Of a stretch of DNA of 64,000 nucleotides, positions 1 to 64,000 are shown in pieces; position 1 is the stretch's first letter; every line of letters begins with the position of its first letter. This DNA comes from Ruminococcaceae bacterium YAD3003. GTDB taxonomy: Bacteria > Bacillota > Clostridia > Saccharofermentanales > Saccharofermentanaceae. The notes under the pieces were generated by a model. It saw nothing but the letters and a program-made list of their open reading frames with translations, did no database searches and had not been told where the DNA came from. The stretch covers positions 248,001 to 312,000 of the forward strand of contig FNPA01000001.1 in NCBI GenBank assembly GCA_900107185.1, written 5' to 3'. The translations under genes were made by a program, and so were the position numbers.

Positions 1-1598
1 TATCCGCCTGCAGCGTTGTAAACGGTATTCGGGAAAGCAAATGCGGAACCCTTATCGATACCGTCCTTGATAATTCCCTTCTGGAAATTAGCAATCTCGG
101 TCATAGGTCCTTCATTTGTTCCGATGCAGATACCAACGAAGCTCTCGTTATCTTCGTTAATGGTAATGCCTGCATCTTCCAATGCCCTGACACCGCTAAG
201 CAACTGGAGCTGTGAGAGTCTGTCGAGCTTTCTTAAGAAAGCGGACTTAACGCCGTATGCCTTGAATGTATCAGTATCAAGATTAGCGGTATAGCTTTTT
301 GTTTCTTCGTCGTATTCGCCGTTAACCATACCGATACCGGTAACGTAGAGTTCCTGCTTCGGGCATGAAAGATTAAGAACGTTGGGATCCTTTGCAAATA
401 CGATGCTTGCGTTGTTTCCGCCAAACGCGAAAGAGTTGGACATCGCATACTTGATGTCTCTTTCTCTGGGTGTGTTGGCGATGAAATCAATATTTCCGGA
501 CTTCTCTGCGAGCACCTTGAGGTCATCTTCAGAGTATCCTGTCGTAGGAGGAAGTTTACCCTCTACGAGAGCCTTTACGGTCATTACCGCCTCAATTGCA
601 CCTGCAGCGCCAAGGCAGTGGCCTGTCATTGACTTTGTTGAGCTTACAGAGAGATGGTCATTGTCTGCAAAGCATGTCTTCAGTGAGAGGAATTCAGACT
701 CGTCATTTTTGGCCGTACCTGTACCATGTGCATTTACATAGTCGATATCCTTAAAACCGAGACCTGAATTTTCTACCGCACGTCTGATAACACTCATCTG
801 GCCTTCGCCGTCCGGTCTGGGTGCAGTGATGTGGTAAGCATCAGAGCTTACGCCTGAACCTAAAACATCACAATATATTTTCGCGCCGCGCTTAACAGCA
901 TGCTCATAGCTCTCGACTACGAGTACGCCTGCGCCTTCGCCTAATGTAATACCTTCGCTGTGATTAAACGGAGAGCAATCCGTTGCATCGAGTGCTCTCA
1001 ATGCATGGAATCCTGAGAAAGCGAGTGATGAGAATGAATCGCATCCGCCTGCCAGGAAGATCTCGCCTTTGCCGCCTCTGATGAGGTCGATAGCAAGAGC
1101 GATACTCAATGTGCCTGCTGCACATGCATTAACAATGTTTGCGGTAATGCCGCCTGCATTGTAGTAATCTGCAACATTACCTGCGATAACAGATGCGGGC
1201 ATTGCCTTCAGATCTTCTATATCGCCCTCTTCGCCTTTGCACTTCTTGTTGTAGTATTTTTCAACACATGCAGCGCCGGCAATACAGCTTCCGAGGATGA
1301 CACCGATCTCAGATGCACCTTCGGAATTCATGTCGATTCCTGCATCCTTAATGGCTTCACCTGCTGCCTTTATTCCGAGGGCAGTAGTTCTGTCATATCT
1401 GCCGTCTGCGAGTTCCTCGTTGGACAGATCCACCTCTGCTCCCTTGTGGGAATAGCATGCGGAAGTATCGAAACTCTTTACATCCTTAATACCTGAAACG
1501 CCTTTAATTGCTGAATCAAAGCATTCCGCAGTATCATGTCCGATTGCGCTGACCAGGCCGAGACCTGTAATAACGCAACGCTTTTCATTCATTGGCAT
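1..1598 (-). CDS. Tandem beta-ketoacyl-ACP synthase (KS plus second KS-like domain), truncated by window edge
   Basis: The reading frame is open from an ATG at 1598 to base 1, so the 3' end is missing. The first ~410 residues form a complete condensing enzyme: active-site Cys159 in NACAAG, His291 in NAHGTGT, Lys322/His327 in TKSMTGHCLG and a terminal NSFAFGGNNAS loop. From about residue 417 (ELYVTGIGMV) a second, more divergent ketosynthase-like domain begins and continues to at least residue 532 (GICIGTNEG, then NTVYNAAGG). A catalytic KS joined to a divergent KS suggests a ketosynthase/chain-length-factor pair in one polypeptide; whether the second domain keeps its cysteine cannot be seen. 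The gene starts 6 nt after the acyl carrier protein stop codon with an AGAGGA ribosome site, so the two are cotranscribed. It probably builds a specialised fatty-acyl or polyketide chain rather than housekeeping fatty acids; that role is inference. Confidence 0.88.
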   Translation of the reverse strand, partial: MPMNEKRCVITGLGLVSAIGHDTAECFDSAIKGVSGIKDVKSFDTSACYSHKGAEVDLSNEELADGRYDRTTALGIKAAGEAIKDAGIDMNSEGASEIGVILGSCIAGAACVEKYYNKKCKGEEGDIEDLKAMPASVIAGNVADYYNAGGITANIVNACAAGTLSIALAIDLIRGGKGEIFLAGGCDSFSSLAFSGFHALRALDATDCSPFNHSEGITLGEGAGVLVVESYEHAVKRGAKIYCDVLGSGVSSDAYHITAPRPDGEGQMSVIRRAVENSGLGFKDIDYVNAHGTGTAKNDESEFLSLKTCFADNDHLSVSSTKSMTGHCLGAAGAIEAVMTVKALVEGKLPPTTGYSEDDLKVLAEKSGNIDFIANTPRERDIKYAMSNSFAFGGNNASIVFAKDPNVLNLSCPKQELYVTGIGMVNGEYDEETKSYTANLDTDTFKAYGVKSAFLRKLDRLSQLQLLSGVRALEDAGITINEDNESFVGICIGTNEGPMTEIANFQKGIIKDGIDKGSAFAFPNTVYNAAGG

Positions 1599-1604
1599 TA
1601 TTTA

Positions 1605-1856
1605 TCAGTCCTCTTTATGTGCTTCTACAAATGCTGCGAGTGTCTCAATAGAACGGAAATCCTCTCTCGTTGCACCTGCGCCGGAAATGTCTACACCAAA
1701 GAGGTTCTCGATTCCTACAATGATCTCGATAGAGTCAATAGAATCAAGTCCGATGTCCTCACCGAAGAGTTCAGAATCATACTCGAGCTCGTCTTCAGGA
1801 ATTCTGAGTCTTTCTACCAGCATTCCCTTGATCTTCTCGGCGATTTCATTATTCAT
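1605..1856 (-). CDS. Acyl carrier protein
   Basis: An 83-residue acidic protein with the phosphopantetheine attachment motif GLDSID, where Ser39 would carry the prosthetic arm. Length and helix pattern fit a free-standing acyl carrier protein. The ATG at 1856 is preferred because AGGAGG lies eight bases upstream; a TTG two codons earlier is too close to that site. The DSID form rather than the housekeeping DSLD, and the immediate coupling to a tandem ketosynthase, suggest a carrier dedicated to that pathway. The chain it carries is unknown. Confidence 0.9.
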   Translation of the reverse strand: MNNEIAEKIKGMLVERLRIPEDELEYDSELFGEDIGLDSIDSIEIIVGIENLFGVDISGAGATREDFRSIETLAAFVEAHKED

Positions 1857-1903
1857 TTCCAATTCCTCCTAATAAATATATAAAGTAAATTACGAGAATA
1901 ACC

Positions 1904-2536
1904 TTACACTAATTTGTCCTGATTTTCCAACGAAACGGAATAAAAGTGCAAAATGACGTTAAATCTGCGTAGTTCTTTGACCGACATAGTGCATTCCCAC
2001 CCCCAGGATGAGCATTTTACGGTGTCACCTTCAATTCCCGTTACCGTAACCCAGTGGAATCCGCACATGTTTTTTCTTCCTCCCGGAGATACAACGGCAA
2101 CGTTATTAAACGGTGCGGTGATCAGCATTACTATGGGGTCTCCGGTCTCAAGATATTTGGGGATCTTCTCCCACCACTTGAATCTGAACGGCTTAACCTT
2201 GATATTCAGTCCTTCTTTTGCCGCGAGCTTCTTAACGCCCCTTTTGAATCTGGATGCGCTGATGCCGAGGCTCCCTAAAAACTCCTTGCCGAAGAGCTTT
2301 CTGGGTTCCCTGTTCTTGCCGACCGTAATAGGTCTTATGTAATCCTTGGCATCGAAAAATCTGTTGATGTATTCGTCTTTGGGCAGACTCTCCTCGCCCT
2401 TGAGGCGCATGACAGCATCAAGTCCTGCGATTACACCGCATCCGCTGTTTAAGAGCATCTTGTCAGGCAGCCACATCTGGCTTCCGCCGTAAGATGCGGA
2501 ACCGTTTTTGTCTATTATCTTAGGTGGACGGCTCAT
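1904..2536 (-). CDS. Papain-like (C39-like) cysteine peptidase-fold protein
   Basis: A 210-residue protein without signal peptide or membrane segment. NSGCGVIAG places Cys33 at the start of a helix and GFHWVTVTGIEGD places His161 at the start of a strand, the arrangement of papain-fold C39-like domains. The usual third residue after the following strand is replaced by a CSSWGWEC segment, so catalysis may differ from ordinary C39 peptidases. The start overlaps the asparaginase stop by four bases (ATGA), so the two are translationally coupled. The acyl carrier protein begins 47 nt downstream on the same strand and may share the transcript. Family and function are inferred from the motifs only. 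Confidence 0.6.
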   Translation of the reverse strand: MSRPPKIIDKNGSASYGGSQMWLPDKMLLNSGCGVIAGLDAVMRLKGEESLPKDEYINRFFDAKDYIRPITVGKNREPRKLFGKEFLGSLGISASRFKRGVKKLAAKEGLNIKVKPFRFKWWEKIPKYLETGDPIVMLITAPFNNVAVVSPGGRKNMCGFHWVTVTGIEGDTVKCSSWGWECTMSVKELRRFNVILHFYSVSLENQDKLV

Positions 2537-3375
2537 CTTAGTAACACCTCCGCCCAGGCTCCCTCAACGGGCATGCCCGGTAATTCTATTGCTCCCGCGT
2601 TCCTGAGTTTCTCCCTGCTCTCGTAGACTCCACCGCATACGGGAATGGGCGCCATATAGCACCTGATCCCCTGTGTTGTCCATTTCCGGACCAGCGGCAC
2701 GAGACCGGCCGATGCAGTGCCCGAATGGTTACAGCAGATGAGTACCCTGTCAAAACCGGTCCCGGGGATAACTGCTCCCGGAACAGCCGGTATCACAAGT
2801 ATCTCAGGGAGTTTTTCGCTGTTAAGGAATGCCTCGATGTCAGATTCCGGTGGCACTATCCCGTCAGCATATTCACCGTAGAAACCAAATATGTCGGGCG
2901 ACATTATGAGATCGGCACGATATAGCATTGCATCTCCTGATCTGTTTTTGAAAACGACTCCTGACCTGCCCTTCTCGAGCATCTTAACCGCATATCCGAT
3001 GTTGCCTGATGCCTCGTCAGGATCGATATCAGGAGAATTCACCGACCCCGTCACCGCGAAAGGGATCCCCAGAGGAGACAACACTCTGTAAGCGAGCTGC
3101 GCAAAATAGGCGCAGGTATCTGTTCCGTGCGTGATGAGAATGCCGTCAAAATCCGATTTGCGGACATTTTCAACGATTTTTTTCAGGGCATCGCGGTACA
3201 TGTAAGGTGTGGCATCTTCGGAAGAATATGTATCAAACTCAGGGAAAACAAATTCGTGCGGGTAATCACTTTCGAGCAGGAAAGACTTAACAAACGAAGG
3301 CTTGTCCAGCCTGATCGTTCCGCCGTCATGATAAGAGGAAATGGTTCCTCCGAGCATCGCTCCCAATATCCGCAT
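2533..3375 (-). CDS. L-asparaginase (type I-like)
   Basis: A 280-residue cytoplasmic protein with both asparaginase signatures: GGTISS near the N-terminus, holding the nucleophilic Thr, and ITHGTDT with the second Thr-Asp pair. It would hydrolyse asparagine to aspartate and ammonia. It lacks a signal peptide, as expected for the cytoplasmic type, and is somewhat shorter than the usual ~330 residues, mainly in the C-terminal domain. The ATG at 3375 follows a GGAAAGG ribosome site. It appears to be the first gene of the minus-strand group leading to the carrier protein and ketosynthase. A side activity on another amide cannot be excluded. Confidence 0.82.
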   Translation of the reverse strand: MRILGAMLGGTISSYHDGGTIRLDKPSFVKSFLLESDYPHEFVFPEFDTYSSEDATPYMYRDALKKIVENVRKSDFDGILITHGTDTCAYFAQLAYRVLSPLGIPFAVTGSVNSPDIDPDEASGNIGYAVKMLEKGRSGVVFKNRSGDAMLYRADLIMSPDIFGFYGEYADGIVPPESDIEAFLNSEKLPEILVIPAVPGAVIPGTGFDRVLICCNHSGTASAGLVPLVRKWTTQGIRCYMAPIPVCGGVYESREKLRNAGAIELPGMPVEGAWAEVLLR

Positions 3376-3443
3376 ATCCCTTTCCTTCCCATGCCAAATT
3401 AGGTTAGAATTTACCCATACAATTATAATTCACGAGGTTTTAT

Positions 3444-4208
3444 ATGAGAATAGCAAGCTGGAATGTAAACGGAATAAGAGCAGTAGCAACAAAGGGTTTT
3501 ACTGAGAGCCTCGAAAAGATAAATGCTGATGTAATCGGCCTCCAGGAGATAAAAGCATTAAGAGAACAATTGGGACCTGAGATCACTGATATTCCTGGTT
3601 ATAAGAGCTGGTTCTATTCTGCAGAGCGCAAGGGCTATTCAGGAACTGCGCTTTATTCAAAGATCGAACCAAAGAGCGTTGAATTCGGATTCGGTGTAGA
3701 GGAATTCGACCATGAAGGCCGTGTAATCAAGGCTGATTTCGGCGATTTCGTTCTCTATAACATCTACTTTCCCAACGGAGGAAGAGGAGATGACTTCGTT
3801 AAGTTCAAATTGAGATTCTACGATTGCTTTCTCGACCAGGTGGATGAACTCAAAGCAAAAGGTAAAGAAGTCATCTGCTGCGGCGACGTTAATACAGCAC
3901 ATAAAGAGATCGACCTGTCTAATCCTAAGGCAAATTCGAAGATTTCAGGATTCCTTCCTGAAGAGCGTGCTTACATAGATAAGTTCATCGACAGAGGTCT
4001 TACGGATACATTCAGAATGCTCCATCCTGACGATAAGGAATGCTACACCTGGTGGTCTTATAAGACTGCTGCCAGAGAGCGTAACGTCGGCTGGAGAATC
4101 GACTATTTCTTTACGACTGACGGACTCAATTCACGCGTAAAAGAATCAAACATGATGACAGAAATAATGGGGTCAGATCACTGCCCCATCTATCTCGATC
4201 TTATTTAA
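3444..4208 (+). CDS. xth: Exodeoxyribonuclease III (AP endonuclease)
   Basis: A 254-residue protein of the EEP (exonuclease-endonuclease-phosphatase) family. It begins MRIASWNVNGIRA, has the metal-binding Glu in LQEIKA, CGDVNTAH with catalytic Asp and Asn, and ends with GSDHCPIYLDL carrying the catalytic Asp-His pair. It would cut DNA at abasic sites and degrade 3' ends in base-excision repair. The length matches the family. It diverges from the asparaginase operon; the start follows ACGAGG. The stop codon overlaps the stop of the convergent EAL gene, leaving no room for a separate terminator. Confidence 0.95.
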   Translation: MRIASWNVNGIRAVATKGFTESLEKINADVIGLQEIKALREQLGPEITDIPGYKSWFYSAERKGYSGTALYSKIEPKSVEFGFGVEEFDHEGRVIKADFGDFVLYNIYFPNGGRGDDFVKFKLRFYDCFLDQVDELKAKGKEVICCGDVNTAHKEIDLSNPKANSKISGFLPEERAYIDKFIDRGLTDTFRMLHPDDKECYTWWSYKTAARERNVGWRIDYFFTTDGLNSRVKESNMMTEIMGSDHCPIYLDLI

Positions 4209-7200
4209 GATCCGGTCCATATGTGATCTGAGATCATCTGGCCGTTCCGGTTGATCGATACAGTCGAATCCCAGATCTTGTAATCCATTACGCCATCGTA
4301 CTCACGGTCTTCGAGGTTAGTTACGATGCAGCCTTCAGTTCTGGAGTTGGATACTCTTACCTTGACGCCCGAATCGACTCCTCTGAAAAAATCCGTCTGC
4401 GAACCTTCAATATCGATCTTTGTAGCCAGATAATCGATATTGATATTGGTCGGAGCCGCTGTTCCGGAACCGATCGCGGTAATATCATGCGCTCTCGCCT
4501 TCATGGTAAAGGCAGCACTGAAGATACTGATATTGAGCTTATCACTCTTCTTCGAACCAACGAGGACAACGTCTGATCCGAAGAAATCCATATTGACGGA
4601 AGAGTGCTCGATCATGGTATCGCAATTACCCGTGAACGAACCTATTCCTACCGCATTGATCGCAGTACTCTTTACCTCGAATGCACAGTTACTGATGAGA
4701 GGTTCAATATTGCCTTCAATGGAACCGAAACCTACGCATTGCTGTCCCATAAGGTTCAGCTTGTAAACGCCGCGTCTGATACTCGTATGTCCACCAAGGC
4801 CGCTTCCGATGGCAATGCCTTTCGATGCGTTAATGGTTATATCAATGAGACCGTCCTGATCGAAAACAAGATCGCCGTGATACGAACCCATATCATTACC
4901 GATACCAAAAGCTTCTTTTCCTGTAACGTTGATCGCGAGTTTGCCGTCACCTTCGAAAATAAGTGTCGAGGTTGATGCCACTCTGATTCCGCCATCCATC
5001 AGCTTGTTCTCGCCGCTGACGGAAATAACTACTTCGCAGTCTTCTGCAATATCGATTGCCGCAGGATGCTTTCTGCCTGAGAAAGTGCAGTTCTCCAAAA
5101 GGATCCTTCCCTTGTATCCGCTTCCGATCTCAACGCCGATCTGGGCATCATCACCCGGAACACCTGTGATCACGAGATCCCTGTGTGTAACTTCACCGGA
5201 AGTTATGCTGATGATATTAAATCCGTCCTTGATAAGCCTAGGAATCGAAATCCTTGCTTCTCTTCCTGCGACATAAATTCTTCTCGCGTCTTCTTCATCT
5301 CTGGCTCTGCTGTACTTAATGATCTCAGCCTTGATGTCCGGATCGATTTCCTTGATGATGATATCCGACGGTCTGGCTGTGTAATAACCCTGGATAAGGT
5401 CAATGCCCAAACCGATTACCGTAGCGATCTCTTCGCTGGTCTCAATGCCTTCTGCCAGAGCGAGAATATCATTGTCATGAGAGAATTCGATGATGTCTTT
5501 TACGAAGTGCTGCTTCTGCGGCGAATCCTGAATGTTAGCCAGGAGCGCTCTGTCGATCTTAACGTACTTCGGCATGTAACGGAGGAGATTACTTACATTG
5601 GAATAACCTGTTCCGTAGTCATCGACGGCGGTCTCAAAACCAAGGCTCTCATACTCCTGCTTCATGTCGTTAAGTTCATCGTCATCAATCTCAGACTGCT
5701 CGGTAAACTCGACAACGAGTCTGTCTGAAGTACCTGATGTCATGTCATAGATCTTCTTGAGATCAACCTTGTTCAGACGCTGTCCGGGAATGGAGTTGAT
5801 AAAGATTTTCGCACCCTGTTTGAACTCATCGTTATGCTTCATTACATAGTTCAGAACGTTATTGAATGTCGCATATTCAATATCGTAGAGTCTGCCGAAA
5901 ATCTCAGCGTACTTAATTACCAGGAGCGGCTGGATATAAGGATTTGTATCTGCTCTCATCAATGCCTCATAAGCATAAATCTCACCAGTGCGTGCATTGA
6001 TGATCGGCTGGAAGTGATAGTTGATCTTGTTCTCATCGAGAATGCTGTTAACGATCGTTGCTTCCTGAATCTGGTTGTCATCAAGACCGTCTGCACTGAG
6101 TCTCTGGAAGTTGATCTTCTGTCCGTTCTTTCTGGACAGAGCGAGATTCACGAGTCTCTCATAATCGTCGCGGGTCTTAGGCTGTCCGTCTGCCGTTCCG
6201 TAATAGACTTTGACATGTCTGGAACCTTCAGGAAGTGATGCATTATATTCTTCGATCTTCTCATCGAGTTGTTTAAAACGCTTTTCGAGTTCGCCCTGGA
6301 CATCGGCATCCTTCATTACTTCGATGGCAACCATTTCGCCATTGCCCATACAAAAAACGCTGCCCTTCGAGAACACTTCTCCGAGGGAACGTGAGACGTT
6401 GATGATCGCATTATCTCCGGCTTTTCTTCCGTCATCGTTATTGATTTTCGAGAGGTTCTTAATATCGATGGCAAATACGCCGATCTGTTCGCCGCCCTTA
6501 AGCGGATTCATGTTGATCGTTTCTTCTGTCTGCCGGAGGAAACCGTTGTAGTTATAGATACCTGTGAGCGGATCTCTTATGATGCTCGCCTCAAGTTTCT
6601 TGTTGATCGTAATGAGCTCATCGTATCTTCTGAAGTTCTCAAGGCCTCTCATAACGCTGTGGAGCCAGAAGCGGTAAGACTTCTTGTAAGATTTGGGCTC
6701 TGTGTAAGACAAGACCGCATATCCGAATACGGAATCTTCGAAATGCATGGGAGTAATGAAAAATGCCTCAGGCTTTTCTCTTTCCATACCGAGTCTCGGA
6801 ATGACCAGATCCCTGTCAAAATAAACTTCATCACTCACACGGTCGCAGTTAAGGTGCTCGGGACGGCATGCAATAACATGCATCATCTTGCGTGAGAAAT
6901 ACCTGTCAGTTTCAGAGAGCTTCTCGGGCGTGAGTCTGGACTCTTCAATCGTTCCGGACATCGCCTTCGCTTTTTCCTTCCATTTGTCGTTAAGACAAAT
7001 GCTGAAACTCTCGAAATCCCTTATCTGGAAAACATATGAGAAAACCGTTCTGGTGAGGCTGTCGAAATCATTCTGGATAACGAGATCTTCGTCCAGGTGG
7101 TTATAAGATGAAAAAACACTGTTGTGTGATGTGTCTGTCGGCCACTGCTGGCGGTACTTGGTGTCGATCTCATTGACCTGTTTTGTGCAGCCGCAGGAAC

Positions 7201-8047
7201 TGCCGCGGAAAAACTCGCCCAGTTCAGTAAAAGGCTTCGCTTCGCGTCCGTTCATCCAGTCTAAAAGGTTCTCTAATGCGTGAACGCCCATTGCCCTTGC
7301 AGGAAGCTTTACGGATGTAATTGGAGCGGGTGAATATCTTCCCTCTTCCATTGAATCGTATCCGATTACCGCGATGTCTTCAGGAATTCTCAGACCACCG
7401 TCTGTAAGCGCCGTAGCAAGACCGATTGCCATACAATCATTTGCACATGCGATTGCCTGAGGTAATTTGCCGCCCTTCTTGATGAGACGGTCACCGAGAT
7501 TCTCACCGCTCGTATACCAGAAGTCTCCGTAGAAAACTCTCTCCTTACCGACATTCAGTCCGTGTTCGGACATCGCATCGATAAAGCCCTGGAGTCTCTG
7601 TCTGGAATACTGGTGCCATGCCTTACCTGTGAGGTATGCGATATCTGTATAGCCGTGTTCCTCAATAAGGTGGTTTACAAGCTTTTTCGCATCTTCATAA
7701 TGATTCGGGAATATCGACGGGAAATACTTGCTCTCCTTATCAACGAAGATAACCGGGCAATTACAACGCTCGTGAATGATCTCTTCGAGGCTGTCAGACA
7801 GACCCGGTGACTGGAGCGTATCTGCCATAACAGCAACAGCGTCAAATTCTTCATAGGGAACCAGAGAGAAAATGGATGTCTCACCGATCTCTCTTACTCT
7901 GCTGTTCTGATATTTGAGATATGAACCGAAGATGACTACATCAATATCGTTTTCAAACGCTTTGCTCGTAAAGCCCTCGACGAACTGAGCCTGATAGTAC
8001 TCATCAGCCTGTCCCATAAGCAAAGCTATCTTTTTACGACCAGCCAT
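4205..8047 (-). CDS. Periplasmic-binding-like / GGDEF / EAL protein with C-terminal beta-solenoid
   Basis: A 1280-residue soluble protein with no signal peptide or membrane segment. Residues ~1-285 form a LacI-type sugar-binding domain without the DNA-binding helix-turn-helix (KIALLMGQ, AYLTGKAWHQYSRQRLQGF, AIGYDSMEEGRYSPAPITSV), followed by a CGC cysteine cluster and a GAF-like stretch. A GGDEF domain (~500-660) has the signature changed to GNGEM, so cyclase activity is unlikely. The EAL domain (~675-925) keeps EALMR, VEFTEQ, DDYGTGYSN, KIDRAL, AEGIET and QGYY, so it should hydrolyse cyclic di-GMP. Residues ~945-1270 are a repeat-rich beta-solenoid with recurrent GIGSG/GFGSI turns and no known catalytic motif. 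The likely role is a cytoplasmic sensor tuning c-di-GMP; the ligand is unknown. Confidence 0.85.
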   Translation of the reverse strand: MAGRKKIALLMGQADEYYQAQFVEGFTSKAFENDIDVVIFGSYLKYQNSRVREIGETSIFSLVPYEEFDAVAVMADTLQSPGLSDSLEEIIHERCNCPVIFVDKESKYFPSIFPNHYEDAKKLVNHLIEEHGYTDIAYLTGKAWHQYSRQRLQGFIDAMSEHGLNVGKERVFYGDFWYTSGENLGDRLIKKGGKLPQAIACANDCMAIGLATALTDGGLRIPEDIAVIGYDSMEEGRYSPAPITSVKLPARAMGVHALENLLDWMNGREAKPFTELGEFFRGSSCGCTKQVNEIDTKYRQQWPTDTSHNSVFSSYNHLDEDLVIQNDFDSLTRTVFSYVFQIRDFESFSICLNDKWKEKAKAMSGTIEESRLTPEKLSETDRYFSRKMMHVIACRPEHLNCDRVSDEVYFDRDLVIPRLGMEREKPEAFFITPMHFEDSVFGYAVLSYTEPKSYKKSYRFWLHSVMRGLENFRRYDELITINKKLEASIIRDPLTGIYNYNGFLRQTEETINMNPLKGGEQIGVFAIDIKNLSKINNDDGRKAGDNAIINVSRSLGEVFSKGSVFCMGNGEMVAIEVMKDADVQGELEKRFKQLDEKIEEYNASLPEGSRHVKVYYGTADGQPKTRDDYERLVNLALSRKNGQKINFQRLSADGLDDNQIQEATIVNSILDENKINYHFQPIINARTGEIYAYEALMRADTNPYIQPLLVIKYAEIFGRLYDIEYATFNNVLNYVMKHNDEFKQGAKIFINSIPGQRLNKVDLKKIYDMTSGTSDRLVVEFTEQSEIDDDELNDMKQEYESLGFETAVDDYGTGYSNVSNLLRYMPKYVKIDRALLANIQDSPQKQHFVKDIIEFSHDNDILALAEGIETSEEIATVIGLGIDLIQGYYTARPSDIIIKEIDPDIKAEIIKYSRARDEEDARRIYVAGREARISIPRLIKDGFNIISITSGEVTHRDLVITGVPGDDAQIGVEIGSGYKGRILLENCTFSGRKHPAAIDIAEDCEVVISVSGENKLMDGGIRVASTSTLIFEGDGKLAINVTGKEAFGIGNDMGSYHGDLVFDQDGLIDITINASKGIAIGSGLGGHTSIRRGVYKLNLMGQQCVGFGSIEGNIEPLISNCAFEVKSTAINAVGIGSFTGNCDTMIEHSSVNMDFFGSDVVLVGSKKSDKLNISIFSAAFTMKARAHDITAIGSGTAAPTNINIDYLATKIDIEGSQTDFFRGVDSGVKVRVSNSRTEGCIVTNLEDREYDGVMDYKIWDSTVSINRNGQMISDHIWTGS

Positions 8048-8137
8048 CTAATGCCCTCACCGGTTAACAATAATCGTAGTTTTCTACTAAATAAAATCAA
8101 TATGTTATCAGTGTAATTGGATTGCCAATTTAACTCA

Positions 8138-8158
8138 ATAACAACGCCGTTTTGTTAT
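8138..8158. promoter_or_regulatory. Inverted repeat upstream of the EAL gene
   Basis: ATAACAA (8138-8144) and TTGTTAT (8152-8158) form a perfect 7-bp inverted repeat with a 7-nt centre, about 95 bp upstream of the EAL-protein start. A TTGACA-like hexamer occurs further upstream on the minus strand near 8185-8190. The site could be an operator, but nothing identifies the regulator. Confidence 0.3.
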
Positions 8159-8206
8159 CAGGTTTACGTATGAATGTTTACACTTTGTCAATATTAATTG
8201 CCAAAT

Positions 8207-9190
8207 TTAAGCGAGGACCCTGTCTACCGGTGAGTATCCTGCTGTCTTCTTAAACTTAACGTTGCTCTCAAAACTTTCGAGGCAGTCAGAAGGATCGATA
8301 CGCTCGAAATTCAATGTAGCGAGGGCATCTCTCTTGATCTTTACGGAAGCAATAGTTACTTCCTCATCGTTGCCTGTAGCGGGATTGAGGATCTTATCAA
8401 CTGCATGGATAATGACTGTTCTTACAGGGAGCAGCGCGAAAGTATCTCTTGCCACTCTGAGCATTGTGCTGGATACATAATCCTGAACGAGTTCATAGTA
8501 AGCGGTCTTTGTGAATGCCTTCATTGTTATCTCGCCGTTTGCCTTCATGTCAGGATATTCAGTAGGAATGATATCCTCTGACTTAACCTGGAACTCGACT
8601 TCCAATAAGGACGGATCATCTGTTCCGACCTCAAAGCAGCTGCCGTATTCCAACAGATCGTCAAAAGGTCCGACCTGCTCAATTACTCTGAAATATGCAT
8701 CGATATCGCCTGCCAGAACGCTCTGTGCAAAAGGCTTGAGTTCGCTGAACTGACCGGATACTGCACCGTTAGCGATCGACTCCCAGTCGATGTAGCCGTC
8801 AGACTGCTTGTGAACGGACTTGAGTGCATCGATTCCTGCTGCAAATTCCTCGACCTGTGCCTTGGACTGAGCGATGAGTTCCTCATTTACTGCCTTAGAT
8901 GCAGGTGCTGCCTTAGTTGCCTTTGAACCCTTAGCCTCAGCATCCTTCTTTGTTGACTTCTTGCCCTTGGAATCGTTGCCGGTAAGACCGCCAACCAGAT
9001 TCTTAACGTTGTTTGTTTTGGTGTAATAAATACCTGTTCCCGGAATGCCGACAGTTGTTCTCGCCTGGCCCTTAAGATTAACGGACTGTCTGAATCCGCT
9101 CTTGCCGAACGATACACTCGGACCCGATTTACTCAGGTTGAGCTTCAAACCTTTGCCTAAAGAGATAGATTTACGGAAATTAAGACCCAT
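8207..9190 (-). CDS. DUF4236 domain protein
   Basis: A 327-residue protein. The first ~65 residues (MGLNFRKSISLGKGLKLNLS, then GKSGFRQSVNLKGQARTTVGIPGTGIYYTK) match the small DUF4236 domain seen at the N-terminus of many bacterial proteins of unknown function. A Lys/Ala/Ser-rich linker (~residues 70-100) leads into a C-terminal half without a motif I recognise. There is no signal peptide or membrane segment. The gene is flanked by the 39-bp hairpin array just upstream of its start. No function is assigned. Confidence 0.75.
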   Translation of the reverse strand: MGLNFRKSISLGKGLKLNLSKSGPSVSFGKSGFRQSVNLKGQARTTVGIPGTGIYYTKTNNVKNLVGGLTGNDSKGKKSTKKDAEAKGSKATKAAPASKAVNEELIAQSKAQVEEFAAGIDALKSVHKQSDGYIDWESIANGAVSGQFSELKPFAQSVLAGDIDAYFRVIEQVGPFDDLLEYGSCFEVGTDDPSLLEVEFQVKSEDIIPTEYPDMKANGEITMKAFTKTAYYELVQDYVSSTMLRVARDTFALLPVRTVIIHAVDKILNPATGNDEEVTIASVKIKRDALATLNFERIDPSDCLESFESNVKFKKTAGYSPVDRVLA

Positions 9191-9264
9191 ATGCGCAGCC
9201 TCCGGATGAAAATGTTAAAGTTATTTTATCACAGTTAAGGACTTTATTGTTTTAATAACGGCAC

Positions 9265-9460
9265 TTTACCCCAACTGCTCGAAAATACGTCTCATGGGGT
9301 AAAAAATCTCCCCATTCTTTACCCCAACACCCCGAAAACCTGTCCTCTGGGGTAAAATCCGTCCGCTTTTTACCCCAACTCCCCCCCAATCATCCACTTG
9401 GGTTAAATATTCAGCGGATTTTTTACCCCAAACACCTTGAAAACTGCACCTTGGGGTAAA
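9265..9460. repeat. Array A: four 39-bp inverted-repeat units
   Basis: Four units at 9265-9303, 9318-9356, 9369-9407 and 9422-9460 each span exactly 39 bp. Each starts TTTACCCCA and ends TGGGGTAAA (TGGGTTAAA in the third), with a 21-nt interior. Spacers are 14, 12 and 14 nt. Three interiors carry GAAAA preceded by C or T, 8-9 nt from the left arm. The array fills most of the 375-bp gap between the DUF4236 start and the sufB 3' end. It contains no convincing gene. The same unit recurs at 45204-45450. Confidence 0.9.
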
Positions 9461-9491
9461 ACGCACTTTCGAGATGAACCCAACAAAACAA

Positions 9492-9525
9492 AAAGGGCAC
9501 AAACCCGGCCGGATCTGTGCCCTTT
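9492..9525 (-). terminator. Terminator after sufB
   Basis: AAAGGGCACA pairs with TGTGCCCTTT (10 bp) around a GC-rich loop. Read on the minus strand the stem is followed by TTTTTGTTTTG, a typical intrinsic terminator about 40 nt past the sufB stop. Confidence 0.85.
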
Positions 9526-9565
9526 ACAATCAACTCTGCACGGGAAGCGTACGCCCCAAAACGGA

Positions 9566-10483
9566 TTACATCAGGAATCCTTCGATGATCTTCTGCTCAG
9601 CTTCCTGCTCGTTAAGACCGAGTGTCATGAGCTTTGTGATCTGCTCGCCGGCGATCTTACCGATAGCGGCCTCGTGGATCAGAGATGCATCAACACATGT
9701 AGCCTTGAGCTTAGGTGTTGCAACGATAACGCCCTTATCCATGATGATGGAGTCACACTCTGCGTGGCCCTTGCACTGTGCGTTTCCGGAGATGTCGATG
9801 ATTACATCCTGCTCAGACTCGCCCTTTGCAACACCACGGCTGACTATATCGCAGACTGAACCGTCACCGTTGAGATCAACAGTGATCTCAGCCTTTGCAG
9901 TCTGATCAAAATTAGTAAGGATCTTATCGTGCATTATAAGGGTCGCATCAGGACCGAGCTCAGCCTTAGTAATCCTGTATGTGTCATTGATACCTGCAAT
10001 TTGCGAAGTGTCCATGTCCATTGTTGCACCCTCTTCGAGATATACAACAGTAGTAGGATTCATCAATCTCTTACCTGTTCCGGTACCTTCGCCATAGTGC
10101 TTCTCGACATACTTAACCTTTGAATTCTTACCGATATGGAAAGTATGGATACCGTCATGCTGGCTGTCATGGCCGCCGCAGTTACTGATTCCGCAGCCTG
10201 CAACGATGACAACATCGCAATCCTCACCTACGAAGAAGTCGTTATAAACGCACTCTTTGTGGCCGGTTTTAGAGATGATTACCGGGATGTGGCATGACTC
10301 ATTCTTTGTTCCGTCCTTGAAATAGACGTTGATACCGTCGCCTGATTCTCTGGACTCAATCTGGATATTGGCCGTGGAATTGCGGGCCTCACTCGCACCG
10401 TTGCTTCTGATATTGAACGCACCGACGGGGAGACTGTCCAACTCTGCAACTTCTTTCAGCATTCTCTTCTCGAGCTCATCCAT
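9566..10483 (-). CDS. sufB: SufB/SufD-family Fe-S scaffold protein (short form)
   Basis: A 305-residue SufB/SufD-family protein: beta-helix core repeats, then the conserved C-terminal block DASLIHEAAIGKIAGEQI, followed by MTLGLNEQEAEQKIIEGFL. It would assemble Fe-S clusters with the SufC ATPase. It is shorter than classical SufB (~470 residues) and no SufD, SufS or SufU gene adjoins it. The pair therefore resembles the minimal two-gene SufCB arrangement known from anaerobes and archaea. The ATG at 10483 has AGAAGGGGG upstream and overlaps the sufC 3' end by 8 bp, indicating translational coupling. An intrinsic terminator follows. Confidence 0.85.
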   Translation of the reverse strand: MDELEKRMLKEVAELDSLPVGAFNIRSNGASEARNSTANIQIESRESGDGINVYFKDGTKNESCHIPVIISKTGHKECVYNDFFVGEDCDVVIVAGCGISNCGGHDSQHDGIHTFHIGKNSKVKYVEKHYGEGTGTGKRLMNPTTVVYLEEGATMDMDTSQIAGINDTYRITKAELGPDATLIMHDKILTNFDQTAKAEITVDLNGDGSVCDIVSRGVAKGESEQDVIIDISGNAQCKGHAECDSIIMDKGVIVATPKLKATCVDASLIHEAAIGKIAGEQITKLMTLGLNEQEAEQKIIEGFLM

Positions 10484-11207
10484 TGCAAGACACCCCCTTC
10501 TGTCCGAAAGCACAGTCGCATCCGCCCTTACGTCTCATATTAAGTTCATCCATGATCTTGGCAGATTCGTCATATCTGTCGACGGTTCCGTCCTTGAGGT
10601 AGATGATCTTGTCAGCGATCTCCAGGATTCTTTCCTGGTGGCTGATAATGAGGATATTTCCGTTTGTTACGTTACGGAGGTTCTCAAAAACCTCTATAAG
10701 GCTCTGGAAGCTCCAGAGGTCGATACCTGCCTCAGGCTCATCGAAAAGGCTGAGCTTACCGCCTCTCGCAGCTGCCATTGCGATCTCGATTCTCTTCATC
10801 TCACCGCCTGACAATGTGTCGTTGATCTCTCTGTTGAGATAATCCATCGGGCACAAACCGACAGCCTTAAGGTATGAACGGATCTGGGCAGATGTTCCTT
10901 CAGGACCGGCAGCGATCTTCAGGAGATCGATTACCTTAAGTCCCTTGAATCTTACGGGCTGTTGGAACGCGAAACTCATTCCGAGGTTGGCGCGCTCATT
11001 TACGGGGAGATCAGTAATGTCCTGACCGTCGAAAATGATCTTTCCCGAAGTGGGAGTAATAATACCCATAATGACCTTAAGAAGGGTTGATTTACCGCTT
11101 CCGTTAGGTCCTGTGATCGCAACAAACTTGTCATCGATCTTAAGATTTATGTCTTTAAGGATGTCCTTATCATCAGCGTGAAAACTGATATTCTGTAATT
11201 CCAGCAT
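10476..11207 (-). CDS. sufC: SufC, Fe-S assembly ATPase
   Basis: A 243-residue ABC-type ATPase: Walker A GPNGSGKST, Q-loop FAFQQP, signature LSGGEMKR, Walker B LSLFDEPEAGID and the switch His in ISHQER. The KRIEIAMAA context after the signature is typical of SufC rather than of transporter ATPases. It energises Fe-S cluster assembly on the SufB partner encoded downstream. The ATG at 11207 (MLELQN) is chosen because GAAGGAAGG precedes it; a longer form would add ten unconserved residues. The last residues (CDCAFGQKGVSC) are unusually cysteine-rich for SufC. Confidence 0.93.
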   Translation of the reverse strand: MLELQNISFHADDKDILKDINLKIDDKFVAITGPNGSGKSTLLKVIMGIITPTSGKIIFDGQDITDLPVNERANLGMSFAFQQPVRFKGLKVIDLLKIAAGPEGTSAQIRSYLKAVGLCPMDYLNREINDTLSGGEMKRIEIAMAAARGGKLSLFDEPEAGIDLWSFQSLIEVFENLRNVTNGNILIISHQERILEIADKIIYLKDGTVDRYDESAKIMDELNMRRKGGCDCAFGQKGVSCNG

Positions 11208-11297
11208 GTGAACTTCCTTCCTTTCTGTTAAAACCAACTTACTTTAAATTGTTTGGTAGTAATTATCAATAGTTATTTTCGACATATGACGATAAAA

Positions 11298-11324
11298 TTT
11301 TAGGTATGATAACCATACCTAAAA
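11298..11324. promoter_or_regulatory. 27-bp palindrome in the sufC-glmS divergent region
   Basis: TTTTAGGTATG and CATACCTAAAA form a perfect 11-bp inverted repeat around ATAAC. The site lies between the divergent sufC and glmS starts, about 90 bp from sufC and 70 bp from glmS. It has no T-run and no following gene end, so it fits a dimeric regulator operator better than a terminator. A Rrf2-family (IscR/SufR-like) regulator would be a natural partner for a suf operon, but that is inference. Confidence 0.55.
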
Positions 11325-11395
11325 GGTCTTTATGCACAAAAAAGCGGGTGTGATAAAATAGTGCAATTAAATTTCTTAGGAGATTTTCTTTAAAT

Positions 11396-13246
11396 ATGTG
11401 CGGAATTGTCGGTTACACAGGTAAGAAGAAGGCTGCTCCTATCCTCTTGGACGGTCTGGCCAAGTTGGAATACAGAGGATATGACTCAGCAGGTCTCGCT
11501 GTAAGAGACGGCGACAAAAATCCTGTAGTCGTAAAAGCAAAAGGCAGACTCAAGGTCCTCTCCGAGAAGACTGACGGCGGCGCCGCTCTCAAGGGCAGCT
11601 GCGGTATCGGCCACACAAGATGGGCAACCCACGGCGAACCTACAGAGAATAACGCTCACCCTCATATCGTTGATGATTACAATGTTGTAGGCGTACATAA
11701 CGGAATCATTGAGAACTATCAGGAATTAAGAGACAAGATGATCCGTAAGGGTTACAAGTTCTATTCCGAGACAGATACAGAAGTTGCGATCAAGACAATC
11801 GATTACTACTACAAGAAGTACACACACGATCCGATCGAGGCTCTCGCTAAGACAATGGTGCGTGTAAGAGGTTCATATGCTCTTGCAGTAATGTTTAAGG
11901 ATCACCCGGGTAAGATCTTCGTAGCACGTAAAGATTCACCCATGATCATCGGTTACGACAAGGAAGCTTCATATCTCGCTTCTGACGTTCCCGCAATCCT
12001 CAAGTACACAAGAACTGTTTACTATATCGACGATCTCGAGATGGCTTGCCTCGAAGCAGGTAACGTTACCTTCTATAACTTGGACGGCGACACTATCGAG
12101 AAGGTTCCCCAGGAGATCGATTGGGATGCTGAATCAGCTGAAAAGGGCGGATTCGAGCACTTCATGATGAAGGAGATCCACGAGCAGCCCAAGGCAGTAT
12201 CCGATACATTAGGTTCAGTCATCGTGCCTGATGGCGAGAAGTATAAGATCGACCTCACTTCTTCAAATCTTACAGATGACATCATCAAGACATTCAACCA
12301 GATCTATATCGTTGCATGCGGTTCGGCTTACCACGTAGGCTGCTGCACACAGTACATTATGGAATCTTTGGCAGGCATTCCCGTAAGATGCGAACTCGCT
12401 TCCGAATTCAGATACAGAACAATGCCTCTTAACAAAGATGCCCTCTGCATCATCATCAGTCAGTCCGGTGAGACTGCTGACTCTCTCGCAGCATTAAGAG
12501 ATGCAAAGGCTAACGGCATCAAGACTCTGGCTATTGTTAACGTTATCGGTTCATCTATCGCACGTGAAGCAGACTATGTTCTCTACACTCTTGCAGGTCC
12601 TGAGATCTCAGTTGCTACAACTAAGGCATACTCCGCACAGCTCGCAATCTGCTATGTCCTCGCCATCAAGTTCGCTCTCACAAGAGGAACAATTGACGAA
12701 GAAAAGGCGCAGGAGCTTGCCGGTGAAGTTATGTCCATTCCTGCAAAGATCAAAAAGGTATTGGAAGATAAGGAGCGTCTCCAGTGGTTTGCCGCAAAGC
12801 TCGCTGCCCAGAAAGATATCTTCTTCATCGGCCGTGGCATTGACTATGCGATCACATTAGAAGGCAGCCTTAAGATGAAGGAAATCTCCTACATCCACAG
12901 CGAAGCATATGCTGCAGGCGAATTAAAACACGGTACTATCAGCCTTATCGAGGAGGGCACATTCGTTATCGGCGTTCTCACACAGAGCAATCTTTATGAG
13001 AAGACACTCTCCAACCTCGTTGAGACAAAGGCACGTGGCGCATACCTCATGGCTCTCACCTCTTTCGGCAACTATGCGATCGAGGATTCAGCAGACTTTG
13101 TGGTCTATGTTCCGAAGATCAATGAGCTCTTCGCTGCGTCGCTCGCTGTCGTTCCGCTCCAGCTTTTGGGCTACTACGTATCCTGCGCAAGAGGTCTTGA
13201 TGTAGATAAGCCGCGTAACCTTGCCAAGAGCGTTACGGTAGAGTAA
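11396..13246 (+). CDS. glmS: Glutamine--fructose-6-phosphate aminotransferase
   Basis: A 616-residue enzyme making glucosamine-6-phosphate for peptidoglycan and aminosugar synthesis. Met-Cys at the N-terminus (MCGIVGYTGKK) gives the glutaminase nucleophile Cys2 after Met removal; HTRWATHG and the NGIIEN loop complete that domain. Two SIS isomerase domains follow (CGSAYH, SQSGETADSL, ATTKAYSAQ), and the protein ends DKPRNLAKSVTVE as usual. An AGGAGA ribosome site precedes the ATG. The upstream leader does not contain a recognisable glmS ribozyme, so control must lie elsewhere. Unit C1 of the following repeats could terminate the transcript. Confidence 0.97.
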   Translation: MCGIVGYTGKKKAAPILLDGLAKLEYRGYDSAGLAVRDGDKNPVVVKAKGRLKVLSEKTDGGAALKGSCGIGHTRWATHGEPTENNAHPHIVDDYNVVGVHNGIIENYQELRDKMIRKGYKFYSETDTEVAIKTIDYYYKKYTHDPIEALAKTMVRVRGSYALAVMFKDHPGKIFVARKDSPMIIGYDKEASYLASDVPAILKYTRTVYYIDDLEMACLEAGNVTFYNLDGDTIEKVPQEIDWDAESAEKGGFEHFMMKEIHEQPKAVSDTLGSVIVPDGEKYKIDLTSSNLTDDIIKTFNQIYIVACGSAYHVGCCTQYIMESLAGIPVRCELASEFRYRTMPLNKDALCIIISQSGETADSLAALRDAKANGIKTLAIVNVIGSSIAREADYVLYTLAGPEISVATTKAYSAQLAICYVLAIKFALTRGTIDEEKAQELAGEVMSIPAKIKKVLEDKERLQWFAAKLAAQKDIFFIGRGIDYAITLEGSLKMKEISYIHSEAYAAGELKHGTISLIEEGTFVIGVLTQSNLYEKTLSNLVETKARGAYLMALTSFGNYAIEDSADFVVYVPKINELFAASLAVVPLQLLGYYVSCARGLDVDKPRNLAKSVTVE

Positions 13247-13275
13247 CGGCCGGAAATCACATTATCAAAATACGA

Positions 13276-13458
13276 TACAGACAAAAATGCCTTAGTCCGC
13301 AAATTTGTCTGTATTTTTTTGCGATATAAGCTCTAATTAAGCTGAACCGGCAGACAAAAACACCTTTCGAGCAGAAAATGTCTGTAAACACCCTGTCCGT
13401 CAGCTCATTTTCAACATAAACATACAGACAAAAACCGGTTTTTTCACATTTTCGTATG
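13276..13458. repeat. Array C: three 38-bp inverted-repeat units (TACAGACAAA family)
   Basis: Unit C1 (13276-13313) has perfect 10-bp arms TACAGACAAA/TTTGTCTGTA followed by a T-run, so it can also act as the glmS terminator. C2 has CAGAC (13351) and GTCTG (ending 13384), with the same 34-bp arm-to-arm distance as C1. C3 has TACAGAC (13423) and a degenerate GTATG at exactly the same distance, ending 13458. Units repeat every 73-74 bp. Interiors or flanks carry TTTCGAGC and GCTCGAAA. The region 13247-13551 has no other gene. Confidence 0.75.
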
Positions 13459-13563
13459 TTCCGCTCGAAAGCACAAAAAACTCAAGCCCCAAACAGCTTC
13501 GTTTTTGCGGACAACATTCTGTCAAGTCTTTAATACACCATGAGACGCGTTTATAATAAAAGC

Positions 13564-15213
13564 ATGAGTAAGCGTAAACCATACATTTTTATGACACAGG
13601 ACAAGCTTATCGATCTTTGCAGATACGATATCGGCTGGGTGGACGCCATCGGCGGTGATGAGAAGGATGCTTATCCCCTTACCGGCTTTGATGTCCAGTG
13701 TGAGAGTGAATATCCGATGCTTTTGTCGGACCTTAAGACTGCGCTTGCAAATTTCGAGGATAATGAGATTTCTTTTGAGGACTTCCTCTTCGACTGGTGG
13801 TACCCGATTACCACTTATTTCTATGAGGATCTGTGCCTTGATGAGTTTTTCGGACCTGATCCGGACATGATCGAGAGTTTCCCCTATCCGCCTCTTGCAG
13901 ATTCGGATGAGGACATGATCATTACCGTCCTGGTCAAGATTGCCCAGATAGCTGACGGTATGGAGACCGGCGACATTCCTCACGGAACCGCCTCTTCCGT
14001 TCTCGATATTCCCAATCTCATGGCACTTATCGAGAACTATGAAGATAACAAGGATCTCCCTCCCGAGGAGCGCACATATACAACCGACCAGATGCTCGCC
14101 TTCCTTAACCATTGGGATAACAGTCTGCTTCTCGTCGATGCGTCTGAGGAGATAATCTCGCTCTTCGTTAACTTTACTAATACTCTCTGCGACCAGCATG
14201 TTTTCGCAGCGCTTAAGATCAAGGCATTCGCCTGCAACGGCGGTAATGCTGCTTTTCCTTGCGATTATTCTGAGGCTGTAAGACTCCTTACTATCCTTCT
14301 TAAGGATTTCGGATTCGGCTATGCTGCTAATGCTTTGGGCTTCATCTATTATGACGGTAAGCTCACCGGCAAGCCTGATTTTGATAAGGCTTTCGCATAT
14401 TTTGCCATCGCATCCAACTACAACGTTGCAGAGGCAAAGCTCAAGTTTGCTGACATGCTCCTTTTGGGCGAGACCGGCAGTCCGGATCCTCTCCTGGCAT
14501 ATAACACATACCTTCAGGTTTATCACGATGCCAGAGTCAGATTCGAGAATGGCGACTATTCTGTTGTCCTTCCCGAATGTGCCATCAGGATCGCACGTGC
14601 GCTCAAGATGATCCCTGAACAGAAGACCAAGACTCTTAAGCTCTATCTCGAAGCTACATATGCTTCTTTTGTACGTTATCAGACCAATAAGTTCTATGCA
14701 GATCTCGAATTGTCCAAAGAGATCAAGGGCGAGATTGATAAGCTCATCAACGAGTTTAAGCCGACAGATAAGATAAAGATCAATTCCCGTTGGCAGAAAC
14801 TGGGCACAGAAGATGTCACGAGTGTTTTCGACGATTTCTCAAGCCCTCCGTACGAAGCTTATTACTCTTTACGTATTAAAAAACTTAAGAGTGGTAACTA
14901 TAAATTCACTGTCCAGCGCCATTCGGTATTCCCGAACAGCAAACCGCAGCTGTCCTTATCCGTACAGCCGTGGACATTGAGCTGCGGCCTGTGTGACCAG
15001 CTCATATTCACGATTCCCAAGGAATACGCGACAGAGAAAGTAGATATCATCTCCAGAGCCAGGGGCAAGATCACGTTCGATAAGTTCTTTGTTCTCAATG
15101 AGACGGGCAAGACTTATTCTTCCTTCGGTTTCTTTAGAAATGGCGAAGTCGTTCTGGAATTTGATGCTGAGAAAATCTACTTCAATAAGCCTTCCGGACA
15201 GAATATCGGTTAA
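13564..15213 (+). CDS. Sel1-like/TPR-type protein of unknown function
   Basis: A ~549-residue soluble protein without signal peptide. The N-terminal ~190 residues are acidic and unrecognised. The middle contains helical repeats resembling Sel1 units (YSEAVRLLTILLKDFGFGYAANALGFIYYDGK; PDFDKAFAYFAIASNYNVAEAKLKFADMLLLGE, quoted here in parts only as pattern). The C-terminal ~150 residues look beta-rich. Such repeats usually mediate protein-protein contacts. An in-frame ATG lies at 13540, but TATAAT at 13552-13557 sits just upstream of 13564 and no ribosome site precedes either codon, so I place the start at 13564 and suspect a leaderless message. Function unknown. Confidence 0.7.
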   Translation: MSKRKPYIFMTQDKLIDLCRYDIGWVDAIGGDEKDAYPLTGFDVQCESEYPMLLSDLKTALANFEDNEISFEDFLFDWWYPITTYFYEDLCLDEFFGPDPDMIESFPYPPLADSDEDMIITVLVKIAQIADGMETGDIPHGTASSVLDIPNLMALIENYEDNKDLPPEERTYTTDQMLAFLNHWDNSLLLVDASEEIISLFVNFTNTLCDQHVFAALKIKAFACNGGNAAFPCDYSEAVRLLTILLKDFGFGYAANALGFIYYDGKLTGKPDFDKAFAYFAIASNYNVAEAKLKFADMLLLGETGSPDPLLAYNTYLQVYHDARVRFENGDYSVVLPECAIRIARALKMIPEQKTKTLKLYLEATYASFVRYQTNKFYADLELSKEIKGEIDKLINEFKPTDKIKINSRWQKLGTEDVTSVFDDFSSPPYEAYYSLRIKKLKSGNYKFTVQRHSVFPNSKPQLSLSVQPWTLSCGLCDQLIFTIPKEYATEKVDIISRARGKITFDKFFVLNETGKTYSSFGFFRNGEVVLEFDAEKIYFNKPSGQNIG

Positions 15214-15284
15214 TCGTACTGTACTATCTGTTCCCTTGGTATATAATTCTCTTGTTTGAAAACATGGGATTTATAGGGATTGGG

Positions 15285-16082
15285 ATGAATATGGATTCAG
15301 CAAAAAACAAAAGTATTATTGCCGCGTTGTTAATAACGGGCTTAGTTCTTGGCGGCTGTAATGCCGCTCCTTCAGACACTTCGGAGATTACTGAGAGCTC
15401 TGTCCGGACTGAAGTCTCAGAAACTGCAGAAACCTCCGAAACTACTGAAGTTACGGAAACAGCAGAAACTACTAAAACAACCACTGCTTCTTCTGAGAGC
15501 AGCGAAGATACAGAAGATACCGATATACTGCCTTCAGGTGAAGAGACCACAATAGATCCGAACAGAAACGTCGGATATGGTTCCTACGGTTTCATGATCG
15601 GTGATCTGGAGTTTCACTCCCAAAGCGACATCTCAATGCTCGTCCAGGCAGAAGACCCTACAGTCTATGACTTCGGAGCACGTGATATATCCTGCAAATG
15701 GATCGATATTTATTACTATGAGAGCACTTTCGGAATGATACCTTTCGATGGTACATACCGTTTCTTAAGTTTCTACAATAACGATACTTCCATCAGCTTT
15801 TCAGGTTATAAGCAAATTGGCACATGGACCACACCAAAGGGTTCAACTCTCGACATGTATCTGACTGAGATCACGATCATTTCCGACAATCTGGAGATCC
15901 ATATCCTGCCCGAACAGACAAAGCCTGAAAATTACGATGTTTCGATCTGCGGCAGAGGATACTATGTATCTGAACAGCAGCTCCAGATGGCAGACTTTGT
16001 TTTAGGCTGCCTTTATGAGAATCCCGGAGTTGACCCGCTCGAAGGAGTTATCAGCGGAGTCAATCACACGTACTATTTCTGA
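15285..16082 (+). CDS. Lipoprotein with Thr/Glu-rich linker
   Basis: A ~265-residue predicted lipoprotein. A short basic N-terminus and hydrophobic core end in the lipobox VLGGC, so the mature protein would be anchored to the outer face of the membrane. About 60 residues of Ser/Thr/Glu-rich low-complexity sequence (repeated TAET/TSETTE units) form a flexible stalk before a globular domain of ~160 residues rich in Tyr and Asp that I do not recognise. In-frame ATGs at 15285 and 15291 are both possible; the weak AGGGA site fits 15285 better. TATAAT at 15242-15247 may be its promoter -10. Function unknown. Confidence 0.7.
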   Translation: MNMDSAKNKSIIAALLITGLVLGGCNAAPSDTSEITESSVRTEVSETAETSETTEVTETAETTKTTTASSESSEDTEDTDILPSGEETTIDPNRNVGYGSYGFMIGDLEFHSQSDISMLVQAEDPTVYDFGARDISCKWIDIYYYESTFGMIPFDGTYRFLSFYNNDTSISFSGYKQIGTWTTPKGSTLDMYLTEITIISDNLEIHILPEQTKPENYDVSICGRGYYVSEQQLQMADFVLGCLYENPGVDPLEGVISGVNHTYYF

Positions 16083-16087
16083 TCTGA

Positions 16088-17464
16088 TTAATTGAAGAAT
16101 ACTCCGCCAAGGATCTTCTTATCGTAGTAATCACAGACGTTAGCTGTGTCGATTAATTCTGCATACTCGGAACCGCCGGAGCATACGCAAAGGATAACTG
16201 AATCGTAACCTGTGAGATCTTCATCCTTAGTAAGGCTGCCGATGCACTTTGTCTCGATGCCATCCTTCCTGATCTTACTGGCGAGCTTATCTGACAGCTC
16301 AGTGTAAGCCTTCTTCATTCCGGGTCTTACCAGTAATACCTTCTTGCTGCCGTTATGCTTGCAAGCAACAACTGCAGCATTAGAGATTCTCTCGATATTT
16401 GTATCCGCAGCAGTCTTCTTATGACGGAGCTTATAAACCAGCTTGCTGTGTGCAAAAGCAGCAAAGCCCTTATAGCTGTACTTGCTGACTGTACCAAGAT
16501 GTCTTAAATCCAATGTCTCTGAGATAACACTTACGTCGCGTGTCTTTGAAGAGAAAACAACATAAACGAAATAGCAGAAGACATACAAGAAAATACCGGC
16601 TACAAAACCGATTACGAGTCTTTTTGCAGAGAACTCAAAACCTGAATTGTTATAAACAGTAAGGCTGTCATCTGTAGCAGCGATAGAATTGAAAACTGCA
16701 TTCTGCTCATCTGAGAATCCTAATCGCAAAGCATTGTACTGATTCTTAAAAGACTGATAATTAACATCATTACTGATGCTCTCTGTAATTCTGTCATTAT
16801 CAACTATACGTGTCTCTTCAGATGAAACAAAAGTAATGTCGTGTGCGCCGAAATCAGCGGTAAGTTGGGCCTTGATGCTATCTATTCTGGCCTCAACACC
16901 CTGGCAGATCTTTGCCGTATCGGTTCCTTCGGGAATAACGATACAGAGTTCAACTGCTTCATCGGATTTCGAGGAAATCAACTCATTAATATATACATCC
17001 TCAGTTTCACTGTAATCAGGACTCAATGCGCTCTTAACAATAGCTGCGGTATTTGAATCTACAAGAATTGCACAGTATGCGGCATTTAATGCATCCACAT
17101 TATCGTTTCCGCTTACTACCCATTTGATCTGCAAAACAGGGAGATCACCGACATCCATACGCGCAACAATGGAATTTAATTTATACTGCTCGCGCTGATT
17201 GATCGTGCGTTCATGAATCAAAGCGTAGATTACTTGCTCACGTTCGTCATAAGACAAAGTATTGAGTCTTTCTTCTTCACTCATTGCTGCTAGCTGACTA
17301 TACATTTCGGCATCTTTTTTTGCATTGTAATTACCATAAAAAGACAGTGCGGCCGGAACCAGAATTGCCATGATGACAGCTGCCACTGCAATGCATTTCC
17401 ACTGCTCTACCAAGGACCAGATAAACTCACCCAGATTAATGTTAACGATGTTAGTCTTCTTCAT
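16088..17464 (-). CDS. Polysaccharide chain-length determinant-like protein (Wzz family)
   Basis: A 458-residue membrane protein, last gene of the glycan operon. It has one transmembrane helix near residues 25-45, a large extracytoplasmic region and a second helix near 280-300 (RLVIGFVAGIFLYVFCYFVYV), the topology of Wzz/CapA co-polymerases. The C-terminal cytoplasmic part resembles the P-loop fold of the partner kinase (KKVLLVRPGMKKAYTELSDKLA; YDSVILCVCSGGSEY) but lacks a proper Walker A, so it is probably a non-catalytic relic. It would set polymer length together with the polymerase whose 3' end it overlaps by 14 bp. Confidence 0.78.
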   Translation of the reverse strand: MKKTNIVNINLGEFIWSLVEQWKCIAVAAVIMAILVPAALSFYGNYNAKKDAEMYSQLAAMSEEERLNTLSYDEREQVIYALIHERTINQREQYKLNSIVARMDVGDLPVLQIKWVVSGNDNVDALNAAYCAILVDSNTAAIVKSALSPDYSETEDVYINELISSKSDEAVELCIVIPEGTDTAKICQGVEARIDSIKAQLTADFGAHDITFVSSEETRIVDNDRITESISNDVNYQSFKNQYNALRLGFSDEQNAVFNSIAATDDSLTVYNNSGFEFSAKRLVIGFVAGIFLYVFCYFVYVVFSSKTRDVSVISETLDLRHLGTVSKYSYKGFAAFAHSKLVYKLRHKKTAADTNIERISNAAVVACKHNGSKKVLLVRPGMKKAYTELSDKLASKIRKDGIETKCIGSLTKDEDLTGYDSVILCVCSGGSEYAELIDTANVCDYYDKKILGGVFFN

Positions 17465-18725
17465 GCTTGCAACACTCCTTCAATGTGGGGCTGTTAACCC
17501 GATTCATTTTATCATAATCAGTATTTCGCCAAAGCAATGCGACAGCACATGCTATGGCAAACATTCTGAGGATCTGCGCATCAAGCGAAATGCCGCTGAC
17601 GATGAGTCCCGTTACTGCGAGAACTCCGAACAGATTCTTGTTTTTAATTGCATGTATATACAATGAAACAAAAGCAGAAACAAACAGGAATAATCCTACA
17701 ATTCCGCCTTCGATCAATGTGCTGATAAACATATTGTGAGATGAATAGCGGAAGTCATGTCCTAAAGAAATATATCTGACAGTATCGATAAATCCGCCTA
17801 AGCCGTTTCCGAATATCATGTGGAACGGATCAAGTGTCTTAAAACGTTCCCAGGCTGCACCCCATATCTCTGCTCTGCCCTGACCACCAGTTGCTAACAA
17901 GGCCGATATGCTGAACCGCTTGATCAGAGCAGGCCCGATACCGTACTCTGCACAGAACAATAATAACGCCGTTGCTGCTATCATCAATGTTAAAAGAATA
18001 TACTTTGTACGTCCTTTTATATTGAGAACCCAAACAAAGATAATGCAGAGCATTGCAAGAAGTCCTCCGCGGGAACCGGTCAGATAAACGATCAGAAGGA
18101 TCGTTATAAGGCAGAGTCCGTTAAGCATTGTTCTGTTGGGCTTTTTGAGTTCAGTGAGGCACAATGCGAAAGTCATCGTAAGTGATGTCGCAAAGTCATT
18201 CGGATCCATAACGCATGCTATGTCGATATACATTCTTCCGCCGCTGACATAACTGAAGAATAATGAACTGATAACAGCAACAAGAACACAGCAATACAGT
18301 GAGAGTTTAATTAACTTTAATTCTATTTCTGAATATTGCCGCATACTGCAGATTACGATTATCAACAATGTCACTAAATATGTCTGCTCATACCAGCCAA
18401 ACTCAAAGTCGTAGTTCCACAAAGGTGATAACATCATATAGATAAAAAACACATATACAGGAACAAGATTTTTTTCAAATCTAAAGTCTTTTGTAATCAG
18501 CATTTCCACAAAGGACATTGCAAAATATAAGAAAGATAAAATCGCGGGAATAGACGATACGGGAATCAACCCTGCCAATGCGCTGCTAATCGGTAACAAG
18601 GCAATATAGGCAGTCAGAACCAGCGTACTGTATTTCAGCGATGATCTCTCGATGGCGATTTGATTCCGCCTTGTCATCCCTATTTCTGAACCTATATTTT
18701 TTTCTGTTTTTCCCGCAATCATCAA
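17451..18725 (-). CDS. O-antigen polymerase/ligase-like membrane protein (Wzy-type)
   Basis: A 424-residue protein with about ten hydrophobic segments and a long external loop containing IFGNGLGGFIDTVRY and HNMFISTLIEGGIVGLFLF, a pattern typical of the Wzy_C/O-antigen ligase superfamily. With the Wzx-type flippase and Wzz-type protein of the same operon it would polymerise lipid-linked repeat units outside the membrane. The start at 18725 is uncertain because GGAG lies 13 nt upstream; an internal Met (MTRRNQIAIERS) is an alternative. Polymerase and ligase cannot be separated from sequence alone, but context favours polymerase. Confidence 0.78.
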   Translation of the reverse strand: MMIAGKTEKNIGSEIGMTRRNQIAIERSSLKYSTLVLTAYIALLPISSALAGLIPVSSIPAILSFLYFAMSFVEMLITKDFRFEKNLVPVYVFFIYMMLSPLWNYDFEFGWYEQTYLVTLLIIVICSMRQYSEIELKLIKLSLYCCVLVAVISSLFFSYVSGGRMYIDIACVMDPNDFATSLTMTFALCLTELKKPNRTMLNGLCLITILLIVYLTGSRGGLLAMLCIIFVWVLNIKGRTKYILLTLMIAATALLLFCAEYGIGPALIKRFSISALLATGGQGRAEIWGAAWERFKTLDPFHMIFGNGLGGFIDTVRYISLGHDFRYSSHNMFISTLIEGGIVGLFLFVSAFVSLYIHAIKNKNLFGVLAVTGLIVSGISLDAQILRMFAIACAVALLWRNTDYDKMNRVNSPTLKECCKHEED

Positions 18726-18761
18726 ATTATAGAAACTCCATATCCGCCATAAGTAAATACA

Positions 18762-19736
18762 TCAGATTTTTTTCGCGATTTTCCACGCAAGTTTTGGGAA
18801 TACAGCAATCAAAAGTCCGTATGATTTGCTTTTGAAATTATATGATGAAAACATATATTTAAAAATTCTTTTTCTAATCATCTTAATGACATATCGTATA
18901 TCATCACTGTCATTGTAATCACTGACTCCCATATTTCTATAATATGCTATAGACACTTTGGTTACTCTGTGATGAATAACAGATAACAGATCCGGATAAC
19001 TATTTGTCATAGCTGATTCAACAGTACTATTTACTTCATAGAATTGCATTTTCTTATGGTAAAAAGAGGCTTTGGTTATACTGTTGGGATTAGGTCTGTA
19101 ATAATAGTCATAATGATCAACCGCAGCTGTTTTTCCCTTGGACTTCATTATAACCTTGTAAATAGTTGCATAATCTTCAAATAGCCATCCTACCGGGAAA
19201 CGGATACTCTCCCAAAGATCTTTTGAATACATTTTCCCGCTTGCAGAAGTAGATATCTGCTTATCATAAAATATGTTCCTTAAAGCATCATGAACATTAT
19301 ACAGTTTCACTCTCTGTTCATCGCCTGTATCAAGAAGTTCTCTATACTCTGTAATCCTTGTAGAAACTATATCAGTGTCAAACTCAATTGCCTTGCTGAC
19401 CATTGTCTCTACCATAGAAGGTGAGATAACGTCATCGCTGTCCACGAAGATAAGATAGTCACCGGTTGCCTTCTCGATTCCGGCATTCCTTGCAGATGAG
19501 AGTCCGCCGTTTTCTTTATGGATAACAACTATCCTCTCATCTTCGAGAGCGTAGTCATCACACATTTTTCCTGAGTTGTCTTTCGCGCCGTCGTCGATGA
19601 GAACGATCTCGATGTTCTCATATGTCTGTGCCAGAACGCTACGGACACACTCGTCCAAAAACGCCTCAACGTTATACACAGGCACGATGATCGAGACCTT
19701 GGGATTCATATTCTTATTATTGTTCTCTTCGCTCAT
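18762..19736 (-). CDS. Family 2 glycosyltransferase
   Basis: A 324-residue GT-A enzyme: VSIIVPVYNVEAFLDECVRS at the N-terminus, VLIDDGAKDNS for nucleotide binding, ENGGLSSARNAG and the metal-binding DSDD in LIFVDSDDVIS. It resembles EpsJ/CapJ-type transferases that add one sugar to an undecaprenyl-linked repeat unit on the cytoplasmic side. The C-terminus is basic and may touch the membrane. The start overlaps the upstream DUF1919 gene by four bases. Donor and acceptor sugars cannot be deduced. Confidence 0.88.
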   Translation of the reverse strand: MSEENNNKNMNPKVSIIVPVYNVEAFLDECVRSVLAQTYENIEIVLIDDGAKDNSGKMCDDYALEDERIVVIHKENGGLSSARNAGIEKATGDYLIFVDSDDVISPSMVETMVSKAIEFDTDIVSTRITEYRELLDTGDEQRVKLYNVHDALRNIFYDKQISTSASGKMYSKDLWESIRFPVGWLFEDYATIYKVIMKSKGKTAAVDHYDYYYRPNPNSITKASFYHKKMQFYEVNSTVESAMTNSYPDLLSVIHHRVTKVSIAYYRNMGVSDYNDSDDIRYVIKMIRKRIFKYMFSSYNFKSKSYGLLIAVFPKLAWKIAKKI

Positions 19737-20383
19737 AATCCGTTTATCAACTCAGTCAAATTAATGTATTTGCTTCCTACGTACGGTTCGTGTGACGTAG
19801 TGATGAAACCATCTTTTGTGTTCTGTTTTACCTTGATAAAACCATTCCACTTATTTACAGGCCAGTCACGCACCGTAAAAAACAGTTTGTGTTCAAAAGG
19901 AAGTTCGTTAAATATCTTAACATGCTCTTCTGTGCAGCCGTTCTGGTCATTGAACTTAACTATCAGTTTGTCCCAATTGATTCTTTGGCATCTGCGTTCC
20001 CATTTCTCTTTTGCTTCCTGTTCGGAATGGCTATGTAAAAACATTATTTCCATATCATCAATCTTGCCCACGGGATATGAACCGAATTTTGTTTCCTTGC
20101 GGAGTATATCGGCATAGCGTGAAGTCTCAGGATCGATAAAGGTCAGTTCTTTCGAAGTGTTTCCACGGAGATCGCTTATGAATTTGATATAGTCATCAGC
20201 CATAATGAACATTCCAACAGTCGGTGAATTCTTTCTGAGGCCATAGCTGTCATATATCATACCGCCCCAACAATTGTTGGAAATAATAGTAAACTCTTTG
20301 TTCACAAGTTTCTTATTGCGGATCTTTCGAAATAGAGATCTGTCTAAAGACAATAATCTGAGTCTTATTCCTTCGTATGTCAT
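19733..20383 (-). CDS. DUF1919 family exopolysaccharide protein
   Basis: A 216-residue protein with the hallmark FTIISNNCWGG near residue 32, then MFIMADDYIKF and LHSHSEQEAKEKWERR, which place it in DUF1919, a family found in capsule and exopolysaccharide clusters. The FNDQNGCTEEH segment is also family-like. The biochemical role is not established; a transferase of a non-sugar substituent has been suggested by context for such proteins. It overlaps both neighbouring glycosyltransferase genes by four bases. Confidence 0.82.
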   Translation of the reverse strand: MTYEGIRLRLLSLDRSLFRKIRNKKLVNKEFTIISNNCWGGMIYDSYGLRKNSPTVGMFIMADDYIKFISDLRGNTSKELTFIDPETSRYADILRKETKFGSYPVGKIDDMEIMFLHSHSEQEAKEKWERRCQRINWDKLIVKFNDQNGCTEEHVKIFNELPFEHKLFFTVRDWPVNKWNGFIKVKQNTKDGFITTSHEPYVGSKYINLTELINGL

Positions 20384-21435
20384 TTACACTGCCTCAAGAG
20401 CTCGGTGTACTGTCTTATAGTATCTTTTGCAACGGAATTCCAAGAGAAATTTTTATCAACAAACCTTACAGCATTGTCAGACATTTCTTTGAAACTGCTT
20501 CTTTCATCAATTATCTGTATCAATTTTTGTGCGATACTCTCTGAATCAGTTTCAGCCATAATTCCACATTTCGCTTCTTCAATTCTCTCGCCTAACGTTG
20601 TTCCCCTGGTAACAAGGCATGGAAGCCCACAACTTAAAGCTTCGAGAATAGCAAGCGGCATGCCCTCAAATCGTGATGTCTGAATAAACAGATCCGCGTC
20701 AAGCAGAATCGCTCTCTTTTTATCTCCGGTAACCGCGCCATGGAGGTTGACTACATCGCTGACACCCGCCATTTTGATTAATTCTTCCACATGAGCATAT
20801 TCGCCATGGATATCAGGTCCGTAAATGTCTATGGTAGTATCGGTGGCTATCATTTTGTCATGTGCAATTCTAGCCGCATCTATCATCAGATCCAAACCTT
20901 TATGAAATGAATCAAGGCGTCCAATGTAAACTATCCTGGTCTTGTACTGGTTAAAGTTTTCTTTGCGTTCGTCTGGAATCGCAACACCATTGGTAGCAAT
21001 GATTTTCTTTTTACCAAAGTTGGTATTATCGAATTCACGTTGGGATAAGCACTGTACTGCCAGTGCATTATTTGTAAACTTATTGAACAGAAGTATGTTC
21101 GCGGTAACCTTCTTCAAATGCTTTTTCTTCTGTGCATCATTACTTAATTCTCCGTGAGGAATAACAATATAGGGGATTCCTTCGGAAACAAATCTCTTGC
21201 CGAGTTTAAGATATGCCTTTCTATAGCACTCATGGAAAACTACAATATCAGGATTCGGAAAGTCTTCAATATTACTGATCTGGCAATCGATACCTTCTAC
21301 TTTACGGCCACCAAAGATGTTGAGAAATGCCACTTCATGACCAAGCTCCTGATGAGCCTTGATATGCTGCGGCACAACTACACATACACCGCTATACGGA
21401 TTGTCTTCAAGATAGGCAATATGAAGTATCTTCAT
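20380..21435 (-). CDS. Family 4 glycosyltransferase
   Basis: A 351-residue GT-B enzyme. The C-terminal half has YIGRLDSFHKGLDLMIDAA, DLFIQTSRFEGMPLAILEAL and SCGLPCLVTRGTTLGERIEEA, the E-x7-E region characteristic of GT4. It would retain anomeric configuration while adding a sugar from a nucleotide donor. Genes on both sides overlap by 4 bp. Substrate unknown. Confidence 0.9.
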   Translation of the reverse strand: MKILHIAYLEDNPYSGVCVVVPQHIKAHQELGHEVAFLNIFGGRKVEGIDCQISNIEDFPNPDIVVFHECYRKAYLKLGKRFVSEGIPYIVIPHGELSNDAQKKKHLKKVTANILLFNKFTNNALAVQCLSQREFDNTNFGKKKIIATNGVAIPDERKENFNQYKTRIVYIGRLDSFHKGLDLMIDAARIAHDKMIATDTTIDIYGPDIHGEYAHVEELIKMAGVSDVVNLHGAVTGDKKRAILLDADLFIQTSRFEGMPLAILEALSCGLPCLVTRGTTLGERIEEAKCGIMAETDSESIAQKLIQIIDERSSFKEMSDNAVRFVDKNFSWNSVAKDTIRQYTELLRQCK

Positions 21436-22262
21436 TTCTTTTCCTTCCCATGCAGCATCTTCTTAAATAGCCATCCACGCATGGCTCCGGGCATGAGTGC
21501 AACAAAAAACTGTATTATTATAGTATAAAAATAGTCAAATCGGGAGATATATCCTGTTTTATATACCATTTTTCTGCCATTTTTGTATTTCTTGAAATAA
21601 GCCCATCCGCCTCTTCTGTTAAACATATCTTTTCCGATGCGGGCAAAGACCAACGGCTCAGCGAGGTTCTTGCACTTAACACCGTTCTTCATCATGCGCA
21701 CCCAGAGATATGTATCTTCCATCAGCGGGCATGACTGATAGTTTCCGGCGTCCAAAACGGCCTTCTTTTTATACATGACAGTCATGTGGTTGAAACTGTC
21801 GCGCTTCTTCTGATATTGCTTGATCTCAGGATCTGTCAGAGGAACATTTCTGCTCGCAACGATATCTTTGGGAGTGTCTTCAAACTCATCAATATTGCTG
21901 CCGATAATGTCCAGATCGGGATCTTTTGCGAACTCAGCGAGCTGCTTTTCGAATCTGTCTTCCCTGGCGATATCGTCAGTATCCATTCTGGCAATGATGT
22001 CATTGGAACATTCAGGCACACCAATCTGCAGAGCGATTCCCAGACCCTGGTTAACTGCCTGCGGAACTCTCTTAATGAGGCCGGGATATTCTTTCTGATA
22101 TTTATCCAAAACAGCGTAGAGTTCGTCAGTAAGAGGGCCGTCTTCTACGACTACCCACTCATTCGCCTGAACAGTCTGTCTCAAAAGGCTCTGGAAACAC
22201 TCCTCGACATACTCAGGTTTTTCCTTTATGTATAGCGACATCAATACGCTAAGGTCAGTCAT
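21432..22262 (-). CDS. Family 2 glycosyltransferase (AmsE-like)
   Basis: A 276-residue GT-A enzyme beginning LSVLMSLYIKEKPEYVEECF, with VVVEDGPLTDEL, NQGLGIALQIG and the metal-binding MDTDDIA. The N-terminus resembles AmsE/WelF-like transferases of exopolysaccharide clusters that start with LMS[LV]Y. A hydrophobic C-terminal stretch may bind the membrane. It overlaps the GT4 gene by four bases. Donor sugar unknown. Confidence 0.87.
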   Translation of the reverse strand: MTDLSVLMSLYIKEKPEYVEECFQSLLRQTVQANEWVVVEDGPLTDELYAVLDKYQKEYPGLIKRVPQAVNQGLGIALQIGVPECSNDIIARMDTDDIAREDRFEKQLAEFAKDPDLDIIGSNIDEFEDTPKDIVASRNVPLTDPEIKQYQKKRDSFNHMTVMYKKKAVLDAGNYQSCPLMEDTYLWVRMMKNGVKCKNLAEPLVFARIGKDMFNRRGGWAYFKKYKNGRKMVYKTGYISRFDYFYTIIIQFFVALMPGAMRGWLFKKMLHGKEKK

Positions 22263-22281
22263 TGCACTTCTCTTCCCGGTA

Positions 22282-23265
22282 TCACAATTGGGCTTCGGTA
22301 TCGAGCACTTTGCTTACAAATGATTCATTGTATTCCTGTGTCGAACTCCTTGGAAACCATTGTATACTAAGTCTTTTAATCAACAAAGAAGGGTGTTTTG
22401 AAAAGAACTTCTTTGTCCTCTGGCTCTCTCCGCTGTAACGCTCTTCGAAAGTCTCTTTGAGCAGCTTATTCATACGGTTATCAGGCTTAAAAGATTCTGC
22501 CATTACTTTGTTGGAAGCCTGGAGATCGTTTAATATTCTTTGCGCCCACTTATCGCTCGTGCCTGTTGATATTCCGAATCCGAAACCGTACATGGCAACA
22601 GTCTGATGGCAATAGAGCATCTTAACTTCATCATAAGCCATAAGTCTGTATGCGAGATCTTCGCAGTAGATTGATTTGCCTTCGATCTTTTTGAGATATT
22701 TGGTAAATACAGTTTTCCGGACGAGCGTGGATACGCCGTGAATGTTATCGTAAACAATCAGATTATTGCGCTTAATGACATCAGGCTTATAGCTCTTTGC
22801 CTCATAGCATTTGGTAACTGCAGGCAGAGCTGATTTCTTAAGAACAGTGAATTCCTCTTTGTTTGAATCAAAAAAGAGAATGTCGCCAAAGACCATGGGA
22901 GCATTATTTTGCTCAGCAAAATCGAACATGTTCTTAAGGGTATTTGTATCGTAAAGATAATCGCCCGGGCTGATGAGTTTAATGTATTTTCCGTCGCTCT
23001 TTTCAACACCGCTGATTACGTTGATAACTGTGCCATGGTTTACTTCATTTAATACGAGCTGATAACGTGTAAAACCGAACTTCGCGAAGTATTGTTTTAT
23101 CTCTTCGGAGAGGTTATTTTTAGATCCGTCATCAGCAATAACGATCTCAAAGTCTACCCCATCCTGAAGCATTATGGATCTGAGTGTTTTTTTGAGATCG
23201 TTAAGATCCGGATTATAAGTTAATACTACGACAGAGATATCAGCCTTGGCCATACATGCGTTCAT
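22282..23265 (-). CDS. Family 2 glycosyltransferase
   Basis: A 327-residue GT-A enzyme: ISVVVLTYNPDLNDLKKTLR, IVIADDGSKNN, and YIKLISPGDYLYD in place of the usual DxD motif. The SPGD form is common in this subgroup, but the metal site is less canonical than in neighbouring enzymes. The start lies inside the 3' end of rfbB; MNACMAKADIS offers two Met codons (23265 and 23253) and neither has a strong ribosome site, so translation is probably coupled to rfbB. Substrate unknown. Confidence 0.84.
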   Translation of the reverse strand: MNACMAKADISVVVLTYNPDLNDLKKTLRSIMLQDGVDFEIVIADDGSKNNLSEEIKQYFAKFGFTRYQLVLNEVNHGTVINVISGVEKSDGKYIKLISPGDYLYDTNTLKNMFDFAEQNNAPMVFGDILFFDSNKEEFTVLKKSALPAVTKCYEAKSYKPDVIKRNNLIVYDNIHGVSTLVRKTVFTKYLKKIEGKSIYCEDLAYRLMAYDEVKMLYCHQTVAMYGFGFGISTGTSDKWAQRILNDLQASNKVMAESFKPDNRMNKLLKETFEERYSGESQRTKKFFSKHPSLLIKRLSIQWFPRSSTQEYNESFVSKVLDTEAQL

Positions 23266-24259
23266 AGTAATTCTGGTACTCGCCGCTGATGATTTCTTCC
23301 CACCACTCGCGGTTGTCGAGATACCACTGGATTGTCTTCTTTATTCCGTCTGCGAACTTTGTCTCAGGGAGCCATCCGAGTTCGTTATGGATCTTTGTAG
23401 GATCGATGGCATAACGCATGTCGTGACCCTTACGGTCTGTAACGTATGTGATAAGTGACTCAGGCTTGCCGAGTTCTTTGCAGATGAGCTTAACGATGTC
23501 GATGTTTCTCATCTCGTTGTGGCCGCCTACGTTGTAAACTTCACCGACTGTACCCTTGTGGATGATGAGATCGATCGCTCTGCAGTGATCCTCAACATAG
23601 AGCCAGTCACGGACATTCAAACCTTCACCGTAAACCGGGAGGGGCTTGTCGTTAAGGCAGTTAGCAATCATGAGAGGAATGAGCTTCTCAGGGAAGTGAT
23701 AAGGACCATAGTTGTTTGAACATCTTGAGATAGTAACCGGCAAACCGAATGTACGGTAATAAGCCATTACGAGGAGGTCAGCACCGGCCTTCGATGAGCT
23801 GTAGGGTGAGCTCGTGTGAAGAGGTGTTGTCTCTGTAAAGAAGAGATCGGGACGGTCAAGAGGAAGGTCACCGTAAACCTCGTCTGTTGATACCTGGTGA
23901 TATCTCTTGATGCCGTATTTTCTGCATGCATCCATGAGAACGCTTGTGCCGATGATGTTTGTCTGGAGGAATATCGAAGGATCCTCGATGCTGCGGTCAA
24001 CGTGGCTCTCAGCAGCGAAGTTGACTACGATATCAGGATGCTCTTCTTCGAAAAGCTTATATACGCCTTCCCTGTCACAGATATCGAGTTTTACGAATCT
24101 GAAATTCGGGTTATCCATAACGCTCTTCAATGTGGACAGATTGCCTGCATATGTGAGCTTATCAAGACAGATGATCCTGTAATCAGGATATGTCTTGAGC
24201 ATATGGAATACGAAATTAGAACCGATAAATCCCGCTCCGCCTGTAACAATAATATTCAT
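23240..24259 (-). CDS. rfbB: dTDP-glucose 4,6-dehydratase
   Basis: A 339-residue short-chain dehydrogenase/reductase: NAD-binding GGAGFIGSNFV, NFAAESHVDRSI, catalytic Tyr-x3-Lys in YSSSKAGAD, and SRCSNNYGPYHFPEKLIPL. It converts dTDP-glucose to dTDP-4-keto-6-deoxyglucose. That product feeds the ketoisomerase and aminotransferase encoded upstream in the same operon, giving a 3-amino-3,6-dideoxyhexose. The genes for the preceding thymidylyltransferase (rfbA) and for rfbC/rfbD are absent here, so dTDP-glucose must come from a locus outside the window. Confidence 0.95.
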   Translation of the reverse strand: MNIIVTGGAGFIGSNFVFHMLKTYPDYRIICLDKLTYAGNLSTLKSVMDNPNFRFVKLDICDREGVYKLFEEEHPDIVVNFAAESHVDRSIEDPSIFLQTNIIGTSVLMDACRKYGIKRYHQVSTDEVYGDLPLDRPDLFFTETTPLHTSSPYSSSKAGADLLVMAYYRTFGLPVTISRCSNNYGPYHFPEKLIPLMIANCLNDKPLPVYGEGLNVRDWLYVEDHCRAIDLIIHKGTVGEVYNVGGHNEMRNIDIVKLICKELGKPESLITYVTDRKGHDMRYAIDPTKIHNELGWLPETKFADGIKKTIQWYLDNREWWEEIISGEYQNYYERMYGQG

Positions 24260-24321
24260 GATCAGTACCTCATAATTTCTGCTAAACGCATTTTCAAATA
24301 TTATACCTTTACAACGCTGCC

Positions 24322-25539
24322 TTATCTTTTCGTGAATTTGGCAGAATCAGTGTAAATATAGTTAACTATTGCTTCTGATGAGTGATTATACTTCATATTC
24401 AGCTCGTTTAAAACCTTGAGCCTCTTTTCCTTGAGCGGATCCTCGCCAGATAATAGCATTTTCACAGTGCTCTCGAGTTCATCCCAATTATTGGCAATAT
24501 AACATCCCGAAATGACCAGATCGTAGAGCTCGAAGAAGTCCGAACCGAACGGACAATAAATAATCGGCTTTCCCGTCATTATGAAAAACGTCATAATCGA
24601 TGAAATATCAGAGATCAGGATGTCCGTATCGTTGAGCGTATCGAAATAATTGATGTTTCCGTCGTTAACGATTCCGCGCTCTTTCCAGCAGGCGAAGATC
24701 TTATTCTTCTCATCTTCTGTGATGATGTTCTTTCGAATGAAATTATCCCACATGAGAGGATGAGGTCTTATCGTAAGCGTGTTCTCACCCCAGGGGAAAT
24801 CACTTAACTGCTTATAGTATTCCAGGAAATGGGAACCTCCGATAACCGGATCGGTATTCCATCTCGGAGCCCATAAAACTCTCGAGTAATTGCATGTCTT
24901 ATCCAATGTGCCTGATGTCTCGAGAGTAGGATTTCCGATACTGAGGAACCTCTTAAAATCAGGTGTTGAATATCTGTTATTCAGGAGATCGACCACGTCA
25001 TCTCCTTCATGAAATCCCAGATAAATGCTCTCGAAGAAATCGTCTTCAACGAGACCTGCTTCCCTGGCCTCCTTCAGATATAAAGTTGCATATGGAACAT
25101 AACACGTTCTCGTGTGACGGATGACCTGTGTGCTCTGAAGATGCCTGGGAAGATAAGTGTTATACGGTCTCTGATAGAAAATATAATCGAATGAATCGAG
25201 GTCGATATCACTCCAGATGCCATCCTTGCACGTAACGATATACTTACCGTTTCCGCACTGTTTGATGTAGTAATCTCCAATGTTGTCCTTGAGATCAAGA
25301 GTTATAACGTCATATTCAGGAACAATGATGAGCCACGGTTCAAAACGCGCGTCATTGCACATTATCTTGTACACAGGCTCTTCCGTCTGCCATAACTCAG
25401 GCATCTGGACGATAAAACCGACTTTGAGAACCTTATTTACAGGCTTTGATCCCATGTTGCGGATACAGCGGCGGGCACGCTTAATGTCCACCTTCTGTCT
25501 GATCTGTCTTAATTTCTTTCTCGCAAACGAATCTGCCAT
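24322..25539 (-). CDS. CDP-glycerol glycerophosphotransferase-like protein (TagB/TagF type)
   Basis: A 405-residue GT-B protein. The C-terminal half has RVLWAPRWNTDP, TLTIRPHPLMWDN, DTDILISDISSIMTFFIMTG and KPIIYCP, the pattern of the TagB/TagF glycerophosphotransferase family. It has a basic N-terminus but no clear membrane helix. It may add a polyol-phosphate to the glycan repeat, or act as another phosphodiester-forming transferase. It follows the flippase gene with a one-base overlap. A second family member is encoded at 43881-45179. Confidence 0.78.
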   Translation of the reverse strand: MADSFARKKLRQIRQKVDIKRARRCIRNMGSKPVNKVLKVGFIVQMPELWQTEEPVYKIMCNDARFEPWLIIVPEYDVITLDLKDNIGDYYIKQCGNGKYIVTCKDGIWSDIDLDSFDYIFYQRPYNTYLPRHLQSTQVIRHTRTCYVPYATLYLKEAREAGLVEDDFFESIYLGFHEGDDVVDLLNNRYSTPDFKRFLSIGNPTLETSGTLDKTCNYSRVLWAPRWNTDPVIGGSHFLEYYKQLSDFPWGENTLTIRPHPLMWDNFIRKNIITEDEKNKIFACWKERGIVNDGNINYFDTLNDTDILISDISSIMTFFIMTGKPIIYCPFGSDFFELYDLVISGCYIANNWDELESTVKMLLSGEDPLKEKRLKVLNELNMKYNHSSEAIVNYIYTDSAKFTKR

Positions 25540-26981
25540 CAGTTATTTCCTTTAATCTTCCTGTACATATCTATAAAGTAATTGCGCTTGATAATCATTG
25601 CAACCAGAACGGCAACAGCAATCACGATACGTATCCACATGAAACCGTAGAGGATTGCTCCTACCGCAGATACGATCCAGAACGCTACCATTATAATAAT
25701 GAGTTTCTTGTAATCGTACATATTATCTTTACTTTTCTCTTGCCTGAGTATCTTTTTCATTGCCAAATAGTTACAAATGACAAATACTACATAACTTGCC
25801 AGAGTAGTATATCCCGCTGCAACGATTCCGTACCTGGGGATAAGTACCCAGTTAAGAACAATATTTAATACCGCTGAAGCAATGGATGCCCAAACGAGTT
25901 CTTTCTTCTTCTCGTAATAGAACATGACGTTGATAAACAGCTGTGAATAGAACAACTGCAATACGCTTAAGGCAACCGGCATAACGACATAGATTGCTCC
26001 CTCATACTGGTCACCAGCCCATATCAGGATTATCTCCGGGGCAAACCAGATTATTCCGCACAAAAGAAGACTCATCAGGAGGGCGATTGCAACAGATACC
26101 GCTTTGTTATCTTCGGGATTTCCGGCCTTCAGGCGTCCGTAAAACCACGGAACATAAGAGTTGTTGATCGCGTTAAGAACGAATGTGAGGATCATGGCGA
26201 TCGTGTAAGCTACGCCATAAATACCTGCATTATCCTTGCCGATAAGGTGGCTGATCATGATCCTGTCACTCATATTGAATATCGTCTGTGACAGATAATA
26301 AGCAATAAGAGGAATGTTAAATCCGAGTGCATATGTCCAATACTCTTTGTTCAGTATCTTTTTGCCGCGGATTGAATTCAGGATAAACAGGATGAGTCCT
26401 GTAATTATGCCCGTAACCGCAAAACCGAATATTCTTCCCAGACCTCTTTGTTCGATGTTGATAACAACAAAAAATGCAATGAGGGGTGAGAATAGTGAAT
26501 TCAAAAGTGATACGGCAACAACAGCCTTCCACTTGTATTCGAATCTCTTTTTACCTGCCCAGAGAGTCCACGCATTAACGCCAAGGATTTCTGCAACCAT
26601 CAATAACATTACCCATGTCGGCAGCTCGAAAACCTGGTTCAGATCATGTCTTAAAGGCAGATAAACGATAAGGAAAACCAGCGTCAGATAAATGCTGATT
26701 CCCTGTACTGATGAGATATAGCCGTCACGGTCCTTCTCAAATTTGACCATCGCCGTTGAGAAAGAACCGTAAGCAAGATTCAATGTTAAAAACAAAGAAA
26801 GAATGCCTGACCAGGTACCATAGAGCGTAACTTCACCGAACTGCTCAGTAGTAAGCAGTCTTACGAAGACCGGCATAGTTAGGAATGATATGCACCGCTG
26901 AAGGATACTGCATACAGCATATGCAGCTGAAGCCTTCAAGGTCAGCGGCATATTTTGCCATTTTCCTCTTATTGAGGTCAT
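25539..26981 (-). CDS. Polysaccharide flippase (Wzx-type, MATE-like)
   Basis: A 480-residue protein with about 12-14 hydrophobic helices. It starts with a family-typical ASAAYAVCSILQRCISFLTM segment and RLLTTEQFGEVTLYGTWSG, and has YYLSQTIFNMSDRIMISHLI mid-protein. It would flip the undecaprenyl-linked repeat unit across the membrane before Wzy-type polymerisation. The start overlaps the upstream acetyltransferase-ketoisomerase gene by four bases. Assignment to the flippase family is firm; the exact cargo is inferred from context. Confidence 0.9.
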   Translation of the reverse strand: MTSIRGKWQNMPLTLKASAAYAVCSILQRCISFLTMPVFVRLLTTEQFGEVTLYGTWSGILSLFLTLNLAYGSFSTAMVKFEKDRDGYISSVQGISIYLTLVFLIVYLPLRHDLNQVFELPTWVMLLMVAEILGVNAWTLWAGKKRFEYKWKAVVAVSLLNSLFSPLIAFFVVINIEQRGLGRIFGFAVTGIITGLILFILNSIRGKKILNKEYWTYALGFNIPLIAYYLSQTIFNMSDRIMISHLIGKDNAGIYGVAYTIAMILTFVLNAINNSYVPWFYGRLKAGNPEDNKAVSVAIALLMSLLLCGIIWFAPEIILIWAGDQYEGAIYVVMPVALSVLQLFYSQLFINVMFYYEKKKELVWASIASAVLNIVLNWVLIPRYGIVAAGYTTLASYVVFVICNYLAMKKILRQEKSKDNMYDYKKLIIIMVAFWIVSAVGAILYGFMWIRIVIAVAVLVAMIIKRNYFIDMYRKIKGNN

Positions 26982-27898
26982 GAGTTACCCCGTATCAGTT
27001 CTTTGAATTCGTCATAGTCCCTGATGTAATCCTCAGGTTTATAGTAGTCAGATGCAGCAACGCACAATACAGAATCCTTCTGCAGCCACAGCATCTCACG
27101 CCATGTAGGCTCTTCGATCACAACACCGATTGACGGATCGTAGAGTTCGATTTCTTCTCTTCCGTTCGCATTCTCCAGAACGAGCTGGATCCTTCCGTAA
27201 GGGCAGAACAATAATTGCTTGAGCTCCTTGTGAGCATGGAAACCTCTCCTTGTTCCTTCGGGAACTTTGGAGATGTAATAGATTCTCTTAATGTCGAACG
27301 GGATATCGTGTCCGCCTTCGAAGAAAGATAACTCGCCTGCACCTACTGTAGGGATCGTCTTTATATGGACTACCTTACATCCTGCAACGGAATCCTTCTC
27401 GTTGATATCGTCATCTCTCAAAACGGAATACCACTTAAGGTCTTCAATACCTTCGTATCTCTTAAGAACTTCAGCAGGAATATCCAATGCTTCATGGAAG
27501 TTATGCTTGTCATAGAATCTGACTGCTCTGGTATTCTTTCTGCTGACGCACCAGTAAACACAATCGAGATTTAATTCTTCAAAAGCCTTCTTTAAGATGG
27601 CTTCCATTCCGAACCATGAATAACCTCTGCTCATGGCCTTTGTTCTGACAGTAATCGCGAATTCCGCGCTGCCGTTTTCTATATCACGAAGACTTACGGT
27701 TCCCATATATTCATCTTCATCAGAAGCAATTGCGAGATGTAAATCTTTGCTGTCGTCTAAACTGTTCTTGATGAACTGCTCGCAGTCTTCGATAGTTTTC
27801 GAAGCGAAATTTGTGCGGAGCAATCCTACAACACTGGTGTCGTGCATCCATTCGAGCATCAGGGGTGCGTCTTTAAGTTCTAATCGTCTGAGATGCAT
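26978..27898 (-). CDS. GNAT acetyltransferase fused to dTDP-sugar 3,4-ketoisomerase (FdtA/WxcM-like)
   Basis: A 306-residue two-domain protein. Residues ~1-165 are a GNAT acetyltransferase (LRRLELKDAPLMLEWMHD; CVSRKNTRAVRFYDKHNF). Residues ~170-306 are a cupin of the FdtA/QdtA ketoisomerase type with the conserved RGFHAHKELKQLLFC and TWREMLW. The cupin would isomerise dTDP-4-keto-6-deoxyglucose to the 3-keto sugar, FdtB-like aminotransferase (next gene upstream) would aminate it, and the GNAT half would N-acetylate it. The product would be dTDP-Fuc3NAc or dTDP-Qui3NAc; the stereochemistry cannot be read from sequence. Fusing the first and last steps is notable. Confidence 0.87.
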   Translation of the reverse strand: MHLRRLELKDAPLMLEWMHDTSVVGLLRTNFASKTIEDCEQFIKNSLDDSKDLHLAIASDEDEYMGTVSLRDIENGSAEFAITVRTKAMSRGYSWFGMEAILKKAFEELNLDCVYWCVSRKNTRAVRFYDKHNFHEALDIPAEVLKRYEGIEDLKWYSVLRDDDINEKDSVAGCKVVHIKTIPTVGAGELSFFEGGHDIPFDIKRIYYISKVPEGTRRGFHAHKELKQLLFCPYGRIQLVLENANGREEIELYDPSIGVVIEEPTWREMLWLQKDSVLCVAASDYYKPEDYIRDYDEFKELIRGNS

Positions 27899-27908
27899 TT
27901 CCTACTCC

Positions 27909-29003
27909 TTAAAAGTTGTTAATTGAATCAATAACAAACTGTATCTGTTCGTCAGTCATTCCGTAATATAAAGGGAGGCTCAATTCAGTTCTGCTGATCT
28001 CTTCGGCAATCGGGAGATCACCTTCCTTGAGTCCTAAATCCTTATAGCATTCCTGAAGATGCATCGGGATGGGATAGTGCTTATTTGTTCCGATTCCGAG
28101 ATCTTTAAGATACTTTTCGAGTTCGTCTCTCGCATCACACCTTACAGCGTAAATGTGCCATACAGGTACGCATTCTTCCTTAACGTAAGGAAGGATTACT
28201 TTCGCGTTTTTAATACCGGCAGAATAAGCATTTGCGATTCTTCTTCTGTCTTCGTTAACCTTATCCAGAATGGGAAGTTTAGCTGACAGGAATGCTGCCT
28301 GGAGCTCATCAAGTCTGCTGTTGTTTCCCTTGTAAATGTGATGGTACTTGTAGTCAGAACCGTAGTTGCCGAGGGCCCTTACCATATCAGCGAGTGCCTC
28401 ATTGTTGGTAATCGTTGCGCCTGCATCACCGAGAGCGCCCAGGTTCTTTCCGGGATAGAAACTGAATCCTGCAGCATCGCCGAATGTTCCGACCTTGCGT
28501 CCCTTATAAGTTGCGCCATGTGCCTGTGCGCAGTCTTCAACAACATAGAGATCGTGCTTTTTTGCGATCTCCATGATCGGATCCATATCGCATGCCTGAC
28601 CATAGAGATGTACCGGCATGATAGCCTTTGTTTTTGATGTTATCTTCTCTTCGATCAGGGCAGGATTGATATTAAATGTTTTGATGTCAGGTTCAACCAA
28701 TACAGGTGTTGCGCCGACATACGTAACTGCGAGCGCTGTTGCAATGTATGTGTTGGAAGGAACGATTACCTCATCGCCTTCCTTGATTCCCAATGCCTTG
28801 AGCGCGAGCATCAGTGCATCGAGTCCGTTGCCTGAGCCGACTGCATACTTAACGCCGCAGTATTCTGCAAATGCTTTCTCGAAGGCTTTATCTTCTTCTC
28901 CCTCGATATACCAGGATCTTGTGTAAACACGCTCGAAAGCGTCCCTTAACTCTTTATCGAGTTCTTTCTCAAGGGGAAGGAATGATACGAAGGGGATTTT
29001 CAT
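27909..29003 (-). CDS. DegT/DnrJ/EryC1 sugar aminotransferase (FdtB/QdtB-like)
   Basis: A 364-residue PLP enzyme: [12 protein letters not shown] at the cofactor phosphate site, [11 protein letters not shown] with the Asp contacting PLP, and [16 protein letters not shown] holding the Schiff-base Lys. These features match the FdtB/QdtB branch, which aminates C3 of a dTDP-3-keto-6-deoxyhexose. The ketoisomerase half of the next gene supplies exactly this substrate. The start overlaps the phosphonopyruvate decarboxylase stop by 4 bp. It is unlikely to be the missing 2-aminoethylphosphonate transaminase, which belongs to a different aminotransferase class. Confidence 0.9.
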
Positions 29004-30115
29004 TTTATATACTCCATGAAATTTTCTTTATTCTCAAGTGCCGTAGTTGTCGGTCTGCCGAGATCGTCTCTGGCGCCGATTGAACACTTAACTTCAATTA
29101 AACTGAGCTCGTTTCTTGCTTTTGCATTCTCGAGTTCTATGTCGAGATCATCGAAATTATCTACACAAACTGCGTTGGGATATCCGCATGCCTTAGCGAT
29201 GCCGACGATGTCGATTGAACCTGCAACTGTAGGCATTCCTCCTACTGTCTCATGAGCACTGTTGTTGATTACTACATGAATGAGATTTTTGGGTTTATTG
29301 GCACCTAACACTGCCATTGATCCCATGTGCATCAGAACAGCTCCGTCACCGTCAACACACCAGATACGCATATCAGGCTTGTTGATCGCAACACCTAATG
29401 CGATAGATGAAGAGTGTCCCATTGAACCTACTGTCAGGAAATCGTATTTGTGACTCTGTCCGTTTGCGACTCTCGTCTCAAACAACTCTCTTGATGCCTT
29501 ACCTGTTGTGGATACGATCGGATCTTCTCCGGATGCTTTTACGATATGCTGAATGATCTCTTCCCTGACCATAGTGTTGTCGTTTTTATATTCAACCTTA
29601 CCGTCAAACGAGAGAGCACCTTTACGGATAACGAATGCTACATCTTTACCCTTTGCGAGAACGCTTCTAAAGCTTTCCATTGCTTTTGCAACTTCTTCAT
29701 CAGTTGTTTCCTTGCCGATGATGAATGTTGCGATATCCATATCTTCGAGAAGCTTTACTGTTACTTCACCCTGATAGATGTGCTGGGGTTCGTCGTGGAT
29801 TCCGGGTTCGCCTCTCCATCCTACGATGAATACCATAGGAATCGCATATACCCTATCGTTCAGAAGTGATGCAACAGGATTGATGATGTTCCCCTCACCT
29901 GAATTCTGCATATAAACTACAGGCACCTTACCGGTTGCTAAATGATATCCTGCTGCAAGCGCTGTGCAGTTACCTTCATTTGCAGCAATAACGTGATGCT
30001 TCGGATCTATTCCGTATGTAGCCATCAGGTAATTGCAAAGTGCCTTGAGCTGGCTGTCCGGTACACCTGAATAAAAATCGCTCCCTATTATCTCTACGAG
30101 TTTTTCAACCTTCAT
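29000..30115 (-). CDS. Phosphonopyruvate decarboxylase
   Basis: A 371-residue thiamine-diphosphate enzyme. The N-terminal half has [28 protein letters not shown] and [15 protein letters not shown], and the C-terminal half has the cofactor motif [13 protein letters not shown] ending in NN (VVINN). These are typical of Ppd enzymes that decarboxylate phosphonopyruvate to phosphonoacetaldehyde, pulling the unfavourable PEP mutase reaction forward. It sits 11 nt after the PEP mutase gene, confirming the pathway. The next expected enzyme, a transaminase giving 2-aminoethylphosphonate, is not recognisable in the window. Confidence 0.93.
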
Positions 30116-30126
30116 TTTTATCTCCC

Positions 30127-31422
30127 TTAAATCTCATCTATGAGAGTAATGATCTGCTTAATGGACATAAGTCTGTCGTCGACTTCCTTAGCCCTGTGAT
30201 ACTTGAGGATATCTTCAGCTGTCTGCTGCATTGCAGGGAAAGCAGATCTCGTGAGCTGGTTTGCATAGATGACGATATTTACACCGTGTGCAGCGAGCTC
30301 TTCTTCTGTAATGGTATTAAAGCTCGACGGAACAACAACGATAGGAGTTTCCTTGTTGTCCTTTCTGAACTTGTCGCAGAACTCCAATATCTCATCAGGT
30401 TCCTTCTTACGTGAATGGATCATGATGCCGTCAGCACCTGCTGCAACGAAAGCGTGAGCACGTGCCAATGCATCTTCCATACCCTGCTCGAGGATAAGGC
30501 TCTCGATACGTGCGATGATCATGAAATCATCTGTGAGCTGTGCCTTCTTACCTGCAGCGATCTTTGCGCTCATCTCTTCGATGGTTGCCTGTGTCTGCTT
30601 AACTTCTGTACCAAAGAGTGAATTCTTCTTGAGTCCCTTCTTATCTTCGATGATTACGGCAGATACACCCATCTTCTCCAGTGAACGTACTGTGTAAACG
30701 AAGTGCTCTGTAAGTCCGCCTGTATCACCGTCGAAGATGATAGGCTTTGTCGTTACTTCGGTAATATCATCGATCGTTCTAAATCTTGATGTCATGTCGA
30801 CGAGTTCGATGTCAGGCTTACCTTTCGCTGTGGAATCACAAAGTGATGAGATCCACATCGCATCGAACTGGTCGAGCTTACCTTCGTGCTCAACAACGGT
30901 TTTTTCAACGATGAGACCTGTGAGACCTGAGTGTGCTTCCATCGCCTTTACGATAGGTGTGAGTTTCAGAAGCTGGCGAAGGCGCTTTCTTCTGTACTCA
31001 GGCATAGCGAGTTTCTCCTTGAGCTGGAGATCGATCTTCTTAACGTCTTCGTTATATGTGTAAGGGATATCTACTAATTTTCCGCCGTATTCCTTGAGGA
31101 GGAGCTCAACATGATCTCTTATTGATTTCTCCGGGCCTGCCTTCCAGTTGTCGCCGTGAACGATGTAGTCAGGCTTGATCTCCGGGATTACATCGTTATA
31201 GAGCATGTCATTCTGGATAACGACTTCTTCAACGCCTTCGAGAGCTTTATATAACTCGACTCTGTCTTCCTGGGAAATGGTCGGGAATTTGTTATAACGG
31301 ATCAACGCCTCATCTGACAGGCATCCGACAATGACTTTTCCGAGTTTCTTTGCTTCGTTGATGATATTCAGATGGCCCTCATGAATAACATCTGTGCAAA
31401 AGCATGTGTAAACAGTCTTCAT
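30127..31422 (-). CDS. Nucleotidyltransferase-phosphoenolpyruvate phosphomutase fusion
   Basis: A 431-residue two-domain protein. Residues ~1-135 are a cytidylyltransferase-like domain with the HxGH motif (CFCTDVIHEGHLNII) and DYIVHGDNWKAGP. Residues ~150-431 are PEP mutase with the diagnostic EDKKGLKKNS loop and FDGDTGG. The mutase creates the C-P bond of phosphonopyruvate. The nucleotidyltransferase half would activate the final phosphonate with CTP for transfer to a polymer, consistent with the LicD-type gene just upstream. AAGGAG precedes the ATG. This fusion is known in phosphonate clusters; the product here is not fixed by sequence. Confidence 0.93.
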   Translation of the reverse strand: MKTVYTCFCTDVIHEGHLNIINEAKKLGKVIVGCLSDEALIRYNKFPTISQEDRVELYKALEGVEEVVIQNDMLYNDVIPEIKPDYIVHGDNWKAGPEKSIRDHVELLLKEYGGKLVDIPYTYNEDVKKIDLQLKEKLAMPEYRRKRLRQLLKLTPIVKAMEAHSGLTGLIVEKTVVEHEGKLDQFDAMWISSLCDSTAKGKPDIELVDMTSRFRTIDDITEVTTKPIIFDGDTGGLTEHFVYTVRSLEKMGVSAVIIEDKKGLKKNSLFGTEVKQTQATIEEMSAKIAAGKKAQLTDDFMIIARIESLILEQGMEDALARAHAFVAAGADGIMIHSRKKEPDEILEFCDKFRKDNKETPIVVVPSSFNTITEEELAAHGVNIVIYANQLTRSAFPAMQQTAEDILKYHRAKEVDDRLMSIKQIITLIDEI

Positions 31423-31509
31423 ATTTGTCTCCTTGAGCGTTTATTCAACAGATATCCATTATATAAATTCTGTAAATATATATTATAGCACGCTTTTTGA
31501 GACAAACGG

Positions 31510-32394
31510 TCAGAAATCCATTTTGTATGCCGTATGGCACTCACGTCTTGATGGATCAGGGATCTGCATGTAGTTGGGACCGAACTGGATCGCCAGGCAT
31601 TCTTCATATCTGGCCATGGTCGGGAATTCATAACCGCAGAATTCAACTGTAGTAATATCTGCCAAGAGTTCTTCCGGATAATTCTCGACCGGATCTCCCG
31701 TAGAAGGAACACCAATCCAGCCTGTATGACGCTTCTTATTGGCGATCTTCGCGCATAATTTCAGATAGAATTTCATGCCTCCGACATGGGAGAAGAAACA
31801 TCCCAAGCGCTTTCTGGTCTTCCAGAAATCAGCAACTTCCTTAATTTCTTTTGCTTTTTGCTCAATTGCAGGAGACGGATACTTATAATCTACACAAACA
31901 CTGGCCGCCCTATAAAAAAAATTGTAAACATCCGTGTGTATTTTTCTAAATAATTTATTTGAAGGAACATTCTCAAAAACAAATATGTCAACAAACAACA
32001 TATCAAAACGGTCTAAACCCGCATAAGGTAATTCAACATATTTTGTTCCGCGTTTATATATTTTTGTAATTTTCTGAACATACTGCTCATCGCACAAAGG
32101 CTCGGCAACCATATACTTTTCAGGAAATTCTTCTTTAATCTTCTCAATGAGCTTCTTTGCTTCACTTTTAAACATTAAAATATCAATATCATCATCCCAC
32201 GGAATAAAGCCCTTATGTCTAACCGCACCGAGCAGAGTACCATAAGTAATCATGTACTTGATGTCGTACTTCTTGCAGACATAATCAATATCAAGAAGTA
32301 TTTTGAGGAGCTCATCCTGCAGATGCTTTAATTTGGCATCGTCGAGAATGTACTCTTTGAAATATGTTGAATAAATACTCTTACTACTGATCAA
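31510..32394 (-). CDS. LicD family phosphotransferase
   Basis: A 294-residue protein with the LicD signature YGTLLGAVRHKGFIPWDDDI, containing the metal-binding DDD of the nucleotidyltransferase fold. LicD enzymes move phosphocholine or similar groups from a CDP/CMP donor to a glycan. Placed directly before a cytidylyltransferase-PEP mutase gene, it is the likely enzyme that attaches the CMP-activated phosphonate to the polysaccharide. It is the first gene of the 15-gene operon; base composition is more AT-rich than its neighbours. An 87-nt gap with a TATAAT-like element separates it from the PEP mutase gene. Confidence 0.85.
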   Translation of the reverse strand: MISSKSIYSTYFKEYILDDAKLKHLQDELLKILLDIDYVCKKYDIKYMITYGTLLGAVRHKGFIPWDDDIDILMFKSEAKKLIEKIKEEFPEKYMVAEPLCDEQYVQKITKIYKRGTKYVELPYAGLDRFDMLFVDIFVFENVPSNKLFRKIHTDVYNFFYRAASVCVDYKYPSPAIEQKAKEIKEVADFWKTRKRLGCFFSHVGGMKFYLKLCAKIANKKRHTGWIGVPSTGDPVENYPEELLADITTVEFCGYEFPTMARYEECLAIQFGPNYMQIPDPSRRECHTAYKMDF

Positions 32395-32507
32395 AAATGA
32401 AACCGTCCTAGTACTACAAAATGATATTTATTAACAGCATATTATAATCCTTAAATTTCGTTTTTTGAAATACGAAAAGACAATTGTGCGCAATAAATGT
32501 TTTTCGC

Positions 32508-32535
32508 TTTACAAATTACTTGTTCAATGTATAAT
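32508..32535 (+). promoter_or_regulatory. ribU promoter
   Basis: TTTACA (32508-32513) and TATAAT (32530-32535) with a 16-nt spacer lie just before the FMN riboswitch on the plus strand. Confidence 0.75.
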
Positions 32536-32537
32536 AA

Positions 32538-32677
32538 GAGCCGTCCAAGGCGGAGTGTGATTCTCCGACCGGCGGTGAACGTTAACAGCGTAAGCCCGCA
32601 AGCCTCATAAATTTTGTTCAACGTGAGGTTGACCCGGTGTGATTCCAGGGGCCGACGGTAAAGTCCGGAAGAAAGGA
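32538..32677 (+). ncRNA. FMN riboswitch (RFN element)
   Basis: The segment carries the conserved RFN blocks in order: GGCGGAGTGTGATTCTCCGA, CCGGCGGTGA, AGCCCGCAAGCC, GACCCGGTGTGATTCCAGG, GGCCGACGGTAAAGTCCGGA and AGAAAGGA. It sits between a sigma-A-type promoter and ribU, whose product imports riboflavin, which matches the known role of this riboswitch in shutting off flavin supply genes. No clear terminator lies between the aptamer and the ribU start, and the AAAGGA ribosome site is at its 3' edge, so control is probably at translation initiation. Confidence 0.95.
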
Positions 32678-32689
32678 AGTGTATTTTCT

Positions 32690-33349
32690 ATGACTGAAAC
32701 TCATGTAACCGTTAAGGCGGACTCTCGTGTTGCGCGCAAAATTATGCTCCGCAGAATTGCTGCTTGCGCAATCCTCACAGCTATGGCTGTACTTCTCATG
32801 TATCTTGAGATCCCGCTTCCGTTTATGCCTTCATTTTTGAAGTTCGATTTCTCTGAGCTCCCCGTGCTCATCGGTTCTTTCGCATTGGGCCCTGTATGGG
32901 GTATCGTTATCGAGCTTTTGAAGAATCTTATTCACCTCCCCGTTACACAGACAATGGGTATCGGTGAATTATCCAACTTCATCACAGGCGTGATTTATGT
33001 CGGAACAGCAGGCATCATCTACAGAATATTCGTATCCAAAAAAGGCGCTGCTATTGCAATGATCATCGCAACACTCGTTCTCGCTGCAGTATCTGTTCCC
33101 GTAAACGCATTCCTCACATTGCCTCTTTATGGTTCCGTTATGGGATTCCCTCTCGAGGCGATCATCGGAATGAGCGCTGCAGTTAACCCGCTCGTTAAGG
33201 ACAAGCTCTCACTGCTCCTTGCAGTATTCGTTCCTTTCAATCTCTTCAAGGGATTCATCGTCGCAGGTATCACATACTTCGTGCATCTCCCGTTATCAAA
33301 GCTCATCAACAAGACTTATAACGCGACTCACGATCCTGCAACAACCTAA
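32690..33349 (+). CDS. ribU: Riboflavin ECF transporter substrate-binding subunit
   Basis: A 219-residue membrane protein with about six helices. MAVLLMYLEIPLPFMPSFLK and FDFSELPVLIGSFALGP, then GIVIELLKNLIHL, are typical of RibU S-components, which bind riboflavin and dock on the shared ECF energising module encoded elsewhere. The ATG at 32690 follows AAAGGA at the riboswitch 3' edge; an upstream in-frame GTG lies inside the aptamer and is not a credible start. Regulation by the FMN riboswitch supports the assignment. Two hairpins with T-runs follow. Confidence 0.94.
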   Translation: MTETHVTVKADSRVARKIMLRRIAACAILTAMAVLLMYLEIPLPFMPSFLKFDFSELPVLIGSFALGPVWGIVIELLKNLIHLPVTQTMGIGELSNFITGVIYVGTAGIIYRIFVSKKGAAIAMIIATLVLAAVSVPVNAFLTLPLYGSVMGFPLEAIIGMSAAVNPLVKDKLSLLLAVFVPFNLFKGFIVAGITYFVHLPLSKLINKTYNATHDPATT

Positions 33350-33378
33350 CCAATTTTCCAAGCACACACATATGAATG

Positions 33379-33402
33379 GGGCTGTCTCATTTTGGGGCAG
33401 CC
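33379..33402 (+). terminator. ribU terminator
   Basis: GGCTG pairs with CAGCC around TCTCATTTTGGGG, followed by TTCTTTTTT, 30 nt past the ribU stop. Confidence 0.8.
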
Positions 33403-33427
33403 TTCTTTTTTCGAAAACAATAAACAA

Positions 33428-33457
33428 AAGCTGTCTCCAAGTGAGGCAGCTTTTTTA
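33428..33457. terminator. Bidirectional terminator between ribU and esterase
   Basis: AAGCTGTCTC and GAGGCAGCTT form a stem around CAAGT with T-runs on both strands. It can terminate ribU readthrough and the convergent esterase transcript. Confidence 0.8.
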
Positions 33458-33484
33458 TGTGTGTAGTTTTCGTGCGGAAAAAGA

Positions 33485-34366
33485 TTATCTTCTTCCTACC
33501 GCATTCTCAGCGATCATCTCGATTGCCTTAACTGACTGCGGCCACTCGGGGTATGCAATAGGGAAAACGTGGAACATCTTGTACTCGCCTTCGTTCTCCG
33601 CATCGTAGAACATTCCGTTATAGAAATGCTTTGAAAATTCACGGTCCTGCTCACGAAGGAAATCCTCTTGCCCTGTAACTATCGCAACCCTCAATCCTGA
33701 ATCACGCTCAGCAATGAGATTGAGATCGTATGCATAATCCGGGAGCCTGGGCTTCTCTTTGCCCTTCAGATTCTCAAAATAAAAGCCAGGTAATGCCTTT
33801 GTATTGTTTCTTATGCCCGGACAGATGAGGCCTGCTGATTCAACAGTTCCTCTTAACTCCTCCAAAATCTCCATTCCTTGAGCGACTTCTCTGCTCCTGG
33901 CAGCAACGGCAACCATGTATGCCAGATATCCGCCGGCTGAATCACCTGTGGTGTGATAAGTCTCGAAACCATATTTGGTATAAACAAAATTCATAGCCTT
34001 GAAAATCTCATCTATCACCTGTGACAGAGTAGATTCAGGCATAAGCGTGTAATCGACATTAACAACAGGAATTCCGGACTTAATAGCCAGATGCATTCCG
34101 TAGTTCTGGTCCAGCTTTTTGTAACCGTAAACGAACGCACCGCCGTGGATCAGGATAAAGCATTCCTTTGCACCAAAACATCCGGACGGGGTGTATACAT
34201 CAAGTTTTAATGGCTTGTCACCGTCCTTGTAGACGACGTCCATCTCAACATCGCATTCAGCGGGGTAAACCTCTTTTTCCAGTCTTGGTATATCAAAACC
34301 GATGCAGTTCTTAATAAAGATCTGTCTTTCTTTCTCTACCTTGAAACGGATCAAAGAACGGAACAT
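33485..34366 (-). CDS. Alpha/beta hydrolase, acetyl-esterase/HSL-like
   Basis: A 293-residue alpha/beta hydrolase. LIHGGAFVYG supplies the HGG oxyanion hole of the hormone-sensitive-lipase group, and TTGDSAGGYLA holds the nucleophilic Ser in GDSAGG. The Asp and His of the triad probably lie near VTGQEDFL and MFHVFPIAY. No signal peptide is present, so it should act in the cytoplasm on short-chain esters. It is encoded 19 nt after the O-antigen-ligase-like gene, and could therefore trim ester groups from an envelope or secondary product; that link is only context. Confidence 0.85.
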   Translation of the reverse strand: MFRSLIRFKVEKERQIFIKNCIGFDIPRLEKEVYPAECDVEMDVVYKDGDKPLKLDVYTPSGCFGAKECFILIHGGAFVYGYKKLDQNYGMHLAIKSGIPVVNVDYTLMPESTLSQVIDEIFKAMNFVYTKYGFETYHTTGDSAGGYLAYMVAVAARSREVAQGMEILEELRGTVESAGLICPGIRNNTKALPGFYFENLKGKEKPRLPDYAYDLNLIAERDSGLRVAIVTGQEDFLREQDREFSKHFYNGMFYDAENEGEYKMFHVFPIAYPEWPQSVKAIEMIAENAVGRR

Positions 34367-34385
34367 GAGAGCCCCCTTTTTGCGG

Positions 34386-35834
34386 TTAACGCTTCTTAAA
34401 TGATATCGCCTTTACCCTCGGTGTAAGCAATCCTATGACGATCCAGTAGTAAGGGGAAACGTTCATGATACTGCTGCTGAAGAGCGCCTGTACGGCATAT
34501 GCAACGAACATTCCAAGAAAGAGCCAGCAGAAACAGCGCTTAACGTCGTCCTTTTCCTTGAAGACTGTCTTAACTGCATTAACAACAGCATAGACAAGAA
34601 GTGCCATATAGTTGATGAATGCAAAGACACCCTGTGTAGCAAGTGTGTGGATATATTCGCAGTGACCCTTGTCCTGAACGTAATCACCTTTCTGCCAGCC
34701 GGGCTGTTCTCTGAATGCCTGTGCGAGGTTATCAAGGCCGATACCTGTTGCCCAGTGATTAGGAACGCTGGACAGTGCAGCTCTCCAGATCTTACCTCTT
34801 CCCGTACCAAACGTTCCGATATCTGCAGAGGCTTCCTCTTCTCCGACAGCAACTTCAGTGGTTACACCTGTTGCGACATTCGTATCGTATACAGTCTGCT
34901 CAACCCTGTTGGAAATATATGAGTCGAAGATGAGAGAGATAATAACTACACAAATGAATCCAATGAGGATCGTGAGGAAATCGATAGTGATCTTTCTTAA
35001 TGAATCCTTGTCGATATTTCCCTTACGCATAACGATGAGTGATACGATGTACATGAGTATCATGGAAACGAAACCGACCCATGCAGCACGTGCCTCGCTC
35101 GCAATGAGAGTATAGAAAACGAGTAATGCTAATCCATAAACCAACCACTTCAGTATCTTTGACTTCGTAAGCTTTGAACTGAAGATAAAGAATCCTGCGC
35201 AGGCTGCTGTGAGAAGGCATGAGAGTGTACCGTAGAAATTTGTATTCTGCAGTGTTCCGTATGCAGCTTCACCGCAGGGTTTGTCGTTAACATAGAGGCA
35301 GTAGCAAATTTCAATCTCACGTGTCTGGAAAATGGCAACGATTCCTTCGATCAATGCAACGGTAAGATATGCAAAAATGAGTCTTTTGCGGATTTTAGGA
35401 TCTTCGATCATGGAACCTGCGTAGAACAGACCGTAATAACACAGGAAGTGGAAAGGATGCTCCATGTAATATCTCATGCCGCCTGAGAAAACTCCAAAGT
35501 TAACGGAGAAGATCATTGAGATGAGCATGAATGCCAAAAGTGTGAAATAGAAAACGTCTGCAACGTAGAATTTGAATTTACGTGATACCGCTCTGCTGAT
35601 GAATGAAACAAGAACGAGAGCAGTTAATGTGATACCGAATATTGCAACGACGGTCGGCTGATAGTAAGACGGATACAGGAATCTGAACTTCTTGATCTTA
35701 CTCGCCTTAAGGAACTCAGTAATGATCTCTACTACAGGCAACAAAATAAAAAGTGCCATTGATACATAGCAGAACACCTTGTCAGAAGCTATCTTTGCGA
35801 GAACAGGTGTCTTCTCTTTTGAACCGTCACTCAT
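34386..35834 (-). CDS. O-antigen ligase/polymerase-like membrane protein
   Basis: A 482-residue protein with about a dozen hydrophobic helices and a large external loop with WRAALSSVPNHWATGIGLDN and HCEYIHTLATQGVFAFINYM, typical of the Wzy_C superfamily. The ATG at 35834 has AAGGGG ten bases upstream; a TTG two codons earlier is less likely. It is the second such protein in the window (the other is in the main glycan operon), so it may serve a different polymer. It is followed closely by the esterase gene. Confidence 0.82.
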   Translation of the reverse strand: MSDGSKEKTPVLAKIASDKVFCYVSMALFILLPVVEIITEFLKASKIKKFRFLYPSYYQPTVVAIFGITLTALVLVSFISRAVSRKFKFYVADVFYFTLLAFMLISMIFSVNFGVFSGGMRYYMEHPFHFLCYYGLFYAGSMIEDPKIRKRLIFAYLTVALIEGIVAIFQTREIEICYCLYVNDKPCGEAAYGTLQNTNFYGTLSCLLTAACAGFFIFSSKLTKSKILKWLVYGLALLVFYTLIASEARAAWVGFVSMILMYIVSLIVMRKGNIDKDSLRKITIDFLTILIGFICVVIISLIFDSYISNRVEQTVYDTNVATGVTTEVAVGEEEASADIGTFGTGRGKIWRAALSSVPNHWATGIGLDNLAQAFREQPGWQKGDYVQDKGHCEYIHTLATQGVFAFINYMALLVYAVVNAVKTVFKEKDDVKRCFCWLFLGMFVAYAVQALFSSSIMNVSPYYWIVIGLLTPRVKAISFKKR

Positions 35835-35970
35835 ACACAAAATACCCCTTGAAATACAAAAACATTATAAATTATGGCTTATTATAGAGAAATTCGCAGT
35901 TATTTCAAATGCAAAAAGATCCTATGTTATATAATTGACACATCTTTAGAGATCCAACGGAGGGATTTAT

Positions 35971-36870
35971 ATGTCAGACAATTTGCCTCAAGAACAATTG
36001 TCGAAGCTTGTTGCTTCCTTTATGAGTTATTCGGCAGGCCATCTCCCTGATGACGTTAAAAAGCGCCTTACAGAGATGAGCGAGATTGAGAATGAAGGCT
36101 TCGCACCTGAGATCTACAAGGTCATGAAGAAGAACATGGAGCTCGCTGATTCATTGGGAAGACCTTCATGCCAGGATACAGGAATCCCCCAGTTTTTTGC
36201 ACGTGTAGGTTCTAAATGGCCCTACATGGATATCGTTGAGGATGCACTCATCGATGCAGTAAGAGAGGCTACAGCCAAGGCTCCTCTGAGACCTAATGCA
36301 GTCGAGGTTTTCGATGAGAAAAACACAGGAAATAACATCGGAACTCACAGCCCATGGATCGATTGGGAGATCGTTAAGGGGAGTGATGAGTTGGAACTCT
36401 ATTTCTATATGGCAGGTGGCGGATGCTCACTGCCCGGATTCTCTAAGGTGCTCATGCCTCTCGAGGGTTATGAAGGCATCGCGAAAGCAGTTTTCGACCA
36501 GATGACAACATATGGTGTTAATGCCTGCCCTCCCTGCCTCGTAGGTATCGGAATCGCAGGCTCTTCTGAAGTAGCTGCAAAGCTCTCTAAGAAGGCACTC
36601 TTAAGACAGGTCGGTTCACATAATCCCAACCCCAAGGCAGCTGAGATGGAAAAACTCATCGAAGACGGCCTCAATTCAGTAGGCCTCGGCCCCGGCGGTT
36701 TCGGCGGAAAATTGTCTGTTATGGGCGTAAATATCGAACAGGCATCCAGACACCCCGCTACGCTCGCAATGGGCATGTCCACAGCATGCTGGGCACACAG
36801 AAGGGCAGGCATCAGGATCAAGCCTGACTTCACATACGATTTCTTCACACACAAGGGGGCAGTCTTATGA
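35971..36870 (+). CDS. fumA: Fumarate hydratase class I, alpha subunit (or tartrate dehydratase alpha)
   Basis: A 299-residue protein equal to the N-terminal half of class I fumarases. Cys residues in PSCQDTGIP, AGGGCSLPGF and NACPPCLVGIGIAG are positioned to hold the catalytic [4Fe-4S] cluster. It would interconvert fumarate and malate with the beta subunit, whose gene overlaps by four bases (ATGA). Oxygen-labile, two-subunit fumarases are usual in anaerobes. Tartrate dehydratase subunits are homologous and cannot be excluded. CGGAGGG precedes the ATG and a TATAAT-like -10 lies near 35928-35933. Confidence 0.9.
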   Translation: MSDNLPQEQLSKLVASFMSYSAGHLPDDVKKRLTEMSEIENEGFAPEIYKVMKKNMELADSLGRPSCQDTGIPQFFARVGSKWPYMDIVEDALIDAVREATAKAPLRPNAVEVFDEKNTGNNIGTHSPWIDWEIVKGSDELELYFYMAGGGCSLPGFSKVLMPLEGYEGIAKAVFDQMTTYGVNACPPCLVGIGIAGSSEVAAKLSKKALLRQVGSHNPNPKAAEMEKLIEDGLNSVGLGPGGFGGKLSVMGVNIEQASRHPATLAMGMSTACWAHRRAGIRIKPDFTYDFFTHKGAVL

Positions 36871-37490
36871 GTACTTTCGAATTTAAAACACCCGTAACTG
36901 ACGAAGATATCAGGAAGGTTCATGTCGGCGACGTTATCTATCTCACGGGAGATATCGTTACAGGCAGAGACGATGTTCATCACAGAGTAGTTATCTCAGG
37001 CAAGGAGCCTCCGGTAGATCTCAAGGGCAAGGCTATTTTCCACGCAGGCCCTATCATGAAAAAGATCTCTGCTGAAGGTGAGCCTGACAAATATAAGGTA
37101 ATCAGCGTAGGTCCTACAACATCAATGCGTATGGAAAAGGCTCAGGCTGAATTCCTCGAGAAGACCGGCGTAAAGATCATTATCGGCAAAGGCGGTATGG
37201 GTCCCAAGACAACAAAGGGATGCGTTGACAACTGTGCCGTTCACACCATCTTCCCCGGCGGTTGTGCAGTAGTTGCAGCAGAGGAAGTCATCGACGTTGA
37301 AGGCGTTGAGTGGCTCGACCTCGGAATGCCTGAAGCTATGTGGAAACTTAATGCAGAGAAATTCGGACCCTTGATCGTATCGATCGATTCATACGGCAAC
37401 AATCTCATCGAGAATAACAAGGTGGATTTCAACACTAAAAAAGAACAGGCATTGAATAACCTCAAGGGCAAGCTCTCTTACATGGAGTAA
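36867..37490 (+). CDS. fumB: Fumarate hydratase class I, beta subunit
   Basis: A 207-residue protein equal to the C-terminal half of class I fumarases: GDVIYLTGDIVTGRDDVHHR, IFHAGPI, VGPTTSMRME, GKGGMGPKTT and the FPGGCAVVAAEEV segment. It completes the hydratase with the alpha subunit. Length matches the family. Its stop overlaps the first possible start of the HAD phosphatase gene, so the three genes form one operon. Confidence 0.92.
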   Translation: MSTFEFKTPVTDEDIRKVHVGDVIYLTGDIVTGRDDVHHRVVISGKEPPVDLKGKAIFHAGPIMKKISAEGEPDKYKVISVGPTTSMRMEKAQAEFLEKTGVKIIIGKGGMGPKTTKGCVDNCAVHTIFPGGCAVVAAEEVIDVEGVEWLDLGMPEAMWKLNAEKFGPLIVSIDSYGNNLIENNKVDFNTKKEQALNNLKGKLSYME

Positions 37491-38203
37491 TGATGAGTTC
37501 AGATAAACTCACACAAAACTATCCTGATCTTAAGACGCTCTCGCGAGAGGGCGTTAAACTTTTGATCTTCGATCTGGACGGAACGCTCTTAGATTCAATG
37601 AACGTCTGGTATAACGTCGACGTTGAATTTCTGGGACGGTACGGATATGAAGTTACTCCCGAATATACTGACATGGTTAAACGCGCGTCGATTGAAGATG
37701 CCGCAAGATATACACAGACCAAGTACCGCATTCCTTTGACATGGCAGGAGATTGTTGATGCGTGGGAATCGATGGTTTTCGAGTTTTACAAAGATGAAGT
37801 CAAATTAAAAGACGGCGCGAAAGAGTATCTTGAAGAAGCAAAAAGATTAGGTTTTTCTTTGGCTGTTACGACTGCACTCTCACGCAGAAATGCAGCTGCC
37901 GCCCTCACCCGTACAGGTGTAAGAGATCTGTTTAACTGCGTCATTACTTTGGAAGATTTCGGCAACAAAATCGATAAGAGCAGTCCCGAAGTTTTCATGC
38001 GCGCAAAAGATTATGTATCAGCATCAGGAATCGTGATTGGGCCGGAGCACGCAGTTGTTTTCGATGATGTCCCGCAGGCAATAAAAGGCGCTAAATCAGG
38101 CGGCTTTTTGACTTGCGCCGTATATGACGACATCGGCTGCGGAGGCCCCGGGAGGTGGGACAGCTTCGCAGCCGAATGCAATTATTCTGTTCTGAAATTC
38201 TGA
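37490..38203 (+). CDS. HAD superfamily phosphatase
   Basis: A 237-residue HAD hydrolase with motif I FDLDGTLLDS, motif II Thr in AVTTALSR, a Lys in the DKSSPEVF region (motif III) and motif IV VVFDDVPQAI. The helical cap between motifs I and II is of the beta-phosphoglucomutase/phosphoglycolate-phosphatase type. Substrate cannot be predicted. The gene overlaps the fumB stop (TAATG context, with a second ATG three bases later), so it is translated with the fumarase subunits. Confidence 0.87.
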   Translation: MMSSDKLTQNYPDLKTLSREGVKLLIFDLDGTLLDSMNVWYNVDVEFLGRYGYEVTPEYTDMVKRASIEDAARYTQTKYRIPLTWQEIVDAWESMVFEFYKDEVKLKDGAKEYLEEAKRLGFSLAVTTALSRRNAAAALTRTGVRDLFNCVITLEDFGNKIDKSSPEVFMRAKDYVSASGIVIGPEHAVVFDDVPQAIKGAKSGGFLTCAVYDDIGCGGPGRWDSFAAECNYSVLKF

Positions 38204-38289
38204 TTCCGTCTAATTGTTCCCTTTATCCTGATATTTGCAGCTGACTCCTTCTATATCAGATTTCAGAATCTGTCTTAAGGATCAAGAGC

Positions 38290-39408
38290 TTATTCCTTTC
38301 CCTCGTCCTTCTTTTCGTCCTTTTTATCTTCCTTCTTCTCAGCCTTCTTTTCTTTCTCTTCCTTTTCGAGGGCTTCTCTTCTTGCCTTTTCTGCTGCTTC
38401 CTTCTCAGCTGCAGCCTTTGCTGCGAGTGCTCTTCTCTTTCTTCTCTTGTTACGTGCTGTGAAGACGATGATGAGAACTACTGCTGCGATGACGATCATT
38501 ACGATGATGCCGGGGATGCATGCGATGATTCCGAGGAGGAGATTCTGGAAGAAATCTACTGTGTTCTCCCACATATCGCTGAACTGTTCTGAAACTCTCT
38601 CGCCGTATGTAACAACGTGAGCTTCTTCTACTTCTGTCTCTTCGAGAACTTCTCTTACAGTAAGGTAAAGTGATGCGTATGTAACCTGGTTCTCAAGAAC
38701 TCTGATTCTTGATTCACAGCTCTCGATCTGATATCTGACTTCTGTAAGTCTGTTCTGCAAAACGATAATTGTATCGAGGTCTTCAGCCTGCTCCAAAAGC
38801 TTAAGGAGCTGCTCATATTCAACTCTGAGAGATTCGATTCTGGCCTTTGTATCAACGTACTCCAATGTAACGTCTGAAGAACTCTCAGTTGATGAAATAA
38901 CAATGCACTTATTGCCTACGGTTGAAATGAGTGAATCCATCTGGTCTGCAGGAACACGGATCGTGTAATTCAATGTGCGGAGGTCTCTGTTTGTGCCTGT
39001 TCCGGACATTGAAGAATTCTCAATATAACCGCCGAGTGCCTTGATCTGATTCTCGATATCAGTCTTCGCACTGGCGATATCTTTTGTCTCACAAGTCATT
39101 GAAACTGTTCTGATGAGGAGTCTTCCCTGTGAAGGATCAACTGTTACCTCATTAACGATCGTTCCGCCTGCCTGCTCAGGAGCAGCACTAACATCCCATT
39201 CAGCCTCGGTGTCGTAATAAATGTCGGCTCCGTTATCAATAGAAAATCCTGCTGACGTTGCATTCAGATTGGGTGAATCATAAAATGCTACGGTCTCATT
39301 TGCAACCATGTTTTTTCCCTGGCTGTCTGACGATCTGCTAGAGCACCCCGCTATAAGTGATAATGTGAGGGCGCCTGCTATAACCGGTATCAATATTCTC
39401 TTTTTCAT
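38290..39408 (-). CDS. DUF4349 lipoprotein with coiled coil and C-terminal membrane anchor
   Basis: A 372-residue protein. The signal peptide ends in the lipobox LIAGCSS. The DUF4349 domain follows (RLLIRTVSMTCETKDIASAK; YTIRVPADQMDSLIS) with a long coiled coil (ARIESLRVEYEQLLKLLEQA), then one transmembrane helix (GIIACIPGIIVMIVIAAVVL) and a ~45-residue Lys/Glu tail that would be cytoplasmic. The ATG at 39408 has GGAGG upstream; further in-frame codons upstream have no ribosome site. Family function is unknown; an envelope-stress or structural role is possible. Confidence 0.85.
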   Translation of the reverse strand: MKKRILIPVIAGALTLSLIAGCSSRSSDSQGKNMVANETVAFYDSPNLNATSAGFSIDNGADIYYDTEAEWDVSAAPEQAGGTIVNEVTVDPSQGRLLIRTVSMTCETKDIASAKTDIENQIKALGGYIENSSMSGTGTNRDLRTLNYTIRVPADQMDSLISTVGNKCIVISSTESSSDVTLEYVDTKARIESLRVEYEQLLKLLEQAEDLDTIIVLQNRLTEVRYQIESCESRIRVLENQVTYASLYLTVREVLEETEVEEAHVVTYGERVSEQFSDMWENTVDFFQNLLLGIIACIPGIIVMIVIAAVVLIIVFTARNKRRKRRALAAKAAAEKEAAEKARREALEKEEKEKKAEKKEDKKDEKKDEGKE

Positions 39409-39518
39409 AACTATATCCTCCATGTGAGTTTTTGAGTTGTTACCATGAATACAGTTCAAATTTTGAAAATGTTGCATCGCGCTCGTAAAATTTTTTTCGC
39501 AAGTTTATACTTATCTCT

Positions 39519-40607
39519 ATGAATATCTCGAAAACATCAACGGATCTCTGGGAATATCTGGCAAAAGAACGCCGCCCCATAGCCCTCTACGGTACAGGCG
39601 ACGGTGCCGACAAGATAATAGCCGTGCTCGGAAAGTACGGATTAAAAGACCTTATCGCAGCAGTATTCGCGAGCGACGGTTTTGTCAGAGACAGAATGTT
39701 CAGAGGATATAATGTTATTTCTTACGATGAGTGCTGCAAAACCATATCTGATCCCAATTTCATCGTACTCGTCTGTTTCGGTTCATCCAGACCGGAAGTG
39801 CTTGAATTTGTTGAAAAAATAGCATCTGAAAGAGAACTCTATGTTCCTGATGTTCCCGTATATGGAAATATCTTATTTGACCGTTCATTTTGCGAATCTA
39901 ACATTTCGGATATCGAAGAAGTTTATTCTTGTTTTGCGGATGAAAAATCCAGAGTCTGCTATGAAAATTATATCAGCTATAAGCTCACGGGAGATATTAA
40001 ATATCTTGCAAATTGTGAGTCTGATCCTGATGATGAATTCAATCTTTTATCAGGCCTTAGAAACGGTGTATTTATTGACCTTGGCGCGTACTATGGCGAT
40101 ACCGTAAAACGCTTTACGGATAAATTCACGGGGCTTAATCCCTGCATCGCATTAGAACCTGAGAGACACTCATTCAAAAAACTGCAGGCATACGCTGATA
40201 GTGTTTCTGATAAACTCAACGTCATCTGCATTAACGCTCTTATAGGAAGCAGTGTCAGAAAAGAACTGGTGTCTGATTCCAGAGGACGCGGGACGAGAGC
40301 TCTGGTTAACAGTAATGTTGAAATTAAAAATACACGTGAGATTGATGTTATTTCCGTCGACTCATTTGAATTAGACAACGTAAGTTTTATAAAATTCGAC
40401 GTTGAAGGCTCAGAATCTGAAGCCATTGACGGTGCTGTGCAGACGATCCTAAGATCGCACCCGGTGATGAAGATAGCATGCTATCACAGGAGCGAGGATG
40501 TTTTCGCGATCGTAAAAAAAGTGCTCGCGATACGATGCGACTATAACGTCTACATGCGCCACACCAGGTGCATCCCCGGCTGGGATACCGATTTTTACTT
40601 TATTTGA
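39519..40607 (+). CDS. FkbM family methyltransferase
   Basis: A 362-residue protein. The N-terminal ~130 residues resemble a Rossmann-like domain (IALYGTGDGADKI; FIVLVCFGSS). The C-terminal part is an FkbM-type SAM-dependent methyltransferase: GVFIDLGAYYGDTVKRF for SAM binding, ALEPERHSFKKL, and VSFIKFDVEGSESEAIDGA. Targets are often hydroxyl groups of sugars or secondary metabolites. TATACT ends only 7 nt before the ATG and no ribosome site is present, so the message may be leaderless. The phosphoesterase gene follows after 8 nt. Confidence 0.83.
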   Translation: MNISKTSTDLWEYLAKERRPIALYGTGDGADKIIAVLGKYGLKDLIAAVFASDGFVRDRMFRGYNVISYDECCKTISDPNFIVLVCFGSSRPEVLEFVEKIASERELYVPDVPVYGNILFDRSFCESNISDIEEVYSCFADEKSRVCYENYISYKLTGDIKYLANCESDPDDEFNLLSGLRNGVFIDLGAYYGDTVKRFTDKFTGLNPCIALEPERHSFKKLQAYADSVSDKLNVICINALIGSSVRKELVSDSRGRGTRALVNSNVEIKNTREIDVISVDSFELDNVSFIKFDVEGSESEAIDGAVQTILRSHPVMKIACYHRSEDVFAIVKKVLAIRCDYNVYMRHTRCIPGWDTDFYFI

Positions 40608-40615
40608 GGATATAC

Positions 40616-41158
40616 ATGAAAATACTTATTGTCAGTGATTCACACGGAACAAACGGTCCTCTCAGGACAGCGATAATGAAGGAGTCTCCAGATATGCTGA
40701 TCCACTTAGGCGATTCCGAGTATTCACATTCAGAGATAGCAGAGTGGGCCGGTGCGCCTAAAACGGCATGTGTGTTCGTTAAGGGCAACTGCGATTCATT
40801 CTCACTCGACCCTTCATTTAAGAGCGACGCCGTATTCACTCTCAAAGGCCACAAATTCTTCTGCACTCACGGCCACCGTCAGCGCGTGAATTACGGACTG
40901 CTGACATTGTCTCTTACGGCTCAGGAACAGGGTTGTGACATCTGCCTGTTCGGACATACCCATGTCCCCTATGACAGTTTCGGTGATGCCGTAACTGAGT
41001 TCGACAGATACTACGGTTCAGACGGGTTCTCTGCTTCACCGAGAATTCTTAATCCCGGTTCCATCTCATATCCCAGAGGCGGATCTTCGCGCGGATACAT
41101 GGTTATGGAGATGGAAGAAGACGGCAGATACGACGTTAAATACTGCACGATTTCCTGA
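40616..41158 (+). CDS. YfcE/MJ0936-type metallophosphoesterase
   Basis: A 180-residue calcineurin-like phosphoesterase: SDSHG (metal Asp, His), HLGDSEYS, VKGNCDS, FCTHGHR and FGHTHVP, all five metal-binding blocks in order. The short length fits the YfcE group, which hydrolyses phosphodiesters. The ATG at 40616 follows TGAGGA; it is eight bases after the FkbM stop, so the genes are cotranscribed. The physiological substrate is unknown. Confidence 0.9.
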   Translation: MKILIVSDSHGTNGPLRTAIMKESPDMLIHLGDSEYSHSEIAEWAGAPKTACVFVKGNCDSFSLDPSFKSDAVFTLKGHKFFCTHGHRQRVNYGLLTLSLTAQEQGCDICLFGHTHVPYDSFGDAVTEFDRYYGSDGFSASPRILNPGSISYPRGGSSRGYMVMEMEEDGRYDVKYCTIS

Positions 41159-41192
41159 TGCTTAGCGCCCTTTTACGGGTACCCCCCTCTTC

Positions 41193-41221
41193 TTGCAACA
41201 ACAGGGCTTTGAAACTATAAT
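41193..41221 (+). promoter_or_regulatory. Promoter of the YidC-sulfatase gene
   Basis: TTGCAA (41193-41198) and TATAAT (41216-41221) with a 17-nt spacer. The ATG lies at 41231, nine bases past the -10 and with no ribosome site, so the predicted message is leaderless. Confidence 0.75.
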
Positions 41222-41230
41222 CAACTAAGC

Positions 41231-43864
41231 ATGCATATTTTAGATTATTTATTTTCTCTTTTTATAGAGCCCTTAAAACTCATTTTTGAGGCTGTTTTTT
41301 TCTATGCATTCCGCTATACGCAGAATATAGCGCTCTCTATTGTTGCGATCAGTATCGTTATCAACCTTCTCGTATTGCCTCTTTATAAGCATGCCGATGA
41401 ATTAGAGGACCTGCAGCGCGAGAAGAAACGCCATATGAAGCCTTATGTGGACAGGATCAAGTCCGCGTTCAAGGGCGATGAGAAAATAATGATCTTGCAG
41501 GCTTATTACCGCGAGAACAATTACGGCCTGAAGAATGTACTGATGGAATCCGTATCTTTGTTCCTGCAGATTCCTTTCTTTATTGCGGCATACAGTTTCC
41601 TGTCTAATCTTCAGCTCATGCAGGGTGTATCGCTGGGTGCCATTACAGATTTAGGCTCACCAGACGCGCTTATCAGGATCGGTGGTTTTGCTATTAACCT
41701 GCTTCCTATCCTGATGACTGTGATAAATATTGTTTCAGGTTTCATCTATTCACAGAAGGACGGAATCAAGGACAAGTTAAGACTCATAATTATCGCTCTG
41801 GTCTTCCTTGTACTCCTCTACAATTCTCCTGCAGGACTCGTTTTCTATTGGACACTCAATAATGTATTCTCACTTCTGAAGAATATCGTAAGCCACATCA
41901 GAAAATCTAAGGCTTCTGCAAAACCTGCCAAGGCAGTAAAGAAAGCTGCTGCAAACACAGGCAGCTTTGCTCTCATAATGCTCTCAGGTGCGGTTCTTAC
42001 AGTCCTTACAGGTGTCATGATCCCTTCTGACGTTATCGCAGAGAATCCTCAGGAACTTATCAAACCTTTCGGAATGAATGCATGTAATCCTGTTATGTAT
42101 CTCGTCAGCAGCGGCCTCGTCGCAGCAGGCGTTTTCCTTATCTGGATCCCGCTGTTCATTTTCCTTACCAGAGAAAAGACACTCAAATACGTAACATATC
42201 TGGCACCCGGATTTGCTGTTGCCTCCCTGGTCAATTACGTTGTGTTTAATAAGAATTTCGGAAACCTCTCCAAAAAGCTCATCTACGAATACGATATGTC
42301 ATTTGGCATCGCCGATATCCTCATAAATCTCGTTGCTGATATTGCGATCATCGCAGTCGTATATTTCCTTTTCACAAAGCTTAAGAAGTACAAAAACCTC
42401 ATCGTCAGTGTAATGCTCGTTGCAGTGTTTGCTCTGTCAGGAATCAACGTCTCGATGAGCCTTGCGATTACTGCTGGACACAGCTATTCATATGCAAATA
42501 CAGCAGACGAAGTTACTGTCCCCATGACAACTACAGGACAGAACGTTGTAGTGATCATGATGGACCGTATGATCAGCTGCTATATTCCTTATGTCATGAA
42601 TGAACGTCCTGACGTCAAAGAGCAGTTCGACGGATTCGTTTTCTATCCCAACACTGTTTCTCTTGGACACAGCACAAATAACGGCGCGCCGGCCCTCTTC
42701 GGCGGTTACGATTACACACCTGCAAACCTCAATGCGAGATCAAACGAACTCCTCGTTGATAAACATAATGAATCACTGAAGGTCCTCCCTACGATTTTTG
42801 CAGATAACGGCTGGAACGTAACAGTCGGCGACCCGCCGTATGCAAATTACGAGTGGATCACTGACGTCAGCATTTACGATGACAACGATGCGATCAATGC
42901 ATATAACATGACAGGTGTTCTGACCGGCGGAAATGATGTTTTCGAGGAGTTGGGCGAAGAATACGAGATCCGTCTTAACCGCAATCTTTTCTGCTACGGC
43001 CTCATGAAGATCTGCCCTTATCTCCTGCAGCCTGCACTCTATATGAGAGGTTCATACTGCAATTCCGATCTCTACTATGGCGGCAGCGGAAACATCGGTG
43101 TTCTGTCCGATCCTGCTCATACCCAGGTTGGCATTGATGAAGAATATTTAGAGGCCAGAGTTGTCCTCGAATCTTTGGATGACATCGTTGAGATCACTGA
43201 TAATTCAGAGAATTGTTTCTTCATGTTCGCGAACAATACAACGCACAACATCACATTGTTGGAAGAACCTTCTTACGAGCCCTCCGACTATATCGACAAC
43301 ACCGCTTACGACGAAGCTAACAGCGACCGTTTCACCATTGACGGACAGTCTATCCACATGGAAGGATACCTGTCTTACGCACATTACGAATGCTGCGTTT
43401 CATCATGCATTCTGCTCGGTGAATGGTTCGATTATCTGCGCGAAAACAATATGTACGACAACACAAGGATCATCATCGTTGCTGACCATGGATATGACTT
43501 TGGCCAGGTGGACGATCTGGTCCTGACTGATCTGGATTTCGATGCGCAGCACGTAAATCCCGCACTGTTGGTAAAAGATTTTAATGCAACAGGATTTACC
43601 ATTTCAGATGAGTTTATGACCAACGCTGACACGCCTTCATTAGCACTCGAAGGTATTGTTGAATCGCCTGTTAATCCGTTCACGGGAAATCCGATCAACA
43701 TGGATCCCAAGAATGGCGACCAGTATATCTACATTTCCGGCAGCGGAGATGTACTCGAGAATAACGGAACAAAATTTGAAGAAGAAGACCACTATTGGCT
43801 CGCTGTCCACGACAATATCTTTGACAAGGACAACTGGAGCAGATTACCGGGTGAACCAGGTTAA
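41231..43864 (+). CDS. YidC/Oxa1-like domain fused to a sulfatase-superfamily phosphotransferase-like domain
   Basis: An 877-residue membrane protein. Residues ~1-235 resemble YidC/Oxa1 insertases (IALSIVAISIVINLLVLPLY; FLQIPFFIAAYSFLSNL; YNSPAGLVFYWTLNNVFSL). After a Lys/Ala linker come about five more helices (to ~residue 420). The extracytoplasmic C-terminal domain belongs to the alkaline-phosphatase/sulfatase fold: metal Asp in VVIMMDRM (~446), a probable Thr nucleophile in GHSTNNGAPALFGG (~482) and ADHGYDFG (~752), resembling LtaS or phosphoethanolamine transferases. It is followed after 16 nt by a TagB/TagF-type gene. I infer an envelope polymer or phospho-substituent role; the insertase-like part may be a scaffold rather than an active insertase. 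Confidence 0.8.
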   Translation: MHILDYLFSLFIEPLKLIFEAVFFYAFRYTQNIALSIVAISIVINLLVLPLYKHADELEDLQREKKRHMKPYVDRIKSAFKGDEKIMILQAYYRENNYGLKNVLMESVSLFLQIPFFIAAYSFLSNLQLMQGVSLGAITDLGSPDALIRIGGFAINLLPILMTVINIVSGFIYSQKDGIKDKLRLIIIALVFLVLLYNSPAGLVFYWTLNNVFSLLKNIVSHIRKSKASAKPAKAVKKAAANTGSFALIMLSGAVLTVLTGVMIPSDVIAENPQELIKPFGMNACNPVMYLVSSGLVAAGVFLIWIPLFIFLTREKTLKYVTYLAPGFAVASLVNYVVFNKNFGNLSKKLIYEYDMSFGIADILINLVADIAIIAVVYFLFTKLKKYKNLIVSVMLVAVFALSGINVSMSLAITAGHSYSYANTADEVTVPMTTTGQNVVVIMMDRMISCYIPYVMNERPDVKEQFDGFVFYPNTVSLGHSTNNGAPALFGGYDYTPANLNARSNELLVDKHNESLKVLPTIFADNGWNVTVGDPPYANYEWITDVSIYDDNDAINAYNMTGVLTGGNDVFEELGEEYEIRLNRNLFCYGLMKICPYLLQPALYMRGSYCNSDLYYGGSGNIGVLSDPAHTQVGIDEEYLEARVVLESLDDIVEITDNSENCFFMFANNTTHNITLLEEPSYEPSDYIDNTAYDEANSDRFTIDGQSIHMEGYLSYAHYECCVSSCILLGEWFDYLRENNMYDNTRIIIVADHGYDFGQVDDLVLTDLDFDAQHVNPALLVKDFNATGFTISDEFMTNADTPSLALEGIVESPVNPFTGNPINMDPKNGDQYIYISGSGDVLENNGTKFEEEDHYWLAVHDNIFDKDNWSRLPGEPG

Positions 43865-43880
43865 GCAGAGAGGATAAAGC

Positions 43881-45179
43881 ATGATAGACAAACTACTTTA
43901 CATCGATCCCGGCACGGGAAGCATGCTTTTCTCGATAGTTATCGGAATAGCAGGTATTCTGATTTTCTCTGCGCGCGCCCTTATTATCAAACTCAAATTT
44001 GTTTTCAGCAGAGGTAAGGTCGACGGCAAGGATAACAAAAAACTTCCCATCTGCATCTTCTCGGAAGGCAAGAGATACTGGAATGTCTTCTGCCCTATTT
44101 GCGATGAATTTGAAAAGCGCGGTAAAGATATCTGGTATCTGACTGCGAGCCCTGACGATCCGGCACTCACCGCCGGTTATAAGCACGTCCATGCGCAGTT
44201 CATCGGCGAAGGAAATAAGGCTATCTCGAGAATGAATCTCATCAACGCTGACATCGTTCTCTCAACTACACCGGGCCTTGATGTATACCAGTGGAAGAGA
44301 TCGAAGAGTGCTTCTTACTACATCCACATTCCGCACATGCCTAACGATGTTTCAGGCTACAGATTACTGGGCCTCGACTTCTACGATGCAATTCTCTTAT
44401 CAGGTAAATATCAGGAAGAAGAGATCAGAAGACTCGAAGCCATCAGATCCATTCCTGCAAAGGAAACTGCTTTTGTCGGTATTCCTTTCCTCGATACATT
44501 AAAGGCACGTCTGGACAGCCACCCTGCTCCCGTTAAAGAGGATAAGAAGACAACCATTCTCCTCGCGCCGTCATGGGGTAAGAACGGTATCCTCGTAAAA
44601 TACGGTGCATCCTTTATCGAGAATCTTTTGAAGACACCTTATAACATCGTAATCAGACCACACCCGCAGTCTTTCATTTCTGAGAAGGAACAGATGGATA
44701 AACTCCTTGCCCGGTTCCCTGAATCAGACAGACTCAGGTGGAGCAGAGAGCCTGATAACTTCGATGTCTTAAACGAAGCTGACCTCATGATCTCAGACTT
44801 CTCCGGCGTTGTCTTCGACTTTACGCTCGTATTCAATAAACCCATCATCTATACACAGCCCAGCGAGGACTGGTCACAGCTCGACTGTTCATGGGATACA
44901 GAAGAAATGTGGACTCTCAAGATCCTTCCGAAGCTCGGAAAAGAGCTGTCAGAAGATAATTTCGAGAACATAACCGGGCTCGTCGAAGAATGCCTGAACA
45001 GCAAGGAATCTGCTGAGTTCGCGAAGGGCCGCGATCTCGCACGCGAACAGACATGGTGCAACATGGGAGAAGGCGCCGTAAAAGTCACGGATTATCTTCT
45101 CAATAAACATGATGAGATCACCGCCGCAAAACGCGCTTCGGCCAGGGCGAATCAGTCTTCCAAGGCTAAGAAAAAGTAA
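43881..45179 (+). CDS. CDP-glycerol glycerophosphotransferase family protein (TagB/TagF type) with N-terminal membrane helix
   Basis: A 432-residue protein. It begins with a DPGTGSMLFSIVIG motif and one membrane helix, followed by a GT-B domain: KSASYYIHIPHMPND, ILLAPSWGKNG, IVIRPHPQSF and ADLMISDFSGVVFDFTLVFN, the signature of glycerophosphotransferases that elongate teichoic-acid-like chains. The tail is Lys/Ala-rich. It begins 16 nt after the sulfatase-like fusion, so the pair probably builds or modifies one envelope polymer. Whether CDP-glycerol or another donor is used is not determinable. Confidence 0.82.
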   Translation: MIDKLLYIDPGTGSMLFSIVIGIAGILIFSARALIIKLKFVFSRGKVDGKDNKKLPICIFSEGKRYWNVFCPICDEFEKRGKDIWYLTASPDDPALTAGYKHVHAQFIGEGNKAISRMNLINADIVLSTTPGLDVYQWKRSKSASYYIHIPHMPNDVSGYRLLGLDFYDAILLSGKYQEEEIRRLEAIRSIPAKETAFVGIPFLDTLKARLDSHPAPVKEDKKTTILLAPSWGKNGILVKYGASFIENLLKTPYNIVIRPHPQSFISEKEQMDKLLARFPESDRLRWSREPDNFDVLNEADLMISDFSGVVFDFTLVFNKPIIYTQPSEDWSQLDCSWDTEEMWTLKILPKLGKELSEDNFENITGLVEECLNSKESAEFAKGRDLAREQTWCNMGEGAVKVTDYLLNKHDEITAAKRASARANQSSKAKKK

Positions 45180-45203
45180 TAAGCCCCTAACACTTTGGGC
45201 CGC

Positions 45204-45450
45204 TTTACCCCAAAGGGGCTGTTTTGAGTGCTTTGGGGTAAATTTCACCCTATTTTTTTACCCCAACCCTGTCGAAAATGCGTACTTGGGGTAAAAAGGC
45301 TTTCAATTTTACCCCAAGTGATTGATTATTGGTGGTTTGGGGTAAATTTTCGCTTGGAATTTTACCCCAAGAGGCCTGTTTTCGAGCGTTTGGGGTAAAG
45401 CAATTTGTAGTCGTGCCCCAACCGGACGATTTTGAACACTTTGGGGCACG
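45204..45450. repeat. Array B: five 39-bp inverted-repeat units
   Basis: Units at 45204-45242, 45257-45295, 45308-45346, 45361-45399 and 45412-45450 are each exactly 39 bp with 21-nt interiors. The first four have TTTACCCCA/TGGGGTAAA; the fifth has CGTGCCCCA/TGGGGCACG, where both arms changed together and pairing is kept. Spacers run 14, 12, 14, 12 nt, the same phase as array A. TTTTCGA, TTTTGA or CGAAAA occurs at matching places in four interiors. The array fills the gap between two convergent genes. Confidence 0.9.
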
Positions 45451-45470
45451 CGGCACTCACAAGCACTCAC

Positions 45471-45505
45471 AAAAACAAAAAGGAACTGCCCGAACGGACA
45501 GCTCC
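45471..45505 (-). terminator. Terminator after the rubrerythrin fusion
   Basis: On the minus strand GGAGCTGTCC pairs with GGGCAGTTCC around GTTC, followed by TTTTTGTTTTT. It lies about 25 nt past the stop codon of the fusion gene. Confidence 0.85.
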
Positions 45506-45528
45506 CGAAGCTTCAAACATATCAGTTA

Positions 45529-46746
45529 TCAGTAATTCTCAGCGTTTACTTCGAAGTAGCTCTGAGGATGAGCGCATACAGGGCACATTTCAGGAGCCTT
45601 TGTACCAACTACGATATGACCGCAGTTTCTGCACTCCCAAACCTTAACTTCGCTCTTAGCAAAAACTTCCTGAGCCTCAACGTTCTTGAGGAGAGCTCTG
45701 TATCTCTCTTCGTGATGCTTCTCAATAGCGCCAACCATTCTGAACTTAGCTGCGAGTGCCGGGAAGCCCTCTGCCTCAGCTGTCTTAGCGAAATCTTCGT
45801 ACATGTCTGTCCACTCGTAGTTCTCGCCGTCAGCTGCAGCTGCAAGGTTCTCTGCTGTTGTGCCGATGCCCTCGAGCTCCTTGAACCACATCTTAGCGTG
45901 CTCCTTCTCGTTGTCAGCTGTCTTAAGGAAGAGTGCTGCGATCTGCTCATAGCCTTCTTTCTTAGCCTTGGATGCGAAATAGGTGTACTTATTTCTAGCC
46001 TGTGATTCACCTGCGAAAGCAGCCTGAAGATTCTTCTCTGTCTGTGTACCTGCGTACTTGTTTGCCATTTTTGATTCCTCCTGAGTTTTGTTTATTGTTA
46101 TTTCTTTTGTTATTTCTTTTGAGGGAGCCTGAGCATCCAAAGGGATGAAGTAGCTCGCATCATGTTTGCACCACGGACAGATAAAATCAGAGGGGAGCTC
46201 ATCACCTTCGTAGATATATCCGCAGACTGTGCAAATGAAGCCCTTCTTCGGTGCGGCCCCTACATTTGCGCCCGGTTTCTGCTTGATGTTCTTCTGGTAG
46301 AACGCATATGTAACTGAAGGATCGCCTGATAAGACTTCCCCGTCAGTAACGTCTGCCAGGAACAGTGTGTGGGTTCCGAGATCAGTCTTGCTTACTACCC
46401 TGGCCGACAAATATGCATTTGTCTCGTTTGCGATATAGGTAATTCCGTTAGCAGCGCGCTTATACTCAATGCTCTCGAACTTGTCGATATCCTTGCCGCT
46501 CTGGAAACCGAAATGCTTATATGTCTCGAATTTAGATCCTTCGGTGAGGATCGAAACATTAAACTCGCCGGTCTTGGAGATCATGTCGTGTGTGAAGTTA
46601 AGCTTGTTAACCGCAACTACGATCCTGTTCGGTTCAGTAGTCACCTGTGTTACCGTGTTGACGATACATCCGTTATCTTTGTCACCGTCTTTCGCAGTGA
46701 GAACAAAGAGTCCGTAAGACAGGTTATACATGGCTTTGCTGTTCAT
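45529..46746 (-). CDS. Flavin reductase-rubredoxin-rubrerythrin fusion
   Basis: A 405-residue protein. Residues ~1-160 are a flavin reductase domain (FMN-binding, flavoredoxin-like), ~165-205 a rubredoxin with [10 protein letters not shown] and CPWCKHD, as in high-molecular-weight rubredoxin. After a linker, residues 227-405 are a complete rubrerythrin: four-helix diiron domain with [24 protein letters not shown] and EKHHEERY, then a C-terminal [18 protein letters not shown] rubredoxin domain. The whole would pass electrons from NAD(P)H to reduce peroxide in an anaerobe. The ATG at 46746 has AAAGGGG upstream. A second perfect ribosome site lies inside the gene before residue 227, so free rubrerythrin is probably made too. 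Confidence 0.88.
46066..46082 (-). promoter_or_regulatory. Internal ribosome-binding site and start codon of rubrerythrin
   Basis: AGGAGG (46077-46082 on the minus strand) stands eight bases before ATG at 46068, which begins [13 protein letters not shown], the natural N-terminus of rubrerythrins. The site is in frame with the upstream flavin reductase-rubredoxin part. It should yield a separate 179-residue rubrerythrin besides the fusion. Confidence 0.75.
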
Positions 46747-46866
46747 GCTGTTCCCCTTTCTTCTGGTGTAGCGCCTGTAAGGCATAGATATATTATAGGG
46801 GATAGCATTCCGTTTTTGGGTGAATTATTAGTAAATTGTCTAAAAAAATTTACCGCCCGAAAACAA

Positions 46867-47118
46867 TTACCCGTTCAGCTTCTCATCTATCGCTCTGGCG
46901 AGCTGGTCAGCACAGGAAGTACCCTTCATGTTGCAGTCGTTGCCCCTTAAGATCTCAGCCACTTCTTTTGCATCCTTGCCTTCGACGAGTTTGCCGATAG
47001 CCTTGAGGTTGCCGTTGCAGCCACCTATGAACTTAACGTTATAGAGCTTACCGTCTTCGATATCAAAATCGATCTTCATTGCGCATACACCGCGGGGGCT
47101 GAAAGTAATATGTTCCAT
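46867..47118 (-). CDS. TSCPD domain protein
   Basis: An 83-residue protein. FIGGCNGNLKAIGKLVEG and GTSCADQLARAI, with two further cysteines (VCAMK; DCNMK), match the small TSCPD-domain family (TIGR03905-like) common in Clostridia. The same domain also occurs at the C-terminus of some ribonucleotide reductases. Cysteine placement suggests metal or redox chemistry, but no function is established. It is divergent from the GNAT gene and not clearly in an operon. Confidence 0.8.
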   Translation of the reverse strand: MEHITFSPRGVCAMKIDFDIEDGKLYNVKFIGGCNGNLKAIGKLVEGKDAKEVAEILRGNDCNMKGTSCADQLARAIDEKLNG

Positions 47119-47248
47119 GGGTGTTTCCTCTTTAATTCAATTTATATCGAAGATTATCTTCCTGCCGTGTCGCCAGGTCAAGAAACAACTCTTAAAAATC
47201 CGTTATTGCGGTACAATTGGACCATAAATCTATAAAGGAACACATAAT

Positions 47249-47740
47249 ATGTATATAGAAATACTGCTCCCGGACGACGATAAGGAAATAACAGAGATGA
47301 GCGTGATGGCGACCGCCATTCTCCGCGACTACTACGATCCGATAATCGGCAAAGCACAGAACGACTATATGCTTAAACTGTTCCAGTCTGAAGATGCCAT
47401 CCGTGACCAGCTAGCCCACGGCTACCGCTACTATTTCGTGAGAGAAGATGAAAAAGACTTGGGCTTTTTCGCCTTCTACCCCAGAGAGGACGCCCTCTAT
47501 TTAAGCAAGCTCTACCTGTACAAAGAGCACCGCGGCAAAGGATACGCCAGACCGATTCTTGAGATGCTCAAGACCCAAACAAAAGAGCTCGGTCTTACCA
47601 AGATCGAGCTCAATGTAAACAAAAATAACCCTACTAAATTCATCTACGAGAAGCTGGGCTTCACGGTGGCGCGGGAAGAGAAAAATGACATCGGAAACGG
47701 CTTTTATATGGACGATTATGTGTACGCCCTAAAGGTGTAA
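47249..47740 (+). CDS. GNAT family N-acetyltransferase
   Basis: A 163-residue GNAT protein with the acetyl-CoA loop YLYKEHRGKGYARPILEML and the C-terminal ELNVNKNNPTKFIYEKLGF segment. Such enzymes acetylate amines of small molecules or proteins; the substrate is unknown. AAAGGAA precedes the ATG. It converges with mgtE, leaving only 17 nt between stops. Confidence 0.87.
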   Translation: MYIEILLPDDDKEITEMSVMATAILRDYYDPIIGKAQNDYMLKLFQSEDAIRDQLAHGYRYYFVREDEKDLGFFAFYPREDALYLSKLYLYKEHRGKGYARPILEMLKTQTKELGLTKIELNVNKNNPTKFIYEKLGFTVAREEKNDIGNGFYMDDYVYALKV

Positions 47741-47757
47741 CACTGTTACAAAGCCAT

Positions 47758-49152
47758 TTAGAAGTGCATTACGTTGATCAGGAGTAACCAGCTCATACCG
47801 TAGTAGCAGCCTACCGCAATAAGGTCGTTGACGGTCGTGATCAGGGGTCCTGAAGCAACCGCAGGGTCGACCTTGATCTTCTTGAAGAACAGCGGGATCA
47901 GTGTTCCGACTATTGATGAGAAGATCATGGAGACGAGGAGAGCCACACCGATGCAGCCGCTTACCGCGAATGCGAATGCGGGCTCGCGCTGCTTCATTAC
48001 CATCAGGTAGATGCCGATCAGAACGACCGAAGCAATACCCAAAATGAGACCGACGCTTAAACCGACTCTTGCTTCCTTAAATACCAACTTAAACTTCTGC
48101 GCTGCCGTAAGATTCTCATCCGTGAGAACTCTGATCGTTACAGCGAGTGACTGAGTACCGACATTACCTGCCATGTCGAGGATCAATGACTGGAATGCCA
48201 TGATTATCGTCAGATGTGCAATGACACCCTCGAAAACACCAACCAGTGAAGATACGAGCATACCCAGACAGAGCAATATGAGCAGCCACGGCATTCTCTT
48301 CCTGATACTCTGTCCCAGAGGCTCCTTAATATCTTCTTCCGCAATGAGGCCGGCGAGCTTAACGTAGTCTTCACCGAGCTCATCATCGACTACTTCGACG
48401 ATACTTTGTGATGTGATAACTCCGAGTATCTTGTTGTCTTCATCTAGTACAGGGATCAAGTCCTCTGAATAATCCTTAAGCTTCTCGATACAATCGTCGA
48501 TCTGCTCGTTAGCGTATACATAAGGGAACGACGTAACGATCAATGTGTTGAGGTCCGTCGTGCTCCTTGCCGTAATGAGATCTTTTAATGTAAGAGCGCC
48601 GTAGAACAATCCCTCGTCATCTTCTACGAAGAGTGTTGAGATGTTGTCGTTCTCTTCTGCCTGTGTAACGAGCGCACTCATTGCCTGCTTGACTGTAAGG
48701 TCCAGACCGATACGGATGAAGTTCGCAGTCATCTTTGAACCGATCTCATCTTCATCGTAGGATGCGATGATACTGATCTCTTTTCTGACCTCATTATCGA
48801 GGGCCTCAATGATGAGTCCTCTTCTCTCCTTATCGAGTTCTCTTAAGACATCAGCAGCAGTGTCGGTCTCGAGTTCAGAGACAACGGCAGCCGCGCGTCT
48901 GATATCCATCTCGGCAATGTAAATACCTGCCTGCTCTTCTTCCAGACACTCGAATGCTTCAGCGAGCAAAGTCTTACCGCAGACTCTGAAGAGCTTCTTT
49001 CGCTCAGTATCAGTGAGCTCCTCCAGGATCTGAGCAATATCACTCGCGTGATAATCTTCCAGTTTGTAATGAATTACCCTTGGGGAATCGTTACCCCTCA
49101 TCAGCGAGATTATCTCGTCCTGATAATCTCTTCTTATTTCCTTCTCTGCCAT
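47758..49152 (-). CDS. mgtE: Magnesium transporter MgtE
   Basis: A 464-residue channel. The cytoplasmic N domain (~1-130; VSELETDTAADVLRELDKER) and two CBS domains (~135-260) sense Mg2+, and five C-terminal membrane helices (from about LLILLCLGMLVSSLVGVFEG) form the pore, including VGTQSLAVTIRVL and SGPLITTVNDLIAV with the pore Asp. The ATG at 49152 (MAEKEIRR) is chosen because AGGAGGG is seven bases upstream; a longer reading frame would run into the leader terminator. An M-box aptamer and terminator precede the gene, matching Mg2+-controlled expression. Confidence 0.95.
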   Translation of the reverse strand: MAEKEIRRDYQDEIISLMRGNDSPRVIHYKLEDYHASDIAQILEELTDTERKKLFRVCGKTLLAEAFECLEEEQAGIYIAEMDIRRAAAVVSELETDTAADVLRELDKERRGLIIEALDNEVRKEISIIASYDEDEIGSKMTANFIRIGLDLTVKQAMSALVTQAEENDNISTLFVEDDEGLFYGALTLKDLITARSTTDLNTLIVTSFPYVYANEQIDDCIEKLKDYSEDLIPVLDEDNKILGVITSQSIVEVVDDELGEDYVKLAGLIAEEDIKEPLGQSIRKRMPWLLILLCLGMLVSSLVGVFEGVIAHLTIIMAFQSLILDMAGNVGTQSLAVTIRVLTDENLTAAQKFKLVFKEARVGLSVGLILGIASVVLIGIYLMVMKQREPAFAFAVSGCIGVALLVSMIFSSIVGTLIPLFFKKIKVDPAVASGPLITTVNDLIAVGCYYGMSWLLLINVMHF

Positions 49153-49189
49153 TTGTTTCCCTCCTAAAAGTAAACAAACGACGGGAACA

Positions 49190-49360
49190 AAAAACCTCCG
49201 AAATGCGAACATTCAGAGGTCAACGATACATCATTTAGCCCTTAAGGTCTGATACGGTGTCAAGCATCTGGCACTTTAAGGAACAAAGGATATTTCGCGC
49301 ACGTTTCCCTCGTTTGTCGCAACTGTCACCAGCGTCCACCGTATTCACCTCACTTTGTAA
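49190..49360 (-). ncRNA. M-box (ykoK) magnesium riboswitch with terminator
   Basis: Read on the minus strand the leader has AGTGAGGTGAATACGGTGGA, the peripheral GGTGACAG segment, CCAGATGCTTGACACCGTAT and GGGCTAAATGATGTATCGTT, matching conserved M-box blocks (GGTGAGG, GATGCTTG, GCTAAA ... CGATTGA). ATACGGTG pairs with CACCGTAT to close the fold. It is followed by a terminator, ACCTCTGAATG-TTCG-CATTTCGGAGGT then TTTTTT (49190-49220). High Mg2+ should favour the terminator and switch off mgtE. The assignment is by motif reading, without a covariance search. Confidence 0.82.
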
Positions 49361-49389
49361 ATGGGATTGGGGCTTTATCCCCGTTCGAA

Positions 49390-49418
49390 ATTCTATCACG
49401 CTAAAACCCATTTGTTAA
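49390..49418 (-). promoter_or_regulatory. mgtE promoter
   Basis: On the minus strand TTAACA (49413-49418) and TAGAAT (49390-49395) are 17 nt apart, about 30 bp upstream of the M-box. The remaining stretch to 49599 holds only AT-rich sequence with TTTTCGAG and no further gene. Confidence 0.65.
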
Positions 49419-49599
49419 CCCCGAAAATCAAGTGTTTGGAAGAATTTTCGAGTTTTTTTAGATAGTCAATCCATATCCTAAATGCCCAAAAAATCCGCCT
49501 TCAGTTTTTCAATAACGTAAATGACAGGTTTATACACATTCAGCTTTTGGCACTGTACAATGTTTTTATCGGCACAATGCCCGGAAGGAGGACATGAAC

Positions 49600-50145
49600 A
49601 TGCGCAAAAAAGAACGCCTGATGGGTCTGATAATGGCCATCATTATGTCCGTAGCCATGGGCATTCTCGCTTCATTCATCGTCTTATGGAGCAATCCCCA
49701 GGCAGCCGGCGGACAGCCTGTAGTCATGACCTATCTGGTCAACATCGTCCTGTCTGTCGTAGTCGGTATAGTCGTCGCACTGGTAATCCCTCTGGGTAAG
49801 ATCGGCAAAACCCTCACCATGAAGGCCAACGCCAATCCGCCCTCTATTAAATATACTCTTATCTACTCTATACCTATGGCGATCGGAAATACTCTCTTCG
49901 TAGGTCTGACCGTCAGCCTGTTTGGTGTATTGATGGGCAGAAGGAACATGCCGCCCGAAGTTGCTCACTCAATTCCACTCGTTCCCATGTGGCTCGGCAG
50001 CTGGGCAAAACTCATTATCCCGACACTTATCGTCAGCTATGTTCTGGCAGTACTCCTGTCACCGTTGATCGCCCGTGCAATAGGTCTCGGCGGTCCTCCG
50101 CGTGGCAAAGGCGGACCCGGCGGTCCTCCTCCCGGAGTGAAATAA
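49600..50145 (+). CDS. Small four-helix membrane protein (DUF2798-like)
   Basis: A 181-residue protein with four hydrophobic segments (LIMAIIMSVAMGILASFIVL; YLVNIVLSVVVGIVVALVIP; YSIPMAIGNTLFVGLTVSLF; LIIPTLIVSYVLAVLLSPLI) and a Gly/Pro-rich tail. The layout resembles DUF2798-type proteins, but I am not certain of the family. The ATG at 49600 is eight bases after AGGAGG; an ATG two codons earlier is too close to that site. No function can be assigned. Confidence 0.65.
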   Translation: MRKKERLMGLIMAIIMSVAMGILASFIVLWSNPQAAGGQPVVMTYLVNIVLSVVVGIVVALVIPLGKIGKTLTMKANANPPSIKYTLIYSIPMAIGNTLFVGLTVSLFGVLMGRRNMPPEVAHSIPLVPMWLGSWAKLIIPTLIVSYVLAVLLSPLIARAIGLGGPPRGKGGPGGPPPGVK

Positions 50146-50153
50146 GTATTTAC

Positions 50154-50186
50154 AAAAAGGGACGCCTCACTTGAGACGTCCTTTTT
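50154..50186. terminator. Terminator after the four-helix protein gene
   Basis: GGACGCCTC and GAGACGTCC pair around ACTT with AAAAA before and TTTTT after, so it can work in both directions. Confidence 0.85.
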
Positions 50187-50207
50187 GTCTTTATTTACAT
50201 GTCTAGG

Positions 50208-50310
50208 ATTTTGTCTAGGAAAAATGGGGGTAATAGCTATACAAAAACCTGGAAAACTTGAAATGCCAACTTTTTGTCTAGGATTTTCGAGCACTTTTCC
50301 TAGACAAAAA
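50208..50310. repeat. Array D: 40-bp inverted-repeat units (TTTTTGTCTAGGA family)
   Basis: The clear unit at 50271-50310 has perfect 13-bp arms, TTTTTGTCTAGGA and TCCTAGACAAAAA, around TTTTCGAGCACTTT. A second unit at 50208-50247 has a good left arm (ATTTTGTCTAGGA) and a right arm that matches at 10 of 13 positions at exactly the same 40-bp span. A further GTCTAGGA half-site begins at 50201. The elements lie between two convergent genes. AGACAAAAA is shared with array C. Confidence 0.75.
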
Positions 50311-50322
50311 CCTGTACATAAA

Positions 50323-51456
50323 TTATGCGTTCGTCTCGAACTTCTCAACGCCTTCCTTGAGGATCTCAATGATCGGCAGGTGCTGAGGGCAGACGCCTTC
50401 GCACTGGCCGCATCCGATACAGTCAGATGCCTTGCCGTTTCCATCTCTTCCTATGAGTCCGTTGTAGAAGAACTGCGGTCTCATGTCGCCCGGGAACTTA
50501 CGCTTCGTATTGATAGCGCTAATGATATCAGGAATGCTGATGCTCATGGGGCATCCGTCAACGCAGTATCTGCATGCTGTGCATCCGATCTGCTCTACTC
50601 TGAACATCGCTTCGACAACCTTATCGATCGCTGCCTTCTCTTCATCAGACAAAGGCTCGAAATTCTTGAACGTATTCATGTTGTCTTCCATCTGCTCCTG
50701 AGTGGTCATACCGCTTAAGATAGTAGCAATTCCGGGAAGGCTTGCGACATAACGGAATGCCCATGAAGCGATGGATTTGTCGGGACGTACACTCTTCAGG
50801 ATTTCAGTGCACTCTTCATCGTGGTTTGCGAGCTTACCGCCCTTGCAGGGTTCCATGACGATGATCGGAATATTTCTCTCAGCGAGGATCTGATAGAGCT
50901 CGCCGGAGTGAACGATCTTGTCGTCCCAGTCAGCGTAGTTAAGCTGGATCTGAACGAACTCGATCTCAGGGTGGCTGTCTACGATCTTTACGAGGAGCTC
51001 AGGTGTGCCGTGATATGAGAAACCGAGATGCTTGATCTTACCCTCTTCCCTCTTTTGAATGCCCCAGTTGAAGCAGTCGTATTTTACGTATGTATCGTAG
51101 TTGTTGCCGTCTTCAATACTGTGAAGGAGATAATAATCAAAGTAGTCGACGCCGCATCTTTCGAGCTGTTCATTAAAAATCTTGTCCCTGTCTTCGAAAG
51201 AATGAATAGACCAAGCGGGGAGCTTTGTAGCAATGGTGAAGGAATCTCTGGGATATCTCTTAACGATGGCTTCCTTTACGGCCTTCTCGGAGTTACCGCC
51301 ATGATAAACATATGCCGTGTCGAAATAGTTGAATCCGGCAGCCATGTACGCATCAACCATTTTGCAAACCTTGTCGATATCAATGACCCCGTCTGTTTCC
51401 GGAAGTCTCATAAGACCAAAACCAATCTTGGGCATCTCGTTGATATTAACGCTCAT
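50323..51456 (-). CDS. Aldo/keto reductase with C-terminal 2x[4Fe-4S] ferredoxin domain
   Basis: A 377-residue protein. The N-terminal TIM barrel is an aldo/keto reductase (GFGLMRLPETDGVIDIDKVC; YFDTAYVYHGGNSEKAV with the catalytic Tyr; YYLLHSIEDG). The C-terminal ~90 residues hold two cluster motifs, CTACRYCVDGCP and CIGCGQCEGVCP. This ferredoxin-fused group is common in anaerobes; electrons may come from ferredoxin as well as NAD(P)H. The substrate is unknown. The ATG at 51456 has AGGAGG nearby. Repeat units flank both ends of the gene. Confidence 0.92.
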   Translation of the reverse strand: MSVNINEMPKIGFGLMRLPETDGVIDIDKVCKMVDAYMAAGFNYFDTAYVYHGGNSEKAVKEAIVKRYPRDSFTIATKLPAWSIHSFEDRDKIFNEQLERCGVDYFDYYLLHSIEDGNNYDTYVKYDCFNWGIQKREEGKIKHLGFSYHGTPELLVKIVDSHPEIEFVQIQLNYADWDDKIVHSGELYQILAERNIPIIVMEPCKGGKLANHDEECTEILKSVRPDKSIASWAFRYVASLPGIATILSGMTTQEQMEDNMNTFKNFEPLSDEEKAAIDKVVEAMFRVEQIGCTACRYCVDGCPMSISIPDIISAINTKRKFPGDMRPQFFYNGLIGRDGNGKASDCIGCGQCEGVCPQHLPIIEILKEGVEKFETNA

Positions 51457-51564
51457 AGCAGTACCTCCTGACTAAATGAAAAATATATTCTGATTATAGC
51501 AAAGGGGTTATGCCGATTATTTCTGATTCGGGTTGAAATATATCAATTTGGAGTTTTTGTGTTT

Positions 51565-51654
51565 GTGTAGTTTTTCGGCCCGTTTTTAGGACAAAACTAC
51601 ATAAAATGCCAGATTTGTATAGTTTTTTGGCTTTTTTCAGCTCGAAAACTACAC
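51565..51654. repeat. Array E: two 38-bp inverted-repeat units (GTGTAGTTTT family)
   Basis: Units at 51565-51602 (GTGTAGTTTT/AAAACTACAT) and 51617-51654 (GTATAGTTTT/AAAACTACAC) are each 38 bp with 18-nt interiors, start to start 52 bp and a 14-nt spacer, close to the geometry of arrays A and B. GCTCGAAAA overlaps the second right arm. They lie in the 275-bp gap between the aldo/keto reductase start and the cysK 3' end. Confidence 0.75.
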
Positions 51655-51657
51655 ATG

Positions 51658-51692
51658 CGAAAAGAGACCGCCTCATCTCCTGAGACGGTCCC
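51658..51692 (-). terminator. Terminator after cysK
   Basis: On the minus strand GGGACCGTCTC pairs with GAGGCGGTCTC around AGGAGAT, followed by TTTT, about 40 nt past the cysK stop. Confidence 0.8.
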
Positions 51693-51731
51693 TTTGGTTT
51701 TTATGGCATATGAGTTTTTTATATCTAACTA

Positions 51732-52664
51732 TTAATCTGCGAACAAAGGTGTTGAGAGGTAACGGTCACCTGTATCAGGGAGCAGAGCTACGATTGTCTT
51801 ACCCTTATTCTCAGGACGCTTAGCGAGCTCGATTGCTGCCCAGAGAGCTGCACCGGAAGAAATTCCTACGAGTACGCCTTCGTTCTTGCCGAGGAGCTTA
51901 CCTGTAGCGAATGCATCGTCGTTAGTAACAGGAATAACTTCATCGTAAACACCTGTGTTGAGAACTTCAGGTACGAAGCCAGCGCCGATACCCTGGATCT
52001 TGTGCGCACCGGCAGTGCCCTTACTCAGAACGGGAGAGTCAGCAGGCTCAACTGCAACTACCTTAACTGAAGCCTTCTGTGACTTAAGATATTCGCCAAC
52101 ACCTGTAACTGTTCCGCCTGTGCCGACACCAGCTACGAAGATGTCTACTTCACCGTCTGTATCTTCCCAGATTTCAGGACCTGTTGTTTCTTTGTGAGCC
52201 TTAGGATTTGCAGGGTTGATGAACTGGCCGGCAATGATGCTGTTAGGAATCTCAGCCTGGAGTTCCTCAGCCTTTGCGATAGCGCCCTTCATTCCCTTTG
52301 AGCCTTCTGTAAGAACGAGCTCTGCACCGTAAGCCTTGATAAGCTGTCTTCTCTCAACGCTCATCGTCTCAGGCATTGTGATGATGAGGCGATAACCCTT
52401 AGCAGCTGCAACAGATGCGAGACCGATACCTGTATTACCGCTGGTAGGCTCGATGATTACGCTGCCTTCCTTAAGTCTGCCGGAAGCCTCTGCGTCTTCG
52501 ATGATTGCCTTCGCAATACGATCCTTAACGCTTCCTGCGGGATTGAAATATTCGAGCTTTGCAACGAGCTTTGCTTCGAGTCCCAAAGACTTCTCGAGAT
52601 GTGTGAGTTCAAGAAGCGGTGTCTTGCCGATAAGCTGGTCAGCTGATGTATATACCTTAGACAT
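51732..52664 (-). CDS. cysK: Cysteine synthase (O-acetylserine sulfhydrylase)
   Basis: A 310-residue PLP enzyme: IGKTPLLEL, the PLP Lys in [11 protein letters not shown], the phosphate-binding [10 protein letters not shown] and [13 protein letters not shown], ending with [14 protein letters not shown]. It joins sulfide to O-acetylserine to give cysteine. It lies 54 nt after metY with its own AGGAGG site, and both belong to the operon with the cysteine-rich leader peptide, so cysteine availability probably controls it. Confidence 0.96.
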
Positions 52665-52718
52665 ATATAGTCCTCCTGTTTAAACTGCTAAATAGTATTA
52701 TATCGCTTTTAACGGAAA

Positions 52719-53999
52719 TCAGATTGCTGCGAAGCCGTTCTCGAGGTCAGCGATGATGTCATCGATGTGCTCTGTACCGATAGAGAGACGGATCGTGTTC
52801 TGATAGATGCCTACGTCGTTGAGCTCTTCCTCGGAAAGCTGTGAGTGTGTTGTGCTTGCCGGGTGGATAACAAGGCTCTTAACGTCAGCAACGTTAGCAA
52901 GGAGTGAGAACAGTTCGAGGTGGTCGATGAAGTCGAATGCTTCCTTCTTGCCGCCCTTTACGTTGAATGTGAAGATGGAGCCGCCGCCGTTAGGGAAGTA
53001 CTTCTTATATACTTCGTGATCCGGATGATCTGCAAGTGAAGGATGGAAGACCTTCTCTACCTTCGGATGATTTGTGAGGAAGTCCAATACCTTCTTTGTA
53101 TTCTCGATGTGACGCTCAAGTCTCAAGGACAGAGTCTCTGTGCCCTGGAGGAGCAGGAATGCTGCGAAAGGTGAGATGGAAGAACCTGTATCTCTTAAGA
53201 GGATAGCTCTGATATAAACTGCGAATGCTGCCTTGCCTGCTGCATCTGTGAACTTAACGCCGTGATAGCTGGGGTTGGGTTCAGAGATCCAGGGATACTT
53301 GCCGGAAGCTGCCCAGTCGAAGTTGCCGGAATCAACGATAACGCCGCCCAATGTTGTGCCGTGGCCGCCGATGAACTTTGTAGCAGAGTGAACTACGATG
53401 TCTGCACCGTACTCGATAGGTCTGATGAGGTAAGGTGTACCGAATGTGTTGTCGATAACGAGCGGGATGCCTGCCTCGTGAGCGATCTTAGCGAGTGCTT
53501 CGATATCCGGGATATCAGAAGAAGGGTTGCCGAGTGTCTCAATGTAGAGAGCCTTTGTGTTGGGCTTGATGGCAGCCTTTACTTCGTCCAGATCATGGAT
53601 GTTGACGAATGTTGTCTCGATACCATAAAGGGGAAGTGTGTGTGCGAGAAGGTTCTCGGAACCGCCATAGATCGTCTTCTGAGCTACGATGTGCTCACCC
53701 TTAACTGCGAGAGCTTCGATTACATATGTGATTGCTGCCGCGCCGGATGCAACTGCGAGACCTGCAACGCCGCCTTCAAGAGCTGCGATTCTGTCTTCGA
53801 AAACGCCCTGTGTGGAGTTTGTAAGTCTGCCGTAGATATTGCCTGCGTCTGCAAGTCCGAAACGTGCTTCTGCATGAGCTGAGTTATGGAAAACGTAAGA
53901 AGTTGTTGCGTAAATCGGCACTGCGCGTGCGTCGGATGCGGGATCTGCCTGTTCCTGGCCTACGTGGAGCTGGAGAGTTTCAAATTTATAGTTAGACAT
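52719..53999 (-). CDS. metY: O-acetylhomoserine (thiol)-lyase
   Basis: A 426-residue Cys/Met-metabolism PLP enzyme: TLQLHVGQEQADPASDARAV at the N-terminus, YGGSENLL, VIDNTFGTPYLIRPIEYGAD, and the PLP Lys in HSATKFIGGHGTTLGG. The length and the N-terminal motif fit MetY, which makes homocysteine (or methionine) directly from O-acetylhomoserine and sulfide. It is the first structural gene after a 38-codon leader peptide; an AAAGGA ribosome site lies 26-10 nt after the leader stop. It is cotranscribed with cysK. Confidence 0.94.
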   Translation of the reverse strand: MSNYKFETLQLHVGQEQADPASDARAVPIYATTSYVFHNSAHAEARFGLADAGNIYGRLTNSTQGVFEDRIAALEGGVAGLAVASGAAAITYVIEALAVKGEHIVAQKTIYGGSENLLAHTLPLYGIETTFVNIHDLDEVKAAIKPNTKALYIETLGNPSSDIPDIEALAKIAHEAGIPLVIDNTFGTPYLIRPIEYGADIVVHSATKFIGGHGTTLGGVIVDSGNFDWAASGKYPWISEPNPSYHGVKFTDAAGKAAFAVYIRAILLRDTGSSISPFAAFLLLQGTETLSLRLERHIENTKKVLDFLTNHPKVEKVFHPSLADHPDHEVYKKYFPNGGGSIFTFNVKGGKKEAFDFIDHLELFSLLANVADVKSLVIHPASTTHSQLSEEELNDVGIYQNTIRLSIGTEHIDDIIADLENGFAAI

Positions 54000-54022
54000 A
54001 ATTGTGTTATTCCTTTCTTAAT

Positions 54023-54139
54023 TCAAATAGTTATAGTTGTGCTGTCGGAACAGCGGCTGTTTGAACAAGAACAACACATTCGTCCACAACGGAAGTTACA
54101 ACGGACTAATGACTGGAAATAGAATTTACGGTCGTACAT
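54023..54139 (-). CDS. Cysteine-rich leader peptide of the metY-cysK operon
   Basis: A 38-codon reading frame with a strong AGAGGAGG ribosome site nine bases before its ATG. The predicted peptide begins MYDRKFYFQSLVRC and has six cysteines at positions 14, 18, 22, 23, 25 and 30, including the cluster MCCSC. All six codons are TGT. Its TGA lies 23 nt before the metY ATG. A cysteine-dense short peptide directly before cysteine/homocysteine synthesis genes is the form expected of a translated attenuator that stalls when Cys-tRNA is scarce. Overlapping hairpins support this. No homologue is claimed; the function is inference from codons and position. Confidence 0.75.
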   Translation of the reverse strand: MYDRKFYFQSLVRCNFRCGRMCCSCSNSRCSDSTTITI

Positions 54140-54148
54140 AACTTCCGT
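54089..54148 (-). promoter_or_regulatory. Leader inverted repeat masking the leader-peptide start
   Basis: ACGGAAGTTA (minus-strand 54148-54139) is perfectly complementary to TAACTTCCGT (54098-54089). The 5' arm lies between the ribosome site and the ATG of the leader peptide. Further downstream, AACAG/CTGTT and GCTGT/ACAGC hairpins are mutually exclusive. No T-run follows, so control is more likely through ribosome access than through an intrinsic terminator. Confidence 0.55.
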
Positions 54149-54176
54149 CCTCCTCTCTTCATTTGAATTTTGGCAT

Positions 54177-54210
54177 ATGATAAACGCTAATACCTACTAT
54201 GTCAATAGGT
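54177..54210 (-). promoter_or_regulatory. metY-cysK promoter with overlapping palindrome
   Basis: On the minus strand TTGACA (54200-54205) and TATCAT (54177-54182) have a 17-nt spacer. ACCTA-N9-TAGGT (54192-54210) overlaps the -35 element and could be the operator of a repressor, for example a CymR-like Rrf2 protein. The predicted start places a ~170-nt leader before metY. Confidence 0.7.
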
Positions 54211-54237
54211 TTATTGAAAATTTTTTTATTTTTCCGT

Positions 54238-54993
54238 TTACTGCCTGTTCAGCCTCGAAATATTATCGGTATTGATAAGGCGGTATTGCTTGGGCGTGAG
54301 GCCGCAGTCCTTCTTAAGAACGTTAGTAAAATAGCTCTGGCTCGGGAATGCCAGCGATGCCGATATCTCTGCGATCGAGTAGTCAGATGAAGACAACATC
54401 GCCTTTGCCGTCTCGAGCTTTTTATTGAGAATATATTCGCTCACAGAGCTGCCTGTTTCTTTTTTGAACAATCTCGAAAGGTACGGCGCCGAGAGATTGG
54501 TTATGGACGCCAGAGTCTCCAGCGTGATGCGGGTATGTAAATGATCGTATATATAATTAATACATGTACTTACCGCTTTGGAAGTAATCGCGCCCCTCTG
54601 CAGCGCCAGCATCTGCTTTGCATAATGAAGGCACATTTCGTTATGGATATCCGTGATCTCTTCCGGTGTTCGTGCGCTGTCAGTCAGACGGATATAGTAG
54701 TCACTCAGACTGTACGCTTCAGACAGAGGCAGTCCCCCTGATAAACAAAAACGGGCAACAAGAGCGATCGTTATTGTCAGATGGTATTTCAGATTCTGCA
54801 GCCGGTCGTCAGATAAGATTCCCAGACCCTTCTTCTCGTGGAACGGTTCGGTAAGAAGCGTTTTTAATTTTCTAATATTGCCGGAACGGATCGTCTCATA
54901 GAAATCCAGCTCAGGTGCAAGAGGCGCCCTGAAAAATCCGTATTCCCTGTGAAGGAATTCCTGATAGGAAATTTTCTTTACGTGTGACGGCAT
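54238..54993 (-). CDS. AraC family transcriptional regulator
   Basis: A 251-residue regulator. The C-terminal ~100 residues are a double helix-turn-helix AraC domain (LETLASITNLSAPYLSRLFK; SIAEISASLAFPSQSYFTNV; KDCGLTPKQYR). The N-terminal ~140 residues are helical and hydrophobic-rich, without a cupin motif that I recognise. It is divergent from the GH16 glucanase gene 175 bp away, so control of that gene by a glucan fragment is a reasonable guess. The gene ends close to the metY promoter region. Confidence 0.88.
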   Translation of the reverse strand: MPSHVKKISYQEFLHREYGFFRAPLAPELDFYETIRSGNIRKLKTLLTEPFHEKKGLGILSDDRLQNLKYHLTITIALVARFCLSGGLPLSEAYSLSDYYIRLTDSARTPEEITDIHNEMCLHYAKQMLALQRGAITSKAVSTCINYIYDHLHTRITLETLASITNLSAPYLSRLFKKETGSSVSEYILNKKLETAKAMLSSSDYSIAEISASLAFPSQSYFTNVLKKDCGLTPKQYRLINTDNISRLNRQ

Positions 54994-55168
54994 TTCTTCT
55001 CTCCGTTGCCTTGAAAATCCGAAAGAATCAAAAACTCATGAGTTATGGACTTTCCGGGCATCATTATAGCATGAAAACGTAAAAGTAAGATAACAAAAGG
55101 CAATAATGCGAAGCAGATAATTTGTTATTTTGAGGGCAGCTATAGGAAATAAAAACGAGGAGGCAATT

Positions 55169-56515
55169 ATGAAGAGCATAAAGATAATCAGTTCTGTCAT
55201 GGCACTTTCCATGCTGCTCTCTATTTCCGCTTGCGCTCAAAAGACAAAGACACCGGAGCTTGACGGGTACAAGCTGCTGTGGAGCGATGAGTTCGACGGA
55301 AAGAAATTGGACGAGACAAAGTGGAATTACGAACCCCATGAACCCGGCTGGACTAACAACGAGCTGCAGGAATACACGACATCCACGGACAATGTTTTCG
55401 TGCGTGACGGTAATCTCGTAATCAAGGCGATCGAGACCGAGAAGGACGGACAGGTCCACTACACTTCCGGCAAAGTTACAGGCCAGAACAAGACAGACTT
55501 TATGTACGGTAAGGTCGTTGTATCTGCAAAGGTTCCTGAAGGACAGGGCCTGTGGCCTGCTATCTGGATGATGCCTAAGGACGAGTCATACTATGGCCAG
55601 TGGCCTAAGTGCGGCGAGATCGACATTATGGAATCTCTGGGTAACGATACAACAGTTTCTTATTCGACAATTCACTATGGTGAACCCCATGCTGAACAGC
55701 AGGGCACCATCATAAAGGAAGGTGACGAGAGCTTCTCTGCAAAGTTCCACGAATATTCAGTTGAGTGGGATCCGGGCGAGATGCGTTTCTACACAGACGG
55801 CGAACTCGTTCTCACAGTAAACGACTGGTTTACAGCAGTTCAGGGCGAAGACGATAAGCCTTATCCGGCACCTTTCGACCAGCCGTTCTTCGTACAGATG
55901 AACCTCGCTGTAGGCGGAGACTGGCCGGGAAATCCTGACGAGACAACAGACTTCAGCAAGGCTGAATTCCTTGTTGACTACGTACGTGTTTACCAGAGAG
56001 CTGAGTACGACACAGACGTAACAAAGCCTACAAAAACATTCCTCCAGGCAGGCGCTGACGGTAACTTCATCCGTAACGGAGATTTCTCTGTAGCAGAAGA
56101 CCTGACAGATGATGTTGACTGGAAGTTCCTCCTCTTCAACGAAGGCGAAGGCACTGCAGAAATCAAGGATGGCGAGATCGTTATCACGACAACAAAGTAT
56201 GGAACGGAAGAATATTCTGTCCAGCTCGTCCAGCCGGACCTCCCGATGATAAAGGGCCATAAGTACCGCGTAACATTTGATATCAGGGCAGATGAAGCTC
56301 GAAAATGTATCGTCTGCGTCTCGGCACCGAACGCCGGGTGGATACGTTACCTGCCCGACACGTCTATCGATCTCGGTACCGAATGGAAAACATACGAATT
56401 CGAGTTCGAGATGACCGAGAAGGATGATAACAACGGACGTCTGGAATTCAATATGGGTAAACACGGCGACACCGCGACGATCCATATCACAAACGTAAGA
56501 GTTGAAGAAATCTAA
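55169..56515 (+). CDS. GH16 endo-beta-glucanase lipoprotein with CBM-like domain
   Basis: A 448-residue lipoprotein with a signal peptide ending in LSISAC. Residues ~30-285 are a GH16 domain: LLWSDEFDGKKLDETKW, WPAIWMMP and the catalytic GEIDIMES with both Glu residues. Residues ~305-448 resemble a CBM4/9-type carbohydrate-binding domain (NFIRNGDFSV; YRVTFDIRADEARKC). It would cut beta-1,3- or mixed-linkage glucans at the cell surface. The ATG at 55169 follows GAGGAGG. A strong terminator follows. Regulation by the divergent AraC gene is plausible. Confidence 0.93.
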   Translation: MKSIKIISSVMALSMLLSISACAQKTKTPELDGYKLLWSDEFDGKKLDETKWNYEPHEPGWTNNELQEYTTSTDNVFVRDGNLVIKAIETEKDGQVHYTSGKVTGQNKTDFMYGKVVVSAKVPEGQGLWPAIWMMPKDESYYGQWPKCGEIDIMESLGNDTTVSYSTIHYGEPHAEQQGTIIKEGDESFSAKFHEYSVEWDPGEMRFYTDGELVLTVNDWFTAVQGEDDKPYPAPFDQPFFVQMNLAVGGDWPGNPDETTDFSKAEFLVDYVRVYQRAEYDTDVTKPTKTFLQAGADGNFIRNGDFSVAEDLTDDVDWKFLLFNEGEGTAEIKDGEIVITTTKYGTEEYSVQLVQPDLPMIKGHKYRVTFDIRADEARKCIVCVSAPNAGWIRYLPDTSIDLGTEWKTYEFEFEMTEKDDNNGRLEFNMGKHGDTATIHITNVRVEEI

Positions 56516-56522
56516 ACTAATG

Positions 56523-56548
56523 GGGCTGTCCTTAACGGGCAGCCCTTA
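56523..56548 (+). terminator. GH16 gene terminator
   Basis: GGGCTGTCC and GGGCAGCCC pair around TTAAC, followed by TTATTCTT, just past the GH16 stop. Confidence 0.75.
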
Positions 56549-56622
56549 TTCTTCCTCTACTAAGCGTAGGTTGTATTAACCTCCTTTTGCCTTTATCGTT
56601 AGAGCCAAGGAGGTAACATAAC

Positions 56623-57225
56623 ATGAATCAATATGTTACAGGACCCATGATCAAGCGCCTGCGTGAGGAGAAGAAGATTACACAGCAGCAGCTTGCAGAT
56701 AAGATGAATGTCAGTGATAAGACCATCTCGAAATGGGAGACCGGCCGGGGAATTCCGGATATCTCTCTCATCGAGCCATTGGCAGAAGCTTTGGGAATAT
56801 CGGTGATCGAACTTTTCGCCGGGGAAGATATCGTTAACACGAATAAGTCTTTCCATATGCTGAAGACGAAGTTCTACGTATGCCCTGTCTGCGGAAACGT
56901 AATCCACAGCACGGGCGAAGCGGTGATCAGCTGCTGCGGAATTACTTTGCCGCCTTTGGAGGCAGAACCTGCTGATGAGGAACACTCCATAAATATCGAG
57001 CTGACCGAAGACGAATATTACGTGTCAGTCGGCCACGACATGACCAAGAAACACTACATTTCATTCCTGGCATGCGTTCACGAAGACGGTGTGGAGATCA
57101 GAAAACTCTACCCGGAGAGTATGGCCGAAGCGCGATTCAGAAAGCCTCTGGCCAAATACATCTACGCGTACTGCAATCACCACGGGCTGTTCATGGAAGA
57201 GATCAAAAGAAAGACGGGAAAATAA
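56623..57225 (+). CDS. XRE-family regulator fused to a complete desulfoferrodoxin (superoxide reductase-like) domain
   Basis: A 200-residue protein. Residues ~9-65 are an XRE helix-turn-helix (MIKRLREEKKITQQQLADKM; TISKWETGRGIPD). From residue 83 it is desulfoferrodoxin: center I cysteines 87, 90, 104 and 105 (CPVCGNVIHS; SCCG), and all center II ligands, His121, His138, His144, Cys184 and His187 (HDMTKKHYI; YCNHHG). The second domain could sense or reduce superoxide. Proteins of this layout are known in Clostridia, but the retention of every iron ligand suggests redox-responsive DNA binding. AAGGAGG precedes the ATG. It is followed by a terminator and the lipoprotein/radical SAM genes. Confidence 0.88.
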   Translation: MNQYVTGPMIKRLREEKKITQQQLADKMNVSDKTISKWETGRGIPDISLIEPLAEALGISVIELFAGEDIVNTNKSFHMLKTKFYVCPVCGNVIHSTGEAVISCCGITLPPLEAEPADEEHSINIELTEDEYYVSVGHDMTKKHYISFLACVHEDGVEIRKLYPESMAEARFRKPLAKYIYAYCNHHGLFMEEIKRKTGK

Positions 57226-57238
57226 TCCCGTTTTTTTT
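57213..57238 (+). terminator. Terminator after the XRE gene
   Basis: ACGGG and CCCGT pair around AAAATAAT, followed by eight T. It directly abuts the TTGCAA element of the next promoter. Confidence 0.75.
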
Positions 57239-57268
57239 GCAACATTTTTATTTCCTTATCTGTATATA
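57237..57268 (+). promoter_or_regulatory. Promoter element of lipoprotein 1
   Basis: TTGCAACATTT (from 57237) and CTGTATATAAG (TATATA 57263-57268) with 20 nt between the hexamers. The same two blocks with the same 20-nt spacing stand before lipoprotein 3. The pattern is closer to an alternative-sigma (ECF-like TGCAAC) promoter than to the 17-nt sigma-A type; that reading is tentative. Confidence 0.5.
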
Positions 57269-57300
57269 AGACAAAAGGACCATAACGGGAGGATATAAAA

Positions 57301-57615
57301 ATGAAGATTACACCTGCTAAAAACTATAAGAAGCCTTTATATGCAATAGGCATCGCAGCAGCAATAATGACAGTTGCAGTAACAGGCTGCACAGAACCCG
57401 TCGATTATGCAGGCAATGAAGTAATCCATACGAATGAGACCCAGGAGACCAGCTATCATAAAATAGACGGAGACGAGGTCATCTTAGGGGGCGAGGCTGA
57501 ATTACCGCCCGATTATTACGATATGGGCGACGATTCGGACGAGACCGAAGAGACGGCAAGACCTGTGGAATTAGGTGGCGCTGCCCAGGTTCAGGAACCG
57601 TACGAGACCACATAA
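57301..57615 (+). CDS. Small lipoprotein 1 of the radical SAM cassette
   Basis: A 104-residue protein. The N-terminus MKITPAKNYKKPLYAIGI is almost identical in the three tandem paralogues, followed by a hydrophobic core and lipobox AVTGC (Cys30). The mature part is short and strongly acidic, with DGDEVILGGEAEL and VELGGAAQV motifs that recur in the paralogues. No enzyme domain is present. A conserved leader segment before each lipobox, plus a radical SAM/SPASM gene downstream, suggests a modified lipid-anchored peptide. GGGAGG precedes the ATG. Function inferred only from the cassette. Confidence 0.75.
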   Translation: MKITPAKNYKKPLYAIGIAAAIMTVAVTGCTEPVDYAGNEVIHTNETQETSYHKIDGDEVILGGEAELPPDYYDMGDDSDETEETARPVELGGAAQVQEPYETT

Positions 57616-57616
57616 C

Positions 57617-57646
57617 TTGCAATTAACTCGTAGGAATATATATTAT
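57617..57646 (+). promoter_or_regulatory. Promoter-like element before lipoprotein 2
   Basis: TTGCAA (57617-57622) and TATTAT (57641-57646) are 18 nt apart in the 57-nt gap between lipoproteins 1 and 2. The flanking bases differ from the conserved elements before lipoproteins 1 and 3. Confidence 0.4.
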
Positions 57647-57672
57647 TAAAGAAGCATTAGGAGGGCACGGAA

Positions 57673-58026
57673 ATGAAGATCACACCTGCTAAGAACTATA
57701 AAAAACCACTCTATGCGATCGGAATCGCTGCAGCACTGTCAATGACAGCAATGGCAACAACAGGCTGCATCGGTTATGCCGGAGGTCTGGAGACCACTGT
57801 TCAGGAAACTGAAGAGACACAGAAGGACGGAACCGTAGACGGCAAGACCAACAAGACTTACTGCAAGCCCGACGGCGATGATGTAGTACTCGCAGGTGAC
57901 GTCAGACTCGAAGGTGAGGCTACGGTTGAGACCGAGGTCGAACTTGACGGTGATGTCATAGTTAATACTAATCCGGTTGAGACAGACGTAAGGCTCGACG
58001 GCGGTGTCAGCATAGATGAAGGCTGA
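57673..58026 (+). CDS. Small lipoprotein 2 of the radical SAM cassette
   Basis: A 117-residue paralogue of lipoprotein 1 with the same MKITPAKNYKKPLYAIGI leader and a lipobox TTGC (Cys32). The mature part has repeated acidic beta-like units: DGDDVVLAGDVRLEGEA, VELDGDVIVN and VRLDGGVSIDEG, and one extra cysteine in TYCKPDG. The repeats are the longest version of the DGD-V-L-G pattern among the three. AGGAGG stands upstream of the ATG. It is probably a substrate of the downstream radical SAM enzyme. Confidence 0.75.
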   Translation: MKITPAKNYKKPLYAIGIAAALSMTAMATTGCIGYAGGLETTVQETEETQKDGTVDGKTNKTYCKPDGDDVVLAGDVRLEGEATVETEVELDGDVIVNTNPVETDVRLDGGVSIDEG

Positions 58027-58047
58027 TACTGAGAACCCGAATTAAAT

Positions 58048-58079
58048 TTGCAACATTTATAGGCCCTCACCTGTATATA
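58048..58079 (+). promoter_or_regulatory. Promoter element of lipoprotein 3 and the radical SAM gene
   Basis: TTGCAACATTT (from 58048) and CTGTATATAGG (TATATA 58074-58079) repeat the element before lipoprotein 1 with the same 20-nt spacing. The following AAAAG-CCATA and GGGAGG blocks are also shared. Confidence 0.5.
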
Positions 58080-58109
58080 GGTTAAAAGCCATACAGGGAG
58101 GGTTTTATT

Positions 58110-58334
58110 ATGAAGATCACAAGCATTAAGAATTATAAGAAGCCGTTATATGCTATCGGCCTGTCTGCGGTTATAATGGCAGTAGCCATAACCGGATGTA
58201 CCAAACCTGAAAAAGGCGATGTCCAGTTGGGCGGAGCAGCTGAAGTACGTGAAGACGAACAGGAAACTGAAACTTCAATTGAACCCGTTGTAACCGAAGG
58301 TGGAATTATTTTCATAGATACAGAAGAGAATTAA
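58110..58334 (+). CDS. Small lipoprotein 3 of the radical SAM cassette
   Basis: A 74-residue paralogue with leader MKITSIKNYKKPLYAIGL and lipobox AITGC (Cys30). The mature part is only ~44 residues, acidic, with GDVQLGGAAEV matching the VELGGAAQV segment of lipoprotein 1. It is the shortest form and lies two bases before the radical SAM start, so the two are translated together. GGGAGGG precedes the ATG. Confidence 0.75.
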   Translation: MKITSIKNYKKPLYAIGLSAVIMAVAITGCTKPEKGDVQLGGAAEVREDEQETETSIEPVVTEGGIIFIDTEEN

Positions 58335-58336
58335 TT

Positions 58337-59401
58337 ATGAATCTGACACTGCATTTAACTGATAACTGTAATATGGATTGCAGCTACTGCATCCGTGAGA
58401 AATGCCCAAAAGACATGACCGAAGAGGTTCTCTATAAGGCGTGCGACCTGGCTTTTTCAAAAGGACAGCGTGCAGGTCTCTGCTTCTTCGGCGGCGAGCC
58501 TCTCCTCAAAAAAGACCTGATCTACAAGGCCCTCGACTACTGCGAGGCCAAGTCAAAAGAGACAGGTATGAGGTTCGACTGCAAAATGACTACCAACGGA
58601 ACTTTGCTGGACGAGGAGTTCATCCTTCGTGCAAAGAAAGCGAAGATGGGAATCGGCCTCTCGTTTGACGGCAAGGCCCAGGACGTCTGCAGATTTTTCG
58701 TTGGCGGTAAACCCACTTCAGCAGTTGTCGAAGAGAAAGCGAAATTACTGTTAAAACTCATGCCTGAATCGACCGCTCTCGCAACGATCGCACCCCAGGC
58801 TGTTCCCTATTATTTTGAATCCGTAAAGTATCTTCATGACCTCGGGTTCCGCAAAGTATCTTTCGTTCTGGCATACGGAAATAAAGTCAACTGGACTGAA
58901 GAAGATCTGAAACTTCTCCGTGTTGAGCTCGAGAAAACAGCTGATTACATTAAGGAACTTTTCATCAAAAAAGAGCGCTTCTTCATGTCTGCATTGATCG
59001 TTAAGATCACAGACTGTATCAAGGGCGCAAACTCTGCAGAACGCTGTCATCTGGGCGTCAGACAGATGCCCGTTACACCCGACGGCGACCTCTATCCCTG
59101 CACTTCATTTATCGGTGATGAGCCGTATAAGTTGGGAACTGTTTTCGAGGGTGTAAACGACGCGAAAGTAATCGAGTTGTCGAAGCGTTCGTCCACCCCT
59201 GAAACATGTGTTAACTGCGACCTCGTTAAGCGCTGCACAAACTCATGCGGATGCGCCAACAGAATGAACACCGGCGACGAGAACAAGGTGTCACCTCTCC
59301 AGTGCACTTACGAACGCATGCTGATCGAGATCGCCGATGCATTAGGCGAAGAACTGTATCAGATAGACCCTGTAAGATTCATGGAATATTACTCTAAATA
59401 A
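58337..59401 (+). CDS. Radical SAM/SPASM peptide-maturation enzyme
   Basis: A 354-residue enzyme. CNMDCSYC (Cys11, 15, 18) binds the radical SAM cluster, GGEPLLKKDLI is the SAM motif, and the C-terminal third has a SPASM-type set (CHLGVRQMPVTPDGDLYPC; CVNCDLVKRCTNSCGCANRM, then LQC) for auxiliary clusters. SPASM enzymes usually modify peptides; the three paralogous lipoproteins directly upstream are the obvious substrates. No RRE recognition domain is visible. The start is two bases after lipoprotein 3, with a weak ribosome site, indicating coupling. Product chemistry unknown. Confidence 0.9.
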   Translation: MNLTLHLTDNCNMDCSYCIREKCPKDMTEEVLYKACDLAFSKGQRAGLCFFGGEPLLKKDLIYKALDYCEAKSKETGMRFDCKMTTNGTLLDEEFILRAKKAKMGIGLSFDGKAQDVCRFFVGGKPTSAVVEEKAKLLLKLMPESTALATIAPQAVPYYFESVKYLHDLGFRKVSFVLAYGNKVNWTEEDLKLLRVELEKTADYIKELFIKKERFFMSALIVKITDCIKGANSAERCHLGVRQMPVTPDGDLYPCTSFIGDEPYKLGTVFEGVNDAKVIELSKRSSTPETCVNCDLVKRCTNSCGCANRMNTGDENKVSPLQCTYERMLIEIADALGEELYQIDPVRFMEYYSK

Positions 59402-59429
59402 GACCCCTCGAAAGTATATAACCCCAAAC

Positions 59430-59462
59430 AAAAAGGCTGCCTCACATGAGACAGCCTCTTTT
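59430..59462. terminator. Bidirectional terminator between radical SAM and SBP genes
   Basis: AGGCTGCCTC and GAGACAGCCT pair around ACAT with AAAA before and CTTTT after, between two convergent genes. Confidence 0.85.
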
Positions 59463-59478
59463 AATCAGTAACAGGAAT

Positions 59479-61899
59479 TTATCCTCTCTCGTTCAGGATC
59501 TTCTGTACTCTCTCCTGTGCGATCGCAACTACTTCCGAGAGCTCTTTCTGGCCTGAGAAGTAAGCGGGCATTTCTTCGCACAAAACCTTGTTGATCTCGC
59601 CGTCTTCGGCGTACATGATCGAGCAGTTTGTGATGATTCCTTCGAGAGTGTCAATGTGCTCTGATGTGTACTTGACTCTGTTATCCGGAAGTTCATCATC
59701 TCCGTAATAACCGTAAATACTGTTGATGTTATTCTCATTGAAATATTTAACAGCTTCTTCAGCGGTATTTCTGAATGCTTCACGGCTCAGTACAAAATTA
59801 CCCATTTCTGAATACTTCACCTGAACGTCATCTGACAACAGATATTTAACGAATTCACCGCAGGCATCAACATCGTAAGCCTGGGCAGAAATCGAGATTG
59901 AAGTATAAGGAACTGCCTGAGGACCACGGCCGTCACTGGAAGGTATACCCAAAATAGCATTTGCGCCGTTGAGCTGATTCAAAGCCTGGAAATAATCATA
60001 GAATCCGTAGCTTGTGGAAAAAAGAGCCTTTTTGATCTCTTCGTCAATAGGGCCTCCATATACAACAACATTGCTGCCGTATTCGCCCTCTTCCCATGTT
60101 CTGCTGCTCTCCGGAACGTTCTCCTTAACAAATTCTGCGAGCTCTGCAAATTCAGGACCTGTGAAATCAACTTTGCCGTTTGAGAGGAATTTATCTCTCA
60201 TGGAATTGAAAAGCTTCGTGAAATAGTATGCCTGACCGTTGGCGATTACATCCTCACCATTCAGTGTGTCATGCAGGAACTTCTCATATTCCTCAGTCGT
60301 AAAACCGGTGCCTGATGCTCCGGCATACTCTGCAGAGGTATGGATACCTGAGATTCCGAAACATACAGGAAGGTTGTAGAGCTTGCCGTCAACTTTGGAA
60401 ATATCGATGATGTTCGTGAAGTACTTATTCTGATCGAGGTTGCCGACATAAGGTGTCAGGTCAGCAAGATAGTTACCGTTGTTGAGCTGGTTCAAGTGGC
60501 TGACGTCGAGGAACATATCAGGGCCTTCACCGTTTATGATGTCCATCGTGAGCTGCTTGCTCATGTCAGCATAGTATTCGTTCTCTAACTCGCTCTCTTC
60601 GTCATCACTGTGAATCTCGTCGTAACTGATGTCTACACCTGATTTGTAACGGTCTGTTACTTCGATGAAGTACTTATCATTTGTCTGGTTGAAATTCATG
60701 ATAGCTTCACTCATTACGTCGTCAGTATATCCGTAGGATGTAAAGAGCTCTAAGATTCTCTTGCCCGCATTAGGGTTCTTGTCAGCTTTCGTGAATTCGA
60801 TCACCTTGAAATTTGAACTGTTCCAGTCATATCCCTGAGTGAATTTGACACTCGGATAAACTTCACCGCAAAGAATGAATGAATCGTCATTAACGTCAGC
60901 AATGTATAAGTTAGTAAGAATGTTTCTGCTTACCGGGCACCAGCTGAAATTGAAAATGTCTTCTTCTGCCTTTTTCTTCGTATCGATCTTGGTGATTCCT
61001 GCAGGGGTCATGTTATAAACGTTACCGTCTGCTGCGTTAAAGGCATTATAGAGAAGTGTTGTGTCGAGCCAGTCGAAATCCTTCTTGTCTGCCTTGCTGA
61101 CTGTACCTGTCTTGGTATCAAGGTTGTAGAACGCAGAACCGGTAGGAGTGTCCAGAATCAGAGTTAACTTCGTATCATCCATCGGAAGAATGGCGGCGAG
61201 GTTATAGATCTCTTCTTTCTCATCCTTGATCTCGATGTTCTCAAAACTGTTGTCGGGTGTCTTTACATTAAGAGTAATGTAGCTGTTTGTCTCTTCCCAA
61301 TGTGAGACGGCAGTAATGTCAACATCTCCGATCTTGTGATTTACAGATGACTGTGATCCTGATCCCATATCACGTGTATCAAGGATCTCCATGGTGTCGA
61401 GGTTAAAATCGACTTCCTGACTGGACATTTCATAAGTAACAGGGTCCCATTTAGCAATCGTGACAGTCAGGATTCCGTCATGATAAACAGCATTGTTGGG
61501 TGTTGAATCACTGTCAAAATAGTCATTGAAATCCAGTGTCTTGATGGTATTGCCGCTGGCTCTGTCGACAATGGACAAAAGATTAATGCTGTAGTCTGAA
61601 TAGTCCAGGGTCTCCCAATTCACGTTTCCTGTGGGCAATTTGTAATTGCCGTAAGTCAAAATGGTGATTTTGTCATCATCGATTCCTGCCAGACTGGAAT
61701 AGAGATATTCAATTTCTCTTGATTTGTCATATTCAGGCTCGAAATCAATGACCTTGGCATCGTACCACGGTGTGTCTGCCGTGATCTGCTTTCCTCCGTG
61801 GCTACCCGATTTGCCACCGGATTTGTTACATGCTGCTAACGAGAACACAAACGAAGCAGCAAGTGCGACTGCCGTCGCCTTGCATAGGGTCTTTTTCAT
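59479..61899 (-). CDS. Very large solute-binding lipoprotein with N-terminal beta-propeller-like region
   Basis: An 806-residue lipoprotein with signal peptide ending in SLAACNKSGG. Residues ~40-380 are beta-rich with repeated short strands (ITILTYGNYKLPTG; YNLAAILPMDDTKLTLILD; NVYNMTPAGITKID) resembling a propeller. Residues ~400-806 are a family 1 extracellular solute-binding protein (ADMSKQLTMDIINGEGPDMF; LPVCFGISGIHTSAEY; KYLLSDDVQVKYSEMGNFVL). Ordinary binding proteins have ~400-450 residues and sit beside permease genes; none is here. It may bind an oligosaccharide and work with a distant transporter or as a receptor. The ATG at 61899 follows AAAGGAG. Confidence 0.8.
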   Translation of the reverse strand: MKKTLCKATAVALAASFVFSLAACNKSGGKSGSHGGKQITADTPWYDAKVIDFEPEYDKSREIEYLYSSLAGIDDDKITILTYGNYKLPTGNVNWETLDYSDYSINLLSIVDRASGNTIKTLDFNDYFDSDSTPNNAVYHDGILTVTIAKWDPVTYEMSSQEVDFNLDTMEILDTRDMGSGSQSSVNHKIGDVDITAVSHWEETNSYITLNVKTPDNSFENIEIKDEKEEIYNLAAILPMDDTKLTLILDTPTGSAFYNLDTKTGTVSKADKKDFDWLDTTLLYNAFNAADGNVYNMTPAGITKIDTKKKAEEDIFNFSWCPVSRNILTNLYIADVNDDSFILCGEVYPSVKFTQGYDWNSSNFKVIEFTKADKNPNAGKRILELFTSYGYTDDVMSEAIMNFNQTNDKYFIEVTDRYKSGVDISYDEIHSDDEESELENEYYADMSKQLTMDIINGEGPDMFLDVSHLNQLNNGNYLADLTPYVGNLDQNKYFTNIIDISKVDGKLYNLPVCFGISGIHTSAEYAGASGTGFTTEEYEKFLHDTLNGEDVIANGQAYYFTKLFNSMRDKFLSNGKVDFTGPEFAELAEFVKENVPESSRTWEEGEYGSNVVVYGGPIDEEIKKALFSTSYGFYDYFQALNQLNGANAILGIPSSDGRGPQAVPYTSISISAQAYDVDACGEFVKYLLSDDVQVKYSEMGNFVLSREAFRNTAEEAVKYFNENNINSIYGYYGDDELPDNRVKYTSEHIDTLEGIITNCSIMYAEDGEINKVLCEEMPAYFSGQKELSEVVAIAQERVQKILNERG

Positions 61900-62305
61900 A
61901 ATACCAACTCCTTTCTCCCCATAGACAGTACGTTGGTTTTTTACTGTCCGCGCATATAATACCATAAAAGGAAAAGCGTCGTTCTGCCCTCAAATGTCCT
62001 GATTTTCGGGCTTTGCGATCAGAAATGCCTCAAAAATTGCCTCTTATCTGCCTCGAAAACACAAAAATCTAAAAAACTCCTGTTTTTTGCCGAAAAGTTA
62101 TCAAAAATGGGTAAATGTGGCAAATTTTAGCGATTTTTCGGCCAAAAATGGCCCTTTTTGAGCTGTTTTTGAAAATCTTTTACATCCCTCTTCGAACTTT
62201 TTTACATTCTTAATCAAAAAGTTACCCATTTTTTCCTGTGACAAATTATAATAGGGATACGTGTTTTCGCTTTGGCGAACTATAAATGTACGCGGGAGGC
62301 TTCAA
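61900..62305. other. 406-bp AT-rich intergenic region with inverted repeats
   Basis: No gene is visible. The region holds a GGCCA/TGGCC hairpin (62140-62153) and a 12-bp long-range inverted repeat, AAAAATGGGTAA (62103-62114) and TTACCCATTTTT (62222-62233). It also holds several CGAAAA/TTTTCG motifs. TATAAT at 62247-62252 is a likely -10 for the HerA gene, with the right arm of the inverted repeat where the -35 would be. Confidence 0.6.
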
Positions 62306-63928
62306 ATGACAATCGACGCACTATACGATGGTCTGAATTATCAGGACTTTTACATTGGTAAGGTTACTCAGGTATACAGAAGTAACTGTATCGCCCAAAT
62401 CGATAATCTTTCACTGATGTCCGACAGATCAAAGTTCAATCCTTCTTTTCTTCCTAATACCATTAACAACTATGTTCTTGTCGAATCGACATTGGGTATC
62501 TTCCTGGGAGAAATTTATGAGAACAAAGCTTCCAGAAAAAATATCTTTGAAATTTCATCCGGTGACGTTGACGTAAAGTCCAACGATTACCAGGAAGTAT
62601 GTATCGATACAATCGCATTGATGCCGAATGGCGCCAGCAAGTTCCAGCTCGCAGGTTTTAATACACTCGGTATTACAGATAAGGTTTATCTTGCAACTGA
62701 CTCAGCTTACAAGTTGTTCCTTGCTTCACTCGAGTTCTGCGGTGATGACGAAGAACCACTCCCGCCTTTTGCTACATATCTTAACAAGTCCAAGGCTGAG
62801 GTATCTCTCAAGCCCAGTACTCTTTTCAACCGTCACCTTATGTGCATCGGTGCTACCAACAGCGGTAAGTCAACAACCGCTCTCGCAATCCTCGATAAGG
62901 TAGTCTCAACAAAGCGTAAGGCTCTTATCATTGACCCTACAGGCGAGTACAGAAACGCTTTCTCAGATGACGAGATCACAAAGCTCACATTGGGCGTTGA
63001 TACAACAGTTGCTCCCGGTAAGATCTCCATGGAGCAGTGGGAAAAGCTCTTCGAGACTGAGAACAGCAGCCAGGGTGCGGTACTCTCTGAGGCTATCACT
63101 TCTCTCCGTTACATGAGAAAGATCGGCAGCGACACTTGCTACTACAAGGTCGGTGAGGATATCGAGGAGATTCAGGAGAAGATCGCTTCCGTAGGTAAGG
63201 ATGACGTTGATTTCGATATCTCACGTCTTCCTGAGCAGATCCAGCTCGAGTCCGTTTGCGAGCCTGACAGAGACAGTAACTACAACTTCAAGTACCGTTA
63301 CGATACGCTCAAGGCTAACATGAATGCATCCCTTGTTCAGAAGATCCAGTATCAGATGACAAACACAAAGTTCCTGACATTCTTCTCTGACAACCCGGAT
63401 ATGTATAACCTCCTTGACGTTATTGACGAGTTTGTACGTCTTCCTGATGCGAGCCTTTACATCGATACATCAACACTTGGTGCTTCAGAAGGTATCGGCG
63501 GAATGATCATCGACCTCGTAAGTACTTTCGTAATGTCTAAGAAGGAAGTTTGTCCGTTCGTATTCTTCATCGACGAGGTTCACAGATATGCTAAATCCAG
63601 ATATTCCGATAAGGACTATCACGGCGGTCTCACTCTCCTCGCAAGAGAAGGACGTAAGAAGGGTATCTTCCTCTACCTGACAACACAGAACCCTAAGGAC
63701 GTTTCACCTATCCTCTTCGGTCAGATCGGTACATTGCTCATCCACAGACTCATGCTTAACGATGAGATCCGTGCCGTAGAGAGCCACCTCGACGATTACG
63801 CTATCAAGCACGTAAGAAAGCTCAACCAGGGTGAAGTTATCCTCACGAGTGTTAACCTCCTGCACAACATGTTCATCCATGTTAACAAGAGCCCGAGAAC
63901 ACAGTACAACGTTACTCCGACACTCTAA
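62306..63928 (+). CDS. HerA-type (DUF87) ATPase
   Basis: A 540-residue ATPase. Residues ~15-130 form a beta-barrel-like HAS domain, followed by Walker A GATNSGKST (~182-190), LIIDPTGEY, Walker B FFIDEVH (~420) and TTQNPKDVSPILFGQI with the Arg-finger region LLIHRLM. HerA ATPases are hexameric DNA translocases that work with NurA nuclease or, in defence systems, with Sir2 or other effectors. No partner is visible in the window: upstream is a solute-binding protein gene, downstream a terminator and the window end. The ATG at 62306 follows GGGAGG. Confidence 0.87.
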   Translation: MTIDALYDGLNYQDFYIGKVTQVYRSNCIAQIDNLSLMSDRSKFNPSFLPNTINNYVLVESTLGIFLGEIYENKASRKNIFEISSGDVDVKSNDYQEVCIDTIALMPNGASKFQLAGFNTLGITDKVYLATDSAYKLFLASLEFCGDDEEPLPPFATYLNKSKAEVSLKPSTLFNRHLMCIGATNSGKSTTALAILDKVVSTKRKALIIDPTGEYRNAFSDDEITKLTLGVDTTVAPGKISMEQWEKLFETENSSQGAVLSEAITSLRYMRKIGSDTCYYKVGEDIEEIQEKIASVGKDDVDFDISRLPEQIQLESVCEPDRDSNYNFKYRYDTLKANMNASLVQKIQYQMTNTKFLTFFSDNPDMYNLLDVIDEFVRLPDASLYIDTSTLGASEGIGGMIIDLVSTFVMSKKEVCPFVFFIDEVHRYAKSRYSDKDYHGGLTLLAREGRKKGIFLYLTTQNPKDVSPILFGQIGTLLIHRLMLNDEIRAVESHLDDYAIKHVRKLNQGEVILTSVNLLHNMFIHVNKSPRTQYNVTPTL

Positions 63929-63955
63929 GATTTGGAATAAGATTAAATATATAAG

Positions 63956-63983
63956 GCCGGCATCAGATGGTGCCGGCTTTTTT
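63956..63983 (+). terminator. Terminator after the HerA gene
   Basis: GCCGGCA and TGCCGGC pair around TCAGATGG, followed by TTTTTT, about 30 nt past the stop codon. It argues that the gene is monocistronic. Confidence 0.85.
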
Positions 63984-64000
63984 GTGGTTGGGGTTGGAGG

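Follow-up and report, generated by a model that had tools for sequence, protein, structure and literature searches.

The window analysed here, a stretch of 64,000 nucleotides from Ruminococcaceae bacterium YAD3003, holds a cassette, three lipoprotein genes followed by a radical SAM/SPASM gene, that belongs, as far as we searched, to a real, conserved, and so far undescribed radical SAM-lipoprotein system. The lipoproteins are likely the substrates of the enzyme. Judged from the sequences, their signal peptide looks like a docking tag, and the neighboring enzyme probably alters a short motif that is repeated in the protein bodies. The initial annotation had read the lipoproteins as radical SAM substrates with a conserved leader, a variable body, and a lipid anchor, and this reading is well supported: leader and enzyme co-occur and are syntenic, the leader is conserved, and the bodies repeat a motif. 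It had also held that radical SAM-lipoprotein pairings were noted in genome surveys. We found no such report in the literature searched (subscription journals lay mostly outside its coverage), nor any paper on such pairs or containing these sequences.

Three lipoproteins with a shared leader precede the enzyme gene

The three lipoprotein genes and the radical SAM/SPASM gene run in one direction across 57301-59401, according to the ORF calls (Table 1). Lengths of 104, 117, and 74 aa, annotated earlier for the lipoproteins, were confirmed by the ORFs, as was an enzyme start (58337) two bases past the stop of lipoprotein 3. The near-identical N terminus claimed for the tandem proteins was borne out as well: over the first 17 residues, the paralogs are identical at 17/17, 15/17, and 15/17 positions (38-41 of 51 nt), and beyond this shared segment they diverge strongly. 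Each of the three has a lipobox ending in TGC. The leader, Y9-x-x-P12-x-Y14, lies in the n-region of the lipoprotein signal peptide. Since the six lipoproteins tested, those of the window included, stayed below the cut-off of every Pfam and NCBIfam model, the system offers a defined target made up of small proteins. For lipoprotein 2, a bactofilin/beta-helix reading was dropped, as the Pfam match (E 0.053) fell short of the cut-off, and PADLOC defense-system models gave zero matches for the window lipoproteins. Directly upstream of the cassette (56623-57225) lies a gene for an HTH protein with a desulfoferrodoxin-like C-terminal part, which is not a conserved neighbor elsewhere.

Table 1. Features of the cassette and copies of the promoter-like element in the window
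Feature	Position	Strand	Remarks
Promoter-like element, first perfect copy	57238..57268	+	TGCAACATTT-N12-CTGTATATA; 0 mismatches; before lipoprotein 1
Lipoprotein 1, 104 aa	57301..57615	+	leader/signal peptide MKITPAKNYKKPLYAIG..TGC; acidic Cys-free body; motifs YAGN, IDGD, LGGE, LGGA
Lipoprotein 2, 117 aa	57673..58026	+	leader as in lipoprotein 1; body motifs YAGG, LAGD, LEGE, LDGD, LDGG
Promoter-like element, second perfect copy	58049..58079	+	before lipoprotein 3
Lipoprotein 3, 74 aa	58110..58334	+	leader as in lipoprotein 1; body with LGGA motif and C-terminal EGGIIFID segment
Radical SAM/SPASM enzyme, 354 aa	58337..59401	+	no N-terminal RRE-sized region; extra conserved Cys306 in SPASM region
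Promoter-like element, third copy	39446-39476	-	2 mismatches; before DUF4349 lipoprotein gene 38290-39477 (-)

Leader and enzyme occur together across the genus

We built a leader profile (A1) from 21 leaders and searched 85 genomes of the genus for leader and enzyme, counting a leader as present at E up to 1e-6 and an enzyme at E up to 1e-100. Both were found in 47 genomes, the leader alone in 1, the enzyme alone in 0, and neither in 37 (Fisher 2e-23, ignoring kinship); that is, the leader occurs in 47/47 enzyme-bearing and 1/38 enzyme-lacking genomes. These data come from one genus and are not phylogenetically independent. The leader-only genome is 85% complete, with no enzyme found. A looser tally of 58 leader-positive genomes includes 10 with only E above 8e-4, which we left uncounted. 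One genome (G082) has a 37%-identical enzyme that was scored as absent; here, too, the gene upstream of the enzyme encodes a lipoprotein that carries the body motif and a diverged form of the leader.

Linkage is equally tight. An upstream leader gene stands at 45 of 49 orthologous loci, ending no more than 72 bp from the enzyme start in 44 of these. Three of the remaining loci (L095, L096, and L104) have the enzyme at a contig end, and one (L115) lacks an adjoining leader gene; its genome carries one elsewhere. No other neighbor is conserved: among ORFs of at least 100 aa, the largest other cluster covers 13/51 loci at scattered positions, and among small ORFs (40-115 aa) the top cluster covers 13/49 loci, its members running antisense and mostly where the leader gene lies, and the next covers 6/49. 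A conserved second enzyme beside the radical SAM gene was not found among the neighbors of the 51 loci. The genome search for leaders next to SPASM enzymes that the initial annotation had proposed thus finds them, at 45/49 genus loci and at 69/74 loci of named genomes, with two more of the latter showing the C-terminal end of a lipoprotein; a leader common on lipoproteins of enzyme-lacking genomes, which it had named as contrary evidence, was seen in one of 38 such genomes of the genus.

Could the leader be no more than the usual lipoprotein signal peptide of this lineage, and the enzyme a chance operon partner? The conserved segment does sit in a lipoprotein signal peptide, and unlinked copies exist: two further leader lipoproteins (L122 and L123) lie on other contigs of the same genome, so the leader is not confined to the enzyme's side. 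Other lipoproteins, however, go without it. Three of the seven lipoprotein-like ORFs of the window carry the leader, and all three are beside the enzyme. With the co-occurrence across 85 genomes and the linkage at 71/74 named loci (from the best 80 of 388 relatives), chance partnership is very improbable.

The pairing recurs beyond the genus with a looser leader

Named genomes were scanned with an alignment of 27 enzymes, and the best 80 of 388 relatives, some of them within the genus, were used; 74 of these loci had at least 300 bp upstream. Among the 74, a leader lipoprotein lies beside the enzyme in 69, and its C-terminal end only is visible in 2 more. An automatic rule found an adjoining upstream lipobox ORF at 64/74 loci, and 62 of these 64 fit the leader pattern; the other two (L200 and L224) have variants that we assigned by reading. 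Reading added seven loci, with the lipoprotein upstream (L210, L241), downstream (L207, L225, L233), or partial, with the leader out of view (L212, L223). No leader lipoprotein was seen at three of the 74 loci (L185, L218, L219). The pairing is found again in Clostridia of gut and rumen, among them Hungatella hathewayi DSM 13479 (L236), and the leader motif accompanies enzyme subfamilies only about 35-40% identical to the window enzyme.

Two types of lipoprotein were distinguished. Type A proteins resemble those of the window; type B proteins are about 210-400 aa long and follow the lipobox with a segment HGxGxGSxGC...LSEEEA or an HGG variant. A structural model of a type B lipoprotein (mean pLDDT 77) had no confident PDB match (best E 0.36). 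In the enzyme tree, a single branch (93/93, not starred) holds the 10 type B enzymes together with two unassigned rows, and type A enzymes do not form one group (4 changes). Type B cassettes also occur on contigs labeled Prevotellaceae (L225) and Treponema (L242), by transfer or mis-binning. At four loci (L027, L031, L033, L099), the lipoprotein nearest the enzyme carries TAGIVS or TDGIVS as a C-terminal segment.

All of 21 type A leaders keep P12 and Y14, and 6 of them have another residue in place of Tyr9; in 13 type B proteins, Y9, P12, Y14, and P15 are kept without exception. For other lineages, we collected 53 leader-bearing ORFs, picked by P-x-[YIF], from loci whose enzymes have <60% identity. 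They divide into YxxPxY (23), YxPxY (9), YxxPxI (5), PxY only (13), and none of these (3). Taken together, these variants give P-x-Y as the common core, preceded in most cases by a Tyr at a distance of two or three residues, and the leader is less fixed outside the genus than within it. A Cys occupies the lipobox position in 98 of 99 leader proteins, and the remaining one is cut by a contig end.

A glycine-centered motif is repeated in the lipoprotein bodies

The bodies had been described as acidic with a DGD-V-L-G/LGGAA pattern; patterned and acidic they are, and the pattern is better given as V-x-[LYI]-x-G-[DEG]-x-x-[IV], of which the mature part usually holds one to several copies. Across 78 unique short bodies, the loose form, [LYIMFV]-x-G-[DEGAN], was counted 209 times, compared with 43.9 after shuffling (sd 6.0, maximum 65, 1000 shuffles). 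It is present in 70 of the 78 and missing in 8, and Val or Ile prevails at positions -4 and +4. The Gly alone is invariant, as the definition used for the search requires (position +1 is itself Gly in 51/209 and Ala in 10/209 occurrences), so no reactive residue stands out. Since the motif was read from the 78 short bodies, we used the 53 ORFs of other lineages as an independent set, cut to 110 residues and including a few false members (L205 -1900, L215 -2571, L242 -1033). The stricter motif was found there 47 times versus 1.8 in shuffles (sd 1.4, maximum 7, 500 shuffles) and the loose one 100 times versus 49.4. In 30 other lipobox-like ORFs, the strict motif occurred twice versus 0.2 in shuffles and the loose one 11 times versus 12.5, which is chance level.

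Leader and motif are also found on larger proteins. Nineteen of 98 leader proteins are long (186-408 aa), some of them unlinked to an enzyme, and in 16 of the 19 the loose motif lies within 40 residues of the lipobox Cys (it does not in L121, L132, and L133). Pfam had no match for the four long proteins tested. That larger, partly unlinked lipoproteins bear both features suggests a lipoprotein modification system and not solely a peptide cluster. The earlier view of the proteins as modified-peptide precursors is to be refined accordingly, since the system is not confined to small peptides.

The enzyme is a SPASM protein with an extra conserved cysteine

The window enzyme matches Pfam Radical_SAM at E 1.3e-17 and scores 20.2 bits with SPASM, just below the cut-off of 21.5. 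Radical SAM/SPASM enzymes have a CxxxCxxC motif and seven SPASM cysteines, and the enzyme holds the full set. C11, C15, and C18 of its CxxxCxxC motif, together with C291, C294, C300, and C323, are kept in 46/46 aligned enzymes, and C237, C255, and C304 in 43/46. An extra cysteine of the SPASM region, Cys306, is present in 43/46 and absent from three comparators, namely 5wgg, an SCIFF-like enzyme of the same genome, and L271. The three aligned enzymes without Cys306 (L219, L235, L242) have lost Cys237, Cys255, and Cys304 as well. L162 lacks the same four cysteines, and the enzymes of L235, L242, and L162 adjoin lipoproteins with a G-rich segment instead of HGxGxGSxGC; these four loci form a possible altered-cluster subfamily. 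At L087, L089, and L149, the enzyme copies have one in-frame stop in the assembly and are either decayed genes or assembly errors.

The predicted enzyme model (mean pLDDT 93) is closest to PDB 5why (TM 0.83), which, like 5wgg, we take to be the SCIFF-type maturase CteB. In the alignment, residue 3 of the window enzyme falls opposite residue 99 in the CteB-structure chain; the first ~98 residues of that chain, where we place the RRE, have no counterpart, and hence an RRE-sized N-terminal part is missing. Neither an N-terminal extension on the enzyme nor a conserved RRE-candidate neighbor was found at the loci compared. A defense role was rejected: the two PADLOC viperin models that the enzyme matches (E 1.6e-16 and 2.4e-13) cover just its radical SAM core, residues 4-119.

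Its best NCBIfam match is PapB (NF047865), which raises the alternative that the cassette is a PapB-like ranthipeptide (or sactipeptide) cluster whose enzyme makes Cys-to-Asp/Glu thioethers in the lipoprotein bodies. The bodies are indeed rich in Asp and Glu. Besides the lipobox Cys, 46 of 79 short bodies contain one or two cysteines, in several cases as YCKxDxD, and the motif is present in 45 of the 46; type B lipoproteins have a nearly invariant Cys. The other 33, however, contain no Cys beyond that of the lipobox and so no Cys donor of the kind that ranthipeptide and sactipeptide cores have, which makes obligatory thioether chemistry unlikely. Twenty-five of these 33 carry the motif, which is rarer in Cys-free than in Cys-bearing bodies. 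The PapB score, 189.8 bits, is also far under the curated cut-off of 340, and Cys306 is missing from the comparators. A search for PapB in 299 genomes gave one match, below the cut-off at 316 bits, which we take to be QhpD-like from its length and upstream gene. Thioether-forming enzymes have a cluster site that binds the substrate Cys, and Cys306 may close this site. On balance, we regard a thioether cluster as improbable.

Cys306 also bears on a second alternative, a peptide epimerase that inverts the hydrophobic residues flanking the Gly to give a protease-resistant extracellular segment. Known epimerases target Val/Ile, with a Cys serving as the H donor (accessible text of PMC8326336), a part that the extra conserved cysteine could play, and the hydrophobic residues of the motif alternate at -4, -2, +2, and +4. 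Against this, EpeE is only a distant structural match (rank 47, TM 0.47), and the joint loss of Cys306 with Cys237, Cys255, and Cys304 fits a cluster ligand better. We consider epimerization, which would be mass-neutral, unlikely and rank it after cross-linking or desaturation. The preferred chemistry would be Cys-independent and centered on the motif Gly or on the hydrophobic residue at -2. Its likeliest form, which we put forward tentatively, would be an oxidative cross-link or desaturation with a shift of -2 Da per motif.

A promoter-like element connects leader genes with an ECF-like sigma gene

The promoter-like element (Table 1) occurs at three sites in the window at up to 3 mismatches, versus 0.03 expected, and the DUF4349 lipoprotein gene behind the third copy is a candidate further member of the regulon. 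Own promoters had been claimed for all three lipoproteins; perfect copies agree with this for genes 1 and 3, but gene 2 has no element. A sigma-70 consensus scan remained at chance level (4 found, shuffles 3.5, sd 1.9). In the genus, the element (up to 3 mismatches) lies within 160 bp of 43/99 leader genes, compared with 0/1980 shuffles and 0/99 for the reversed pattern. The same genome has 15 sites, 6 of them perfect, versus 3 for the control; an earlier pattern with different spacing, which gave 3 sites against 2 for its control, was replaced by the N12 form.

On contig 29 of this genome (L263), a perfect copy precedes an ECF-like sigma gene whose product has sigma-70 regions 2 and 4 and ECF size, and another copy in the vicinity precedes two serpin lipoproteins (E 1e-78 and 2e-77). 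Other sites precede lipoprotein genes and operons that we read as MoxR-like, and some precede genes without an evident envelope link. One copy precedes an operon with an unlinked leader lipoprotein as its second gene (contig 13), and an unlinked leader lipoprotein on contig 8 has no element before its gene. In other lineages, no match was found within 3 mismatches; three related loci match with 5. We take the element to resemble ECF promoters, a likeness for which a literature search found nothing. Since many operons of the genus share it with the ECF-like sigma gene, the modified acidic lipoproteins probably serve envelope stress, possibly as, for example, protease-resistant surface or linker segments.

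A model for lipoprotein modification before export

We suggest, with good though not full confidence, that lipoproteins are modified in the cytoplasm, ahead of their export, by a radical SAM system that the leader guides. Lacking an RRE, the enzyme would bind the n-region of the signal peptide, and this binding could delay Sec export until the motifs are modified. It would act on the repeated body motifs, in large members close behind the Cys to be lipidated, after which Lgt would lipidate the protein and signal peptidase II cleave it. As these two process lipoproteins, export and leader removal could be left to housekeeping machinery. The lack of a protease or exporter gene had been called unusual: none is indeed conserved nearby, but none would be needed if Sec, Lgt, and signal peptidase II serve, as the lipobox implies. 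A broader version, which we hold somewhat short of even, is that one enzyme finishes the whole lipoprotein set, small and large, linked and unlinked, by docking on signal peptides and placing a Cys-free mark on the membrane-near repeat under ECF envelope-stress control.

Comparison with known systems

The SCIFF-type maturase CteB offers the closest solved fold and differs in its RRE-sized N-terminal part. PapB ranthipeptide maturases are the best sequence family; they too are radical SAM enzymes with repeated target motifs per precursor, and PapB makes Cys-Asp/Glu thioethers (PMC9413430, accessible text). Unlike theirs, our enzyme scores below the curated cut-off, Cys-X3-Asp is not required, and many putative substrates are Cys-free.

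In bufferins, which are multinuclear iron oxidase (MNIO) RiPPs with Sec signal peptides, the signal peptide likewise replaces the typical leader, and lipoprotein signals are present in about 16% of Buf2 members; the accessible text of PMC12452194 calls Sec signal peptides rare among RiPP precursors. It also gives preliminary results that the sequence recognized by the enzyme includes the signal peptide, so the idea of signal-peptide recognition is not new in itself. Bufferins differ in enzyme class, in their Cys motifs, and in a separate partner protein.

The closest parallel is offered by RiPP-lipoprotein hybrids, which have been shown for MNIO enzymes and named DAG-RiPPs (DybA/DybH, NedA; preprint PMC12636315, accessible text). 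Their defining lipoprotein signal peptide with lipobox is seen here too, and the systems would share a cytosolic enzyme and housekeeping lipidation and cleavage. The DAG-RiPP enzyme family also modifies proteins >30 kDa, a counterpart to the long leader lipoproteins. The enzyme there is an MNIO and here a radical SAM/SPASM protein; in the main text of that preprint, a search for "radical" found no occurrence. DybH-type enzymes read a C-terminal motif, and leader independence is expected for lipidated RiPPs (PMC12636315, accessible text), whereas here the n-region of the signal peptide is the conserved part. If our reading is true, radical SAM chemistry would extend beyond secreted natural products to surface lipoproteins, with the lipoprotein signal peptide doubling as the enzyme-recognition leader. 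It would then bear on how precursors with signal peptides escape export until they are modified, a question already raised in connection with MNIO systems (PMC12452194, accessible text).
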